Positions 1 through 64,000 of a stretch of 64,000 bases of DNA are shown here, in pieces; positions within the stretch are counted from its first letter, which is position 1, and each line of letters opens with the position of its first letter. This DNA comes from Oerskovia merdavium (lineage in GTDB: Bacteria > Actinomycetota > Actinomycetes > Actinomycetales > Cellulomonadaceae). Made by a program: the position numbers and the translations under genes. The stretch lies in NCBI RefSeq assembly GCF_014836755.1, contig NZ_JACSQF010000003.1:109106-173105 (forward strand), given 5' to 3'. The notes below the pieces were generated by a model, which saw only the letters and a program-made list of their open reading frames with translations, made no database searches and had not been told where the DNA came from.

Positions 1-33
<33 letters not shown>

Positions 34-57
34 TCGTGCTTCCGTGCGAGGGGTGCC

Positions 58-810
58 TCAGCGCGGGGCCGTGCCCTCCGTCGGGGGTGTGGCGGGAGGC
101 GTGTCGGTACCGGTCGGCGGGACGCCCGGGCTCTTGGGCTCGACGACCGGCGGGACCTGGGTCGTGGGGACGCCCGGGCTCTTGGGCTCCTCGACAGGAG
201 CCGCGTGGGCCGAGGTGCGGGTGGGCGGCGTGACCGGCGGGGTCGTGGGTGCCGGCGTCGTCGGGGCCGGCGTCATGGGAGCGGCCGGGGCGGCGTGCGC
301 GGGCGTGTGGGTCGGCGGTGCGGCCGACGAGAGCCCGCCGCCCGAGGTGTAGCCGGCCGGCGTCTCGACCGCGACCGCCGGACCGCTCGCGATCCTGCGG
401 AGCGCGATCCCGATGAGGATGAACATGATGCCGAGACCGATCACGAGGGCCGCGACGCCGAACGCGACGACCGACGTGAAGAGCGAGGCGCGCAGGAACG
501 AGGCGTTCATGACCGTGGCGCGGCGCTCGTCGTCCTGCGGGAGCTCGGCGTAGGTCTGGCCGTCGCTCATCTCGAGCGCGTGCTTGTTGATGACCTCGGC
601 CTGCGCGTAGGCGGAGAACGGCCCGCTGACGTGGGCCCCCGCGAGGAACGACGCGTCGTCGGACACCGTGATGTCCTCGGCCGACAGCTGCGAGGACACG
701 ACGCCCCACGTGACGCCACCCGCGATGATCATGACGATTCCCGCGATGACGCTGAGGAGTCCGATGACTCCTACGCCCTTCGCGGGCCGAACCGTGACAG
801 TGCTGGACAT
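58..810 (-). CDS. Two-TM membrane protein with Pro/Thr/Ala-rich C-terminal tail
   Basis: This is a 250-residue protein of unknown function. A hydrophobic segment at about residues 13-38 and a second at about 110-138 flank a roughly 70-residue loop that is probably extracytoplasmic. The last ~100 residues are low-complexity Pro/Ala/Thr-rich and contain the motif PKSPGVP twice. The ATG at 810 is preceded by a strong purine-rich ribosome site (GGGGAGGGA). It diverges from the glycosyltransferase gene across a 139-nt spacer. Similar actinobacterial proteins are often carried as hypothetical membrane proteins; I can assign no reaction. The tail looks like a disordered, possibly surface-exposed stalk (inference). 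Confidence 0.7.
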   Translation of the reverse strand: MSSTVTVRPAKGVGVIGLLSVIAGIVMIIAGGVTWGVVSSQLSAEDITVSDDASFLAGAHVSGPFSAYAQAEVINKHALEMSDGQTYAELPQDDERRATVMNASFLRASLFTSVVAFGVAALVIGLGIMFILIGIALRRIASGPAVAVETPAGYTSGGGLSSAAPPTHTPAHAAPAAPMTPAPTTPAPTTPPVTPPTRTSAHAAPVEEPKSPGVPTTQVPPVVEPKSPGVPPTGTDTPPATPPTEGTAPR

Positions 811-949
811 TGCGGTATCCCTCCCCGAGCCGGATCTTTGGTGTCAACGTAGCGACGTTTCGTCGTTTCCGCCGGACGAAAGGTCTGTTCGACGTCGAAA
901 CGGCGCACGCGCGGGCAGGTCGGACACCGCGTGATGGGAGAATCCGGGG

Positions 950-2098
950 GTGAGGATCACCCATGTGACGGACTGCTACCTGCCGCTGCTCGGCGGCATC
1001 GAGACCCAGGTGAGCCGTCTCGCGGCCCAGCAGGCCGCGACGGGCCACGTCGTCGAGGTGATCACCACGACGCCCGCGGCGCGCGGCGAGCACGGGGTGA
1101 GCACCGAGGTGCACGACGGCGTCACGATCCACCGCGTCGCGGCCCGGGTCCCCGGTGGCTACCCCGTGCACCCCCGTGCCGCGCACCACGTGACGCGCAT
1201 CCTGCGGGACGCGCGGCCCGACGTCGTGCACCTGCACATGGGCGTCCTGACGCCGTCCGTGCAGGCGTCGCTGAAGCCCGTCGCGCGCCTCGGCCTGCCC
1301 GCGGTCCTGACCGTGCACAGCGTGTGGGGGTCGGCCGAGAGGTGGTTCGCCGCGCTCGACCGCGTCACGCACTGGTCGCGCCTCCCGATCCTGCTCTCGG
1401 CCGTGAGCGAGCTGACCGCGGCGCCGCTGCGGCGCATCGCGGGACGCGGCGTGCCCGTCGAGATCCTGCACAACGGGCTGGACCTCGACGAGTGGGCCGT
1501 GCCGCGCGTCGAGCGCGACGCGCGGGGCGAGGGCAAGGCCGTGCACGTCGTCGCCGCGACCCGGTTCGCGCCACGCAAGCGGGTGCTCCCCCTGCTCGAG
1601 TCGATCCGGCAGGCCGTCGAGCGTCTCCCCCACGACGCCCTGTTCGCGACGATCGCGGGCGAGGGCCCCGAGCTCGACGCGGCCCGGCGCTTCGTCAAGG
1701 AGCACGGGCTGTCCTCGACGGTCAGCCTCCCGGGACGGCTCGGGGCGCACGAGCTCAAGCGGCTCTACTCGCGCGCCGACGTGTTCCTGGCACCGGCCGT
1801 CCAGGAGTCCTTCGGGATCGCGGCGCTCGAAGCGCAGGCCGCGGGGCTCGCGGTGGTGACGCGCGCGGAGTCCGGGGTGGCCGAGCGCCTGACGGACGGG
1901 GTCGACGGGCTGCTCGCCGCCGACGACGCCGAGATGACCGAGCAGATCGTGCGGCTCGTGACGCAGGACGGCCTGCTCGACCGGATCGTCGCGCACAACC
2001 GCGAGGTCCGGCCGTCGAGCGGGTGGCCCAGCGTGCTCGCGGACGTCGAGAAGGCCTACGAGAAGGCGGCGGCGTACCGCGAGGAGCGGCGCGGCTGA
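950..2098 (+). CDS. Glycosyltransferase family 4 (GT-B fold)
   Basis: A 382-residue enzyme that probably transfers a sugar from a nucleotide-sugar donor to a lipid or polysaccharide acceptor at the cytoplasmic face of the membrane. The N-terminal acceptor domain has the GGIE loop (residues 15-18) typical of GT4 enzymes. The C-terminal donor domain carries the EX7E motif at Glu286 and Glu294 inside ESFGIAALE. Length is normal for the family. The GTG start lies 6 nt after GAGAAT (938-943), so translation may be leaderless. Acceptor and product cannot be read from sequence; mannosyl- or glucosyltransferase in glycolipid synthesis are possibilities only. Confidence 0.85.
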   Translation: MRITHVTDCYLPLLGGIETQVSRLAAQQAATGHVVEVITTTPAARGEHGVSTEVHDGVTIHRVAARVPGGYPVHPRAAHHVTRILRDARPDVVHLHMGVLTPSVQASLKPVARLGLPAVLTVHSVWGSAERWFAALDRVTHWSRLPILLSAVSELTAAPLRRIAGRGVPVEILHNGLDLDEWAVPRVERDARGEGKAVHVVAATRFAPRKRVLPLLESIRQAVERLPHDALFATIAGEGPELDAARRFVKEHGLSSTVSLPGRLGAHELKRLYSRADVFLAPAVQESFGIAALEAQAAGLAVVTRAESGVAERLTDGVDGLLAADDAEMTEQIVRLVTQDGLLDRIVAHNREVRPSSGWPSVLADVEKAYEKAAAYREERRG

Positions 2099-2190
2099 CC
2101 CGCCGGTACGCCGGACCGGTCCCCAGGCGCTCCCCCGTCGGCCTGCGTTCCCGGCCCGGGGACGGGCCCGGGGACGGGACCAGGAACGCC

Positions 2191-2234
2191 GAAGGGCCGG
2201 TCCCCGCAGATCGCTCTGCGGGGGCCGGCCCTTC
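2191..2234. terminator. Bidirectional terminator hairpin between glycosyltransferase and guaA
   Basis: A 20-bp stem (2191-2210 with 2215-2234, one G-T wobble) closes a 4-nt loop. It lies between two convergent genes and could stop both. There is no long T tract, as is common in GC-rich actinobacteria. Confidence 0.8.
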
Positions 2235-2250
2235 GCGGCTCAGCGGGAGG

Positions 2251-3837
2251 TCACTCCCACTCGATGGTGCCCGGCGGCTTGCTCGTCACGTCGAGCACGA
2301 CGCGGTTGACGTCCTTGACCTCGTTCGTGATGCGCGTCGAGATGGTCGCGAGCACGTCGTACGGCAGGCGCGTCCAGTCCGCGGTCATGGCGTCCTCGGA
2401 GGACACGGGGCGCAGCACGATCGGGTGACCGTAGGTGCGGCCGTCGCCCTGGACGCCGACCGAGCGGACGTCGGCCAGGAGCACCACGGGGCACTGCCAG
2501 ATCTCGTCGTCCAGCCCCGCCTTGGTGAGCTCCTCGCGCGCGATCGCGTCCGCTGCGCGCAGGATCTCCAGGCGCTCGGCCGTGACCTCGCCGACGATGC
2601 GGATACCGAGCCCGGGACCGGGGAAGGGCTGACGGGCCACGATGACCTCGGGCACGCCGAGCTCGCGGCCCACGGCGCGGACCTCGTCCTTGAACAGGGC
2701 CCGCAGCGGCTCGACGAGCGAGAACTGCAGGTCGTCGGGCAGGCCGCCCACGTTGTGGTGGCTCTTGATGTTCGCGGTGCCCTCGCCGCCGCCGGACTCG
2801 ACGACGTCCGGGTACAGGGTGCCCTGCACGAGGAACTTGACCTCGGTGTCGTCGGAGTCGTGCTCCCGGCTCTCCCCGACGATGTCACGCGCAGCCTGCT
2901 CGAACGCGCGGATGAACTCGCGGCCGATGATCTTGCGCTTGGTCTCCGGGTCCGAGTGGCCCGCGAGCGCCGCGAGGAAGCGCTGCTTCTCGTCCATGAC
3001 GACGAGCTTGACGCCCGTGGCCGCGACGAAGTCGCGCTCGACCTGCTCGACCTCGCCCGCGCGCAGCAGGCCGTGGTCGACGAACACGCACGTGAGCTGG
3101 TCGCCCACGGCCTGCTGGACGAGGGCTGCTGCCACCGACGAGTCGACGCCTCCGGACAGGCCACAGATGACGCGCGCGTCGCCGACCTGCTCACGGATGA
3201 GCGCGACCTGCTCGGCGATGACGTTGCCGGGGGTCCAGTCGGGGGCGAGGCCCGCGCCCTCGTACAGGAAGCGTTCGAGCACGGCCTGGCCGTGCGCGGA
3301 GTGCTTCACCTCGGGGTGCCACTGCACGCCGTACAGGCGCCGGCTGGTGTCCTCGAAGGCCGCGACCGGGGAGCCGGACGACGTCGCGAGGACCTCGAAG
3401 CCCTCGGGCGCCGCGTGCACGGAGTCGCCGTGGCTCATCCACGTGGTCTGGTGGTCGGGGGTCTCGGCGAGCAGGACGCCCGCGGAGCACACCTCGACCT
3501 CGGTGCCGCCGTACTCGCTGAGGCCGGTCTGCGCGACCTTGCCGCCGAGCGCCTGGGCCATGGCCTGGAAGCCGTAGCAGATGCCGAGGACGGGCACGCC
3601 GGCCTCAAACAGCGCGGGGTCCACGAACGGGGCGCCCTGGGCGTACACGGACGACGGACCGCCGGACAGGATGATCGCTGCCGGGTCCTTGGCGAGCATC
3701 TGCTCGACGGTGAAGGTGTGAGGGACGATCTCCGAGTACACCTTGGCCTCACGCACGCGACGCGCGATCAGCTGGGCGTACTGTGCGCCGAAGTCGACGA
3801 CCAATACGGGCCGGGGGGCTGAGGGGGTGGGTGTCAC
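2251..3837 (-). CDS. guaA: GMP synthase (glutamine-hydrolysing)
   Basis: Converts XMP, glutamine and ATP to GMP, the last step of guanine nucleotide synthesis in the cytosol. The 528-residue protein has an N-terminal class I glutamine amidotransferase domain with Cys87 in GICYG and His174/Glu176 in WHPEVKH. An ATP pyrophosphatase domain follows with the PP-loop SGGVDSS at 228-234, then the C-terminal dimerisation domain. I chose the GTG at 3837 over upstream codons because TATCCT lies 6 nt before it (plus-strand 3844-3849), giving a leaderless mRNA. Its pathway partner guaB is about 30 kb away in the same orientation. Confidence 0.97.
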
Positions 3838-3905
3838 CACCCCAGGATAGTTGGCCCCCGGGCCCGTCACGTCATCCGTCCACCCAGGGCGGGCGGGGCC
3901 TGCGC

Positions 3906-4472
3906 TCAGGAGGACGCGAACGTGATCTCGACGCGCCGGTTCAGCGCCCGCCCGCCCGGGCTGTCCTGGCCGCCGACCGTGTTGTCCGCCACGGGTTCCC
4001 TGCTGCCGTACCCGGTGACCGTCAGCACCAGGTCCGGGCGCGCCGCGCGCAGGAGCGCGGCGACCGCATCCGCGCGCTGCTGCGACAACGGGTCGTTGAC
4101 GGTGTCGTCCCCCACGGAGTCGGTGTGACCGTCGACGGCCACGTCGGCTCCCTGAGGGATGGTCGCGACCAGGTCCGTGACCGCTGCGGCGGCCTGGGGC
4201 GACAGGTCTGCGGACGCGAAGGCGAAGAGCAGGTCGGACGTGAGGACCATCACGGTCTCGCCCTCCTCCTCGCGGACGGTCTCGAGGCCCGTCGTCGCGT
4301 CGTCGGGCCGCAGGTCGAACGTCGCGTCGGCGCTCATCTGCTCCGTCACCACGAGGTCGGGGACCGGCTCGGGCGAGACCGCCGCCGTGCTGGGCGACGT
4401 CGTGCCGAGGAGTCCGACCGTCACGGCCCCGACGACGGCCGTTCCGCGGAGGGTCTCTCGCAGGGTGCTCAC
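3906..4472 (-). CDS. OmpA-C domain exported protein
   Basis: A 188-residue protein with a hydrophobic N-terminal segment ending near TSPSTAA, consistent with a signal peptide. The C-terminal half is an OmpA/MotB-like peptidoglycan-binding domain: it contains [11 protein letters not shown] and an LSQQRADAV helix, the usual diaminopimelate-contacting region. It ends with [11 protein letters not shown], also typical. In a Gram-positive cell such proteins probably anchor to the cell wall rather than to an outer membrane. The GTG start is only 4 nt after the stop of the upstream lipoprotein gene, so the two are cotranscribed and likely act together. Confidence 0.85.
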
Positions 4473-4476
4473 GGCC

Positions 4477-5139
4477 CTACTTCCCGTCGTCGACGACGAC
4501 GGGGGTGATCCCGCTGAACGCCGGCCACCCGTCGGAGACGAGGATGTCGAGCGGCCCGGGGTCGCCCTGCGGCGAGGGCAGGAGCGCCCAGGCCTCGATC
4601 GTCGAGCCGTTGGTCAGGCCTGCACCGCTGGACGCGCTCGGCGAGACGAGCGCGGAGAGCTCGCAGGCCTGGACGTCGAGCGCGGCGCCCTTCCAGGCCC
4701 CCTTGGTGCAGAAGGGCTTGTAGATCTTGAGGTTCGTGCTGTCCGTCACGGTCGGCACGTGTCGTGCGCCGAGGTCGGAGAACGACGCGCGCTCTCCGGC
4801 CCCCTTGTCAGGGTTGTCCCAGCGAAGGGCCCAGCGCACGGTCATGGTCCTGCCCGTCACCTCGACCGAGCGCAGCGTCATGGTGATCGTGCCGCCGGGG
4901 GCCTCTCCGGACCCCGCGGTCGCGTCGAACGTCTGCTCGGCGAGCGACGCCGTCGTGATCGAGGCTTCGCCGGCCGCCTGCTCCTGGTCGCCGTCCGCCG
5001 CGGGGGACGAGGCCGTCGTCCCCTCCGTGCCACCGCCCGGCGACGGCTCGGCGCCGGCGCCAGCACCGGTGCAGCCCGCGAGCACGAGCAGGGTGAGCGA
5101 GAACAGGGCGGCCACGAGGGGCCCACGCGTGCGGGTCAT
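4477..5139 (-). CDS. Putative lipoprotein upstream of the OmpA-domain gene
   Basis: A 220-residue secreted protein. The N-terminus has an arginine pair, a hydrophobic stretch and the lipobox LAGC (Cys at about residue 22), so it should be lipidated and tethered to the outer face of the membrane. A Gly/Ser/Thr-rich linker (about residues 25-55) leads into a beta-rich domain of unknown family with at least two cysteines that could pair. I chose ATG 5139 because the signal peptide begins there; the longer reading frame upstream is out of context. Function unknown; it forms a two-gene unit with the OmpA-domain protein. Confidence 0.75.
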   Translation of the reverse strand: MTRTRGPLVAALFSLTLLVLAGCTGAGAGAEPSPGGGTEGTTASSPAADGDQEQAAGEASITTASLAEQTFDATAGSGEAPGGTITMTLRSVEVTGRTMTVRWALRWDNPDKGAGERASFSDLGARHVPTVTDSTNLKIYKPFCTKGAWKGAALDVQACELSALVSPSASSGAGLTNGSTIEAWALLPSPQGDPGPLDILVSDGWPAFSGITPVVVDDGK

Positions 5140-5293
5140 GGTTCTCCGGGTCTGAGGATCGAGGACGGGAGCGTCCTGCGCTCGGCGGCGAGCACTCTGC
5201 AGCCCAGACCCTCCCACAGCGGCCCGGCGGCGGGAAGACCTTCCGTCCTCTGAGACCGCCCGGGGGACGGGGACCTGTCCCTCTGGGGCCCGG

Positions 5294-6037
5294 TCAGGCG
5301 GGCAGCCGCTCGCGCAGCTCGCGTGCGGCCTGCTCCGGGTCGGCGGCCTCGGTGAGGGCGCGGACGACGACGATCCGCTCGGCGCCCGCGTCGAGCACCT
5401 CGTCGAGACGCGCGGCGTCGATGCCCCCGATCGCGAACCACGGCGTCGTCGGCCGGGTCGCCGCGACCTGTCGCAGGAGGTCGAGCCCGACGGCGTCGCG
5501 CCCCGGCTTGGTCGGCGTGGACCAGAGCGGCCCGACGCAGAAGTAGTCGACCGACGGGTCGGCCTCGGCGGCCGCGGCCTGGGTGAGCGAGTGCGTCGAT
5601 CGCCCCAGCAGCGGACCCGCGCCCAGGAGCGACCGGACCGCGGGGACCGGGAGGTCGCCCTGGCCCGTGTGCACGACCGGCGCACCGGTGAGCAGCGCGA
5701 CGTCGGCACGGTCGTTGACGGCCCACAGCGCACCGTGCTGGGTCGCGACGCGCGCGACCGTCTCCTGGAGCTCGAGCTCGCGCGCGACGTCCAGCGTCTT
5801 GTCGCGGAGCTGGACCACGTCGACCCCGCCCGCGAGCGCCGCGTGCAGGAAGTCCTCGAGGTCGCCGCGCTCCTCGCGCGCGTCGGTGCACAGGTACAGG
5901 CGGGCGGCGCCCAGGCGCTCGACGGCGGCCTCGCGGGCTGCGAGGGTCCTCGCGTCGAGGCCCTCGGGCGCGTCGGAGCGGTGGCGGGGTGCGGAGCGTC
6001 GGCGGCGGCCGGGGTCGCCGGTCGGGAGGGTGGTCAC
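5294..6037 (-). CDS. thiE: Thiamine phosphate synthase
   Basis: Joins HMP-pyrophosphate and thiazole phosphate to form thiamine monophosphate in the cytosol. The 247-residue TIM-barrel protein shows family motifs in order: [34 protein letters not shown], the phosphate-binding loop [11 protein letters not shown], and AIGGI. The GTG at 6037 is preceded by TATCCT at 6-nt spacing (plus-strand 6044-6049), so the mRNA is probably leaderless and cannot carry the TPP riboswitch found 100 nt away on the other strand. The N-terminal ~35 residues are Arg/Pro-rich and poorly conserved. It diverges from thiO-thiS-thiG, which make the thiazole half. Confidence 0.93.
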
Positions 6038-6136
6038 GGCGCCAGGATAGGCACGGCCGGGGCCGGGTCGCCCGGGCTGCGCAGCCTCCGGGCACGCCCG
6101 GAGGGTGGACGGGACGCGTTGTAGGGTGGCCGCGAA

Positions 6137-6214
6137 GCACGGGAGCCCCGCACGGGGCTGAGAGGGCGAGAGCCGACCGTCGAACCTGATCTGGGTCATG
6201 CCAGCGAAGGGAGC
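6137..6214 (+). promoter_or_regulatory. TPP riboswitch (THI element) before thiO
   Basis: The conserved TPP-aptamer blocks are present: GGGGCTGAGAGGG for P2/P3 and GAACCTGATCTGGGTCATGCC followed by AGCGAAGGGAG for P4/P5 and the closing helix. It ends about 7 nt before the thiO ATG, and the closing GGGAG overlaps the expected ribosome site. TPP binding would therefore most simply hide the start region (inference from position). Confidence 0.93.
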
Positions 6215-6220
6215 GAGCGC

Positions 6221-7518
6221 ATGAGCGCAGCCCTGCCACACCCTGCCCTGCCTGCGCGCCCACCGGGGCGCGACGGAGGCCTTGGGCGCGCGGCGCCATC
6301 GGGCCTGCCCCACGACCACCTGCCCGACGGCGCCGCGGACGTCCTCGTCGTGGGCGGCGGCATCGTGGGGCTCACCGCGGCCTGGCGGGCCTCGCGCGCG
6401 GGCCTGCGCGTGACCGTCCTGGACCCTTCCCCCGGAGACGGCGCGACGCACGCCGCAGCCGGGATGCTGGCGCCCGTGACCGAGGCCGACTTCGGCGAGG
6501 AGGCCGCGCTGCGTCTGGGCTCCGACTCCGCGGCGCGCTGGCCCGTGTTCGCGGCCGAGCTCGAGGCGGACTCGGGGCTGAGCGTGGGTCTGCGGACGAC
6601 CGGGACCCTCACGCTGGCCTACGACGGCGACGACCTCGCGCTCGGGCGCCGCGTGCGCGCGCTGCAGGAGGCGTGGGGCCTCGACTCGACCGAGATCTCG
6701 GTCGCGGCCGCACGCGACCTGGAGCCCCTGGTCGGGCCGCGCGTGGCCGGGGCGTTCTGGGCCCCGGGTGACCACCAGGTCGATCCCCGCGCGGTGCACC
6801 GGGCCCTGACCGCGGCCCTGGGACGGGACCCGCGTGCCGCCGTCGTGCACCGGCGGGCCGTCCGGCTGCTGCGCTCCCCCGGGCTCGGCGCTCCCGTGAC
6901 CGGTGCCCTCGACGACGCGGGCCACGAGCACCGTGCGGGGACCGTGGTCCTCGCGGCCGGGGCCGACTCGGGCGCCCTGCTCACGGGCGTCCCCGAGGTG
7001 TGCGTCCCGACCCGCCCGGTGAAGGGGCAGACGCTGCGGCTCGACGCCCCGCCGTGGTTCACGCTCGACCACGTGGTGCGGGGGATCGTGCAGGGACGTC
7101 CGGTGTACGTCGTACCGCGTACGCCCGGACCCGACGGGCACCGCGAGGTCGTCGTCGGTGCGACGAGCGAGGAGCACCCCGACGACCGGCGCGCGACCGC
7201 GGGCGGCGTCTTCGCCCTCCTGCGCGACGCGCGCGCCCTGCTGCCCGGGCTCGACGAGGCGGCCCTCGTCGAGGTCACGCCGCGCGTGCGCCCCGGGACC
7301 CCGGACAACCTGCCTCTCCTGGGGCCCACCACCGTGCCCGGCCTGGTCCTCGCGACGGGCCACTACCGCAACGGGGTGCTGCTCGCGCCGGTCACGGGGG
7401 CCGCGGTCGACGCGGTCCTGGCCGGGGAACCCCTGCCGCCCACGGTCGCCGCGATCGACCCCCTGCGCTTCTCGCCCGCCCCCTCGTCCGTTCCCACGAA
7501 CCGTCCCGGAGGACCCTG

Positions 7519-7519
<1 letters not shown>
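6221..7519 (+). CDS. thiO: Glycine oxidase of thiazole synthesis
   Basis: An FAD-dependent D-amino-acid-oxidase-family enzyme that oxidises glycine to the imine (dehydroglycine) used by ThiG. The 432-residue protein has the dinucleotide-binding GGGIVG at residues 45-50, an Ala/Gly-rich AAAGMLAP flavin contact, and a C-terminal [11 protein letters not shown] segment typical of ThiO. The first ~38 residues are a Pro-rich extension. It is the first gene after the TPP riboswitch. Its TGA overlaps the thiS ATG by one base (TGATG), so translation is coupled. Use of ThiO rather than ThiH implies an oxygen-dependent route. Confidence 0.93.
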
Positions 7520-8662
<1,143 letters not shown>

Positions 8663-8669
8663 CCGATGC

Positions 8670-8741
8670 GCCGAGGTAGAGGATTCTCGTCGAGGTAGAG
8701 GGCGCTGGCCCTCTACCTCGACGGCAGGCCTCTACCTCGGC
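8670..8741. repeat. Nested inverted repeat between thiG and moeZ (probable bidirectional terminator)
   Basis: Inner perfect 16-bp stem at 8688-8703/8708-8723 with a 4-nt loop. An outer 13-bp pair at 8670-8682/8729-8741 surrounds it. The word CGAGGTAGAG occurs twice on each strand, so alternative pairings are possible. It sits exactly between two convergent operons. Confidence 0.85.
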
Positions 8742-8747
8742 AGAGGA

Positions 8748-10085
8748 TCAGTACGTCGGGCGCCCCGGCTCGACGTCCCGCACCCACGCCAGGATCCCGC
8801 CCTCGACGTTGCGCGCGTCGACGCCCGCGGCCCGTGCGAGGCTCGCGACGCGGTCGGAGCGGCCTCCGACCTTGCACAGCACCGCGACGGTCCGGTCCCG
8901 CGGCAGGTCCGCGAGCGCCGCCCCGGCGCCCGGTCCCGCGTAGATCCCGCTCGGCACCACGCGGGCGCTGTCGATCCCCACGATCTGCGTCTCCCAGTCC
9001 TCGCGCACGTCGAGCAGCAGCAGGTCGTCGGTGGGGTCGGCGAGGCGCGCGGCGAGCTCGCGGGCCGTCAGGCTCGTCGGGGACTCAGCCCCCACGCGGA
9101 GCGCGTGCCCAGCGGTGGTCGGCTCCCCCGGCACCCTGGCGAGGTCGATGGCGAGGCGACCCTCCGCCGTCGGGCCGGAGAAGAGGTCGCCGGCGACCGG
9201 CGGGCCGCCCGTGACGCCCGCCGCGGTCGCGGGGGTGGCGGACGGGCCCAGCCCGCAGAACGCCTCGTAGGCGTGGTCCCCGGCCAGCAGCCCGGTGACG
9301 GGCACGCGCTGCGGGTCGGCGCGGACCGTGAGGTGGCGCCACGTGAGCTCGAGCGAGTCGTAGACCGCGAGGCGTCCCAGGAGCGTGCGTCCGGCACCCG
9401 TGACGAGCTTGACCGCCTCGGTCGCCATGACCGAGCCGATCGTCCCGCACATGGCACCGAGGACTCCGCCCGTCGCGCAGTCGGGGACCGTGCCGGGCGG
9501 CGGTGGCTCGGGGAACACGTCGCGGTAGACCACACCCTCGCCACCGGGGGGTGTCGCCCAGAAGACGCTCACCTGGCCCTGGAACCGGAAGATCGAGCCC
9601 CACACGCACGGGATGCCCGCGATCTCCGCGGCGTCCCCCACGAGGTAGCGGGTCGCGAAGTTGTCGGTCCCGTCGAGGACCAGGTCGTAGCCGGCCAGGA
9701 CGTCCAGGACGTTGTCCGCGTCGAGTCGCTGCTCGTGCAGGCGGACGGTCACGTGCGGGTTGACCTCGGCGATCGCGTCCCGAGCCGAGGCGACCTTGGG
9801 CCGTCCCACGTCCGAGCCGCCGTGGATCACCTGGCGCTGGAGGTTGGAGACCTCGACGCGGTCGTCGTCGACGATCCCGAGCGTGCCGACGCCTGCCGCC
9901 GCGAGGTAGAGCAGCGCGGGGCTGCCCAGCCCGCCCGCACCCACGACCAGGACGCGCGCGGCGCGCAGCCGTTGCTGGCCCTCGATCCCGATGCCCGGCA
10001 GCGCGAGGTGCCGCGAGTACCGGGCGAGCTCCTCAGGGCCGAGCGGCTCGGTCGAGGGCGCGACCAGCGGCGGCAGCGAGGTCAT
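8748..10085 (-). CDS. moeZ: MoeZ/ThiF-type adenylyltransferase with C-terminal rhodanese domain
   Basis: A 445-residue E1-like enzyme that adenylates, then sulfurates, the C-terminal Gly-Gly of ubiquitin-fold sulfur carriers (MoaD, ThiS, CysO types). The ThiF/MoeB domain has GAGGLGSP at 49-56, the DDDRVEVSNLQRQ strand and DGTDNFATR. The C-terminal rhodanese domain has its sulfur-carrying Cys404 in CKVGGRSDR. The two CxxC zinc pairs of E. coli MoeB are absent, as I recall for mycobacterial MoeZ. The ATG overlaps the DUF3817 stop (ATGA), and the gene faces thiG, so supply of sulfur to ThiS is a sensible but inferred role. Confidence 0.9.
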   Translation of the reverse strand: MTSLPPLVAPSTEPLGPEELARYSRHLALPGIGIEGQQRLRAARVLVVGAGGLGSPALLYLAAAGVGTLGIVDDDRVEVSNLQRQVIHGGSDVGRPKVASARDAIAEVNPHVTVRLHEQRLDADNVLDVLAGYDLVLDGTDNFATRYLVGDAAEIAGIPCVWGSIFRFQGQVSVFWATPPGGEGVVYRDVFPEPPPPGTVPDCATGGVLGAMCGTIGSVMATEAVKLVTGAGRTLLGRLAVYDSLELTWRHLTVRADPQRVPVTGLLAGDHAYEAFCGLGPSATPATAAGVTGGPPVAGDLFSGPTAEGRLAIDLARVPGEPTTAGHALRVGAESPTSLTARELAARLADPTDDLLLLDVREDWETQIVGIDSARVVPSGIYAGPGAGAALADLPRDRTVAVLCKVGGRSDRVASLARAAGVDARNVEGGILAWVRDVEPGRPTY

Positions 10086-10519
10086 CGTGCGTACTGCTCC
10101 ACGAGGGCGTCGAGCTTGGCCTCGGCCTCGCGGTGGACCTTCTTCTCCAGGATGAAGGACATGACCGGCACGACACCGGCGAACACCATGCTGGTCAGTC
10201 GGCCCCAGCTCCAGCGCATCTTGGACCACAGGTCGAGGACCGTGACGAGGTAGACCACGTAGACCCACCCGTGCGCGAACGGGATCCAGCCGACGAAGCG
10301 CATCACGCCGTCGACGTCGACGAACGCGCCCACGCCGTACTTGACGATCATCTCGACGCACAGGATCAGGAGCATCACACCGGTGATGAGGGCCATCACG
10401 CGGTAGCGGGCGAGCGCGCCGCGGGCCTTGCGGACCGCACGGTCGACGACGTCCTGCGTGGGGGCCTGCGCCACGGCGTCGGAGGTCTGCTGCGTGCCGG
10501 CGGGGTCGGGCGTGGTCAT
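10082..10519 (-). CDS. DUF3817 integral membrane protein
   Basis: A 145-residue membrane protein. After a polar N-terminus (about 35 residues) come three hydrophobic segments, at about 42-60, 76-95 and 108-123. The conserved-looking features WIPFAHGWVYVVYLVT and WGR match the DUF3817 family as I know it, for which no activity is established. It precedes moeZ with a 4-nt ATGA overlap, so both are made from one message; whether that reflects a shared pathway or chance is unclear. A ribosome site AAGGAAA sits upstream of the ATG. Confidence 0.85.
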   Translation of the reverse strand: MTTPDPAGTQQTSDAVAQAPTQDVVDRAVRKARGALARYRVMALITGVMLLILCVEMIVKYGVGAFVDVDGVMRFVGWIPFAHGWVYVVYLVTVLDLWSKMRWSWGRLTSMVFAGVVPVMSFILEKKVHREAEAKLDALVEQYAR

Positions 10520-10589
10520 GGGAAGGTTTCCTTACGCTGTGCGAAAATCCGTGGCTCGGTGTCGGTGGCCACACCTAATGTTAGTGACC

Positions 10590-12436
10590 GTGCGACCCCT
10601 CCCCCTCCCCGACCCGGGCACCCCTCCGGTCACCGGCCCTGGCGCCCTCCTCTGGTGGCTCGCCCGCCGCCAGTGGGGCATCCTCACGGTCGCCGTCCTG
10701 CTCGGGATGGTCACGTTCGGGTGCCAGGCCGTCATGCCCTACGTGCTCGGCCGAGCGCTCGACGAGGGACTGACCGAGGGCTTCGGCGCGGTCCTGCTGG
10801 GCTGGGCCGCGGTCATGCTCGGGATCGGCGTCGTCCAGGTGGCCGCCGCCGCGGTCGGGCACCGGTTCGACATCGAGAACTGGCTGCGTGCGGCCTTCAC
10901 CACCTCGCAGCTCGTCGGGGACACCGTGGCCCGTTCGGGGCACACCATCACCGACGAGCTCCCCACGGGAGAGGTCGTCTCGGCCGTCGCGTCCGACGCG
11001 CTGCGCGTGGGCGAGGTCTACGCGATCGCGGCGCGGTTCGCGGGCTCGCTCATGGCGTACGCGGTCGTCGCGGGCATCATGCTGAGCACCTCGTTCCAGC
11101 TGGGGCTCGTCGTGGTCCTCGGCCTGCCCGTCGTCGCGGGCATCCTCGCGTTCCTCGTCAAGCCGCTCCAGCAGCGCCAGGCCGCCCAGCGCGAGGCCTC
11201 GGGCCGGCTCACGACGCTCGGCGCGGACACCGTCTCGGGCCTGCGCATCCTGCGCGGCATCGGCGGCGAGAAGGTCTTCACGGACCGCTACCGGACCCAG
11301 TCGCAGGACGTGCGCCGTACGGGGGTGCGCGTCGCGACGACGCAGTCCTACCTCGACGCGCTCCAGGTCCTGCTGCCGGGGCTGTTCGTAGCCCTGGTCC
11401 TCTACCTGGGCGCGCACGCCGCGGTGCGCGGGGAGATCAGCCCGGGGCAGCTCGTGGCGTTCTACGGCTACGCGGCGTTCCTGTCGTGGCCCCTGCAGAT
11501 CGCGACGCAGACGCTCCAGGCCACGACGCGTGCGCACGTCGCCGCGAAGAAGCTCATCAAGGTCCTCTCGGTCGTCCCGGCGACGGGCGCGACGCCCGGC
11601 ACCTCCTCGGCGCCGCCCGCAGGTTCGGTGCTGGTCGACGACGCGAGCGGCGTCGAGCTCGCACCCGGCCGGGTCGTCGCGCTCGTGAGCGTGGACCCGG
11701 ACGAGTCGGCGCGCATCGCCACGCGCATGGGCCGGTTCGACGACGTCGCGGAGGCGGGCACGCCCGTGCACCTGGGCGGGGTCCGGCTCGCGGACCTCGA
11801 CAAGGACGTGGTGCGCGAGCGCATCGTCGTCGCCGAGGCCACGCCGCACCTGTTCTCGGGCGTGCTCGGCGAGGAGCTCGACGTGCGCGGCGGGAACCTC
11901 GAGGCCGAGCTGATGCGCGCCATCATGATCGCCGACGCGCACGACGTCCTGGACTCGGTCCCGGACGGCCTCGCGGGCGACCTCCCGGAGAAGGGCCGGT
12001 CCCTGTCCGGCGGCCAGCGACAGCGCGTGGCGCTGGCGCGCGCGATCCTCACCGACCCGGAGATCCTGATCCTGATCGAGCCCACGAGCGCGGTCGACGC
12101 CCACACCGAGGCCCGCATCGCCGAGCGCCTCGCCGAGGTCCGGCGCGGACGCACCACGCTCGTCGTGACCGCGAGCCCGCTCGTCCTCGACCACGTGGAC
12201 GACGTCCTGTTCGTCGAGGACGGCCGCGTCGTGACCCACGGGACGCACCGCGAGCTCCTGCACCGGCCCCGCGGCGCGCACCAGGGCGAGCAGGCCGCTC
12301 GCTACCGTGCCGTCGTCGGGCGCTCGATGGACGAGCCCGCCGCCACGCAGCCGGGCGAGGACGTCGAGGGCGCGCACGGGACCGACCACCTGACCTCGAG
12401 CTCCCCCGAGCTCTCCGACGCCTCGAAGGGCGTGTC

Positions 12437-12440
<4 letters not shown>
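10590..12440 (+). CDS. ABC exporter half-transporter with degenerate nucleotide-binding domain
   Basis: A 616-residue ABC exporter subunit: six-helix membrane domain at about 20-320, nucleotide-binding domain at about 350-590. The signature LSGGQRQRV is intact (472-480), but the Walker A loop is gone (SVDPDESAR stands where GxxGxGKST belongs), the Walker B Asp is replaced (ILILIEPTS) and the H-loop His is replaced (VVTASPL). It should not hydrolyse ATP in its own site but can complete the partner's site. GTG 10590 is chosen because TAATGT (10576-10581) looks like the -10 box; an ATG at 10578 falls inside it. Substrate unknown. Confidence 0.88.
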
Positions 12441-14170
<1,730 letters not shown>

Positions 14171-14235
14171 CCGCACCTGTGCGCTGAGCCACCTCCCACC
14201 GCGAGGGCAGCTCACGACGCGTGCGCGCACCTCTC

Positions 14236-14264
14236 GGGGCGTGACCGGATCCCGGTCACGCCCC
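14236..14264. terminator. Hairpin terminator after the ABC exporter operon
   Basis: Perfect 13-bp stem (14236-14248/14252-14264) with a 3-nt loop, 65 nt after the exporter stop, followed by TCT. It should separate exporter transcription from the oxidase gene. Confidence 0.75.
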
Positions 14265-14465
14265 TCTGCACCTTCTGCGCGGCGGCCCGGCACGCCGGAC
14301 GTGGCGACAACGATTCAGGATCAGCGACCTGAGCACAGGGGTCGCCGCAAATATCGCAGGACACTGCGGGATATCAATCGTCCGGTCGTCGCCGCCATGA
14401 CCTGGCGAGCGCTGCTCGCGCCATGGAACCGGCCCGGTGATAGCGTGACCGCGGAGGTGGAATCA

Positions 14466-15938
14466 ATGGAACTGGTTTATCGAACCGGTGGAAACCACGT
14501 CGTCGTCAATCCGGCGCTTCTCGTGATCGCCTGCGATCCGCGCGAGCTCGAGCCGGTCATGGACTATACGCGCGAAGAGCGAGCGCTGCTGAATTCGCTC
14601 CGCAACTTCACCTTCTACACGACCTGTCTGCGAGTCTCTCCGCGCAGGGCGCAAGATCGGGTCGTCATCCTCGCTCCCGACATCGTCGAGTCCCAGACCG
14701 GCCTCGTGCAGGGGTATCGCAACGAGACGGCAAAACAGTGGGGCCTTCCCGCCGCGAACCGCGCCGCGACCAACGTCGTCACGATATACCAGATGGTAGG
14801 GATCAACGGCGAGTCGGATCCCGGCACCCTCGCCGCACAGCGAAAGGCATTCTTGGACGACCCTCCTTCGTGGTGGCCGTTCCGGCCCGGCCAGTACGAG
14901 ATCGTGCAGGTCGAAGAAAATCAGAACGGCGAGATCCACCAGGCCGTGAACCCGTTGCAGACGCCCTACTTCAACCAGTTCTTCTCCGGCGCGCTCGAAG
15001 CCGGGGCTCCGTGGCGATGGCTCGACATGCAGGGCGCGAACGACACGGTGTACGTCCACGCGTCGACGTGCTTCGAGTCTGTCCTGCACTGCTGGTCGTA
15101 TCTGAACATCCTGCTCGACGCCAAGCCCGCCCTGCTGTCGGCAGCCAAGGACAGCGCCATCGTCGTCATCGGTGCGGGAGTGAGCGGGTTGCTCTTCGCG
15201 CAGCGCTTCATCGACTCGGGCTTCACCAACATCACCCTGCTGGAGAAGACGAACAGGTTCGCCGGCAAGACGCATTCGTTGCAGGTGCCGGACCAGGGCG
15301 TCACCTCGATCGCCGAGCTCGGCACGTGCTACCTGTCGCCGGCGTACGACGAGATGGTGCAAGCGCTCTCCGAGTTCACCGTCGGCAACAAGCGCGTGGC
15401 CGTCGCGCACGGGACCGAACGAGGCATAGTCGTCGGCACGCCGCCGAACGAGACGGTCATGGCTTTCGGCGACTACGGACTCATGGTCGCGTGCCAGTAT
15501 CTCGGTTTCGGTTGGCCCTGCAGCAAGGTGGAGCAGGACCTCGCCTACGCCGAGCTGCTGGCCGCCGCCGCGATCTACGTCCGCCTGCGCTGGGAGATCT
15601 TCGGCACCGTCGACGGCGTCATGCCGGTCTCGAAGCCTGTCGGCGACCCGCACGGCATCTTTTCGAAGAGCTTCGCGCAATATCTTGACGACAACAAGAT
15701 GGGCGCGTTGAAGGGCTATCTGATGTACGCCTATCAGGTGCAGGGTTATGGCGATCTCGACAAGATCCCTGCGTACTACGGCCTCGTGTGGGTCATGCCG
15801 GACATGGCGCAACCTCTTGGCGAGTCGAGCGGCGTCACGGCCTGGCAGAAGGGCTGGGAAGACGTCTGGGATCAGATGGTCGAGAAGCGCAACATGAACA
15901 TCAAGCTGAACACGAGCGTGGTCAGCATCCGCCGCTGA
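14466..15938 (+). CDS. Flavin amine-oxidase-like protein with circularly permuted halves
   Basis: A 490-residue protein whose halves are in reverse of the normal order. Residues 1 to ~227 look like the C-terminal half of a flavin amine oxidase: ELVYRTGG, a strand VIACDPREL, and at 205-225 the FAD-closing ASTCFESVLHCWSYLNILL. Residues ~228-490 look like the N-terminal half: Rossmann loop VVIGAGVSGL (GAGVSG at 236-241), acidic ribose ligand in LLEK, ending in the strand IKLNTSVVSIRR, after which ELVYR would normally follow. ATG 14466 has a good ribosome site (GGAGG, 14453-14457), but the frame is open upstream to 14241 and the oxidase-like reading seems to begin near 14430. AT-richer codons (AAT, TAT, GAA, CTT) differ from neighbours. 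Substrate unknown. Confidence 0.75.
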   Translation: MELVYRTGGNHVVVNPALLVIACDPRELEPVMDYTREERALLNSLRNFTFYTTCLRVSPRRAQDRVVILAPDIVESQTGLVQGYRNETAKQWGLPAANRAATNVVTIYQMVGINGESDPGTLAAQRKAFLDDPPSWWPFRPGQYEIVQVEENQNGEIHQAVNPLQTPYFNQFFSGALEAGAPWRWLDMQGANDTVYVHASTCFESVLHCWSYLNILLDAKPALLSAAKDSAIVVIGAGVSGLLFAQRFIDSGFTNITLLEKTNRFAGKTHSLQVPDQGVTSIAELGTCYLSPAYDEMVQALSEFTVGNKRVAVAHGTERGIVVGTPPNETVMAFGDYGLMVACQYLGFGWPCSKVEQDLAYAELLAAAAIYVRLRWEIFGTVDGVMPVSKPVGDPHGIFSKSFAQYLDDNKMGALKGYLMYAYQVQGYGDLDKIPAYYGLVWVMPDMAQPLGESSGVTAWQKGWEDVWDQMVEKRNMNIKLNTSVVSIRR

Positions 15939-15989
15939 CTGCACGGCGCGACGGAGGGTGACACCCGGCCGCTGCGCGCTCTGGACAAA

Positions 15990-16073
15990 GGCATCACGGA
16001 GATCGGGCCGCACGATGAGCTCGCCGCTTCGGGGGAAGCTGCGCGCGGCTCTGGCGCGCCTGGCAGCAGGAGA
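15990..16073 (+). pseudogene. Decayed copy of the ABC exporter 3' end
   Basis: The plus strand reads GITEIGPHDELAASG, then after a one-base frame change ARLWRAWQQE. This matches the C-terminus of the intact exporter (RITEIGPHDEL ... ARLWKSWQQE, about 14086-14167). Synonymous changes (GAC to GAT, CGCC to GCTT) show it is not a fresh duplication. No homology to the exporter is evident upstream of about 15990. The fragment and the intact copy bracket the permuted oxidase. Confidence 0.8.
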
Positions 16074-16159
16074 AGTCGCCAACCCTCGGCACGGCAACCA
16101 GGTTCACAGCACTCCCGACGCCCCGCTCCCAGGCAATCCCCAGGAAACCCGGCAAGGCT

Positions 16160-16177
16160 TAGTTGACCGTTCAACTA
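16160..16177. promoter_or_regulatory. Operator-like palindrome upstream of yceI-type gene
   Basis: TAGTTGA-CCGT-TCAACTA: 7-bp perfect arms, 4-nt centre, ending 14 nt before the YceI start and overlapping the likely ribosome site AGGGAG. The TTGA/TCAA half-sites resemble those of MarR-family repressors (inference). Confidence 0.5.
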
Positions 16178-16191
16178 GGGAGCTGGGCCGC

Positions 16192-16896
16192 ATGAAGAAG
16201 ACCGTCGCACTGACCATCGGGATCGTGCTGCTCTGCGGCGCACTGCTCCTGGGCGGGACCTGGGTCTACGCCCGCTCGCAGGCCGGGACCGAGGCAGCAC
16301 CTCTCGCCCTCACGTCGCCCGCTCCGAGCGGGTCGTCGGACTCCGTAGACGACGCCGGCAGCACGGCCACCGGCCCCGTCGCCGACGGCGTCTACGCGGT
16401 CGACACCGGGTCGCAGGCCGGGTACCGGGTCGACGAGGTCCTCTCGGGACAGGACGTGACCGTCGTCGGGCGCACGAGCGACGTGCGCGGCGAGGCGACG
16501 GTCGAGGGCGGCGTGCTCACCGCGGCCAGCATCGAGGTCGACATGACCACGATCGCGACCGACGACTCGGGCCGCGACCGGCAGTTCCTGGGGATCCTCG
16601 ACACCTCGGCGCACCCGACCGCGACGTTCGTCCTGTCGTCGCCCGTGGACCTGTCGGGACTCGCCGGCGGCACCGCGACCGTCGAGGCGACAGGGACGCT
16701 CACGATCAAGGGCGTCTCGCACGAGGTCGTCGTGACCCTCGACGCCCAGACCGTGGGTGACGGCGCGCAGGTCAGCGGATCCATCCCCGTGACGTTCTCC
16801 GACTACGACGTGAGCGCGCCGAACCTCGGGTTCGTCACGGTCGAGGATGCCGGGACCGTGGAGCTGCTGCTCGAGCTCACGCCCGCTGGTTCCTGA
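16192..16896 (+). CDS. YceI-family lipocalin-like exported protein
   Basis: A 234-residue protein with one N-terminal membrane segment (about 5-27), an Ala/Ser/Pro linker, and a YceI beta-barrel domain (about 65-232). Family features are present: AGYRVDEV near the start, the VEVDMTTIATDDSGRDRQFLGILDTSAHPTA-type region at about 120-145, and LTIKGVSHEVVVTL. YceI proteins bind amphiphilic molecules such as polyisoprenoids; no enzyme activity is established for most. The ATG is preceded by AGGGAG. The last 20 nt overlap the convergent SURF1 gene. The palindrome at 16160-16177 suggests repressor control. Confidence 0.9.
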   Translation: MKKTVALTIGIVLLCGALLLGGTWVYARSQAGTEAAPLALTSPAPSGSSDSVDDAGSTATGPVADGVYAVDTGSQAGYRVDEVLSGQDVTVVGRTSDVRGEATVEGGVLTAASIEVDMTTIATDDSGRDRQFLGILDTSAHPTATFVLSSPVDLSGLAGGTATVEATGTLTIKGVSHEVVVTLDAQTVGDGAQVSGSIPVTFSDYDVSAPNLGFVTVEDAGTVELLLELTPAGS

Positions 16897-17842
16897 CCGG
16901 GCCGTCCGGCGCCTCGCCGGCTGCCTCGCCTACCGGCTCGCCTGCCGCCTCCCGAGGCGCGACCGGCAGGTCGGGGAGCCCGGCGATCCCGCTCGAGACG
17001 CCGTCGCCGCGCTTGCGCCCGCCGGCCGCCTCGTCACGCACCAGGCGGACCCACAGCAGGACCGCGAAGGCTCCGAAGATCCACCACTGGAGCGCATAGA
17101 ACGCGTTCTGGATGTTGACGCCCGTGCCGCCCTCGATCGTGGGTCGGGGCAGCACGCGCGGACCGCCCTCGTCCGCTGCGAGCTGGGCGGGGTCGGAGTC
17201 GATCATGACGAGGTAGCCGCCGTAGATGGGGTTGCCCCAGGCGTTCGCGAGCGCCGCGGACGAGATCGAGTCGGTCTGCCCCTCGGGCAGGCCACCGGTC
17301 CCGTCGGCCTCGGAGGCCTGGAGGTAGGCGGTGACCCGCACCTGGCCGGAGGGTACGGCGAGGGCCACGTCGTCCTCAGCGTCCGCCGTCGGGACCCAGC
17401 CGCGGACGACCGGGACGACGGGCGGGCCGGACAGGTCGGCCCACGACTCGCCGTCCGTCCCGTCGTCGGACACGCGCAGGGGCGTCAGGACGAGGAAACC
17501 CGTCTCGCCGTCGAGCGCACGGCCGGCGACCAGGAGCTGGCCCTCGGGCTCGTACTCGCCCTCGACCCAGACCTTGTGCCCCACGAGCTCGCCCGGGAAG
17601 GTCGACTGCGGGGGCAGGACCTCGCCGAGCCCGTCGGGTCCCTTGGCCTCCGCCTCGGCCTCGGCCTCCGCGAGGGCGTGCTGCTCGGCGAGCTCGGCAC
17701 GCTCGTAGGCGCGGTCGAGCTGCCACACCCCGAGGCGGCCGCACACGCCCGCCGCGAGGAGGAAGAGCAGCAGGAAGCCGATCATGCGGGGGCTGCGGGC
17801 GACGGCCCAGAAGCCTGGGCGAGGGGAGGCCTGGTCGGACAC
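16877..17842 (-). CDS. SURF1-family cytochrome oxidase assembly protein
   Basis: A 321-residue membrane protein with two transmembrane segments, near the N-terminus (about 21-40, RSPRMIGFLLLFLLAAG) and C-terminus (about 245-265, NAFYALQWWIFGAFAVLLW). The extracytoplasmic part holds SURF1-type strands such as VWVEGEY, PVVRGWVP and YLVMI. SURF1 helps insert heme a into cytochrome aa3 oxidase subunit I. An Ala/Glu run at about 66-75 and a Gly/Pro/Ala-rich C-terminal tail are additions. GTG 17842 is chosen for its GTGGGGG ribosome site and because upstream residues lack family character. Confidence 0.88.
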   Translation of the reverse strand: MSDQASPRPGFWAVARSPRMIGFLLLFLLAAGVCGRLGVWQLDRAYERAELAEQHALAEAEAEAEAKGPDGLGEVLPPQSTFPGELVGHKVWVEGEYEPEGQLLVAGRALDGETGFLVLTPLRVSDDGTDGESWADLSGPPVVPVVRGWVPTADAEDDVALAVPSGQVRVTAYLQASEADGTGGLPEGQTDSISSAALANAWGNPIYGGYLVMIDSDPAQLAADEGGPRVLPRPTIEGGTGVNIQNAFYALQWWIFGAFAVLLWVRLVRDEAAGGRKRGDGVSSGIAGLPDLPVAPREAAGEPVGEAAGEAPDGPVRNQRA

Positions 17843-17926
17843 GCCCCCACGGTAACCGGGCGCGAGTTGCCCCGGAGAATCCGTGCGGGGAGACGTGACC
17901 CACACCACTGTCCGTGGTTCCGGCGA

Positions 17927-17957
17927 CCCGATCGGGACTTCCTGACCGACCGGTCGG
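17927..17957. promoter_or_regulatory. Paired palindromes upstream of xfp
   Basis: CCCGATCGGG (17927-17936) and CCGACCGGTCGG (17946-17957) are both perfect palindromes with centres exactly 20 nt apart, about two helical turns. They lie between divergent SURF1 and xfp genes and could be a dimer-of-dimers operator. GC-rich palindromes arise by chance here, so support is modest. Confidence 0.35.
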
Positions 17958-18085
17958 GGACCTTCGTCCTTTTCTGCCGTTTCGGGCGCACCTCACACTC
18001 CGCGGGACCACCGAAACCATGCGTCACCCCGGCCGATGCGGTTGTATGAAGGGGCCACCATCCCCCGGTACAGCTGGAGCGTGCG

Positions 18086-20581
18086 ATGACTACGACCACC
18101 TCGCGTCCGACAGAAGGAACACCTTGGCGATCCGGTGAGGTCGCCCCTCTCTCGGAGGAGACCCTCGCCCGCGTCGACGGCTGGTGGAGGGCGGCCAACT
18201 ACCTCTCGGTGGGTCAGATCTACCTGCTCGCGAACCCCTTGCTGCGCGAGCCCCTCGACCGGGACGACGTGAAGCCCCGTCTCCTGGGCCACTGGGGCAC
18301 CACGCCGGGCCTCAACTTCCTCTACGCGCACCTCAACCGTGCGATCGTCGAGCGCGAGCAGTCCACGATCTACGTCACGGGTCCCGGCCACGGCGGCCCC
18401 GGCCTCGTCGCGAACTCCTACCTCGAGGGCACCTACTCCGAGGTCTACTCCGACATCACGCAGGACACCGAGGGGCTTCGCCGCCTGTTCCGGCAGTTCT
18501 CGTTCCCCGGCGGCATCCCCTCGCACGTCGCACCGGAGACTCCCGGCTCGATCCACGAGGGCGGCGAGCTCGGCTACGCGCTCTCGCACGCGTACGGCGC
18601 CGCGTTCGACAACCCGGACCTCCTGGTCGCGGCCGTCGTGGGCGACGGCGAGGCCGAGACCGGCCCCCTGGCCACGAGCTGGCACTCGAACAAGTTCGTC
18701 AACCCGGTCAACGACGGTGTGGTGCTGCCGATCCTGCACCTCAACGGGTACAAGATCGCGAACCCGACGATCCTCGGCCGCATCAGCGACGACGAGCTGC
18801 ACGACCTCATGGTCGGCTACGGGCACACGCCCTACTTCTTCTCGGGCGGGTTCGACGGCGAGGACCACTACGAGGTGCACCGCCGGTTCGCGTCCCTGCT
18901 CGACGAGGTGCTCAACCACATCGCGCAGATCAAGGCCGACGCCGCGGCAGGCAACGACGAGCGCCCGTTCTGGCCCATGATCGTGTTCCGCACCCCCAAG
19001 GGATGGACGGGCCCCAAGACGATCGACGGCAAGAAGACCGAGGACTCCTGGCGCTCGCACCAGGTGCCGCTCGCGAGCGCGCGCGACACCCCGGAGCACC
19101 TCCAGGACCTCAAGGACTGGCTCGACTCCTACCGCGTCCACGAGCTGTTCGACGACAAGGGCCGCCTCGACGCGGACATCGCGCAGCTCGCCCCGCGCGG
19201 CACGCTGCGCATGAGCGACAACCCGCACACCAACGGTGGCCTGCTCCTCAAGGACCTGCGCCTGCCCGACTTCCGCGACTACGCGGTCGAGGTCACCGCC
19301 CCCGGCGGGGGCCTCTCGGAGGCGACCAGGGTCCTGGGCCAGTGGCTGACCGACGTCGTGCGGCTCAACCCGGACAACTTCCGGATCTTCGGCCCGGACG
19401 AGACCGCGTCGAACCGCCTGCAGGCGGTCTACGAGGTCACGGACAAGCAGTGGAACGCGGAGTTCTTCGGGCCCGACGTCGACGAGCACCTCGCGCGTGC
19501 GGGTCGCGTCATGGAGATGCTCTCCGAGCACCAGTGCCAGGGCTGGCTCGAGGGGTACCTCCTCACGGGGCGCCACGGGCTCTTCTCGTGCTACGAGGCC
19601 TTCATCCACATCATCGACTCGATGTTCAACCAGCACGCCAAGTGGCTCAAGGTCACCAACGACATCCCGTGGCGACGGCCCATCGCGAGCCTCAACTACC
19701 TGCTCTCGAGCCACGTGTGGCGCCAGGACCACAACGGCTTCAGCCACCAGGACCCCGGCTTCATCGACCACGTGGTCAACAAGAAGGCGGAGATCGTCCG
19801 CGTCTACCTGCCGCCGGACGCCAACACGCTGCTCTCGACCTACGACCACTGCCTGCGCTCGCGCCAGTACGTGAACGTCGTGGTCGCGGGCAAGCAGCCC
19901 GCGCCGAACTTCCTGACCATGGACCAGGCGATCGCCCACTGCACGCGCGGCCTGGGCATCTGGGAGTGGGCCGGCACCGAGGTCCCGGGCGAGGACCCGG
20001 ACGTGGTGCTCGGCTGCGCCGGCGACGTCCCGACGCTCGAGACCCTGGCCGCGGCCGACCTGCTGCGCCAGCACCTGCCCGAGCTCAAGGTCCGCGTGGT
20101 CAACGTCGTGGACCTCATGCGCCTGCAGGACGAGAAGGAGCACCCGCACGGGCTCTCCGACCGCGACTTCGACACGCTGTTCACCACGGACAAGCCGGTC
20201 GTGTTCGCGTACCACGGCTACCCGTGGCTCATCCACCGCCTGACGTACCGCCGCAACGGGCACGAGAACATCCACGTGCGCGGCTACAAGGAGGAGGGCA
20301 CCACCACCACGCCGTTCGACATGGTCATGCTCAACGACCTCGACCGGTTCCACCTGGTGATCGACGTGATCGACCGCGTGCCCTCGCTGCGGTCGAAGGC
20401 GGCCGGGCTGCGCCAGAAGATGGTGGACGCCCGTCTGGAGGCTCGTCAGTACACGAGAGAGCACGGCGAGGACATCCCCTCGGTCCGTGACTGGGTGTGG
20501 CCCGACGCGGGCGACACCGCAACTGCAGAAGGCGGGCCGGCGTACGACGCGGCCGCCGCTACCGGAGGCGACAACGAGTGA
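18086..20581 (+). CDS. xfp: Phosphoketolase (xylulose-5-P / fructose-6-P)
   Basis: A thiamine-diphosphate enzyme that splits xylulose 5-phosphate (and perhaps fructose 6-phosphate) with phosphate to give acetyl phosphate plus glyceraldehyde 3-phosphate or erythrose 4-phosphate. The 831 residues match the family length. Visible motifs are GHGGPG at 101-106, the cofactor motif GDGEAETG at 186-193, and KGWTGP plus SHQVPLA in the middle. The C-terminal third carries [15 protein letters not shown] and the ERF-like GTTTTPFDM. Its stop overlaps the pta start (GTGA), giving xfp-pta-ackA, so the acetyl phosphate can go straight to acetyl-CoA or acetate plus ATP. Dual substrate use cannot be told from sequence. 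Confidence 0.96.
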
Positions 20582-22806
20582 CCAGCACCGCCCGATCCAT
20601 CTACCTCGCCTCACCCGAGGGTGAGACGGGGAAGTCGACGATCGCCCTGGGAGTCCTCGACCTGCTGACCCGCAGGGTCCAGCGGGTCGGGGTCTTCCGT
20701 CCCGTGACCAGGACCTCGCCCAGCGCCGTCACGGGGGCCGTGGCCCCCGTCGAGGCGGCCGGCACCCCGGCCGGCGCCCCGGCAGAGGCCGGCGCACGCG
20801 AGCAGGACCGCGACTACGTGCTCGAGCTCCTGCTCGCGCACGACGGCGTCGACCTCACCTACGAGGAGGCCATGGGCGTCACGTACGACGACGTCCACGC
20901 CGACCCCGAGGCCGCGCTCGCGCAGATCGTCTCGCGGTACCACGAGGTCGCCAAGCAGTGCGACTTCGTGGTCGTCGTCGGGACCGACTACACCGACGTC
21001 GCAGGACCGACCGAGCTCGCGTTCAACGCGCGGATCGCCGCCAACCTGGGTGCCCCCGTGCTCCTGGTCGTCTCGGGCCGCGAGCGCTCCCCCGAGGCCA
21101 TCGCTAACCTCATCGAGGTCAGCGTGTCCGAGCTCCGCTCGAACCACGCGCAGCCCATCGCGGTCATCGCCAACCGCTGCCTCCCGGCCAGCATCGAGGA
21201 CGTGCGCGCCCAGCTGTCGGCGCTGTCGTCCGACGACACGGGCAGGGGTGCGGCGCCGTCGGGCACGCTGCCCGGCTGGGCCATCCCCGAGGACCCGTTC
21301 CTCAACGCGCCCACGGTGGCCGCACTCATGGAGGCCGTGGGCGGCGAGCTCGCCCTGGGCGACCCCGAGCTGCTCGGCCGCGAGGTCCTCGACGTGCTCG
21401 TGGGTGCCATGTCGCTCGAGCACCTGCTCGACAAGCTGGTCGACGGCGCCGTGGTCATCACGCCCGGCGACCGCAGCGACATCCTCATCGGGCTGCTCGC
21501 CGCCCAGCAGGCGCGCAACTTCCCGTCGCTCGCGGGCATCATCCTCAACGGCGGGTTCTACCCGCCCGACTCGACCGGGCGCCTCGTCGAGGCCCTCGAC
21601 CCGAGCCTGCCGATCATCCGCACGGACCTCGGGACGTTCCGCTCGGCGAGCGCCGCGTCACGCGCGCGGGGCCGGGTCTCCAAGGAGTCCCAGCGCAAGG
21701 TCGACACCGCGCTCGCGCTGTTCGAGCAGAACGTCGACGGCGCGGCGCTCCTCGCGGGGCTCGACGTCCCGCGCCCGGAGGTCGTCACGCCGCTCATGTT
21801 CGAGTACGAGCTCCTGTCGCGGGCGCGCGCGGACCGCAAGAACATCGTCCTCCCCGAGGGCGAGGACGACCGCATCCTGCGCGCGGCCTCGACGCTCCTG
21901 GGCCGTCAGGTCGCGGACCTCACGATCCTGGGCGACGAGCAGTCGATCCGGGCGCGCGCGACCGAGCTGGGCCTGGACATCGACGCGGCGACCGTGATCG
22001 ACCCGCACGACCCCGAGCTCGTCGAGCGGTTCGCCGAGGAGTACACCCGGTTGCGCGCCCACAAGGGCATGACGGTCGAGCGCGCGCGCGAGATCGTGCC
22101 GGACGTGTCCTACTTCGGCACCATGATGGTCCACCTGGGCCTGGCCGACGGCATGGTCTCGGGCGCCCGGCACACCACGGCGCACACCATCAAGCCGTCG
22201 TTCGAGATCATCAAGACCGTCCCGGGCGTCTCGGTCGTCTCGTCGGTGTTCCTCATGTGCCTCGAGGACCGTGTCCTGGTCTACGGCGACTGCGCCGTCA
22301 ACCCGGACCCGACCGACACGCAGCTCGCGGACATCGCCATCTCGTCCGCGGCCACGGCGCTCCAGTTCGGGATCGACCAGCGCGTCGCGATGCTGTCCTA
22401 CTCGACGGGCGAGTCGGGCTCGGGCGTCGACGTCGACAAGGTGCGCGCCGCGACCGAGCTGGTCCGCAGCCGTCGCCCCGACCTGTTCGTCGAGGGCCCC
22501 ATCCAGTACGACGCCGCGGTGGACGCATCGGTGGCGGCCTCCAAGATGCCGGGCTCCGACGTGGCCGGCAAGGCGACCGTCTTCATCTTCCCGGACCTCA
22601 ACACGGGCAACAACACCTACAAGGCCGTGCAGCGCTCGGCCGGCGCGGTGGCCGTGGGACCGGTCCTGCAGGGCCTCAACAAGCCCGTGAACGACCTCTC
22701 GCGCGGTGCCCTGGTCCAGGACATCGTCAACACCGTGGCCATCACGGCCATCCAGGCACAGGCAGGGTCGACCGCCCTGTCCAGCACGAACGGAGCTTCC
22801 GCATGA
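20578..22806 (+). CDS. pta: Phosphate acetyltransferase (long form)
   Basis: Interconverts acetyl phosphate plus CoA and acetyl-CoA plus phosphate. The 742-residue protein is the long, regulated type: an N-terminal BioD-like P-loop domain (GETGKST at 15-21), a middle DRTGG domain, and a C-terminal PTA/PTB catalytic domain from about residue 405 ([16 protein letters not shown]) through [10 protein letters not shown] and [18 protein letters not shown] Pro/Ala-rich insert sits at about 52-73. Start and stop overlap xfp (GTGA) and ackA (ATGA), so synthesis is tightly coupled. In other bacteria the N-terminal domains mediate allosteric control by NADH or pyruvate; not tested here. Confidence 0.96.
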
Positions 22807-24164
22807 CCGTCCTCCCGGAGCACGAGCGCACCAACCCGTACTCGGCGTACGGCGCGCACGGCTCGGTGCTCGTGATGAACTCGGGCTCGTCCTCGCTCAA
22901 GTACCAGCTGGTCAACCCGGTGGGCGGCGAGGCCATCGCCGCCGGGACGATCGAGCGCATCGGTGAGTCGAGCGGGGTCATCAAGCACCGCTTCGCGGGG
23001 AACACGACGACGCGCGAGGAGCGCGTCGCCGACCACGGCGAGGCGTTGCGCATCGCGCTCTCGCTCTTCGACGAGGTGGGCCCCCGGCTCGCGGACGCCA
23101 ACGTGTACGCCGTGGGGCACCGCGTGGTGCACGGTGGCGCGACGTTCTCGCGGCCGGTCCTGGTCGACGACGACGTGGAGCGCCAGATCCTCGACCTGGC
23201 CCCCCTCGCGCCGCTGCACAACCCCGCCAACGTCACGGGCATCTCGGTCGCACGCCGGCTCCTGCCCGACGTCCCGCACGTCGCGGTGTTCGACACCGCG
23301 TTCTTCTCGTCGCTGCCCAAGGCCGCCTCGACGTACGCGCTCGAGAAGGAGACCGCGGAGAAGTACGGCGTGCGCCGGTACGGCTTCCACGGCACGAGCC
23401 ACCACTACGTGTCGGGCAAGGTCGCGCGCGTCCTGGGCCGCCGGCTGCAGGACCTCAACATCATCGTGCTGCACCTCGGCAACGGCGCGTCGGCCTCGGC
23501 CGTGCGCGGCGGGATCGCGGTCGACACCTCGATGGGCCTGACGCCGCTCGAGGGCCTGGTCATGGGGACCCGGACGGGCGACATCGACCCCGCGGTCATC
23601 TTCCACCTGGCCCGCAACGCGAACATGTCGATCGACGAGCTCGACGACCTGTTCAACAAGCGCTCGGGCATCAAGGGCCTCGCGGGGGAGAACGACTTCC
23701 GCGCCCTGCACGAGCTCATCGCGTCGGGCGACGAGGACGCGAGGCTGGCCCTGGACGTCTACATCCACCGCCTGCGCAAGTACATCGGCGCCTACATGGC
23801 CGTGCTGGGGCGCATCGACGTGATCGCCTTCACGGCCGGCGTGGGCGAGAACGACGACATCGTGCGCGCCCAGGTCGTCGAGGGTCTCGCGGGTCTGGGT
23901 ATCGCCGTGGACCCCGAGCGCAACGCGGTCCGCAGCAAGGAGCCGCGCGTCATCTCGCCCGACTGGACGAGCACGCTCGTCATGGTCGTCCCGACCATGG
24001 AGGAGCTCGCGATCGCCCGGCTGAGCGTCGAGGTCGTCGAGGAGACCGAGAAGGCGGGTCACCCTGTCACGTTCCCCCCGGCTGCGCTAGCCTCCGAGGC
24101 GGTGGACCCCGAGGTCCCGGCCGAGGACCACGCGCCCGAGCCGACCCTCGCCGAGGAGAGCTGA
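22803..24164 (+). CDS. ackA: Acetate kinase
   Basis: Transfers phosphate between acetyl phosphate and ADP, making ATP and acetate in the catabolic direction. The 453-residue ASKHA-fold enzyme shows MNSGSSSLKY at the phosphate-1 loop, GHRVVHGG, VFDTAFF, the substrate motif YGFHGTSHHYVS, GNGAS and TAGVGEN. The family is usually ~400 residues: a ~15-residue N-terminal lead and a ~40-residue acidic Pro/Glu-rich tail are extra. ATG overlaps the pta stop. A strong hairpin 86 nt downstream should end the operon. Confidence 0.96.
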   Translation: MTVLPEHERTNPYSAYGAHGSVLVMNSGSSSLKYQLVNPVGGEAIAAGTIERIGESSGVIKHRFAGNTTTREERVADHGEALRIALSLFDEVGPRLADANVYAVGHRVVHGGATFSRPVLVDDDVERQILDLAPLAPLHNPANVTGISVARRLLPDVPHVAVFDTAFFSSLPKAASTYALEKETAEKYGVRRYGFHGTSHHYVSGKVARVLGRRLQDLNIIVLHLGNGASASAVRGGIAVDTSMGLTPLEGLVMGTRTGDIDPAVIFHLARNANMSIDELDDLFNKRSGIKGLAGENDFRALHELIASGDEDARLALDVYIHRLRKYIGAYMAVLGRIDVIAFTAGVGENDDIVRAQVVEGLAGLGIAVDPERNAVRSKEPRVISPDWTSTLVMVVPTMEELAIARLSVEVVEETEKAGHPVTFPPAALASEAVDPEVPAEDHAPEPTLAEES

Positions 24165-24249
24165 CCTCACCACCCCGCTGACGCCGTCGGGCAGGGAGCA
24201 CCGCCCGGCGACGACAGTGCACCGGCACGGCACTGCCGGCGCACGACCC

Positions 24250-24287
24250 GAGCCACGCCTCGACCCTCCAGGGTCGAGGCGTGGCTC
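24250..24287 (+). terminator. Strong hairpin after ackA, overlapping the next start codon
   Basis: 18-bp perfect inverted repeat (24250-24267/24270-24287) followed by TTCT. The GTG start of the DUF4031-HD gene (24281-24283) lies inside the 3' arm, so read-through RNA would mask that start. Confidence 0.8.
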
Positions 24288-25279
24288 TTCTCATCGACCC
24301 GCCGACCTGGCCGGCCCACGGGACCCTCTGGTCCCACCTCGTGTCCGACTCCTCGCTCGACGAGCTGCACGCGTTCGCCGAGCGGTTGGGGCTCGGGCGG
24401 CGCGCGTTCGACCTGGACCACTACGACGTCCCGGCCGAGCGCCACGCGGACTGCGTCGCCGCGGGTGCGCACGGCGTCTCGGGGCGGGAGCTCATCGTGC
24501 GGCTGCGCGCCTCGGGCCTGCGCGTCCCCGCACGCGACCGGGCGGCCGCGAAGGCGGCCGCGCTCACGGCCCGCTGGGACACGCTCCTGCCGGGCGTCCC
24601 GGGCGCGCCAGAGGTCGGCGCGGACCTCGTGCGGCGCTGGCACGAGCCGCACCGCGTCTACCACGGCCCCTCGCACCTGGTGCACGTGCTCGACTCGCTC
24701 GCGGTCCTCGAGGAGCGCTCGCCGGGCGTGCCCGCGCGGGGCGAGGCGGCGCCGTCGGGCACGTCGTCGCGCGCGCAGCTCGCGCTGTGGTTCCACGACG
24801 CGGTCCACGAGGGGGTCGCGGGCGAGGACGAGGAGGCGTCGGCGGACCTCGCGGTGGCGAGCCTCACCCCGCTGCTCGCCGGCCCGACGACGGAGCACGC
24901 CCCGGGCGCCGATCCCGCCGCCGGCGGGACTCGCCTCACGGCGGACGACGTCGCGGAGGTCGCGCGGCTCGTCCGGCTCACCGCGGGTCACGACCCCTCC
25001 CCCGACGACGCCGTGGGAGCGCTCGTGTGCGACGCGGACCTCGCGATCCTCGGCGCCATGCCCGACCGCTACGCCCGCTACGTGCGCCAGGTCCGCGCCG
25101 AGTACGCGCACGTCCCCGACGACCTCTTCCGGGCCGGACGCGCCGCGGTGCTCGAGCAGCTCCTCGCACTGCCCGCGCTCTTCAGGACCCCGCTCGGGCG
25201 CGAGCGCTGGGCCGCGCGCGCCGAGGAGAACCTCCGGACCGAGCTCGCGGGGCTCGTGGGCGCCTCGGGAACTGCCTGA
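24281..25279 (+). CDS. DUF4031 domain fused to HD-type metal phosphohydrolase-like domain
   Basis: A 332-residue two-domain protein. Residues 1-82 match DUF4031 as I know it (LLIDPPTWPAHG, SHLVSD, ELHAFAERLGL, FDLDHYDVP, SGLRV). Residues ~97-325 look like an HD-type metal-dependent hydrolase: RWHEPHRVYHGPSHLVHVL supplies early histidines (His132 and His135), WFHDAVHE gives the His172-Asp173 pair, LTAGHD and VCDADLAILG provide later ligands. The substrate is unknown; HD proteins commonly hydrolyse nucleotides or related phosphates. The GTG start is fixed by the conserved ALLIDPP beginning and lies in the ackA terminator stem. A Pro/Gly/Ser insert interrupts the HD domain at about 148-163. Confidence 0.82.
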   Translation: MALLIDPPTWPAHGTLWSHLVSDSSLDELHAFAERLGLGRRAFDLDHYDVPAERHADCVAAGAHGVSGRELIVRLRASGLRVPARDRAAAKAAALTARWDTLLPGVPGAPEVGADLVRRWHEPHRVYHGPSHLVHVLDSLAVLEERSPGVPARGEAAPSGTSSRAQLALWFHDAVHEGVAGEDEEASADLAVASLTPLLAGPTTEHAPGADPAAGGTRLTADDVAEVARLVRLTAGHDPSPDDAVGALVCDADLAILGAMPDRYARYVRQVRAEYAHVPDDLFRAGRAAVLEQLLALPALFRTPLGRERWAARAEENLRTELAGLVGASGTA

Positions 25280-25396
25280 CTGCTCCCCTGGGTTCGCGGC
25301 CCTCCCGGGGGCGTGCGGCCCGGGCTCCGCGCCTCGGGCCGCGACGCGCACGACGGCAGGGCTCCGAAGCCCGGACCGGCCGCTAGGCTCGCCCGC

Positions 25397-26134
25397 GTGA
25401 GCGCACCGCAGGGGAACCCCGCACCGACGGTACCGACGGATCCGACGGCAGGGCCCGTCCCGCCACCTCGGGGGCATCGACGGACGCTCGCGCTCGGCGC
25501 TGCCGCGCTCGTGCTCGTGGTCGCGGCCCCGCTCGCCTGGGTGCAGGTCGGCGGTCGGCTCCAGGTCAGCCCCGACGTCGCGTCGACGCCCGAGCGGCCC
25601 GTGGCCATCGTGCTCGGTGCAGGGCTGCGACCCGACGGGTCACCGTCGACCTTCCTGCGTCGGCGCCTCGACGCGGCGCGCGAGCTCTACGAGCAGGGAA
25701 AGGTCCAGGTCGTCCTCGTGAGCGGCGACAACTCCCGCGAAGGGTACGACGAGCCGACCGCGATGCTCGACTGGCTCGTCGAGCAGGGGGTCCCGGCCGA
25801 GCACGTGGTCCGCGACTTCGCCGGGTTCGACACGCACGACACGTGCGTCCGCGCGCACGAGATCTTCGGCGTCACGGAGGCCGTGGTCGTCACGCAGGAC
25901 TACCACCTGCCACGCGCCCTGTTCTCGTGCTCCCAGGCGGGTATCGACGCCGTGGGCGTGGGGGTGCCCTCGACGAGCGTCGAGCCCCCGAAGGCCGTGA
26001 TGTACCGCGTGCGCGAGGTGCCCGCGTCGCTCAAGGCGGCCTGGGACGCCCTCACGCACCGCGAGCCGGTGCACCTGGGCGCGAAGGAGACCGCGGTCTC
26101 CGACGTCCTCGAGTCGCGCTCCGCGACGCCCTGA
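25397..26134 (+). CDS. SanA/YdcF (DUF218) family membrane-anchored protein
   Basis: A 245-residue protein with a Pro-rich cytoplasmic start, one membrane segment at about 31-50, then an external DUF218 domain. Family motifs are AIVLGAGLRPDGSPS, RLDAARELY, VVLVSGDN, EPTAMLDWLVEQGVP, DTHDTCVRAHEIFG and TQDYHLPRALF. Members such as SanA and ElyC affect envelope integrity and peptidoglycan or lipid-carrier metabolism in E. coli; the reaction is not established. The GTG start lies 7 nt after TAGGCT (25384-25389), so the mRNA is likely leaderless. Confidence 0.88.
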   Translation: MSAPQGNPAPTVPTDPTAGPVPPPRGHRRTLALGAAALVLVVAAPLAWVQVGGRLQVSPDVASTPERPVAIVLGAGLRPDGSPSTFLRRRLDAARELYEQGKVQVVLVSGDNSREGYDEPTAMLDWLVEQGVPAEHVVRDFAGFDTHDTCVRAHEIFGVTEAVVVTQDYHLPRALFSCSQAGIDAVGVGVPSTSVEPPKAVMYRVREVPASLKAAWDALTHREPVHLGAKETAVSDVLESRSATP

Positions 26135-26139
26135 CACCC

Positions 26140-26183
26140 ACGATCGATCGCCCGCCCCGGACGTGGGGCGGGCGATCGATCGT
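26140..26183. terminator. Bidirectional terminator between sanA-like gene and aldehyde dehydrogenase
   Basis: Perfect 19-bp stem (26140-26158/26165-26183) with a 6-nt loop, between convergent genes ending at 26134 and 26210. Confidence 0.85.
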
Positions 26184-26209
26184 CGTGGGCGCCGGTCGGC
26201 GCGACGCCG

Positions 26210-27847
26210 CTACGGCAGACGCAGCTTCTTCATGACCGCGAACGCGGCCGTGAGCAGGCGGCTGGGCCGGTCCCCCGGCTGGGCGTACAGCGTGTCGAAG
26301 CTCAGCCCGCGCGACACCCCGCGCTGGACCACGATCGTCTGGGGCTCGGTGAGCGCCTCGATGCCTTCGCGTCCGTGGCGGCGCCCCTGCCCCGAGGACT
26401 TGAAACCGCCCATGGGGGCCGAGACCGACCCGAACGCCGCGGCGTAGCCGTCGTTGATGTTGACCGCACCGGCCTCGACCTGCGCCGCGAGGCGACGGCC
26501 CCGCGCCGTGTCCTGGGTCCAGATGCTCGCGCTGAGCCCGTACTCGGAGTCGTTCATGACGCGGATCGCGGTCGCGTCGTCAGGCACGCGCGTCACCGAG
26601 ACGACCGGCCCGAACGTCTCCTCGTGAGCGCAGGCCGCGGTGGGCGGGACATGGTCGAGGACCGTGGGGGCGTAGAAGTACGGGCCGATGTCCGCGCGGT
26701 GGACGCCGCCGGCCAGCACCCGGGCACCCTGCGCGAGGGCGTCGTCGACGTGCGCGACGACGCGGTCGAGCTGCGCCTGCGACGTGAGCGAGCCCATGTC
26801 GACCGAGTAGTCGAGCGCGGTCCCGAGCGTGAGCCCGCGCACGAGCGGGACGAACGCGTCGAGGAACTCCTCGGCGATGTCCTCGTGGAGGACCAGACGC
26901 TCGATCGAGACGCACAGCTGGCCGCTGTTCGAGAAGCAGGCCCGCACCGCTCCCTGGGCTGCCGACGGGACGTGCGCGTCCGCCGCGACGTACAGGGGAT
27001 TCTTGCCGCCCAGCTCGAGCGTGGTCCCGATGAGGCGCTCGCCAGCCTGGGCGGCGACCTTCCGACCTGTCGCGGTCGAGCCCGTGAAGGCGATGTGGTC
27101 GACCAGACCCGTCAGAGCGGCGCCCACGTCTCCACCGCCCGCGACGACGAGGAAGAGGTCGCCGGGCAACCCGGCCTCCTCGAGCAGCTCGGCGGCCCAC
27201 AGTGCGGTCAGGGACGTCTGCGGGTCCGGCTTGAGCACGACCGCGTTGCCTGCCACGAGCGCGGGCAGGGCCTCGGCGAGCCCGAGCGTCAGCGGGTAGT
27301 TCCAGGGAGCGATGGCCCCGACGACGCCGACGGGCCGGCGGTGCACCGTGGCTCCGGTCAGGACCGGGAGCATGCCGCCCACGCGACGGTCCGCGAGGTA
27401 GGTGGCCGCCCGCACGCCGTAGTGACGCGTGACCTGGGCGATGTCGCCGACCTCCTCGAACGCGCTGCGCCGCGACTTGCCGGTCTCCATCTGCAGGAGG
27501 TCCAGGACCTCGGCCTGCCTCTCGAGGACCAGGTCGTGGAAGCGCAGGAGCACCGCGGCACGCTCGGCGACCGTGGTGTGAGCCCACGAGCGCTGAGCCC
27601 GACGAGCACGCTCGACGGCTTCGGCCACGTCCTCGACCGAGGACAGGGGGATCGCCGCGAGGGGCGCGCCCGTGAACGGGAGGAGGGACCGGTGGTCGCC
27701 CGCGGTGTGAGAGGTGACGATGCGGGCCACGAGGGGAGCGACGACGTCGGGCTCCAGGACGTACGTGGCCGAGGGGTCCTCGGGGTCGATGAGTCCGTCG
27801 ATCGCGGCGCTGCCGCCCTGGCCGCCGTCGGCTGGTTCGCTTGCCAT
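26210..27847 (-). CDS. Succinate-semialdehyde dehydrogenase-like aldehyde dehydrogenase
   Basis: A 545-residue NAD(P)-dependent aldehyde dehydrogenase. Family features run in order: PWNYPLTLGLAEALPALVAGNAVVLKPDPQTS (cofactor region), IAFTGSTATGRKV, catalytic Glu in LELGGKNP, catalytic Cys in NSGQLCVSIER, and EETFGPVVSVTRV. The overall pattern is closest to actinobacterial GabD2-type enzymes, which oxidise succinate semialdehyde, but the aldehyde cannot be proven from motifs. ATG 27847 follows TAACCT by 7 nt (plus-strand 27855-27860), implying a leaderless mRNA and excluding the longer upstream frame. No GABA transaminase gene is nearby. Confidence 0.87.
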   Translation of the reverse strand: MASEPADGGQGGSAAIDGLIDPEDPSATYVLEPDVVAPLVARIVTSHTAGDHRSLLPFTGAPLAAIPLSSVEDVAEAVERARRAQRSWAHTTVAERAAVLLRFHDLVLERQAEVLDLLQMETGKSRRSAFEEVGDIAQVTRHYGVRAATYLADRRVGGMLPVLTGATVHRRPVGVVGAIAPWNYPLTLGLAEALPALVAGNAVVLKPDPQTSLTALWAAELLEEAGLPGDLFLVVAGGGDVGAALTGLVDHIAFTGSTATGRKVAAQAGERLIGTTLELGGKNPLYVAADAHVPSAAQGAVRACFSNSGQLCVSIERLVLHEDIAEEFLDAFVPLVRGLTLGTALDYSVDMGSLTSQAQLDRVVAHVDDALAQGARVLAGGVHRADIGPYFYAPTVLDHVPPTAACAHEETFGPVVSVTRVPDDATAIRVMNDSEYGLSASIWTQDTARGRRLAAQVEAGAVNINDGYAAAFGSVSAPMGGFKSSGQGRRHGREGIEALTEPQTIVVQRGVSRGLSFDTLYAQPGDRPSRLLTAAFAVMKKLRLP

Positions 27848-27970
27848 GCGTGACAGGTTACGCGTCGGTACCCCCACGCAGAACATCCTTCACACAATCC
27901 CCCTGGTGACGCGGTCCCGACGCCGCGCCGGGAGACCGGGCCGGGGGCTCCGGGCCGCACGCCGCCCGGC

Positions 27971-28585
27971 TCAGCCCTGCGCGGCCCAGGTCCGCGCGCC
28001 GTCGAGCAGGTGCGTGAGCGCCTCGTCCACGACCCCGGCGGGGTCACGCTCGGGGGCACTCTGCGCCCACCAGACGAGGGCCGCGAAGTTCGCTGCCGCG
28101 CACGCCGCCGCGAGCGAACGGGCACGCAACGAGGACTGCGCGGCCCCCTCGGCCCGGCTGAGGAACTCCGCGACCGACGCGGCCGACGTCCCGATGCTCG
28201 ACGTGCCCCAGGAGAGGAGCTCCTCGTCGCCGGCGATGAGGCACAGCCGCTGACGCGTGACCTCGAGCGCCTCGGGCGGGAAGGTGGACGACGCCACGAA
28301 CGCACCGCGCACGACGTCGAGGGCCTCGGGCAGGGTCACGTCACCGGCCGCGGCGAGCACGCCGTCGATCGCGTCGCGCGCCTCCCCCGAGCCACCCCAG
28401 ACCATCGCGGCCTTGGAGGGGAAGAGGCGGAACAGGGTCCGTCGGCCGACGCCGCACGCGACCGCCACGTCGTCCATCGTGACGTTGCCGAACCCCTCGT
28501 CCGTGAAGAGGCGCAGGGCCGTGGCCGCCACCCGGTGCCGGTCGACGGTGGCCGGCCGGCCTCGGCGTGCGGTTGTCTCCGACAT
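27971..28585 (-). CDS. TetR-family regulator (MftR-like)
   Basis: A 204-residue repressor-type protein. The N-terminal helix-turn-helix (about 10-58) reads GRPATVDRHRVAATALRLF, then VTMDDVAVACGVGRRTLFRLFPSK; the GVGRRTLFRLFPSK recognition region resembles MftR, the regulator linked to mycofactocin genes in other actinobacteria. No mycofactocin biosynthesis genes are in this window, so that link is only a resemblance. The all-helical C-terminal part would bind a ligand. It diverges from an SDR gene across 94 nt, a layout typical of local control. Confidence 0.85.
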   Translation of the reverse strand: MSETTARRGRPATVDRHRVAATALRLFTDEGFGNVTMDDVAVACGVGRRTLFRLFPSKAAMVWGGSGEARDAIDGVLAAAGDVTLPEALDVVRGAFVASSTFPPEALEVTRQRLCLIAGDEELLSWGTSSIGTSAASVAEFLSRAEGAAQSSLRARSLAAACAAANFAALVWWAQSAPERDPAGVVDEALTHLLDGARTWAAQG

Positions 28586-28602
28586 CACATCTCCTCGGGG
28601 TA

Positions 28603-28635
28603 CTTCTTTATGGCACTCGGTGTTAAAAAGGTAGC
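28603..28635. promoter_or_regulatory. AT-rich intergenic segment between tetR and SDR genes
   Basis: This stretch is unusually AT-rich for the window (runs TTCTTTAT and GTTAAAAAGG) and contains an imperfect dyad TGGCAC-TCG-GTGTTA (about 28612-28626). It is a reasonable place for divergent promoters and a TetR operator; the half-sites match at only four of six positions. Confidence 0.4.
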
Positions 28636-28679
28636 GGGGGGCCGCACCCGGCCCCTCCATCCGGCGGAAGGACCCCATC

Positions 28680-29441
28680 ATGACCACGTCGACCATCCCG
28701 AACCGCTTCGCAGGGGCGACCGTCGTCGTCACCGGCGCCGGCTCCGGCATCGGCAAGGCGACCGCGACCCGGCTCCTCGCCGAGGGCGCCCGCGTCATCG
28801 CGAGCGACCTCGACGCCGAACGGCTCGATGCGCTCAGCGTAGAGGTCGGCGACCTCCCCCTGACGACCGTCGTGGGCGACGTGTCCGACGACGCGGTGAT
28901 CGCGCAGATCGTCGAGGTCGGCGAAGGGCGCATCACGGGCCTCGTCAACAACGCGGGGATCATGGACGCGTTCGTGCCCACCGCCGAGATCGACGACGCG
29001 CTGTGGGAGCGGGTCCTGCGCATCAACGTGACAGCCCCCATGAAGCTCATGCGCGCCGTGCTGCCCGCGATGGTCGAGGCCGGGCACGGGCGGATCGTCA
29101 ACGTCGCGAGCGAGGCCAGCATCCGCGCAGGCGCGTCGGGCACGCCCTACGCGACGTCCAAGCACGCCGTCGTGGGCCTCACCAAGAGCACCGCGCTCTT
29201 CTACGGCCCCGCGGGCGTGCGCGTCAACGCCGTCGCACCGGGAGCCGTCGCGACCAACATCGAGGCGCCGTTCCGCTCCGAGCTGGGCGCCCAGCGCCTG
29301 GGCCCGATCATGCAGGCGACCGTGCCCGCTCCCGCGACCGCCGAGCAGCTCGCGGCCTCGATCACGTGGCTGCTGTCCGAGGACTCCGCCAACGTCAACG
29401 GCGCGCTCCTGATGTCGGACGGTGGCTGGTCGACGATCTGA
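28680..29441 (+). CDS. Short-chain dehydrogenase/reductase
   Basis: A 253-residue classical SDR. It has the cofactor loop TGAGSGIG (about 19-26), NNAG, a catalytic Ser in VNVASEASI, Tyr-x3-Lys in PYATSKHA, and the C-terminal VNGALLMSDGGW. An Asp after the second strand (ASDLDAERL) suggests NAD(H) rather than NADP(H). Substrate is unknown. The divergent TetR gene implies induction by a small molecule that the SDR may act on (inference). A GGCGGAAGGA ribosome site precedes the ATG. Confidence 0.9.
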   Translation: MTTSTIPNRFAGATVVVTGAGSGIGKATATRLLAEGARVIASDLDAERLDALSVEVGDLPLTTVVGDVSDDAVIAQIVEVGEGRITGLVNNAGIMDAFVPTAEIDDALWERVLRINVTAPMKLMRAVLPAMVEAGHGRIVNVASEASIRAGASGTPYATSKHAVVGLTKSTALFYGPAGVRVNAVAPGAVATNIEAPFRSELGAQRLGPIMQATVPAPATAEQLAASITWLLSEDSANVNGALLMSDGGWSTI

Positions 29442-29549
29442 CGGCTCGCCCCCACGGGTGACGGCCGCGGGTCAGTCGGGCGGCAGCACCGCGCCTCCTG
29501 ACCGACCCGCGAGCGGCAGCTCGTCGCGTCGCGCCGTCGCGGCCGAGGG

Positions 29550-30059
29550 TCAGACGAGGTCTCGCCCCAGGACCGTGCACTCGGCGTCCGTGTACCCGAG
29601 GCGCTCGTAGAAGCCCAGGACGGGCGTGTTGGTCGTGCGCACCATGAGTCGCACCTTGCGGGCGCCGGCGGCCAGGAGCCACGCCTCTGCGGCCACGACC
29701 GCGTCTCTGCCGAGCCCCGCGCCCTGGAGCGCGGGCGCCACCGCGACGTAGTAGATCCATCCGCGGTGCCCTTCGTACCCGGCCAGCGCGGTGGCGACGA
29801 CGGCGCCGCCCTCGTCGTGCGCGACCAGGACCGTCGACGTCGGGTTGACCCGCGCGTCAGCGACGTCCCGGTGGGCGTCGTTCCACGGGCGCACCAGGCC
29901 GCACCCGTCCCACAGGGCGACGACCTGCTCGACGTCGTCGTCGGCGATCTCGCGGAACTCCACGCCGCCGACCCGCAGGTGCTCGGGCGCGGCGTCGGGC
30001 GCACCCGCGGCGAGGGCGTTCGTCAGAGCGACCCCGTCGCGGATGCGGCCCGGAGCCAT
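29550..30059 (-). CDS. GNAT acetyltransferase (YpeA-like)
   Basis: A 169-residue Gcn5-related N-acetyltransferase. Residues ~33-165 hold the fold: DVEQVVALWDGCGLVRPWND, YEGHRGWIYYVAV, the acetyl-CoA loop PALQGAGLGRDAV and NTPVLGFYERLGY. The LVRPWND and GYEGHRG motifs match E. coli YpeA, whose substrate is not settled. The first ~30 residues are a variable extension. The start overlaps the guaB3 stop by one base (TGATG), so it is cotranscribed with guaB3; a functional tie to purine metabolism is not evident. Confidence 0.87.
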   Translation of the reverse strand: MAPGRIRDGVALTNALAAGAPDAAPEHLRVGGVEFREIADDDVEQVVALWDGCGLVRPWNDAHRDVADARVNPTSTVLVAHDEGGAVVATALAGYEGHRGWIYYVAVAPALQGAGLGRDAVVAAEAWLLAAGARKVRLMVRTTNTPVLGFYERLGYTDAECTVLGRDLV

Positions 30060-31183
30060 CAGCGCGGCTGGTACGGCGAGACGACGACCTCGACGCGCTG
30101 GAACTCCTTGAGGTCGGAGTAGCCCGTCGTGGCCATGGCGCGCTTGAGCGCGCCCACGAGGTTGAGCGTGCCGTCGGCCTGGCGGCCCGGGCCGAACAGG
30201 ATCTCGTCGAGCGTGCCGGCCGTGCCGACGCTCACGCGCTCGCCGCGGGGCAGCTGCGGGTGGTGCGCCTCGGAGCCCCAGTGCCAGCCACGCCCGGGAG
30301 CCTCGGAGGCGCGCGCCAGAGCGGCACCCAGCATCACGGCGTCAGCGCCGCACGCGACCGCCTTGACCAGGTCGCCCGAGCGGCCCACTCCGCCGTCGGC
30401 GATGACGTGCACGTACCGGCCGCCCGACTCGTCGAGGTAGTCACGGCGCGCGGCCGCGACGTCTGCGACGGCCGTCGCCATGGGGGCGTGGATGCCGAGG
30501 CTCACGCGCGTCGTGTGCGCCGCACCGCCGCCGAACCCGACCAGGACGCCCGCGGCACCCGTCCGCATGAGGTGCAGGGCCGCGGTGTACGTCGAGGCGC
30601 CGCCGACGACCACGGGGACGTCCAGCTCGTAGATGAAACGCTTGAGGTTGAGCGGCTCGGCGTTGCCCGAGACGTGCTCGGCCGAGACCGTGGTGCCACG
30701 GATGACGAACAGGTCCACCCCCGCGTCCACGACCGTCTTGTAGAACTCCTGGGTCCGCTGCGGGGACAGCGCGCCCGCGACCGTGACGCCCGTCGCGCGG
30801 ATCTCCTTCAGGCGCTGGGTGATGAGCTCGGCCTTGATGGGCTCGGCGTACACCTCCTGCATGCGGCGCGTCGCGCTCGCGGCGTCGAGCGTCGCGATCT
30901 CCGCGAGGATCGGCTCCGGGTTCTCGTAGCGCGTCCACAGGCCCTCGAGGTCCAGCACGCCCAGGCCGCCCGCGTTGCCCAGGGCGACCGCGGTCGACGG
31001 GCTCATGACGGAGTCCATGGGTGCCGCCAGGATCGGCAGGTCGAAGTGGTAGGCGTCGATCTGCCACCCCACCGACACGTCCTCCGGGTCACGAGTACGC
31101 CGGGAGGGGACCACGGCGATGTCGTCGAAGGAGAAGGCGCGCCGTCCGCGCTTGCCACGACCGATCTCGATCTCGTTGCTCAC
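30059..31183 (-). CDS. guaB3: GuaB3-family IMP dehydrogenase-related protein
   Basis: A 374-residue TIM-barrel protein of the GuaB3 type, an actinobacterial paralogue of IMP dehydrogenase that lacks CBS domains. It shows PILAAPMDSVMSPSTAVALGNAGGLGVLD, VVGGASTYTAALHLMRTGAAGVLVGFGG, and ADGGVGRSGDLVKAVACGADAVMLG. The canonical SxCTT catalytic loop of GuaB is replaced by GGAAHTTRVS, without the Cys, so classical IMPDH chemistry is doubtful. GTG 31183 lies 6 nt after TATCCT (plus-strand 31190-31195); the mRNA is probably leaderless. The true GuaB is encoded at 33906-35429. GuaB3 is reported to reduce GMP or bind nucleotides in some species; its role here is open. Confidence 0.9.
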   Translation of the reverse strand: MSNEIEIGRGKRGRRAFSFDDIAVVPSRRTRDPEDVSVGWQIDAYHFDLPILAAPMDSVMSPSTAVALGNAGGLGVLDLEGLWTRYENPEPILAEIATLDAASATRRMQEVYAEPIKAELITQRLKEIRATGVTVAGALSPQRTQEFYKTVVDAGVDLFVIRGTTVSAEHVSGNAEPLNLKRFIYELDVPVVVGGASTYTAALHLMRTGAAGVLVGFGGGAAHTTRVSLGIHAPMATAVADVAAARRDYLDESGGRYVHVIADGGVGRSGDLVKAVACGADAVMLGAALARASEAPGRGWHWGSEAHHPQLPRGERVSVGTAGTLDEILFGPGRQADGTLNLVGALKRAMATTGYSDLKEFQRVEVVVSPYQPR

Positions 31184-31466
31184 CCGATGAGGATACCGGC
31201 CCGCACCGCTCCCCCGCCCGCCCGTGCCGCCGGGTGGACTCCGCACGTCCAGCCCCGGGCGACCGGGAGCCCGGCGGACCGTCGGGGACGGCGGGCCCGT
31301 CCCGCGGCGCACGGGCGAGCCTGCGGCGACCTGACACCCCTGCGAACGTGCCGCGCCCGCGCGTGTCAGTGGCCGCTGGCATGCTCACGACCAGAGACCA
31401 GGACAGGTCGGGCACGGCGCAGTCGGCGGGCCGGCCGTCCACAGGACCACTGCAAGGAGCACGACG

Positions 31467-32165
31467 ATGAGCTGGACCACCAGGCCCCTGCTGGGCTTCG
31501 ACACGGAGACCACCGGCGTGGACGTCCACAACGACCGCATCGTCACGGCAGCCCTCGTCCGGCGCGTGCCGGGCGAGAGCACCGAGGTGCGGACGTGGCT
31601 GATCGACCCGGGCGTCCCCATCCCCGCGGAGGCCGCCGCGATCCACGGGATCTCGACCGAGCACGCGGTCGAGCACGGGGAGGCCCCGGGCCCCGCGCTC
31701 GAGGAGATCGCGTCGCTCATCGCCGCGGACCTCGCGCTGGGGGTCCCGGTCGTCGCGTTCAACGCCGCGTTCGACCTCTCGCTGCTCGACGCCGAGCTCA
31801 CGCGGCACGGCCTGCCGACCCTGGGCGAGCGCCTGGGGCGCGAGGTCACCCCGGTGATCGACCCGCTCGTGCTGGACCGTTCGCTCGACCGCTACCGCAA
31901 GGGCAAGCGCAAGCTCGGTGACCTGTGCGCGCACTACGGCGTGTTCGACGGCGGCAACCTGCACACCGCGGACGTCGACGTCCTGGCGACCCTCGACGTG
32001 CTCGAGGCCATGACCCGCGCGTTCCCGGAGATCGTCGACCAGGACCTCGACGCGCTCCACCGCCACCAGATCACGGCCCACCGCGCCTGGGCGGAGAACT
32101 TCAACTCCTGGCGCCAGCAGCAGGGGTACGTCGGGGCCGGCGCCAGCACCGCCTGGCCGTCCTGA
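31467..32165 (+). CDS. DEDDh 3'-5' exonuclease (DNA pol III epsilon-like)
   Basis: A 232-residue nuclease of the RNase T/DnaQ superfamily. Acidic metal ligands are visible: FDTETTG at 11-17 (Exo I), VVAFNAAFDLSLLD (Exo II), and HTADVD (Exo III, with the His of the DEDDh subtype). It is a stand-alone proofreading or repair-type exonuclease. The ATG has a good ribosome site (AAGGAGCAC). A 283-nt upstream region separates it from the divergent guaB3; I saw no further gene there. Confidence 0.92.
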   Translation: MSWTTRPLLGFDTETTGVDVHNDRIVTAALVRRVPGESTEVRTWLIDPGVPIPAEAAAIHGISTEHAVEHGEAPGPALEEIASLIAADLALGVPVVAFNAAFDLSLLDAELTRHGLPTLGERLGREVTPVIDPLVLDRSLDRYRKGKRKLGDLCAHYGVFDGGNLHTADVDVLATLDVLEAMTRAFPEIVDQDLDALHRHQITAHRAWAENFNSWRQQQGYVGAGASTAWPS

Positions 32166-32189
32166 CCACCCGCAGCGCACCGCTCTGAA

Positions 32190-32206
32190 CTCATGGAACA
32201 GATGAG
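32190..32206. promoter_or_regulatory. Distal CTCAT/ATGAG half-site pair
   Basis: CTCAT-GGAACAG-ATGAG repeats the arms of the perfect palindrome at 32264-32275 with a wider 7-nt spacer, 25 nt after the exonuclease stop. It could be a second binding site for the downstream XRE-type protein. Confidence 0.4.
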
Positions 32207-32263
32207 GCAGGCGTGATGATCTCGTGAAACTGCCGCCACACCCCAAGATCGACGCGCCAATAT

Positions 32264-32275
32264 CTCATGCATGAG
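32264..32275. promoter_or_regulatory. Perfect 12-bp palindrome beside the XRE-MurA -10 box
   Basis: CTCATGCATGAG is self-complementary and directly abuts the proposed -10 box TACGGT (32277-32282) of the leaderless XRE-MurA gene. An XRE dimer bound here would block RNA polymerase, so autoregulation is the simplest reading. Confidence 0.55.
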
Positions 32276-32288
32276 TTACGGTCGGTCC

Positions 32289-33830
32289 ATGACCATGGTC
32301 GACGAAGCACCCCAGCACCTCGCGCAGGTCGCCGCGCTCATCCGCGGCGCCCGCCAGAACAAGGGCCTGACCCAGGCCCAGCTCGCCGAGAGGCTCGGCA
32401 CCAGCCAGAGCGCGATCCACCGGATCGAGCAGGGCTCGCAGAATGTGAGCCTCGACATGCTCGCGCGGATCAGCGCAGCCCTCGACTCCGAGATCATCAC
32501 GTTCGGGGCCCCCAAGCACTCGCACCTGCGGGTCAGCGGAGGTCACGAGCTCTCCGGACGCATCGAGGTCAACTCCTCGAAGAACGGGGCCGTCGCGCTG
32601 CTCTGCGCGTCGCTGCTCAACCGGGGCCGGACCACGCTGCGGCGCGTCGCGCGCATCGTCGAGGTCGACCGCATCGTCGACGTCCTGCGCAGCATCGGCG
32701 TCCAGGCGACGTGGTCGACCGACGGCCGCGACCTCGAGATCGTCGTGCCCGAGCACCTCGACCTGGCCTCGATCGACGTCGACGCGGCACGCCGCACACG
32801 GTCGATCATCATGTTCCTCGGCCCGCTCCTGGGCCTCGAGCGCGAGTTCGCGCTCCCCTACGCGGGCGGGTGCGACCTCGGCACCCGGACCGTCGAGCCG
32901 CACATGATCGCGCTGCGCCCGTTCGGGCTGTCGGTCACGGCGGCATCGGGCAACTACGAGGCCCTCGTGACCCCGGGTGGCACGGAGGACCTGAGCGTCG
33001 TCCTGACCGAGCGCGGCGACACCGTCACGGAGAACGCGATCATGGCGGCCGCATCGCGCGACGGCGTGACCACGATCCGCAACGCCAGCCCCAACTACAT
33101 GGTCCAGGACCTGTGCTTCTACCTCGAGCTCGTCGGGGTGCGCATCGAGGGCATCGGCACCACGACCCTGCGCATCCACGGCCGCACCGACATCGACGCG
33201 GACGTCGAGTACGCGGTCTCCGAGGACCCGGTCGAGGCCATGAGCCTGCTGACCGCGGGGATCGTGACGGGCTCAGAGATCACGGTCGCGCGCGTGCCCA
33301 TCGAGTTCATGGAGATCGAGCTCGCGACGCTCTCCGAGATGGGGCTGCGTTACTCCCTCACGCCGGAGTACCTGGCGCTCAACGGTCGCACGCGTCTGGT
33401 CGACGTGACGGTGCACCCGAGCGAGCTGCACGCCCCGATCGACAAGATCCACCCCATGCCGTTTCCGGGGCTCAACATCGACAACCTGCCGTTCTTCGCG
33501 GTCATCGCCGCGTGCGCGAGCGGTCACACGCTCATCCACGACTGGGTCTACGAGGGCCGGGCCATCCACCTGACGGACCTGACCCGGCTCGGGGCGGACG
33601 TCCGGCTGCTCGACTCGCACCGCCTCGACATCACGGGCCCCACCCACTGGTCGGGCGCCGAGGTCAGCTGCCCGCCCGCGCTGCGCCCCGCCGTCGTGAT
33701 CCTGCTCGGGATGCTCGCCGCGAAGGGCACCTCGGTGCTGCGCAACGTCGACATCATCTCGCGCGGCTACGAGCAGCTCCAGGAGCGGCTCATCGAGCTG
33801 GGGGCGCGGATCGAGACGTTCCGCGACTGA
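32289..33830 (+). CDS. XRE helix-turn-helix fused to a MurA-like enolpyruvyl transferase domain
   Basis: A 513-residue fusion. Residues ~12-70 are a Cro/CI-type DNA-binding domain (QNKGLTQAQLAERLGTSQSAIHRIEQG). Residues ~80-510 are a UDP-GlcNAc enolpyruvyltransferase fold: KNG at 98-100 (MurA Lys22/Asn23 equivalent), and GGCDLGTR with Cys195 and Arg200 (MurA Cys115/Arg120 equivalents). The MurA FPTD motif with catalytic Asp305 reads FPGLNIDN here, so activity or substrate may differ. ATG 32289 is chosen because TACGGT lies 6 nt before it; an ATG at 32271 sits within the operator palindrome. It may be a cell-wall-precursor-sensing regulator or a moonlighting enzyme (inference). Confidence 0.88.
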   Translation: MTMVDEAPQHLAQVAALIRGARQNKGLTQAQLAERLGTSQSAIHRIEQGSQNVSLDMLARISAALDSEIITFGAPKHSHLRVSGGHELSGRIEVNSSKNGAVALLCASLLNRGRTTLRRVARIVEVDRIVDVLRSIGVQATWSTDGRDLEIVVPEHLDLASIDVDAARRTRSIIMFLGPLLGLEREFALPYAGGCDLGTRTVEPHMIALRPFGLSVTAASGNYEALVTPGGTEDLSVVLTERGDTVTENAIMAAASRDGVTTIRNASPNYMVQDLCFYLELVGVRIEGIGTTTLRIHGRTDIDADVEYAVSEDPVEAMSLLTAGIVTGSEITVARVPIEFMEIELATLSEMGLRYSLTPEYLALNGRTRLVDVTVHPSELHAPIDKIHPMPFPGLNIDNLPFFAVIAACASGHTLIHDWVYEGRAIHLTDLTRLGADVRLLDSHRLDITGPTHWSGAEVSCPPALRPAVVILLGMLAAKGTSVLRNVDIISRGYEQLQERLIELGARIETFRD

Positions 33831-33905
33831 CCCCCCCCAACACCGCACCGGGCGGCCCCCCCACCAAGGGGGTCACGCCCGTTCCGGCGTTCGGGAGGAG
33901 GCGGG

Positions 33906-35438
<1,533 letters not shown>

Positions 35439-35523
35439 CTACGCCGAGGGCCTCTGACATATTCCCGGCCGTCCCGCCACCGGACGGCCGGGAGGGCGGC
35501 TCCCGCCGTGCACGTGGCGCGCG

Positions 35524-36627
35524 TCACCGGACGACGGCGAGCGCCTCGTGGAGGAGCCCCGTAAAGCTGCGCACCCGCTGCACGGTCGCGGCGAGGGGCA
35601 GTCCCGTCGCCGCCGCGTCGTTCTGGAGCCCGACGAAGATGGGCAGGTCCGGGTTCGCCTCGTGCACCGTCCGGACGACGTCGAGGTCCGGCCGGGGCTG
35701 CGTCGTCACGACCGCGACCGCTGCAGGGCGCACCATGGCGACGAGCTCGAGCGAACGGTGCATCGTGGCCGACCCGGTCACGATGCGGGCCATGGCTCCC
35801 TGCGCGCCCAGGGCGGCGGCGAGCGCGTGGGCCGCGAGCGGCACCTGCTCTCCCGGCGCCGCGAAGATCAGCACGATCCGCCGCATCCTGCTCGGATGGT
35901 TGGGGGGCGGACCGCCTCCCGCGACGAGCGCGGCCTCGGACTGCTGGGTGTACTCGCGCAGCGCGGCCAGGGTCGCGTTGCTGAAGACCACCTCCGGCAT
36001 CTCTCCCGGGGAGGCGAGGAACGTGCGCTCGGCGATGCGGTGGAGGGCCGGTTCCACGAGCGTCGACCACCACTGACCGGGGTCGGTGCCGGGCGCGATG
36101 CGCAGGAGCTTGTCGCACCGCTTCTGGTCGAACGAGATCGCGGCGTCGACCACGTCGGACACGCCCGTGGCGCGCGTCGCGCCGATGCGGACCGGCTCGT
36201 CGTCCGCGCCGCGCGGGACCGCGCGCAGGAGGCGCAGCCCCCCGCCGGGCGTCTCGCCCGACGGCTCGCCCTCGTCCCCGTCCTCGGCGGGGCCGTCGGA
36301 GCCGGCGGCCTGCTCGATCTGGCCGCTCTCGAGCGCGAGCTCCGCCTGGTCGGCATCCAGGGCCGCGCGCGCGGCGTCGACCGGTGCGACGCCCTCGAGC
36401 GTGAGGCGACGCATGATGACGAGGCGCGCGACGTCGTCGGCCGTGTATCTCCGGTGCGAACCGGCAGTGTGCTCGGAGGGACCCAGACCGTAGCGACGGT
36501 CCCAGGTGCGGAGGGTGGCCGGGGCGACGCCCAACCTCTTGGCGACGGCTGCGACAGCGAGTGCAGGAACCTCGGTCACCTTCCGTCGGGGCCCGCCGGG
36601 GGTCGGGGCGGACCGGAGTGAAGTCAT
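35524..36627 (-). CDS. MerR-family regulator with B12-domain-like C-terminus lacking the ligand His
   Basis: A 367-residue regulator. Residues ~20-75 form a MerR winged helix (VAKRLGVAPATLRTWDRRYG, GSHRRYTADDVARL). An acidic Gly-rich linker (about 100-130) follows, then a helical bundle and a Rossmann-like C-terminal domain arranged as in CarH/LitR photoreceptors. Where those have a GExH cobalamin-ligand motif this protein reads PGEQVPLAAHAL, so the usual His is missing and cobalamin binding is doubtful. ATG 36627 follows CAGAAT by 6 nt (plus-strand 36634-36639). Its targets are unknown; it diverges from whiB. Confidence 0.8.
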   Translation of the reverse strand: MTSLRSAPTPGGPRRKVTEVPALAVAAVAKRLGVAPATLRTWDRRYGLGPSEHTAGSHRRYTADDVARLVIMRRLTLEGVAPVDAARAALDADQAELALESGQIEQAAGSDGPAEDGDEGEPSGETPGGGLRLLRAVPRGADDEPVRIGATRATGVSDVVDAAISFDQKRCDKLLRIAPGTDPGQWWSTLVEPALHRIAERTFLASPGEMPEVVFSNATLAALREYTQQSEAALVAGGGPPPNHPSRMRRIVLIFAAPGEQVPLAAHALAAALGAQGAMARIVTGSATMHRSLELVAMVRPAAVAVVTTQPRPDLDVVRTVHEANPDLPIFVGLQNDAAATGLPLAATVQRVRSFTGLLHEALAVVR

Positions 36628-36801
36628 GCACCGATTCTGCCGACCGGCTCACCCCCTCGCCACTTCGGGCGCGGCGTGTCTCGGTCGGCTGTCCCGGTGT
36701 GTCCTGTCACACAGTGGACAACGCCGCAGTTCGCGCCATGTTCGCCATGAAACGGTGCACAGAGAGGCAAAGCCGGTCAGAAACTCATCCACCCCCGCCC
36801 C

Positions 36802-36830
36802 TTGAACAACTTCTGCAACGCTTGTAGGTT
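36802..36830 (+). promoter_or_regulatory. Sigma70-type promoter of the whiB gene
   Basis: TTGAAC (36802-36807), a 17-nt spacer, and TAGGTT (36825-36830). The -10 box ends 7 nt before the ATG at 36838, so transcription probably starts at or next to the start codon. Confidence 0.75.
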
Positions 36831-36837
36831 GTTCGAC

Positions 36838-37125
36838 ATGACAGAGATCTCGAGGCTCCCCGGACCGGTGATGGAACTGTGGGAATGGCAGTACCAGGGC
36901 TCGTGCCGCGACGCGGACGACACCCTCTTCTTCCACCCGGAGGGCGAGCGAGGCTCCACCCGCCGCCGCCGCGCGGAAGCGGCCAAGGCCATCTGCGCCT
37001 CGTGCCCCGTGCTGATGCAGTGCCGCGAGCAGTCGCTCAAGGTTCGCGAGCCGTACGGCGTGTGGGGCGGCCTGAGCGAGGACGAGCGCTCTGCGATCCT
37101 GGCCGGGGTCTCGAAGACCGCCTGA
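36838..37125 (+). CDS. WhiB3/WhiD-family iron-sulfur regulator
   Basis: A 95-residue Wbl protein binding a [4Fe-4S] cluster through Cys23, Cys53, Cys56 and Cys62 (the C-x2-C-x5-C triplet plus one upstream). It has the family WGG turn (GVWGGLSEDER). The WEWQYQG lead and FFHPEGERG point to the WhiB3/WhiD branch, which senses redox state or NO and works with the principal sigma factor. The first ATG of the longer frame (36802) is excluded because it overlaps the -35 element. A perfect hairpin follows the gene. Confidence 0.93.
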   Translation: MTEISRLPGPVMELWEWQYQGSCRDADDTLFFHPEGERGSTRRRRAEAAKAICASCPVLMQCREQSLKVREPYGVWGGLSEDERSAILAGVSKTA

Positions 37126-37242
37126 CCTCCACCTGGCCTCACGCTCGTCGCGGCGCCGCGCTCGACGAAGCGCCGCGGCCGGCACCACGACCGGCCTCGT
37201 CACGACCTGCACCACTCGAGAGCTCAGCAGACCCCTGACATG

Positions 37243-37280
37243 ACGAAGGGCCCCGCAACCGAGGTTGCGGGGCCCTTCGT
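37243..37280. terminator. Bidirectional terminator between whiB and groES
   Basis: Perfect 18-bp inverted repeat (37243-37260/37263-37280) with a 2-nt centre, lying between convergent genes that end at 37125 and 37310. It stops groES transcription before any groEL could follow. Confidence 0.88.
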
Positions 37281-37309
37281 GCTGGCAGCTGCCAGCCGTC
37301 AGCCGATGA

Positions 37310-37606
37310 TCAGGCGACGACCACGGCGAGGATGTCGCGTGCGGAGAGCACCAGGTACTCCTGGCCCCCGTACTTGACCTCGGTGCCGCCGTACTTGCTG
37401 TAGATGACCTTGTCGCCGACGACGACGTCCAGGGGGACGCGGTTGCCGTTGTCGTCGATACGACCCGGACCAACGGCCAGGACCTCGCCCTCCTGGGGCT
37501 TCTCCTTGGCGGTGTCCGGAATGACCAGGCCGGATGCGGTCGTGGTCTCGGCCTCGAGGGCCTTCACGACGATCCGGTCCTCGAGCGGCTTGATGGGGAC
37601 CGACAC
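37310..37606 (-). CDS. groES: Co-chaperonin GroES
   Basis: A 98-residue 10-kDa chaperonin that caps GroEL during protein folding. Features are [16 protein letters not shown], the mobile loop [21 protein letters not shown] and the roof-region [21 protein letters not shown], then [15 protein letters not shown]. Length and sequence are standard. It has its own CIRCE-containing promoter at 37745-37785 and a terminator after it, so it is a single-gene unit: groEL is not linked here, unlike the groES-groEL1 arrangement in many actinobacteria. Confidence 0.97.
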
Positions 37607-37744
37607 GTCGGACCTCCCCTTTCGCTATGAGAACTGCAACGGATGAGTGTCGAGCGCTGCCTGCCGTCCGTCGTCGCGGGTGCCGGACCGGCTGGTGTCG
37701 CTCTGGTGTTCGCCCGCCCCCGAGGGGGCGAACGTCCTACGCAC

Positions 37745-37773
37745 AATCTAGGTCCGCATTAGCACTCGGTCAA
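37745..37773 (-). promoter_or_regulatory. groES promoter
   Basis: On the minus strand, TTGACC (plus 37768-37773), a 17-nt spacer and TAGATT (plus 37745-37750). The -35 hexamer sits in the 9-nt spacer of the CIRCE operator, so HrcA and RNA polymerase would compete. The 5' leader is about 130 nt. Confidence 0.75.
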
Positions 37774-37785
37774 GGCGAGTGCCAA
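37759..37785. promoter_or_regulatory. CIRCE element (HrcA operator)
   Basis: TTAGCACTC-N9-GAGTGCCAA, one mismatch from the consensus TTAGCACTC-N9-GAGTGCTAA. It indicates heat-shock control of groES by HrcA. The downstream plus-strand gene starts 28 nt away and could be affected too. Confidence 0.93.
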
Positions 37786-37813
37786 CGCGCGCCGGGCGTG
37801 GAAAGATCGACGC

Positions 37814-39112
37814 ATGGACGCGTCGGCACTGACCAAGCTGCTCAGCCCGACGGGGTGGGCGCTCCTCAACGCGCTCCCCCCGTACGACGAGCGGCAGGCC
37901 ATGGTGCTCGCGACGGGACTGCGGGCCCAGGGGGTGGACCCTGAGCTCGCCGCGGCCGCGCTCACCCAGTCGCGCCTGCGCGCCAAGGCGCACCTGAAGT
38001 TCGACACGTTCGCGGACGGCATGCTCTTCACCCAGGACGGCCTCGAGCAGGCCACGCGGCTCGTGGTGGCCGCACGCCACGCGCAGCGCTATCACGCGGC
38101 CGGCGTGACCAAGGTCGCCGACCTGACGTGCGGGATCGGTGCCGACTCCATGACGTTCGCCGGGACGGGCCTGCAGGTCCTCGCGACGGACATCGACGAG
38201 GTCACGGCGTCGATCGCGACCGTCAACCTCCGTCACTTCCCCGAGGCCGAGGTCCGCCACGCGGACGGGCTGAGCATCGACCTGGCGGCAGAGGGCGTCG
38301 ACGGCGTGTTCGCCGACCCTGCGCGCCGCACGCGCTCGGGCACGCGCATCTTCGACCCTCGCTCGTACGCTCCCCCGCTCGACGACGTGTGGGCCCTGCG
38401 CTCGGTCGTTCCCGCGGTCAGTATCAAGGTCGGCCCCGGCATCCCGCACGCGGGACTGCCGACCGACGCCGAGACGCAGTGGGTCTCGGTCGACGGCGAC
38501 GTGGTCGAGGCCGCGCTGTGGTTCGGCCCGCTCGCCCCCGAGGGCCCCGGGCGCACCGCGCTGGTCCTGCGGACCGTGACGGACGACGACGGCACGCGCC
38601 GCACCACGTCGCGCACCCTTCGCCATGCCCAGGGGGACGACGAGCTCGTCCCGGACGTGGGCGTCGTCGGGCGCTATCTCTACGAGCCCGACGGCGCGAT
38701 CATCCGCGCCGGGCTCGTCGCCCAGGCCGCAGCGGAGCTCGGCGGACGCCTGCTCGACCGGACCATCGCCTACGTGACCACGGACTCCCCCGCTCCCCGC
38801 TCCGCCGTGGGCAGCGACGGGTCGGCAGACGTCGCGACCGGGTACCGCGTCCTGGACGTCATGCCCTTCAGCCTCAAGAAGCTCAAGGCCTACCTGCGCG
38901 AGCGTGGCGTGGGACGGCTGACCATCAAGAAGCGGGGCACGGCCGTCGTGCCCGAACAGCTCCGCAAGCAGCTCGACCTCCGCGGCACCGCGGAGGCGAC
39001 CGTCGTCCTCACCCGGATCGCCGGCTCGCAGCAGGTCCTGGTCGTCGAACCGCTGATCCGGCCCGACGGCACGAACATCCTCGACTCCCCCACGCCTCCT
39101 GAAAGGGGCTGA
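37814..39112 (+). CDS. Class I SAM methyltransferase with THUMP-like C-terminal domain
   Basis: A 432-residue predicted RNA- or nucleotide-directed methyltransferase. After an N-terminal helical region, the SAM-binding motif VADLTCGIGADSMTFA appears at about 102-117, with the acidic ribose ligand in ATDID and a motif IV-like FADPARR. The C-terminal ~90 residues (FSLKKLKAYLRERGVGRLTIKKRGTAV-type region) resemble the THUMP-like domain found on such proteins. Substrate not known. The glutamate-cysteine-ligase-like gene begins 3 nt after its stop. Confidence 0.85.
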   Translation: MDASALTKLLSPTGWALLNALPPYDERQAMVLATGLRAQGVDPELAAAALTQSRLRAKAHLKFDTFADGMLFTQDGLEQATRLVVAARHAQRYHAAGVTKVADLTCGIGADSMTFAGTGLQVLATDIDEVTASIATVNLRHFPEAEVRHADGLSIDLAAEGVDGVFADPARRTRSGTRIFDPRSYAPPLDDVWALRSVVPAVSIKVGPGIPHAGLPTDAETQWVSVDGDVVEAALWFGPLAPEGPGRTALVLRTVTDDDGTRRTTSRTLRHAQGDDELVPDVGVVGRYLYEPDGAIIRAGLVAQAAAELGGRLLDRTIAYVTTDSPAPRSAVGSDGSADVATGYRVLDVMPFSLKKLKAYLRERGVGRLTIKKRGTAVVPEQLRKQLDLRGTAEATVVLTRIAGSQQVLVVEPLIRPDGTNILDSPTPPERG

Positions 39113-39115
39113 TCG

Positions 39116-40252
39116 GTGCACCTTCCCTTCGCCCGGTCCGAGCGTTCGTCCGTCGGCATCGAGTGGGAGCTCGCGCTCGTCGACAAGGACTCGGGCGACC
39201 TGCGCCAGGTCGCCCAGACCGTGCTCGACGCCGTCGAGCCCACCGACGGCTCGCAGCACCCCCACATCCGCCAGGAGCTCCTGCTCAACACGGTCGAGGT
39301 CGTGAGCGGCGTGTGCCGCACGGTCGGCGACGCGGGCCGCGACCTCGAGGCCGCGATCGAGGAGATCCGCGTCCTGACCGACCCCCTGCGCGTCGAGCTC
39401 ATGAGCGCGGGCACGCACCCGTTCGCGCGCTGGGCCCAGCAGAAGGTCACCGACAAGCAGCGCTACGCGACGCTCATCGACCGCACCCAGTGGTGGGGCC
39501 GGCAGATGCTCATCTACGGCGTGCACGTGCACGTCGGGATCGAGGACCGCAGCAAGGTGCTGCCCATCTCGCGCGCCATGCTCGGGTACTTCGCCCACCT
39601 GCAGTCGCTCTCGGCCTCGTCACCGTTCTGGGGTGGCAAGGACACGGGCTACGCGTCGAACCGTGCGCTCATGTTCCAGCAGCTGCCGACCGCAGGCCTG
39701 GGCTTCCAGTTCGAGACCTGGGAGCAGCTCGAGGGCTACGTCGGGGACATGATCCACACGGGCGTGATCGACCAGTTCGACGAGGTCCGGTGGGACCTGC
39801 GCCCCTCACCGCGCTTCGGGACGCTCGAGACCCGCATCTGCGACGGCGCGACCAACCTCACCGAGGTCCTCGCGCTCGCGGCGCTCAACCACTGCCTCGT
39901 CGAGCACCTGTCGACGCTGCTCGACCAGGGCAAGGAGCTCCCGACCATCCCGGCCTGGTTCGCCCAGGAGAACAAGTGGCGTTCGGCCCGGTACGGGATG
40001 GACGCGATCATCATCCTCGACCGCGCGGGCAACGAGGAGCTCGTGACCGAGGCCGTCGCCAAGCTGCTCGTCGAGCTCGAGCCCGTGGCGGCCCGGCTCG
40101 GGTGCCTCCAGGAGCTCGACGACGTTCGCGTGATCCTGCGGCGCGGTGCGTCGTACCAGCGGCAGCGGGCCGTGGCGCGCCGCAACGGCGGAGAGCTGGA
40201 CGCCGTGGTGCGCGCGCTCGTCGCGGAGATGCGGGCGGGGCGCCCGCTGTAG
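39116..40252 (+). CDS. Carboxylate-amine ligase (YbdK / GCS2 family)
   Basis: A 378-residue ATP-dependent ligase of the glutamate-cysteine ligase 2 family. Family motifs are VGIEWELALVD near the N-terminus, SAGTHPFARW, GVHVHVGI, PFWGGKDTGYASNRALMF, and RPSPRFGTLETRICDG. YbdK-type proteins show weak gamma-glutamylcysteine synthetase activity; the physiological substrate is not established. GTG 39116 has a GAAAGGGG ribosome site overlapping the end of the methyltransferase gene, so the two are coupled. Confidence 0.9.
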   Translation: MHLPFARSERSSVGIEWELALVDKDSGDLRQVAQTVLDAVEPTDGSQHPHIRQELLLNTVEVVSGVCRTVGDAGRDLEAAIEEIRVLTDPLRVELMSAGTHPFARWAQQKVTDKQRYATLIDRTQWWGRQMLIYGVHVHVGIEDRSKVLPISRAMLGYFAHLQSLSASSPFWGGKDTGYASNRALMFQQLPTAGLGFQFETWEQLEGYVGDMIHTGVIDQFDEVRWDLRPSPRFGTLETRICDGATNLTEVLALAALNHCLVEHLSTLLDQGKELPTIPAWFAQENKWRSARYGMDAIIILDRAGNEELVTEAVAKLLVELEPVAARLGCLQELDDVRVILRRGASYQRQRAVARRNGGELDAVVRALVAEMRAGRPL

Positions 40253-40295
40253 CGGCGAGTGGCCCGACGCCGGAGCGCACCGCGGGTGCGCCCGG

Positions 40296-41438
40296 TCAGT
40301 GGTCCGTGATCGTGACCCCACGTGCCGCGGCCTGCTCGGCGAGCCAGTCCTCCGACCAGTCCGGGGCCGTGCACGGCGACGACGAGCTGTCCGCGACCTC
40401 CTGCGAGTAACCGCCCCAGGACAGGACGCGGCACGTCGCGTCCGACTCGACGACGTCCTTCCAGTCCTCGTCGTCCCGCAGCCCCGCCTCGCCCGCAGAC
40501 TGGACGACGTCGAACCGGTGCCACCACTGCATGAGGTGCGAGAGCTCGTGCGCGAGCACGAACTCCTTTGCCGCAGCGCTCGCCTCGGGTCCCCAGTACA
40601 TGAACAGGGTCGTCGGGTAGTCGGGGTCGTAGCACCCGGCGACGCCGGTCTCGCGCATGTCGCGCTCGACGATCCACTCCATGCCGCAGTTGTAGGCGCC
40701 GTCGTCGGTGAAGACCACGCGCAGGCCCTCGTTGGCCGGGTTGAGATCGACGAGCCATCGCGTCGGGTCGGGCTGGCCGGGCGCGAAAGCGGTGCCGGGG
40801 GCCGCCGTGAGCAGGCTGTCCGGCACCGGCAGCGCGTAGTCTCCCTGCTTCCAGCGTTCCTCCATGCCCGCGTCGGCAGAGAGGTCTGATCCGCCCGCGG
40901 CGAGGTCGCCGGGAGCAGGGTCGGCGACGACGTCGTCCGAACCGGTGCCCGGGACGGGGGTGGTCTCCGGGTCCGGCTCGGGCGCGACCCAGCCGTCGAT
41001 CGCCGGCACGGTCGGTGCGGGGTTGTCGAAGGCGCCCGCGAGCCCCTGCTGCGCGGACCGGATCACGCCGGCGGCCAGCCCGACCACGACCAGGACCCCG
41101 ACGAGAGCGACGAAGGTCCCGACGAGCGCGGAGCGTCGACGGCGCGGGGGCTGTGGTGCGGCCGGGGCCGGGTACCCGGTGGGCCCGGCAGGGGCCGGGG
41201 GCCAGCGGTGGCCGCCCGCACGCGCCGCCTCCTGGGCGGCGAGCGTGCGGTGGACCGCAAACCAGTGCGCCGACGCCGCCAGGGCGTGCTGCTGAGCGCG
41301 GCCCACCTGGGTGAGGGCGTACGCGTGCCACGCCTGCGCGCTCTGCCACGCGGCGGCAGCGCTGCCCGGCGCGTGCGCGGACCCCGACGGCGGGCCCTGG
41401 TAGGCAGGTCCTGCCGGGCCGGGTCGCGCGGGATCCAT
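40296..41438 (-). CDS. Membrane-anchored zincin-like protein (HELSH motif)
   Basis: A 380-residue protein. A Pro/Ala-rich cytoplasmic region (~1-100) leads to one membrane segment (about 103-125), an acidic Pro-rich linker, then an external domain containing HELSH at about residue 295, which fits the HExxH zinc protease motif, in VLAHELSHLMQWWHRFD. Six or so cysteines in the external domain (for example YNCGMEW, AGCYDPD, ATCRVL, SSPCTAP) could form disulfides. The third zinc ligand is not certain. ATG 41438 has a CGGAGAG ribosome site; a GTG 60 nt upstream is possible. No named protease family is recognised with confidence. Confidence 0.72.
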   Translation of the reverse strand: MDPARPGPAGPAYQGPPSGSAHAPGSAAAAWQSAQAWHAYALTQVGRAQQHALAASAHWFAVHRTLAAQEAARAGGHRWPPAPAGPTGYPAPAAPQPPRRRRSALVGTFVALVGVLVVVGLAAGVIRSAQQGLAGAFDNPAPTVPAIDGWVAPEPDPETTPVPGTGSDDVVADPAPGDLAAGGSDLSADAGMEERWKQGDYALPVPDSLLTAAPGTAFAPGQPDPTRWLVDLNPANEGLRVVFTDDGAYNCGMEWIVERDMRETGVAGCYDPDYPTTLFMYWGPEASAAAKEFVLAHELSHLMQWWHRFDVVQSAGEAGLRDDEDWKDVVESDATCRVLSWGGYSQEVADSSSSPCTAPDWSEDWLAEQAAARGVTITDH

Positions 41439-41557
41439 GAGCTCTCCGTACTGCCCCGCGGCGGTCGCGTCGGCCAGGTCGCACGGTATCAAGTCCACCC
41501 GCGCGCCCCGCCCGGGGGTCCGAACAATTCGGTGGCGGTGGCTGAGAGCATGGGCGC

Positions 41558-42307
41558 ATGGATCCCGCGGACTTCTACACCGGACTCGTCGTCGAGCTCT
41601 ACTCGCCCCTGAAGTCGGGCCACGAGGACCCCGAGCGCTACGCGCGCTTCGTCCTGGACTCGGGCGAGCCGGCCCTCGAGCTCGGGTGCGGCGACGGGGA
41701 CCCGCTCCTCGCGCTGCGCGCGCTCGACCTCGACGTCGAGGGCGTCGACTCGTCGGCCGACATGCTCGCCCGGTGCCGCGAGCTCGCGGCCCAGGAGGGC
41801 CTCGACGTCGTGGTGCACCACCAGCGCATGGAGGAGCTCGACCTCGACCGGTGCTACCGGTCGATCTTCCTCGCGGGCCCCACGTTCACCCTGCTGCCCG
41901 ACGACGGCACGGCCCTCGCGGCGCTGCGCCGCATCCGGACCCACCTGACCCCCGACGGCACCGCGCTGGTCCCGCTCTTCGTCCCGACGCCGACGCCGTC
42001 CGAGCAGCTCGGGCGCGCCCGCGCGACGACGCGTGAGGACGGCGCGCTCCTGAGCGTCGCGGTCACGACCGAGGAGCGCGACGAGGTCGCCCGGGTCCAG
42101 CGCAGCACACTGCGCTACGAACGCGTCCTGGACGGTCTCACCACGGTCGACGAACGGGTGTGGACCATCCACTGGTACACCCGCGACGGCTTCCGCGACC
42201 TGGCCCGTGCCGCGGGTCTCGAGGTCGTCGAGGTCCAGGACGACGAGGGGCGCCCGGCCGCGCACGACGCGAGCGACGTCACGTTCGTGCTGCGCGCCGC
42301 GCGCTGA
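41558..42307 (+). CDS. Class I SAM-dependent methyltransferase
   Basis: A 249-residue methyltransferase. The SAM-binding motif ALELGCGDGDPLLAL lies at about 39-53, the acidic ribose contact in VEGVDSSADML, and a post-motif strand in IFLAGPTFTLLPDDG. The C-terminal half has a beta-hairpin (WTIHWYTRDGFRDLARAAGLEVVEV) common in small-molecule methyltransferases. Substrate unknown. The ATG lies 6 nt after GAGCAT, so it may be leaderless. It converges on tsaD, with a shared palindromic terminator between them. Confidence 0.87.
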   Translation: MDPADFYTGLVVELYSPLKSGHEDPERYARFVLDSGEPALELGCGDGDPLLALRALDLDVEGVDSSADMLARCRELAAQEGLDVVVHHQRMEELDLDRCYRSIFLAGPTFTLLPDDGTALAALRRIRTHLTPDGTALVPLFVPTPTPSEQLGRARATTREDGALLSVAVTTEERDEVARVQRSTLRYERVLDGLTTVDERVWTIHWYTRDGFRDLARAAGLEVVEVQDDEGRPAAHDASDVTFVLRAAR

Positions 42308-42361
42308 GCGACGGCGCCCGATCGGGCACGCCGCCTCACCGAGAACGAGCTGCTCGGCTCA

Positions 42362-42385
42362 GAGCGGGCCAGGCCTGGCCCGCTC
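42362..42385. terminator. 24-bp perfect palindrome at the tsaD stop
   Basis: Two self-complementary 12-nt arms without a spacer, overlapping the first bases of the tsaD stop codon and 54 nt after the methyltransferase stop. Likely a shared terminator for convergent transcription. Confidence 0.7.
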
Positions 42386-43454
42386 AGACCGTGACGGTCG
42401 TGAGCGGCATCGAGGAGTCGACGGGGATGTCGAGGCCCGAGGGCGCGACGCCCGCCCGGACGACCGCCGACCCGAGCGCGGCGATCATCGCGCCGTTGTC
42501 GGTGCAGTACCGGATGGGAGGGATGCGCAGGTCGATACCGGCCTCGGCGCAACGCTTCGCGGCCATGTCGCGCAGCTGGGAGTTGGCGCTGAACCCGCCA
42601 CCGACCACGAGCGTCTCGACGCCGTGCCGCTGGCAGGCCGCGATGGTCTTGGCCGTGAGGACGTCGGCGACGGCCTCGGCGAACGAGGCCGCGACGTCGT
42701 TCAAGGGCACCTCGAGCCCGCTGTCGACACGGGCCTCGACCCAGCGGGCGACCGCGGTCTTGAGGCCGGAGAACGAGAAGTCGTACGCGTGCTTCTCCTG
42801 GTCCTTGCGCGCGGTGAGGCCACGCGGGAAGCGGATCGCGGTCGGGTCGCCCTCGCGCGCGAGGCGGTCGACGTGGGGCCCTCCGGGGTAGGGCAGCCCG
42901 AGGAGGCGGCCGACCTTGTCGAACGCCTCGCCCGCGGCGTCGTCGAGCGTCGAGCCGAGCTCGGTCACGTCGGTCGCGATGTCGTCCACGAGCAGCAGCG
43001 ACGAGTGCCCGCCCGAGACCACGAGGGCCATGACGTGCTCGGGGAACTCGCCGTGGACCAGCTCGTCGACCGCGGCGTGGCCGATCACGTGGTTCACGCC
43101 GTACAGAGGCTTGTTCAGGCCGATCGACAGCGCCTTGGCGGCCGAGGCGCCGATCGTGAGCGGGCCGACGAGGCCGGGACCGGCCGTGACCGCGATCGCG
43201 TCGATCTGCGAGAGGTCGACGTCCGCCTCGCCCAGCGCACGCTGGATCGTGGGGATCATCGCCTCGAGGTGGGCGCGCGAGGCGACCTCGGGGATGATGC
43301 CGCCGTAGCGGGCGTGCTCGTCCATCGAGCTCGCGACCGCGTCGACGAGGAGCTCGCGGCCGCGCACGAGCGCGACCCCCGTCTCGTCGCAGGAGGACTC
43401 GATCCCGAGGACGAGGGGGGCACCGAGGCTGTCAGAGGAACCGCCAGAAACCAT
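42384..43454 (-). CDS. tsaD: tRNA N6-adenosine threonylcarbamoyltransferase subunit TsaD
   Basis: Transfers the threonylcarbamoyl group to A37 of ANN-decoding tRNAs, working with TsaB and TsaE. The 356-residue ASKHA protein has [12 protein letters not shown], the metal-binding His122-x3-His126 (HVIGH), [31 protein letters not shown], and the adenosine-binding [16 protein letters not shown] 43454 follows TACGCT by 7 nt (plus-strand 43462-43467), so it has its own leaderless promoter. It is cut off from rimI, tsaB and tsaE by a nitroreductase gene in the opposite orientation and a sulfurtransferase gene. Confidence 0.96.
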
Positions 43455-43553
43455 GGTTCCCAGCGTAGTCGTGCTGGAGAGGTCGTCGTGCGGGCGGGGA
43501 CGCCGTCGTTGTGTCGCACGTCACGCCCCGGATCGGGAAGGGTGATTGATCCT

Positions 43554-43564
43554 TCAACTGTTGA
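43554..43564. promoter_or_regulatory. TCAAC-T-GTTGA palindrome before the nitroreductase
   Basis: Perfect 5-bp arms round one base, 7 nt before the ATG at 43572. The half-sites TCAAC/GTTGA are the same as in the palindrome before the YceI gene (16160-16177) but in the opposite, inward arrangement. Confidence 0.45.
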
Positions 43565-43571
43565 CCGAGGC

Positions 43572-44213
43572 ATGAGCACAGAGACCTTCACCCCCATCGA
43601 CGCCGCCTTCGACGACCTGCTCGAGATCGACGCCTCGACCGCCGACCTGCTGTTCCGCGAGGCCCGCACCGTCCACGCGTTCGAGGACGAGGCCGTGCCG
43701 GACGAGAAGATCCAGGCCGCCTACGACCTGGTCCGCTGGGGACCGACCGCCATGAACACCGTGCCGCTGCGCCTCCTCGTGGTCCGTGACCCCGAGGCCC
43801 GTGCACGCCTGGTCGAGCACATGGCCGACGGCAACAAGGCCAAGACCCTGGCTGCGCCGCTGACCATCGTCGCCGCGGCCGACCCCAACTTCCACGAGTA
43901 CCTGCCCGTCCTCGCCCCGCACATGGAGGGCGCCAAGGAGAACTTCGAGGCTGCCGGCGAGGAGACCCGTACCGGGATGTCCCGCACCTCTGCGCTGATC
44001 CAGGTCGGCTACTTCATCGTGGGTCTGCGTGCGGCCGGTCTGCACGTCGGTCCCATGGGTGGCTTCGACGCGGCAGGTGTCGACGCCGAGTTCTTCGGCG
44101 AGAACGGCTGGAAGTCGCTCGTCGTCATCAACGTCGGCACCCCGGCTGGCGAGGGCGCGACGTACCCGCGCCAGACGCGCCTCACGTTCGAGCAGGCCTC
44201 GACGACGCTCTGA
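43572..44213 (+). CDS. Nitroreductase-family malonic semialdehyde reductase (RutE-like)
   Basis: A 213-residue FMN enzyme. The N-terminal region DLLFREARTVHAF and the flavin/dimer segment YDLVRWGPTAMNTVPLRLLVV (Ser/Ala-type variant) match the RutE/YdfG-like nitroreductase branch, as do MEGAKENFE, IQVGYFIVGLRAAGLHVGPMGGFD and the C-terminal SLVVINVGTP. In E. coli RutE reduces malonic semialdehyde to 3-hydroxypropionate; other nitro- or quinone substrates are possible. Codon use is that of the window. It points against the surrounding tsa genes, so it was probably inserted into that block. A palindrome just upstream suggests repressor control. Confidence 0.88.
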   Translation: MSTETFTPIDAAFDDLLEIDASTADLLFREARTVHAFEDEAVPDEKIQAAYDLVRWGPTAMNTVPLRLLVVRDPEARARLVEHMADGNKAKTLAAPLTIVAAADPNFHEYLPVLAPHMEGAKENFEAAGEETRTGMSRTSALIQVGYFIVGLRAAGLHVGPMGGFDAAGVDAEFFGENGWKSLVVINVGTPAGEGATYPRQTRLTFEQASTTL

Positions 44214-44278
44214 CGCCGTCCCGCCGGTGCGCCGAGCCCTCTGCGGCCCCCGGCTGAACGACCCCGAGACCCGTCCGG

Positions 44279-45136
44279 TCAGGCCCCTGTGGCCACCGGG
44301 CGGGTCTCGTCGTTGGACCACTGGGACCACGAGCCCGCGTAGAGCGCGGCGTCGATCCCCAGCGTGGCGAGGGCTGCGACCTCGTGCGCGGCCGTGACCC
44401 CGGACCCGCAGTAGACGCCGACGTGCTGCTCGCCGTCGGCGCGCACCCCGAGCGCCGCGAAGCGCTCGCGCAGCGCGGGCTCGTCGAGGAACCGTCCGTC
44501 GGACCCGAGGTTCTGGACGGTCGGCGCGCTCACGGCTCCGGGCACGTGCCCCGCGCGCGGGTCCACGGGCTCGACCTCGCCCCGGAAGCGCTCGCCCGCC
44601 CGAGCGTCGAGGAGCAGTCCGCTGCCCGACGACGCCAGGCGCGCCGCGTCGTCGGGCGTGAGCGTGGGGAGCTCCCCCTGCGACAGGACGACGTCCCCGC
44701 GCACGGGGACGACCTCCCCCTGCTCGAGGACGAAGCCCGCACCGGTCCAGGCACCGAGACCACCGTCGAGGAGGCGGACGTCGGCGAGACCCGCCCAGCG
44801 CAGCAGCCACCAGGCGCGCGCCGCCGACGTGGCGCCCACGGCGTCGTACGCGACGACGCGGGACCCCTGGCGCACGCCCCAGCGACGCGCGGCCGCCTCG
44901 AGGTCGGCGAGGTCCGGGAGCGGGTGCCGGCCCCTCGCCGGGGACGGCGGCGCGGCGAGCTCGGACTCGAGGTCCACGAACACCGCGCCGGGCAGGTGCC
45001 CCGCGAGGTACTGCTCGTGGCCGTCCGTGACCCCGAGGGCCCAGCGGACGTCGAGCAGGACCAGGTCGCCCGTTCCTGCCGCGAGCTCGTCGTGCAGGGC
45101 CCGTGCCGAGACGAGCACCGCGTCGCGTGCGCTCAC
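44279..45136 (-). CDS. Two-domain rhodanese-type sulfurtransferase
   Basis: A 285-residue thiosulfate or 3-mercaptopyruvate sulfurtransferase. The N-terminal rhodanese repeat (about 1-130) is structural: VLLDVRWALG and GHLPGAVFVDLE. The C-terminal repeat (about 150-285) has LLDARAGERF, GHVPGAVSAP, and the catalytic Cys in VYCGSGVTA. The CGSGVTA loop is closer to the mercaptopyruvate (CGTGVTA) than to the thiosulfate (CRKGVTA) type, a weak indicator. The GTG start overlaps the rimI stop (GTGA), so it is the last gene of the alr-tsaE-tsaB-rimI chain; a role there in tRNA thiolation is only a thought. Confidence 0.9.
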   Translation of the reverse strand: MSARDAVLVSARALHDELAAGTGDLVLLDVRWALGVTDGHEQYLAGHLPGAVFVDLESELAAPPSPARGRHPLPDLADLEAAARRWGVRQGSRVVAYDAVGATSAARAWWLLRWAGLADVRLLDGGLGAWTGAGFVLEQGEVVPVRGDVVLSQGELPTLTPDDAARLASSGSGLLLDARAGERFRGEVEPVDPRAGHVPGAVSAPTVQNLGSDGRFLDEPALRERFAALGVRADGEQHVGVYCGSGVTAAHEVAALATLGIDAALYAGSWSQWSNDETRPVATGA

Positions 45137-45672
45137 GCGACGCCCGGCTCGTCGGGCACCGCTGCGTCGCGGGTCTCCGCGGCAGGCGCGTCGTCGGTCA
45201 GCTCGAGGCGCATGGTGTACGCGTCGACGTCCTCTGGCTGGTAGTACCGCTTGCGGATGCCGAGCTGCTCGAACCCGAACTTGCCGTACATGGCCAGCGC
45301 GGCGTCGTTGTCCACCCGGACCTCGAGCAGCACCGCGCTCGCCCCGACCTGGCGCGAACGGTCGATCAGAGCCGTCAGCAGCACCGACCCGATGCCGAGG
45401 TGCTGGTACTGCGGGTCCACGCCGATCGTCATGATCTGCGTGACGTCGCCGTCGAACCACAGTCCCGCGTAGCCGATGAGCTCCTGCGGGCCGGCGGCGT
45501 AGAGGCGGACGGGCTCGGCCGCGACGTACCAGCGGCCCAGCGCCCCGAGCTCCTCGGCGAGCATGCCGTAGGTCCAGGCGCTCGACCCGAACAGCTCCTG
45601 CTCGAGGCGTACGACGCGCGGCAGGTCCGCGGCCCGCAGCGGCCGGAGCTTGACCTCGTAGCGCGCGCTCAC
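45133..45672 (-). CDS. rimI: Ribosomal-protein-alanine N-acetyltransferase RimI-like
   Basis: A 179-residue GNAT enzyme in the position where RimI sits between tsaB and tsaD in actinobacteria. It contains LRPLRAADLPRVVRLEQELFG, WFDGDVTQIMTIGVDPQYQHLGIGSVLLTALI with the acetyl-CoA loop, and LEVRVDNDAALAMYGKFGFEQLGIRKRYY, the last being typical of RimI. It acetylates protein N-termini, classically S18. The GTG start overlaps the tsaB stop (GTGA). The C-terminal ~20 residues are a variable tail. Confidence 0.92.
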   Translation of the reverse strand: MSARYEVKLRPLRAADLPRVVRLEQELFGSSAWTYGMLAEELGALGRWYVAAEPVRLYAAGPQELIGYAGLWFDGDVTQIMTIGVDPQYQHLGIGSVLLTALIDRSRQVGASAVLLEVRVDNDAALAMYGKFGFEQLGIRKRYYQPEDVDAYTMRLELTDDAPAAETRDAAVPDEPGVA

Positions 45673-46403
45673 GCCCCGGCCCCCGTCGGCGTCGCCGCGG
45701 GCGGTGCGTCGCTCGCCCGCTTGCGCGCGGCGGGCTCCTGGACGTCCGGTCGGCGCAGGTACAGCGGCTCGGTGGGCTGCTCGACGCCCGCGTCGCGGCG
45801 GGCGATCGCGAGCCGCGCCAGGACCGTCGCGTCGGGCACCAGGGGCGCGTCCTCGGCGAGCGGCAGGTGGTCGGGGTACAGCGCGGCCCCTTCTCCCACG
45901 ACGACGGCGCCCGCGACCTGGTCGGCCAGGCCCGCGGCCGGACCCACGTCGGGACCCGCGACGAGCTCGACGACCGGGGTCGCGTGCGGACCCTCGTGCG
46001 CCACGACGCGGTAGCGCGCCCAGTACACCTCACGACGGCGCGCGTCGGCGGTCGCGAGGACCTCGTCGCCCGGCGTGAGGCCCAGGTCGCTCACGGCCTG
46101 CGCCGCGATCGCGTCGAGGCCCGAGACGCCGAGCGCCGGGATGCCGAGCGAGAGCGCGAGCGTGCGGGCCGTGACCAGCCCCACGCGCAGGCCCGTGAAC
46201 GGCGCCGGCCCGGTGCCCGCGACGACCGCGGTCAGCGCGGTCCGGTCCACGCCGGCCTCGGCGAGCACCTCGCTCACGAGGGGAGCCAGGGTCTCGGCGT
46301 GCCGGCGTCTCTCGTCCGCGGAGCGCACGGCGAGCCGTTCACCGCCTTCCCCGACGAGGGCGACCGCGACGGCGGCTGACGTATCGAGCGCGAGGACTGC
46401 CAC
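45669..46403 (-). CDS. tsaB: tRNA threonylcarbamoyladenosine synthesis subunit TsaB
   Basis: A 244-residue ASKHA-fold partner of TsaD that scaffolds the t6A complex and has lost the active site. Motifs are VLALDTSAAVAVAL, RRRHAETLAPLV, and GTGPAPFTGLRVGL followed by a Gly-rich phosphate-loop-like region. The C-terminal ~35 residues are Pro/Ala-rich. GTG 46403 is 9 nt after the tsaE stop. Confidence 0.93.
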   Translation of the reverse strand: MAVLALDTSAAVAVALVGEGGERLAVRSADERRRHAETLAPLVSEVLAEAGVDRTALTAVVAGTGPAPFTGLRVGLVTARTLALSLGIPALGVSGLDAIAAQAVSDLGLTPGDEVLATADARRREVYWARYRVVAHEGPHATPVVELVAGPDVGPAAGLADQVAGAVVVGEGAALYPDHLPLAEDAPLVPDATVLARLAIARRDAGVEQPTEPLYLRRPDVQEPAARKRASDAPPAATPTGAGA

Positions 46404-46412
46404 GGTCCCAGC

Positions 46413-47057
46413 CTACTTTTCCGCGGACGGGTCGGCGGCCAGCTCCTGCATGCCGGAGCCCTCCGCACGGGGTCCCGCGGTGTCGTCCGGCTCCCCCGAG
46501 GACTCGAGGGACGCGACGACGGCCGCGCGCAGCGCGGCTGCGGCCCGCTCGAAGCCGGCCCAGCGGTCGCCCACGGCCCGCACGGTCACGTGCCGGACCC
46601 CGGCCTCGGGCGAGTCGAGCCCGTCGTCGGTCCCGTCGCTCCCCGCGGAGACGCCCAGTCCGCCGCGCGGGCGCTCGATCGTGATCTCCAGGCGGTCCTC
46701 GGCGAGGGACTCCACGAGGTCCTGTCCCCACTCGACGACCGTGACCGACTCGTCGAGGCTCGCGTCGAGGTCGAGCGCCTCGACCTCGTCGAGCGAACCG
46801 AGCCGGTAGGCGTCGACGTGCACCAGGTACGGCCCGCCCGCGAGCGGCGGGTGCACGCGCGCGATGATGAACGTGGGCGACGCCACCTGGCCCCGCACCC
46901 CCAGCCCCGTGCCGATCCCCTGGGTCAGGGTCGTCTTGCCCGCGCCCAGGTCGCCCGTGAGCATCACGAGGTCTCCCGCGCGCAGCTCGCGGGCCAGCGC
47001 GAGCCCGAACGCGCGGGTCGCGTCGGCGTCGGGCAGATCGATGGTCAGGTCGTTCAT
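46413..47057 (-). CDS. tsaE: tRNA threonylcarbamoyladenosine synthesis ATPase TsaE
   Basis: A 214-residue P-loop ATPase that drives turnover of the TsaBD complex. Walker A GDLGAGKTTLTQGIG lies at about 38-52, with SPTFI switch-like segment and HVDAYRLG, and the Walker B-like VTVVEWG. The family is usually ~150 residues; the last ~60 (Gly/Asp-rich, then an Ala-rich helix) are extra. The ATG overlaps the alr stop (ATGA). Confidence 0.93.
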   Translation of the reverse strand: MNDLTIDLPDADATRAFGLALARELRAGDLVMLTGDLGAGKTTLTQGIGTGLGVRGQVASPTFIIARVHPPLAGGPYLVHVDAYRLGSLDEVEALDLDASLDESVTVVEWGQDLVESLAEDRLEITIERPRGGLGVSAGSDGTDDGLDSPEAGVRHVTVRAVGDRWAGFERAAAALRAAVVASLESSGEPDDTAGPRAEGSGMQELAADPSAEK

Positions 47058-48451
47058 GACAGCCACTCCTGGTCGTGGTGAAGGGGGTTGCTCGACGCCT
47101 CGGGGGCGCGGTCCGCCGGAGCGCCCGTGGCGGGCTCCGTCGTCTGGCCGGTCGTGCCGCCCGTGCCGTCGACGTGAACGCGCGGCACGCGCGCGCCCAG
47201 ACGCGTCGTGATCTCGTAGCTGATGGTGCCGGCGGCCAGCGCCCAGTCCTCGGCGGTCGGGGCTCCCCCGCGGGCCAGCCCCGCACCGGGCCCGAACAAC
47301 GTCACGACGTCGCCCGCCTGCTCGGACGCGTAGGGACCCAGGTCGAGCACGAACTGGTCCATGCAGACCCGCCCGGCCACGTGCAGGACGCGGCCCGTGC
47401 CGTCCACTCCGCCGGCCTCGTCGATCGGCCCACCCACCAGCACGGGGCCACCGGGCCGCTCGGGCAGGGCGCCCGAGGCGTGCCGCGGGATGCCGTCGGC
47501 GTAGCCGAGCGGGACCACGCCGAGGATCGTCGCCTGCGGCGTCGTGTAGGCGTGCGCGTAGGAGACGCCCTGGCCCCCCGCGACCTGCTTGACGGTCGCG
47601 AGCCGAGCCTCGAGCGTCATGGCCGGGGTCAGGCCGAAGTCGTCGGGCGTCCCGAGCTGCGGGACCGGCGAGAGGCCGTAGACCGCGAGGCCCGGGCGCA
47701 CCAGGTCGTAGTGCACGCGCGGGTTGGTGAGCGTCGCCGCCGAGTTCGCGAGGTGACGCACCTCGAGCTGCGCACCCGCGGCCTCGGTCGTGCGCACCGC
47801 GGCGTCGAACACGTCGGCCTGGTGCAGGACGGTCGGGTGCTCGGGCTCGTCCGCGAACGCGAAGTGCGACCAGATCCCGACGACGCGCAGCACGCCCTCG
47901 GACTCGGCGCGCAGCGCGGCGTCGAGCACGGCCGGGAGCTGGTCCGGCACGATCCCGTTGCGCCCGAGCCCCGTGTCGATCTTCAGGTGCACGCGAGCAG
48001 GACGCCCGGCCGCGCGGGCCGCCGCGGCGACCTCGTCGAGGGCCCAGGGCGCGGCGACCGAGACGTCGATCTCGGCCTCGACGAGCGCCCGGAGCGGCGC
48101 TCCCGGCGCGTAGAGCCAGGTCAGGACCCGCGCCTGGTCGGGGCCGATGCCCGCGGCGCGCAGCGCGAGCGCCTCCGAGAGCTGCGCCGTGCCGAGCCAC
48201 GTGGCCCCGCCCGCGAGCGCCGCACGGGCGCTGGGCAGCAGGCCGTGGCCGTACGCGTCGGCCTTGACGACCGCCATGACCTGGGCCGTGCCGGCGTGCC
48301 GCGCGAGCGACTCGACGTTGGAGCGGATCGCGCCCAGGTCGATCACGGCGCGGGCCGGGTAGTAGTCGGCGGGCGGGACGGGGCCGGTGGCCGACGGCGA
48401 GGGGGTGGTGTCGCCGGTGGAACCGTGCGGGGGATCGCTGAAGGGGCTCAC
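47054..48451 (-). CDS. alr: Alanine racemase
   Basis: Makes D-alanine for peptidoglycan by PLP chemistry. About 465 residues: PLP lysine in AVVKADAYGHG, the alpha/beta barrel with HLKIDTGLGRNG, RHLANSAATL, VRPGLAVYGL, then the C-terminal beta domain with the catalytic Tyr in VSYAHAYTTP and GRVCMDQFVLD. Two short Gly/Pro-rich stretches (around GGPIDEAGGVDG and near the C-terminus) are insertions. The start is uncertain: GTG 48451 is favoured because GAGAAT precedes it by 8 nt, but GTG 48469 is also open. It heads the alr-tsaE-tsaB-rimI chain. Confidence 0.94.
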   Translation of the reverse strand: MSPFSDPPHGSTGDTTPSPSATGPVPPADYYPARAVIDLGAIRSNVESLARHAGTAQVMAVVKADAYGHGLLPSARAALAGGATWLGTAQLSEALALRAAGIGPDQARVLTWLYAPGAPLRALVEAEIDVSVAAPWALDEVAAAARAAGRPARVHLKIDTGLGRNGIVPDQLPAVLDAALRAESEGVLRVVGIWSHFAFADEPEHPTVLHQADVFDAAVRTTEAAGAQLEVRHLANSAATLTNPRVHYDLVRPGLAVYGLSPVPQLGTPDDFGLTPAMTLEARLATVKQVAGGQGVSYAHAYTTPQATILGVVPLGYADGIPRHASGALPERPGGPVLVGGPIDEAGGVDGTGRVLHVAGRVCMDQFVLDLGPYASEQAGDVVTLFGPGAGLARGGAPTAEDWALAAGTISYEITTRLGARVPRVHVDGTGGTTGQTTEPATGAPADRAPEASSNPLHHDQEWLS

Positions 48452-48529
48452 GGTCACCGATTCTCTCACCGGCGGTGACGGGCGTGCGGGCCGAGGCGAC
48501 GGACCCGCCCACCAGGGACGCCGTCGGGC

Positions 48530-49528
48530 CTACGACCACTCCTGCAGAGGCCGCGTCGTCTCGAACCGCCGTGGCCTCCCGCTGAGCGGGTCGACGAACT
48601 CGATCGAGCGCGAGACGAGCTGGAGCGGCCTGCTGAAGTCGTCGGGGCGCACGTCGTAGAACGTCGGGTAGAAGTTGTCGTGCAGGATCGGCAGGCCCAG
48701 CGAGCTCATGTGCAGCCGGAGCTGGTGGGTCTTGCCCGTGTGCGGGGTGAGGCGGTAGAGCCCGGTCCGGCCGCGCGACCCGTCGCCCGTCCCGGACGAG
48801 TCCTCGCGCGTGGCCACGAGCTCGACGAGGCTCTCGGAGTTCGGCTCGCCCGGCACCTCGGACGCGCGCATGACGCCGCGCTCCTTGTGGATGCGGCTGC
48901 GCACGACGCGCGGCAGGTCGAGCGCTGGGTCGACGCCCGCGACGGCCTCGTACACCTTGGTCACGCGCCGCTCGGCGAAGAGGGTCTGGTACGGCCCGCG
49001 GACCTCGGGCCGCACGGTCAGCACGAGCACCCCCGCGGTCACGCGGTCGAGCCGGTGAGCGGGCGAGAGCTCGGGCAGGTCGAGGTCTCGGCGCAGCCGG
49101 ACCAGCACGGACTCCGCGATGAAGGCACCGCGCGGGATGCTCGCCAGGAAGTGCGGCTTGTCGACCACGACCAGGTCGTCGTCGCGGTGCAGGATCTCGA
49201 TCTCGAACGGCACGCGTGCCTCCACGGGCGGGTCCCGGTACAGGAACACGCGCGCGTGCTGCGCGAAGGCCGTGTCGGGCGTGACCGGCCGGCCCAGATG
49301 GTCGACGACCTCCCCCGCGGCGACCTTCTCGCGCAGGCGCGGCTCGTCGTCGGGGAAGCGGTGGACGAGGTGGTCCAGGACGGTGTCCCACCGGGGCGAT
49401 CCGTCGCTCCCGTCGCCGTTCTGGGGCAGGACGACGCGGGTCGCGTTGAGTCCGTCGCGCACGGGGAGCGGCTGGAACGGGATGCGCCGACGGCGCGGCG
49501 GGACCTGGGGGGTCGTGGGGGTCGGCAC
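48530..49528 (-). CDS. RluA-family RNA pseudouridine synthase
   Basis: A 332-residue enzyme that isomerises uridine in rRNA or tRNA. An N-terminal S4-like region (~35-95) precedes the catalytic domain with VVDKPHFLASIP, the motif HRLDRVTAGVLVL (catalytic Asp), VTKVYEAVA and the substrate-binding HTGKTHQLRLHMSSLGLPI. GTG 49528 is chosen because TACCGT lies 7 nt upstream (plus-strand 49536-49541), giving a leaderless mRNA. Target uridine unknown. It sits in the leftward chain between a small-molecule kinase gene and alr. Confidence 0.9.
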   Translation of the reverse strand: MPTPTTPQVPPRRRRIPFQPLPVRDGLNATRVVLPQNGDGSDGSPRWDTVLDHLVHRFPDDEPRLREKVAAGEVVDHLGRPVTPDTAFAQHARVFLYRDPPVEARVPFEIEILHRDDDLVVVDKPHFLASIPRGAFIAESVLVRLRRDLDLPELSPAHRLDRVTAGVLVLTVRPEVRGPYQTLFAERRVTKVYEAVAGVDPALDLPRVVRSRIHKERGVMRASEVPGEPNSESLVELVATREDSSGTGDGSRGRTGLYRLTPHTGKTHQLRLHMSSLGLPILHDNFYPTFYDVRPDDFSRPLQLVSRSIEFVDPLSGRPRRFETTRPLQEWS

Positions 49529-49575
49529 GGCCACCACGGTAGCCGCTCGCCCCGGGCGACCCTGCTGGGTGGCCG

Positions 49576-50376
49576 TCAGGAGGGGCGCACGACGACGTCG
49601 GCCCGGTCCCGCGTCGAGGCCACGAGCCGGGCGTTGGCCTCGTCGGGCCCCAGCGCCCAGGCGCGCGCCGCGGCAGGCGGCTTGCCGTGCCGTTCGTGCC
49701 GGGCCACGAGGCGCTCGATGCGCACGGGTTCGGGGACCTCGAGGAACCAGGTCTCGTCGAGGATCGTGCGCACCGGGCTCCAGCGCCCGTGGTCCTGGTC
49801 CTCGCCCAGCAGGAGGTAGTTGCCCTCGGTCAGGACGAGCTCGACGTCCGGTCCGACGGGGATCGATCCCGCGACAGGCTCCTCGATCTCGCGGTCGAAC
49901 GCGGGCGCGTAGACCGTGACGCCGTCGCGGGGCGAGCGGAGCCGCCCGAGGAGCGCGACGTACCCGTGGGCGTCGAACGTGTCGGGCGCGCCCTTGCGGT
50001 CCCGGCGGCCCAGGCGGGCGAGCTCGGCGTCGGCGAGGTGGAAGCCGTCCATGGGCACGACGACGGCGCTCACCCCAGGCGCGCGGGCGCCCTGCGCGGA
50101 CGGGGCCGACGGGACGCCGCCGCTGTCGGCGGGTGCGGCGCGCTGCGCGAGCGCGGCGAGGACGTCCGCGGCGAGCGTCGACTTCCCCGCCCCCGGTGCG
50201 CCGACGATCCCGACGAGCACCCTGGCCGTTCCCCTTGGCGCCGTGCCCCTGGCCGACGTGCCCCCAGGGGCCGTGCCTCGGGCGCGTGCGACGAGGTCCA
50301 GGCACCGGTCCGCGAGCGCTGCCGCGACCTCGCCCTCGATCAGCACCTGGTCACCCTCGACGTCTACGTGCCTCAC
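49576..50376 (-). CDS. P-loop nucleoside/nucleotide kinase-like protein
   Basis: A 266-residue P-loop kinase of the uridine kinase/phosphoribulokinase-like group, often labelled nucleoside/nucleotide kinase or fructose-transport-system kinase. Walker A GAPGAGKST is at about 58-66; PMDGFHLADAEL gives the DGFH motif with the catalytic Asp. Then come APAFDREIEEPV, LTEGNYLLL and a lid region VARHERHGKPPAAA. A short repeat (GTAPGGTSARGTAPRGTAR) at about 33-51 and an Ala/Pro-rich insert are oddities. GTG 50376 has a strong GGAGGT ribosome site. Substrate unknown. Confidence 0.85.
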   Translation of the reverse strand: MRHVDVEGDQVLIEGEVAAALADRCLDLVARARGTAPGGTSARGTAPRGTARVLVGIVGAPGAGKSTLAADVLAALAQRAAPADSGGVPSAPSAQGARAPGVSAVVVPMDGFHLADAELARLGRRDRKGAPDTFDAHGYVALLGRLRSPRDGVTVYAPAFDREIEEPVAGSIPVGPDVELVLTEGNYLLLGEDQDHGRWSPVRTILDETWFLEVPEPVRIERLVARHERHGKPPAAARAWALGPDEANARLVASTRDRADVVVRPS

Positions 50377-50463
50377 CCGCGACCTCCTCTCTCGTCACCG
50401 ACGGTGTGGCGGTGCGCCGCCACCGTGGACCTGAGCGTCCGCCGCCGTGGGCCTGCGCGTCCG

Positions 50464-52140
50464 TCACCCTCGGAGCAGGTCCGCGACCACGCCGGGAACT
50501 GCCTCGGCCACGTCCATGGCCGCGACCGGCCCGCCAGGGTTCGCCCGCACGGCTGCCAACCCGTGGACCGTAGCAGCCGCGGCAGCGAGCTCTGCGGCCA
50601 GCCCGGGCTCCTGGACCACGCGCTCGCCGTGGGCGGCCAGAAGGGCGCCCAGGAGCCCCGTGAGCACGTCCCCGGCCCCCGCGGTCGCGAGCCAGGCCGG
50701 TCCGTCCGCCTGGGACCACACTCCCTCGGGTCCGACCACCACGGTCGCCGACCCCTTGAGCAGCACGGTCGCGCCCGTGAGCTCGTGCGCGGTGCGCGCC
50801 CAGCGCAGCGGCTCGGCCTCGACGTCGGCCCGGTCGACGTCCTCGCCACGCGCCCTCAGGAGGCTCGCGAGCTCGCCCGCGTGCGGCGTCAGCACGACCG
50901 ACGGCGGGCAGGTCGCAGGCAGCAGCGACAGCGCGCCGGCGTCCACGACGCACGCCGGTCGCGGCCCGGCCGAGGCGTCCCAGGCATCCTGTGCGAGCTC
51001 GCCGCACGCCACCGCGAGCGCGTACCGGATGCGCTCGTGCTGGCCGGCGTCCGGTCCGGCGCCCGTGTCCCGCTCGCTCGCGCCGTCGCGCAGCGGTGGC
51101 CGCTCCCCCGCGGCCGGCACCCCCGACCCGAGCGCCCACGCCTGGACCCTGCCCTCGGCGGGCACGGCCTCGGGGCGAGCCGAGACGACGACCCGCGCGA
51201 CGTCGTCGGGCCCGCGGTACCGCACCATGCCCGCGCCTGCACGGACGGCCGCCGTGACCGCGAGCACCGCGGCACCCGGGAACGTCGGCGTGCCCGCGAC
51301 GACGCCCAGGACCCCGCGCGTGTACTTCTGGTCGCTCGCCCCGGGCACAGGCCACAGGCGTGCGACGTCCGCAGGTTCGAGGCGCCGGACCGCGGGGGTT
51401 CCCAGCCCGGCGAGGCCCACGTCGACGGGTGTCACGTGCCCTGCGAGGTGGGTCGCCGGGGGCAGGAGCAGCCCGGGCTTGGGTGCGCCGAAGGTGACCG
51501 TCCGGTCGGCGGGCAGGACGGGCCCGGGGACCGAGCCGTCGTCGACACCGATCCCGCTCGGGGCGTCGACCGCGACGACCCAGGGCCGCGGCCCGCCGCG
51601 GGAGACCCACCCCGACAGCCGGTCCGCGAGCGCCTCGACCAGCTCGCCGGCCACGCCCCGCAGGGCTCCCGACGCACCGATCCCGACCAGCCCGTCGACG
51701 ACCACGTCGGCCGAGAGGATGCCCTCGACGGCCTGTCCCCATCGCGCGCGCCCTGCCGGGGCGCCCAGGTCGAGGACCCTCCCACCCGCGCGGTGCAGCG
51801 CCGTCAGGCCGTCGGCATGAGGGTGCTCGCTCGTGCAGACCGCCTCGACCGCGACACCTCGCCGGGCCAGGTACGCCCCCGCGAACAGGGCGTCGCCGCC
51901 GTTGTTGCCCGAGCCCACGAGGAGCACCACCCGTGTGCCGGTCACGTGCCCTGGGCGCGCTCCGCCGTCGGGCCCGGCACCCCCTGCCCGCGCGGAACTC
52001 CAGCGCGGGGACGCGCGCCGCAGGTCGCCTGCCACGATCGTCGCGAGCGCGAACGCCGCACGCTCCATGAGCGGGACGCCCCGGGCGAGCAGCGGCTCCT
52101 CGGCGGCACGAACCTGGGCGGCGGCGAACGCTTCGATCAT
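50464..52140 (-). CDS. nnr: Bifunctional NAD(P)HX epimerase/dehydratase
   Basis: Repairs hydrated NADH and NADPH. The 558-residue protein joins a YjeF-N epimerase domain (about 1-230: LMERAAFALA, VVLLVGSGNNGGDALFAGAYLA, DAPSGI) to an ADP-dependent dehydratase domain (about 250-555: QKYTRGVLGVVAGTPTFPGAAVL, VLTPHAGELASLL, LLKGSATVVVGPEG, TAGAGDVLTGLLGALLA). ATG 52140 is fixed by the family start MIEAF. Low-complexity inserts occur at about 43-60 and 345-370. It begins the long leftward chain that ends at the sulfurtransferase. Confidence 0.95.
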   Translation of the reverse strand: MIEAFAAAQVRAAEEPLLARGVPLMERAAFALATIVAGDLRRASPRWSSARAGGAGPDGGARPGHVTGTRVVLLVGSGNNGGDALFAGAYLARRGVAVEAVCTSEHPHADGLTALHRAGGRVLDLGAPAGRARWGQAVEGILSADVVVDGLVGIGASGALRGVAGELVEALADRLSGWVSRGGPRPWVVAVDAPSGIGVDDGSVPGPVLPADRTVTFGAPKPGLLLPPATHLAGHVTPVDVGLAGLGTPAVRRLEPADVARLWPVPGASDQKYTRGVLGVVAGTPTFPGAAVLAVTAAVRAGAGMVRYRGPDDVARVVVSARPEAVPAEGRVQAWALGSGVPAAGERPPLRDGASERDTGAGPDAGQHERIRYALAVACGELAQDAWDASAGPRPACVVDAGALSLLPATCPPSVVLTPHAGELASLLRARGEDVDRADVEAEPLRWARTAHELTGATVLLKGSATVVVGPEGVWSQADGPAWLATAGAGDVLTGLLGALLAAHGERVVQEPGLAAELAAAAATVHGLAAVRANPGGPVAAMDVAEAVPGVVADLLRG

Positions 52141-52295
52141 GGGGCCATGATGCCGCGCTTGGGCGCCGCACGCTGAGAGAGCCTCCGGTCCTCCCGTCCG
52201 GAATTCACCCGGTCGCTGCATGAGATTCGCCTCACCGGTCCCGGTCCAGCCAGTACGGTTCTGGCACTTTCGTCCCTCTCCGTGAGCAGGTTGCC

Positions 52296-53495
52296 GTGAC
52301 CGATTCCCCGCAGAACTCCTACCGCGTCGGCGACGTGGTCAACGGTTGGCGTCTGGCTCCCGACGGGACCTGGGTGCCCGCCTCGTCACCGCCCCCGCCG
52401 CCGGGACTCATCCAGGGCGTCCCGACCTCCACCGAGGCGATGAACCACGACGCGGGGCACGCAGGTGCGGCGTGGCCCTACGCCCCCTCGGCGACCACAG
52501 AGCCGTACGGCTGGACCGGGCAGAGTGCAGCGCCGTCACCGAGCGGGTGGACCGCTCCGACCAAGAACACCCCCGCGACCCTGAGCCTGACGGCCGGGAT
52601 CATCGCCGCCCTGGCGAACCTGTTCTTCCTCCCCGGAATCGCTGCGATCGTCCTGGGGATCGTCGGTCTGCGTCGCGCGAGCCGTTCGACGCCCGCCGTG
52701 GGAAGGACGCGGTCGATCTTGGGCATCGTGCTCGCGGTCGTCGGCACCGTCTCGGGCGTCCTCCTCCTGGTCGCGATCCTCGACGACTCCCCGGATGCCG
52801 CAAGCCCGGACCGCACCACAGTCGGCACGTCGCCCGAGGGCGAGTCGATGCAGGACATGGACCTCTCGTCGTTCACAGCGGTCGACGAAGCCGCCTGGGC
52901 GCAGATCGCCAAGGACCCGGAAGGGTACGTCGGCGACAAGATCGTCCTCTACGCCGAGGTCACACAGTTCGACGCCGCCACCGGGTCGGACTCGTTCCGC
53001 GCCAGCACCGGAGCCGAGCAACCGTCAACCTCCTTCGAGCTCGACGTCAACACCCTGCTCTCCGGCGACAGCTCGGTGCTGACCGACGTCACCGTGGGCG
53101 ACGTCCTGAAGGTCCACGCGATCGTCGAGGGCGCGACGACCTACGACACCGTGATGGGCGGAGGCATGACCGCACCGGTGCTCAAGGTCGCTGCGGTCGA
53201 GGGCGTCGGCTTCAAGGATCTCAGCGGAGACGTCGCGCTCGGGGCTCCGGTCGCGCAGGAGTATGGCGGTGTGGCGCTCGCGCTCACCGTGACGAACAGC
53301 AGCACGGTGCAGATGACCTACTCCGTGGAGGTCGTCGCCGAGAGCCCCGACGGAACCGTCCAGCTCGGCACCGCGAGCGCCTACGCCGAGAACCTCGGCC
53401 CGAGCCAGTCAGCAGCGGTGACCGCCGACTTCTACGAGGACCTGCCCCCGGACGCGGTCTTCCGCATCGCGTCGGTCGATCGGTTCGACTACTAG
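52296..53495 (+). CDS. DUF4190-like membrane protein with external DUF4352-like domain
   Basis: A 399-residue protein of unknown role. A Pro-rich cytoplasmic start has a motif NGWRLAPDGTWVPASSPP, a decoration common on actinobacterial membrane proteins. Two membrane helices (about 95-118 and 140-163, separated by GLRRASRSTPAVGRTRSILG) match a DUF4190 hairpin. The external region has an OB-like section (DPEGYVGDKIVLYAEVTQFD) and a C-terminal immunoglobulin-like, DUF4352-like section (VALALTVTNSSTVQMTYSVEV). GTG 52296 follows GAGCAGG. It diverges from nnr. Base composition is slightly less GC-rich than around it. Confidence 0.75.
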   Translation: MTDSPQNSYRVGDVVNGWRLAPDGTWVPASSPPPPPGLIQGVPTSTEAMNHDAGHAGAAWPYAPSATTEPYGWTGQSAAPSPSGWTAPTKNTPATLSLTAGIIAALANLFFLPGIAAIVLGIVGLRRASRSTPAVGRTRSILGIVLAVVGTVSGVLLLVAILDDSPDAASPDRTTVGTSPEGESMQDMDLSSFTAVDEAAWAQIAKDPEGYVGDKIVLYAEVTQFDAATGSDSFRASTGAEQPSTSFELDVNTLLSGDSSVLTDVTVGDVLKVHAIVEGATTYDTVMGGGMTAPVLKVAAVEGVGFKDLSGDVALGAPVAQEYGGVALALTVTNSSTVQMTYSVEVVAESPDGTVQLGTASAYAENLGPSQSAAVTADFYEDLPPDAVFRIASVDRFDY

Positions 53496-53602
53496 GGCCC
53501 GGCATCCGCACGCGCCGACCGGGCACGTCAGGGCAGGACGCCCGGTCGACGCGTGCGGACGTTCCCCGAGCTCCCGTGCTGGGCCGGGCTAGATTGGCGA
53601 CC

Positions 53603-54664
53603 ATGCGATTCGGACTCTTCATCCCGCAAGGCTGGCGACAGGACCTCGTCGGCATCGACCCTTCCGAGCAGTGGGAGACCATGCGGTCGCTCGCTCACCA
53701 CGCGGACACCGCGACGACCGGAGCGCCCGGCCCGGGCGGCTCAGACGCGCAGCACGTGTGGGAGTCGGTGTGGGTCTACGACCACTTCCACACCGTGCCC
53801 GAGCCCACGGGAGAGGCCACGCACGAGGCCTGGACGCTCATGGCGGCGTTCGCGGCGTCGACCGAGCGCGTACGCCTGGGCCAGATGTGCACGTGCATGG
53901 CCTACCGCAACCCGGCCTACCTCGCGAAGCTCGCGGCGACCGTCGACATCGTGAGCGGCGGCCGCACGGAGATGGGCATCGGCGCCGGCTGGTACGAGCA
54001 CGAGTGGCGCGCCTACGGCTACGGGTTCCCGGGGGCGGGAGCACGCCTGGGCGCGCTCGACGAGGGCGTGCAGGTCATGGAGCAGATGTGGCGCACGGGC
54101 TCCGCGACGCTCGACGGCACGTACTTCCAGGTCGACGGCGCGCTGTGCCACCCGCAGCCGCTCCAGGTCCTGGACGGCGTGGGGGCCGACGGCGGCGGCG
54201 CTCCCAGCATCCCCCTGTGGATCGCGGGCGGTGGCGAGAAGAAGACGCTGCGCATCGCGGCGCAGCACGCCCAGTACACCAACTTCGACGGTTCGCTCGA
54301 GGGGTTCGCGCACAAGTCCGACGTCCTGCGGGGGCACTGCGAGGCGATCGGTCGGCCCTTCGAGGACATCACGCGCTCGGCCAACTACAACGTGGTCATC
54401 GGGGAGACCGAGGCCGACGTCGAGGACCGCCTGCGGTGGATCGGCGAGCACTACGCCAAGACCGTCCCCGCCAAGGCCGAGCAGACCGTGCGGGACTTCC
54501 GCTCTGGCCCGCTCGTGGGTACCCCCGAGCAGGTCGTCGAGACGCTCCAGAAGCTCGAGGGCGCGGGCATGACGTACGCCATCACGTACTTCGCGGAGGC
54601 GGCCTACGACCGCAGCGGGATCGAGCTGTTCGAGCGCGAGGTCGTGCCGGCGCTGCAGGGCTGA
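53603..54664 (+). CDS. LLM-class (probably F420-dependent) oxidoreductase
   Basis: A 353-residue luciferase-like TIM-barrel enzyme. It begins MRFGLFIPQGWRQDL, with VWVYDHFHTVP, TERVRLGQMCTCMAYRNPAYLAKLAATVDIVSGGR-type core, MGIGAGWYEHEWRAYG, IPLWIAGGGEKKTLRIAAQHA and GTPEQVVE. This pattern is common among actinobacterial F420-dependent members, but FMN use cannot be excluded. ATG 53603 lies 7 nt after TAGATT (53590-53595), so it is probably leaderless. Substrate unknown. It converges on acpS. Confidence 0.9.
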   Translation: MRFGLFIPQGWRQDLVGIDPSEQWETMRSLAHHADTATTGAPGPGGSDAQHVWESVWVYDHFHTVPEPTGEATHEAWTLMAAFAASTERVRLGQMCTCMAYRNPAYLAKLAATVDIVSGGRTEMGIGAGWYEHEWRAYGYGFPGAGARLGALDEGVQVMEQMWRTGSATLDGTYFQVDGALCHPQPLQVLDGVGADGGGAPSIPLWIAGGGEKKTLRIAAQHAQYTNFDGSLEGFAHKSDVLRGHCEAIGRPFEDITRSANYNVVIGETEADVEDRLRWIGEHYAKTVPAKAEQTVRDFRSGPLVGTPEQVVETLQKLEGAGMTYAITYFAEAAYDRSGIELFEREVVPALQG

Positions 54665-54710
54665 CCGCTCCGCCGGCTCGGTGCCGCGGGGGCTGGAGCT
54701 GGAGAGCCGG

Positions 54711-54738
54711 TGCCTGTGCCTGTGCCTGTGCCTGTGCC
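54711..54738. repeat. Hexanucleotide tandem repeat (TGCCTG, 4.7 copies)
   Basis: TGCCTG is repeated four times plus TGCC in the non-coding gap between the LLM oxidoreductase and acpS genes, directly before a large hairpin. It may vary in copy number among strains. Confidence 0.9.
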
Positions 54739-54791
54739 GAGCACGAGGTTGCGGTCGTTCTGACGTCGAGAACGACCGCAACCTCGTGTTC
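54739..54791. terminator. 23-bp-stem hairpin between LLM oxidoreductase and acpS
   Basis: Arms 54739-54761 and 54769-54791 pair fully but for one G-T wobble; the loop is 7 nt. It lies between convergent genes, so bidirectional termination is likely. The stem is longer than needed for termination. Confidence 0.8.
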
Positions 54792-54890
54792 GACAGCCGC
54801 TCGCGGCCACGCGACCACCTGCGCGAGAGACGCCGGAGCGCCCCGCGTCTCTGGCCTCCCCGGGTGGGACGACTTCGAGGCGACGAGCCC

Positions 54891-55241
54891 TCAGCCCTCC
54901 GCGACCACCATGGCCGACGCGATCCCGGCGTCGTGCGAGATCGACAGGTGGAACGACGTGATCCCGAGCGCGGTCGCCCTGGCCTGGACCGTCCCGGTGA
55001 TCTCGACCTGTGGAGCGCCACCGACGACGCGGTGGACCGTGGCGTCCTGCCAGTTCATGCCGCCCGGCGCGCCGAGAGCCTTGGCGATGGCCTCCTTGGC
55101 CGCGAAGCGGGCCGCGAGGGACGCCGCCGGGAGGTCGCGCTCGGCGGGGGTGAAGAGCTTCTCGCGCAGGCGCGGCGTCCTGCCGAGCGTGTCCATGAAC
55201 CGCGCGACGTCCACGACGTCGATTCCCACCCCGATGATCAT
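54891..55241 (-). CDS. acpS: Holo-[acyl-carrier-protein] synthase
   Basis: Transfers 4'-phosphopantetheine from CoA to acyl carrier protein. The 116-residue protein has [12 protein letters not shown] with the metal-binding Asp, [26 protein letters not shown] with the catalytic/metal Glu, and the C-terminal [17 protein letters not shown]. Length is standard. ATG 55241 lies 6 nt after TAGGGT (plus-strand 55248-55253), giving a leaderless start independent of glmS, whose terminator lies between. Confidence 0.95.
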
Positions 55242-55283
55242 GCGTTCACCCTAAGCGGTGGCGCGCGGCGCGGGCCCCGGACG

Positions 55284-55322
55284 CCGGAAGCCCACCGGGC
55301 CGGTGGCGCGGTGGGCTTCCGG
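55284..55322. terminator. Terminator after glmS
   Basis: 13-bp stem (55284-55296/55310-55322) with a 13-nt GC-rich loop, 40 nt past the glmS stop on the minus strand. Confidence 0.7.
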
Positions 55323-55362
55323 GTGGTGCTGCGTCCGGGCGATGCCGGCGCGGCGCGCGGGA

Positions 55363-57228
<1,866 letters not shown>

Positions 57229-57348
57229 GTTTCGGAGTCTAGCGGCACCGGTCCGGGCTCTTTCGACCGCGACATCTCGCGATTCTTTGTTAGCGGTCCG
57301 GCGGCATTCGGTTCCCGATCACCGCGTGCGTCCGGCAGAATCATCCGA

Positions 57349-58380
57349 GTGGTTCCTCCCTCCGACCTGCCCGTCCCTCCGCGCGAGGGTGTCCCTGCGA
57401 GCGACCCGAGCGCCTCTCCCGGTGCGGGGCTGCTGTCCGAGCGCACCACGGCGTCGCCGTACGTCGACCTGGACCGCGCCGCGTGGAGCAAGCTCTCCGA
57501 GTCGACGCCGCTGCCGCTGACCGACTCCGACGTCGTCAAGCTCCGCGGCCTGGGCGATCCGATCGACCTGGCCGAGGTCGACGCGATCTACCGCCCCATC
57601 TCGCGACTCCTCAACCTGTACGTGACGGCCACGAGCGGCCTCCACGAAGCCACGTCGACCTTCCTGCGGGAGAACTCGACGCGCACGCCGTACGTGATCG
57701 GTGTCGCGGGGTCGGTCGCCGTGGGCAAGTCGACGACGTCCCGCATCCTGCGCGAGATGCTCGCGCGCTGGCCCGAGACCCCGCGCGTCGAGCTCATCAC
57801 GACCGACGGGTTCCTCTACCCGAACGCCGAGCTCGCGCGGCGCGGCCTCATGGAGCGCAAGGGCTTCCCGGAGTCGTACGACCGCCGTGCCCTGATCCGG
57901 TTCCTGTCCCGCGTCAAGGCGGGGGCTCCCGAGGTCCGCAGCCCGGTCTACGACCACCTGACCTACGACATCGTCCCGGGGGCCGAGACGGTCGTCCGCA
58001 AGCCGGACGTCCTGATCGTCGAGGGGCTCAACGTCCTGCAGCCCGCACGGCCGAGCGCGACCGACGAGTCGACGGTCGCGGTGAGCGACTTCTTCGACTT
58101 CTCGATCTACGTCGACGCGCGCACGCGCAACATCCGCCAGTGGTACGTGGACCGGTTCCTCTCGCTGCGCCGGACGGCGTTCGCGCGTCCCGAGTCGTAC
58201 TTCAAGCGCTACGCGACGCTCACGGACGAGGAGGCGATCGAGAAGGCCAGGTCGATCTGGGACTCGATCAACGCGCCGAACCTCGAGGAGAACATCCTGC
58301 CGACCCGCGGGCGGGCGACCCTGGTGCTGACGAAGGGCTCGGACCACTCGGTCCAGCGGGCGCGCCTGCGCAAGATCTGA
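57349..58380 (+). CDS. coaA: Pantothenate kinase type I
   Basis: Phosphorylates pantothenate, the first step to CoA. The 343-residue P-loop kinase has Walker [10 protein letters not shown] at 121-129, [12 protein letters not shown] with a catalytic Asp, [42 protein letters not shown] and IYVDA. The first ~35 residues are a Pro/Ser-rich extension beyond the E. coli enzyme. GTG 57349 follows CAGAAT by 7 nt (57336-57341), so it is likely leaderless. It diverges from glmS, the usual actinobacterial arrangement. CoA supplied here also feeds AcpS, encoded nearby. Confidence 0.95.
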
Positions 58381-58496
58381 GCGGCAGCCTGGGCGCCTGG
58401 CGGGGCGCTGGGGGCCTGGCGACCCGGGGGCCCGCGAACACCCTGAGCGCTCGGCCCCTCCCGCCGCTCACGCCCCGACGGGGCGCGCGAACGCGC

Positions 58497-59252
58497 TCAG
58501 CAGGCCCGGCGGACCGCGGACTCGTCGTCCTGCAGGTCCTCAGTGCCCGACGACGGTGCGGCGGTCTGGTCGGTCGGCGCACCGTGGAGCGGGGTGGCTC
58601 CGGCGGCGGCTGCCCGCGCGGCCTCGGCTGCGCGGCGCTTGCGGGCCATGCGGTTCATGATGCGGTCGACGACCACCCCGGACAGGACGCCCAGGATCAC
58701 GCCGATGACCATGGCGAGGAGCGGCTGGTGGCCGAGCCACTGCGCGGCGACCAGTCCGATGAGGACCGAGTAGAGCGACCACGTCACGGCGGCGAGCCCC
58801 GAGTACAGCATGAAACGTCGCCGCGGATAGCCCACCGCGCCCGCGGTCATGTTGACCGCGACACGACCGATGGGGATGTACCGCGCCGCGAGGATGAAGG
58901 CGGCCCCACGAGCCTTGAGAGCCTGGTCGGCCCAGGCGACCGCCTTGCGCCCCCGGACCGTGCGGAGGAAACGGATCCGCTCGGTGCCGATGCTGCGGCC
59001 GAGCGCGTACGCGATCTGGTCGCCGGTCCACGCTCCGAGCGCGGCGATGACCAGGACGAGGACGAGGTTGGGATTGCCCGACGCGCTGGCGGCGACCGCG
59101 AGCGTGATGACCACGGACTCGCTGGGGATCGGCGGGAAGAAGCCGTCGATCGTCGCGAAGGCGTACAGGGCGGGGTAGATCCATGCGGACGCCGCGAGTG
59201 CGAGGACCCAGGTCTCCAGGTTCTCCAGGAAGGTCGAGACGGCCTCGATCAC
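58497..59252 (-). CDS. DedA-family membrane protein
   Basis: A 251-residue integral membrane protein of the DedA/SNARE-associated (VTT) family. It has FATIDGFFPPIPSESVVITLA (the re-entrant loop with Pro and Glu), GAWTGDQIAYALGRSIG, and ARYIPIGRVAVNMTAGAVGYPRRRF, the family's Arg/Gly-rich second half-loop. About five or six hydrophobic segments fit the family. Members act in membrane lipid (undecaprenyl-phosphate) trafficking; a specific lipid is not known here. The last ~45 residues are an Ala/Arg-rich cytoplasmic tail. GTG 59252 has a GAGGA ribosome site. Confidence 0.9.
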   Translation of the reverse strand: MIEAVSTFLENLETWVLALAASAWIYPALYAFATIDGFFPPIPSESVVITLAVAASASGNPNLVLVLVIAALGAWTGDQIAYALGRSIGTERIRFLRTVRGRKAVAWADQALKARGAAFILAARYIPIGRVAVNMTAGAVGYPRRRFMLYSGLAAVTWSLYSVLIGLVAAQWLGHQPLLAMVIGVILGVLSGVVVDRIMNRMARKRRAAEAARAAAAGATPLHGAPTDQTAAPSSGTEDLQDDESAVRRAC

Positions 59253-59285
59253 GGGTCCTCTGTTCGTCGGCTGGTGTGGCGAACC

Positions 59286-59326
59286 AGGCTGGTCACAGGT
59301 ACAGGAGATGCACCTGTGACCAGCCT
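59286..59326. terminator. Hairpin between def and the DedA gene
   Basis: Perfect 15-bp stem (59286-59300/59312-59326) with an 11-nt loop, in the 274-nt gap after def (ends 59527) and before the DedA start (59252), all on the minus strand. It probably ends the glmM-def transcript; a role in the DedA leader is possible. No gene was seen in the rest of the gap. Confidence 0.65.
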
Positions 59327-59526
59327 ACGGATACGAGGGGCCGGCACCATCGGGGAAACCCCCCAGTCTGCCCTGATACCGACCCCTACCTTCCTCGATG
59401 AATTCTGCCGCACCGGCCGGGACCGGTGCGTCATCCTCCGGAGGGAGATCCACACCTAGGGAGGTCCCCCGGAAGGATGCTGTGACACCTCCGAGGGACG
59501 GGCATCCTGGCAGGGGCCCGAGCCGG

Positions 59527-60201
59527 TCAGGGCAGCGTGAACCCCAGCGCCTCAGCGGCCCCGGAGGGATCCGGGGTCTGTCCCCAGAACCGCATCATGC
59601 TGTCGTTCGACGCGAGCGACCGGAGCTCGGCGCGGTCGAGGTAGAGCCCGCCCTGCAGATGGTCGGTCTCGTGCTGGACGATGCGCGCCGGCCAACCGGT
59701 CAGGACGTCGTCCACCGGGCGACCGTGCTCGTCCTGGCCGGTGAGCCGGACGGTCCGGGGCCGGGCCACGACGGCCTGCCAACCGCTCACGCTCAGGCAG
59801 CCCTCGTAGAACGCCCGACGGTCGTCGCCCACGGCCTCGTACGCGGGGTTGACGAGCACGCGGAACGGCAGAGGGTGACGTTCGCGCAGGTCCGCGTCCT
59901 CGGGGTCGGAGACTCCCTGGTCCTGGATCACCGCGACCGCGATGCCCAGGCCGATCTGGGGAGCCGCGAGGCCGACCCCGGGGGCCGCGTGCATGGTGCG
60001 ACGCATGGCCTCGACCAGCTCGGGGAACAGGTCCCCGAGCTGACCCGTGTAGGGCACCGCCGTTCGGCGGAGCACCGGATGACCCGCCTGGACGATCGGC
60101 AGCACACCGTCCTCGTGGCGTGCGAGATGGCTCGCGACCTGGTCGCGCAGCTCCTCGTCGACGGGTCCGGCGAACCCGACAGCGTGGCTCTCGGTGGTCA
60201 C
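59527..60201 (-). CDS. def: Peptide deformylase
   Basis: Removes the N-formyl group from nascent proteins. The 224-residue metalloprotein has the three motifs: GVGLAAPQ (75-82), EGCLSV with metal ligand Cys135, and HETDH with His177, Glu178 and His181. An N-terminal ~30-residue extension and a C-terminal tail (SMMRFWGQ) are typical of some actinobacterial forms. The GTG start overlaps the glmM stop (GTGA). Confidence 0.95.
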
Positions 60202-61562
60202 AGGGCCAGCCTGTCCCGCACCACTGCGGCGAGCGACTCGGCCACGGCGTCGGCCGAGGCCTGCGTCGCGGCCTCGACCATGACGCGCACCAGGGGCTCG
60301 GTGCCCGACGAGCGCAGGACGACCCGGCCGGTCTCGCCGAGGCGGGACTCGGCTGCCGCGACCGCCTCCTGCAGGACCGCGTCCGTCGCGGTGCGGGCCT
60401 TGTCCACGCCCGGCACGTTGAGCAGCGTCTGCGGCAGCTTGGGCACGGCGCCCGCGAGGTCCGCGAGCTTGGTCCCCGACTCCTGGATGCGTGCGGCGAG
60501 CTGGAGCGCCGTGAGGACACCGTCGCCCGTGGTCGCGAACTGCGACAGGATGATGTGGCCCGACTGCTCGCCGCCGAGGGTGTACCCGTTGGCGCGCATC
60601 TCCTCCAGCACGTACCGGTCGCCCACGCCGGTCTGGACGGTCCGGATGCCCGCCTCACGCATCGCGAGGATCAGCCCGAGGTTGCTCATGACCGTCACGA
60701 CGAGCGTGTCCTCGTGCAGTCGCCCCTTGTCCTTCTCGGCGAGGGCCAGGACACCCATGATCTGGTCGCCGTCGACGAGCACGCCTCGGTGGTCCACGGC
60801 GATGCAGCGGTCGGCGTCGCCGTCGAACGCGACGCCGAAGTCGGCCTCGGAGGCGACCACGACGGCCTGGAGCTGCTCGGGGTGGTTCGAGCCGCACTTC
60901 TCGTTGATGTTGCGCCCGTCGGGGCTCGCGTTCATCACGACGACGTCGGCACCGGCCGCGCGCAGCGCGGCGGGTCCCACGTCGCTCGCCGCCCCGTTCG
61001 CGCAGTCCACGGCGATCCGCAGCCCCGAGAGCGGCAGGGCGTCACCCGTGGCGCCGATGCTCCCGATGAGGTGCTCGACGTAGTCCGCACCGGCGCTGCC
61101 CGTGTCGGTCCGGACGCGGCCGACGCCGGCCCCGAGCGGACGGTCCCATGCGGTGCCGAGCTGACGCTCGATCTCGTCCTCGAGCGAGTCCTCGAGCTTG
61201 ATCCCGCCTCGGGCCAGGAACTTGATGCCGTTGTCGGCCATCGGGTTGTGCGAGGCGGAGATCATGACGCCGAAGTCCACGTCGAGAGTGCTCGTGAGGA
61301 ACGCGACGGCGGGCGTCGGCAGGACGCCGACGTCGAGCACGTTGACCCCGGCGCTCGCCAGGCCCGCGGTCACTGCCGCGCCGAGGAACTCGCCCGAGGC
61401 CCGGGGGTCGCGGCCGATCACCGCACGCGGGCGGTGCCCTTCGGGTTGTCCCGTGCGTCCCAGCACGTTGGCCGAGGCCACGCCCAGGCCGAGCGCGAGC
61501 TCGGCCGTGACGTCCCTGTTCGCCAGCCCCCGCACGCCGTCGGTGCCGAACAGTCGTCCCAT
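60198..61562 (-). CDS. glmM: Phosphoglucosamine mutase
   Basis: Interconverts glucosamine 6- and 1-phosphate, following GlmS in UDP-GlcNAc synthesis. The 454-residue alpha-D-phosphohexomutase has [11 protein letters not shown] at the start, the phosphoserine loop in [14 protein letters not shown], the metal-binding loop FDGDADR, the sugar-specificity loop GGEQSGH and the phosphate-binding [12 protein letters not shown]. The ATG follows a GGGAGG-type ribosome site. It lies downstream of rplM-rpsI with a terminator between, and upstream of def. Confidence 0.97.
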
Positions 61563-61662
61563 GAGATTTCCTCCCTCAACGGGACGGTACAGGCACCGAG
61601 GCCCGCTCCGCCCCCGCTGCGAGCAGACCGGTCCGGTCGCTCGTCAGCATCCCTGACAAATG

Positions 61663-61701
61663 ACGACGGCCCCGGTGGACGATGTCCACCGGGGCCGTTG
61701 T
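61663..61701 (-). terminator. Terminator of the rplM-rpsI operon
   Basis: 18-bp stem (61663-61680/61684-61701, one G-T wobble) with a 3-nt loop, 15 nt after the rpsI stop on the minus strand. Confidence 0.85.
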
Positions 61702-61715
61702 GCGCAAGCGCTGGA

Positions 61716-62204
61716 TCAGCGCTTGGAGTACTGCGGAGCCTTACGAGCCTTCTTGAGCCCGGCCTTCTTGCGCTCGACGACGCGGGCGTCGCGGGTCAGG
61801 AAGCCGGCCTTCTTGAGCGCCGGGCGGTTGTGCTCGGCGTCGATCTCGTTCAGCGCACGGGCGATGCCCAGGCGCAGAGCGCCGGCCTGGCCGGACGAGC
61901 CGCCACCGTTGATGCGGGCGATGACGTCGAAGCGACCCTCGACGTCGACCAGCTTCAGCGGGGAGTTGACCAGCTGCTGGTGCACCTTGTTGGGGAAGTA
62001 CCCCTCGAGGGTGCGGCCGTTGATCTTCCACTGGCCGGTGCCGGGCACCAGGCGCACGCGGGCGATGGCCTCCTTGCGACGGCCCAGGGCCTGCGCGGGG
62101 GCGGTGATGCTCTGGCCACGGCCCGTGGGGGCTGCGCTCTCAGAGGTGTAGTTGCTGGGAGTCTCTTCGTCCAGCACGTCGATGTCGACGGTGGTCTCGG
62201 CCAC
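61716..62204 (-). CDS. rpsI: 30S ribosomal protein S9
   Basis: A 162-residue small-subunit protein. The conserved core runs from [12 protein letters not shown] through [18 protein letters not shown]-equivalent [21 protein letters not shown], to the C-terminal [18 protein letters not shown], whose final SKR reaches the P-site tRNA. The first ~38 residues are an acidic, Ser/Thr-rich extension seen in actinobacterial S9. GTG start; 46 nt after the rplM stop. Confidence 0.97.
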
Positions 62205-62250
62205 TGGTGTGTCCTCGCGTCCTAAGTTCTCGTCTACGAGCAGGCGGAGC

Positions 62251-62694
62251 CTACTGCGCGACCTGGGTGATCTCGAAAGTCTTCGGCTGCTGCGCGGCGT
62301 GCGGGTGCTCAGAGCCTGCGTAGACCTTGAGCTTGCCGAACTGGGCGCGGCCGAGCGAGGTCTTGGGGATCATGCCGCGGACGGCCTTCTCCACAGCACG
62401 CTCGGGGTGCTTCTCCAGCAGGTCGCTGTAGGCGACCGCCCGAAGACCACCCGGGTAACCGGAGTGGGTGTAGGCAAGCTTCTGCTCGCGCTTGTTGCCG
62501 GTGAGGGCGACCTTGCCGGCGTTGATGACGATGACGAAGTCACCTCCGTCGACGTGAGGCGCGAAGGTGGCCTTGTGCTTGCCACGGAGCAGGGTCGCCA
62601 CGTGGGTGGCGAGGCGGCCCAGGACGACGTCGGTCGCGTCGATGACGTACCAGTCACGCTGGACGTCGCCGGGCTTCGGGGTGTACGTACGCAC
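62251..62694 (-). CDS. rplM: 50S ribosomal protein L13
   Basis: A 147-residue large-subunit protein with [18 protein letters not shown], the [21 protein letters not shown] core, YPGGLR, and the C-terminal [30 protein letters not shown] 62694 is the start matching family length; the longer open frame upstream is leader. It is first in the rplM-rpsI operon with a promoter at 62847-62876. Confidence 0.97.
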
Positions 62695-62846
62695 GGTCGT
62701 AGCCTTCGTTTCGTGTCTTCGATGTCTTCGGCGCAGGAGCCTGCGTCCGACAAGTCGTTCGGCCTTCGGTCGACGGATGTCCCCGTCACGGAGCGAGTGG
62801 GCGCACAAGTGACGAGATAACCGAAGGGGAAGCACAACGACTCAAC

Positions 62847-62876
62847 AGACTACCTGGACGGCCCGTGCAGGGTCAA
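62847..62876 (-). promoter_or_regulatory. rplM-rpsI promoter
   Basis: On the minus strand: TTGACC (plus 62871-62876), an 18-nt spacer and TAGTCT (plus 62847-62852). The leader to rplM is about 145 nt, long enough for a regulatory fold, but I recognise no known L13 leader motif. Confidence 0.7.
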
Positions 62877-62887
62877 AACAAGATGCG

Positions 62888-62919
62888 TCACACCGAGGGC
62901 GAAAAGTACCTCGGTGTGA
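62888..62919. terminator. Terminator after trhO
   Basis: 11-bp perfect stem (62888-62898/62909-62919) with a 10-nt loop, 44 nt beyond the trhO stop and just upstream of the rplM promoter, so it insulates the ribosomal operon. Confidence 0.7.
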
Positions 62920-62963
62920 TCGGCCTCGTCAGACGGCACAGGCTCTGGTGCCAGACAGCCGAT

Positions 62964-63923
62964 TCAGGCGGTTGCCCGGTGGTTGTCGTGGGAGAGACCG
63001 GTCCTCGCGTCTTCCCGAGGTCGAGGATACGCGCCCGGGCGCAGTTCGGCACAGGCGTCGCACTGGAGCGTGCGGGCCAGACCCGCGCAGTCGGTGCAGA
63101 ACAGGCGCAGCGTCTGGCACCCGGGGTCGACGCAGTTCTCGTACTTCGCGGTCGCCGCGCCGCACTCGCAGCACGCGCCGAGCGGGACCGTGTCGTCACC
63201 GAACTCGACGTGCATGCGCTCGTCGAACACGTAGAGCGACCCTTCCCACAGCCCCTGGTCGCCGAACGTCTCGCCGTAGCGGACGATCCCGCCGTCGAGC
63301 TGGTAGACCTCCTCGAAGCCGCGCGCGAGCATGAGCGAGGACAGGACCTCGCACCGCACGCCGCCCGTGCAGTAGGTCACGACAGGACGGCCCTTGAGGG
63401 CGTCGTACGCGCCCGAGTCGAGCTCCGCGACGAAGTCGCGGGTCGTCGCGACGTCGGGCACGACCGCACCGCGGAACCGGCCGATCGCGGCCTCGAACGC
63501 GTTGCGACCGTCGAAGAACACGACGTCCTCGCCACGCTCGGCGACCAGCTCGTGGAGCGCCTCGGGGGCGAGCCGCACCCCGCTGTCGACCACGCCGTCC
63601 GCGTCGACCGCGATCTCGTCCGCGGCCCCGAAGCTCACGAGCTCGGGCCGGACCTTGACGGACAGGCGCGGGAAGTCGCGTCCCGTGCCGTCCGACCACT
63701 TGACGTCGATCCCGGCGAAGCCCGGGTACTGCTTGGTGGTCTTGACGTACTGCTTGAGGTTCTCGACCGTCCCGCCGAGCGTGGCGTTGATGCCGTGCTC
63801 GGAGACGATGACGCGTCCCGTCAGGCCCCACTGCTCCCCGAGCGAACGTTGCCACAGCTGCACCGCGCGCGGGTCGGCGAGCGGTGTGAAGGCGTAGAAG
63901 AGCACGATCTTGGGGACGGCCAT
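62964..63923 (-). CDS. trhO: tRNA uridine(34) hydroxylase (TrhO/YceA rhodanese family)
   Basis: Forms 5-hydroxyuridine at the wobble position of tRNA using oxygen. The 319-residue protein has an N-terminal acylphosphatase-like domain ([17 protein letters not shown]), a central rhodanese domain with active Cys in [11 protein letters not shown], and a C-terminal cysteine-rich region ([25 protein letters not shown]), likely a zinc site. ATG 63923 follows TAAAAT by 6 nt (plus-strand 63930-63935), a leaderless start. Confidence 0.92.
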
Positions 63924-63976
63924 TGCTCCATTTTAGGAGCCCGACGACGCCCCGCAGGCCGTGCTATCGGCCCACC

Positions 63977-64000
63977 GTGGCGCATGTGGTCTTCCTCACC
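63977..64000 (+). CDS. Possible 5' end of a further gene (partial)
   Basis: A GTG at 63977 opens an eight-codon frame reading MAHVVFLT to the window edge. Its hydrophobic beta-strand character is like the start of a nucleotide-binding protein. It diverges from trhO, so a gene here is plausible, but eight codons cannot establish identity. Confidence 0.3.

Follow-up and report, generated by a model that had tools for sequence, protein, structure and literature searches.

The best solved match to the protein described here is the PDB entry 2b9w (424 aa, deposited under the name of a putative aminooxidase), which we take to be PAI, a polyunsaturated fatty acid isomerase. Its sister entry, 2BAB, has been tied to the isomerase (PMC6162330). 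Natural circular permutations are generally explained by tandem duplication, fusion, and acquisition of a new start and a new stop (PMC2213659), a route that is said in that paper to hold for adenine-N6 DNA methyltransferases. The saposin-like "swaposins" appear in its reference list, and this 2007 survey places FAD/NAD(P)-binding domains among the folds with non-sequential structure alignments, which are not necessarily circular permutations (PMC2213659). Another paper, citing Murzin 1998, mentions a flavin-binding domain of a different fold that is probably permuted (PMC13327496). Among the matches listed from the open-access literature, none described a flavoenzyme of the amine-oxidase type that is circularly permuted in nature; the original prediction likewise knew of no description of a permuted amine oxidase.

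The locus studied lies in a window of 64,000 nucleotides from Oerskovia merdavium (the window being the whole stretch of DNA that was analysed). Its product is very probably a two-domain FAD oxidoreductase of the amine-oxidase superfamily that has undergone natural circular permutation, and within the superfamily it falls towards the PAI (2b9w) branch (Table 1). The two halves of the enzyme occur in swapped order, this order is conserved among copies in other genomes, both halves are under purifying selection, and the protein is colinear with conventional relatives after rotation. Swapped halves had been proposed at residues 1-227 and 228-490. The order stands, and the boundaries are redrawn as 1 to about 222 and about 230 to 490. 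As had also been proposed, a short linker joins the halves in frame and without a stop; nine copies lack internal stops.

The permuted gene is contained within an open frame at 14241-15938 (+), and the GTG at 14241 sits within a terminator-like inverted repeat. From the sequence, the ATG at 14466 is the likely start. This is 36 bases beyond the start at 14430 that was first proposed, which was too early: an ATG is present at the equivalent position in 9/9 copies, as is the TGA, and GGAGG is found 6 or 8 bases 5' of the ATG in seven of the nine (it is absent from L017 and L078). Because of this conserved ATG and the GGAGG before it, the upstream residues RPGDSVTAEVE are probably leader rather than protein. 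They had been read as the continuation of the last codons on rejoining; in our reading that place would be taken by MELVYRTGG..., the proposed hairpin partner of the new C terminus.

Table 1. Features of the permuted gene and its surroundings (positions are those of the window).
Feature	Positions	Strand	Basis or remark
Circularly permuted FAD oxidoreductase	14466..15938	+	490 aa plus stop; colinear copies
Probable Shine-Dalgarno sequence, GGAGG	14453..14457	+	8 bases between GGAGG and ATG 14466
Residues 1-222, equivalent of the C-terminal half of a conventional enzyme	14466..15131	+	Rotated-profile alignment; weak taken alone
DTVYVHASTCFESV, residues 193-206, equivalent to the last FAD-domain strand and the beginning of the last helix, internal here	15042..15083	+	9/9 copies
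Junction linker, about residues 222-230, from old C terminus to old N terminus	15129..15155	+	dN; KDS..I
Residues 232-490, equivalent of the N-terminal half, from the Rossmann FAD-binding fold onward	15159..15935	+	PF13450 (E 1e-6); 2b9w; profile alignment
GxGxxG dinucleotide-binding loop GAGVSG, residues 236-241	15171..15188	+	9/9 copies
New C terminus NIKLNTSVVSIRR, residues 478-490, paired in a hairpin with strand 2-7 in the conventional order	15897..15935	+	Joint alignment; strands in both models
Decayed repeat of the 3' end of the ABC-transporter-like gene upstream (original at 14085-14174)	15991..16079	+	77.8% over 90 bp

A family-wide search identified the permuted gene in 9 of 221 genomes, spread over 4 of 25 genera (8/196 of the better genomes). 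The nine copies are that of the window, seven loci from genome_contigs (matched by contig coordinates) and G1177, which lies in a single-contig genome. The seven genome_contigs copies, all full length, are from Oerskovia enterophila (94% identity), Isoptericola (83% and 81%) and Cellulomonas (86, 82, 73 and 73%). The nine are distinct, come from separate genomes and are 72-99% identical to one another, so the swapped order is naturally conserved within the family. They encode proteins of 486-492 aa that all begin ME[LV] and end [IV]RR-stop. Eight can be aligned over their whole length, interrupted only by a short indel near residue 325; the ninth shares the same ends.

No copy was seen as part of two tandem, complete oxidases; each has an ATG and a TGA of its own. 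For G1177, a 1965-aa open frame was considered as a longer protein with a second complete oxidase and was rejected. The gene is 490 aa with its own ATG and TGA, and the upstream part of the frame is merely open, opposite a minus-strand ORF.

The distribution is patchy. Within the genus Oerskovia, two of seven genomes carry the permuted gene. It is present as a single copy in the genome of the window, where no paralogue in conventional order was found beyond distant matches to the Rossmann region (best E 0.0099). Of 396 genomes sampled from the order, 7 matched at E 1e-5. Three of the matches are full length, all within the family, and in the other four genomes the match was limited to the Rossmann stretch or its vicinity. 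Taken alone, the first half matched one of 396 genomes of the phylum, its own, and the profile of the first half matched one of 345 genomes of the class, again only its own copy. Plasmid matches were confined to the Rossmann stretch and covered only 13-19% of the query. A phage or virus origin was also considered and rejected; phages gave no match, and 78 pattern matches in viral_contigs included no confirmed relative.

The original prediction had suggested that the two halves be searched separately. In the searches made, the second half matched PF13450 and 2b9w, and the first half matched no family. PF13450 (NAD(P)-binding Rossmann-like) covers residues 234-297 (29.4 bits vs a gathering threshold of 21.9) and is the sole Pfam match above its cut-off. 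The Rossmann loop, IVVIGAGVSGL, starts at residue 232 (15159), and Pfam and PDB matches together place the Rossmann FAD signature at residues 231-304. The match to 2b9w (E 1.4e-6) is remote and driven by the Rossmann segment. It aligns residues 225-301 with 2-74 of 2b9w and, weakly, residues 403-465 with 145-206; when the rejoined single sequence was compared with the PDB, 2b9w was still matched in the N-terminal half only. As the Rossmann match falls in mid-protein, the N-terminal signature of an FAD enzyme sits in the middle of the permuted enzyme, and it is preceded by the C-terminal-type FAD segment DTVYVHASTCFESV.

PF01593 (Amino_oxidase), presumably the Pfam family of flavin amine oxidases, gave no row up to E 1, in native or in rejoined order. 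Thus, "amine oxidase" is a label at the level of the superfamily only. In this sense the name first given to the protein holds, and as the name of a specific family it does not, the closest solved relative being the fatty-acid isomerase 2b9w. The first half (residues 1-226) has no Pfam or NCBIfam match up to E 1, and its comparison with the PDB returned only two chance entries (E 1.6 and 1.8). For this reason its identity was drawn from four conventional relatives.

These relatives are L029 (Nostoc), L030 (from the same phylum), L032 (Photobacterium) and L033 (Tolypothrix). The match of L030 to 2b9w covers both of its parts (E 8.9e-142), and therefore the set stands for the PAI branch. L031, L034 and L035, together with other FAD enzymes (L027, L028 and L008), were left out of the conventional-relative profile, L031 because the frame taken from it did not encode the enzyme. 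In Nostoc N6 (L035, 501-1806), a PAI-like enzyme is annotated as two adjacent CDS (an NAD(P)-binding protein and a hypothetical protein), possibly a split or frameshifted gene in the normal order. The profile of the permuted family comprises seven sequences; neither the profiles nor the dN/dS pairs include L016, which differs little from L015.

In its native order, the family profile aligned with the relatives only through residues 227-490, on their positions 2-256 (score 110.4). When rotated at column 215, 222 or 226, it aligned over 406-411 columns, to position 442-447 of 451, with scores of 128.1-128.8. A cut at 230 gave a score of 124.2. Cuts at 30-200 scored at most 118.1, their alignments ending by position 308 or earlier, and cuts at 240 and beyond scored <100. 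The rotated score of 128.5 compares with 109.8 for the second half alone.

The joint alignment locates the two ends of the cut. SVVSIRR followed by ELVYRTGG..NPALLVIACDP lies opposite DISKVERVD..GVVKITVNGEEHEFDKLIVTAP of the conventional order, and QGANDTVYVHASTCFESV lies opposite QGAYDTYYAGEIMSFGDM. The hairpin in the permuted enzyme is short of two to six turn residues in this alignment. The segment DTVYVHASTCFESV aligns with DTYYAGEIMSF, HTFYAGEILNF, NTYFANEMTAG and NTFYLGAAFQT of the four relatives. At the junction, the linker leads into KDSAIVVIGAG (compare KDSRIAIIGAG of 2b9w). The nine copies and the rotation test support the earlier proposal of a natural circular permutation with a short linker and a cut in the hairpin after ...SIRR.

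Structure prediction adds little. Two AlphaFold models (eight sequences) are of low confidence (mean pLDDT 49.1 and 49.9, pTM 0.43 and 0.49). Strands at residues 2-7, 10-14 and 484-489 are present in both. The better parts are residues 1-40, 221-260 and 481-490 and helices at about 341-380 and 401-420, at a confidence too low for proof; if the FAD domain is assembled from the two ends of the chain and the junction, the first three of these are expected to lie in it. Foldseek and VIA-align, which were run with the first of the two models, returned 0 hits at E 0.001 or better and no Z of 8 or more, respectively. In 17 of 50 VIA-align rows, residues 220-231 to 490 were placed on the N-terminal part of amine-oxidase-type FAD enzymes. 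The top row is a thioredoxin reductase (Z 5.9, rmsd 2.7, 78 aligned), and unrelated folds occur at similar Z, values that are common according to VIA-align's own notes.

In the arrangement that we propose, the old C terminus would be joined to the old N terminus through a linker of about 8-10 residues, and new termini would have opened in the hairpin between strands ...NIKLNTSVVSIRR and MELVYRTGG.... The usual structure would form, with the Rossmann FAD domain assembled from both ends of the chain and the junction region, and the substrate domain from the parts of the chain between the ends and the junction. The permutation would most likely have arisen when the gene was duplicated in tandem and the copies fused in frame, after which the first copy acquired a new start and the second a new stop. 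The permuted gene may then have spread horizontally as a lone gene.

A real permutation could also have come about by fission and refusion, with the two halves first existing as distinct genes in swapped order, instead of by tandem duplication; we consider this route possible but rather unlikely. Splitting may happen, given that the Nostoc relative is annotated as two adjacent CDS, though in normal order. No split form of the permuted family was seen in the searches made, nor was a tandem form or a close relative in conventional order. The KDS..I leader that has been kept is compatible with both routes.

It is improbable that the first half is a domain of other descent, joined to the front of an N-terminal fragment of an FAD enzyme and resembling the C-terminal half by chance. 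The missing family and PDB matches of the first half would fit such a fusion, as would its weak score when taken alone. Against the four relatives it scored 33.3, at positions 383-446 of 451 (the maximum of 200 shuffles was 29.6); with just three relatives as the reference, the score was 26.0 (E 0.0086), and hhalign assigned it a probability of only 4.7%. In a plain hmmsearch with the first-half profile, the four relatives ranked 1, 2, 5 and 20 among 2004 sequences (2000 of them shuffles). Against a chance likeness, the profile landed at the C terminus in three of the four, the best stretch in L030 being elsewhere. The gain on rotation is also unmatched in 150 controls in which the first half was shuffled column-wise and then rotated: their median score was 110.5, their maximum 121.8, and none reached 128.5, although 2/150 did reach template position 400. 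In addition, QGxx(D/H/N)T and two hydrophobic or aromatic residues after it are common to all relatives aligned, the second half ends where the first half begins in the conventional alignment, and an N-terminal half alone would not close the FAD site. With nine colinear copies and a rotation that beats all 150 shuffles, the swapped order is beyond chance. Rotation and shuffles together identify both halves as homologous to one conventional family, in swapped order, the first half being weak by itself.

In blastn comparisons, likeness between contexts is confined to the gene and 0-93 bases upstream and 0-31 bases downstream, except for a few matches of about 80-106 bp elsewhere. Flanks are shared only between the two Oerskovia genomes and between Cellulomonas L015 and L016. 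The G+C content of the gene is 63-65% in six of nine copies, vs 69-72% in the flanks. In L017 it is 68% vs 73%, and in L015 and L016 the gene (70%) is not below its flanks. The lower G+C content of the gene and its patchy presence point to horizontal transfer.

In the window, the permuted gene separates an ABC-transporter-like gene from a YceI-like region; the other five genomes of the genus do not carry it, and there the first is directly followed by the second (names by eye). The terminator-like inverted repeat at 14236-14264 stands after the ABC-transporter-like gene. L039, whose site is empty, has a similar repeat there, which places the insertion downstream of the repeat. The neighbours, named by eye, give no hint of function. 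For L018, there was no syntenic relative among 81 genomes beyond its own. Four relatives of L013 share only the stretch from about 300 bases past the stop, and the junction is not readable there. L013 also has an open frame at 2553-4037 beginning MSDLRESGCLTEDTKILRADTGAETTMGELF, which reads, we presume, like the start of an intein.

Some copies are flanked by direct repeats that consist of the last ~90-103 bp of the upstream gene. L012 has the same repeat pair as the window (86% over 103 bp). In L015 and L016 the last 103 bp of a lysozyme-like gene (by eye) are repeated at 95-96% identity (L015 5666-5768 and 7507-7609). Such repeats accompany 4/9 copies in 2/7 contexts, the two being unrelated, and none was found beside the permuted gene in L013, L014, L017, L018 and L078. 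It is conceivable, but improbable, that the gene is a minimal mobile unit that moves alone and that its insertion just behind a host gene, in two lineages, duplicated the end of that gene; its permutation would then be a by-product of a circular DNA intermediate.

Purifying selection is evident in both halves of the permuted enzyme, with dN below dS in 21/21 pairs (dN 0.02-0.18 vs dS 0.16-0.56 in the first half; dN 0.04-0.20 vs dS 0.21-0.45 in the second). Across the linker, dN was above that of both halves in 15 of 21 pairs, and above dS in five of these; the 14 codons compared overlap the halves by a few codons and the values are noisy. That the gene is an assembly or rearrangement artefact (an alternative raised in the original prediction) or a decaying pseudogene, as its single copy and patchy distribution might suggest, is contradicted by this selection and by the same order in nine separate genomes, 72-99% identical, one of them a single contig, with no internal stop, and can be dismissed.

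The permuted enzyme retains a GxGxxG loop, an acidic residue after the second strand, RxAGK and AELG in 9/9 copies, which we take to be the FAD-binding features of the N-terminal part. In the last FAD strand it has HAS (His-Ala-Ser), where the relatives have AGE (2/4), ANE (1/4) or LGA (1/4). Amine oxidases typically carry a lysine after the strand equivalent to VIACDP. In the joint alignment, Lys is absent from NFTFYTTCLRV, the stretch after this strand. We infer that the enzyme would bind FAD and catalyze a flavin redox reaction or an isomerisation on a substrate that is perhaps apolar. Given the aligned stretch without lysine and the failure to detect PF01593 in the restored order, we favour an FAD enzyme on the PAI side; "amine oxidase" is just the superfamily name, and amine oxidation is unsupported.

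The two-domain FAD fold of monoamine oxidases, the histone demethylase LSD1, amadoriases and PAI can thus very probably be re-cut in nature. The FAD site must then be formed by a chain whose two termini share one hairpin, and the permuted enzyme provides a natural guide to the sites at which such two-domain FAD enzymes may be re-cut. Permuted enzymes can be overlooked: here the first half is unmatched by Pfam and NCBIfam up to E 1.

Among described systems, PAI is the closest of known structure. Once rotated, the permuted family aligns nearly end to end with PAI-type relatives; PAI itself has the conventional order, in which the permuted enzyme has no end-to-end homology to it (residues 227-490 fall on 2-256). 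MAO, PAO, LSD1 and amadoriase have the Rossmann FAD signature (residues 231-304) in common with the permuted enzyme. Model residues 226-490 align weakly with amadoriase II 3-192 (Z 5.7, rmsd 2.0, 70 aligned), and residues 229-490 align weakly with MAO A 13-249 (Z 5.4, rmsd 7.2, 151 aligned). Unlike flavin amine oxidases, the permuted enzyme has its halves in swapped order, gives no PF01593 match and has no Lys in NFTFYTTCLRV. Swaposins and adenine-N6 DNA methyltransferases are natural permutations as well, and split-barrel flavin reductases (compared with the flavin domain of ferredoxin reductase) probably are, all in other folds.
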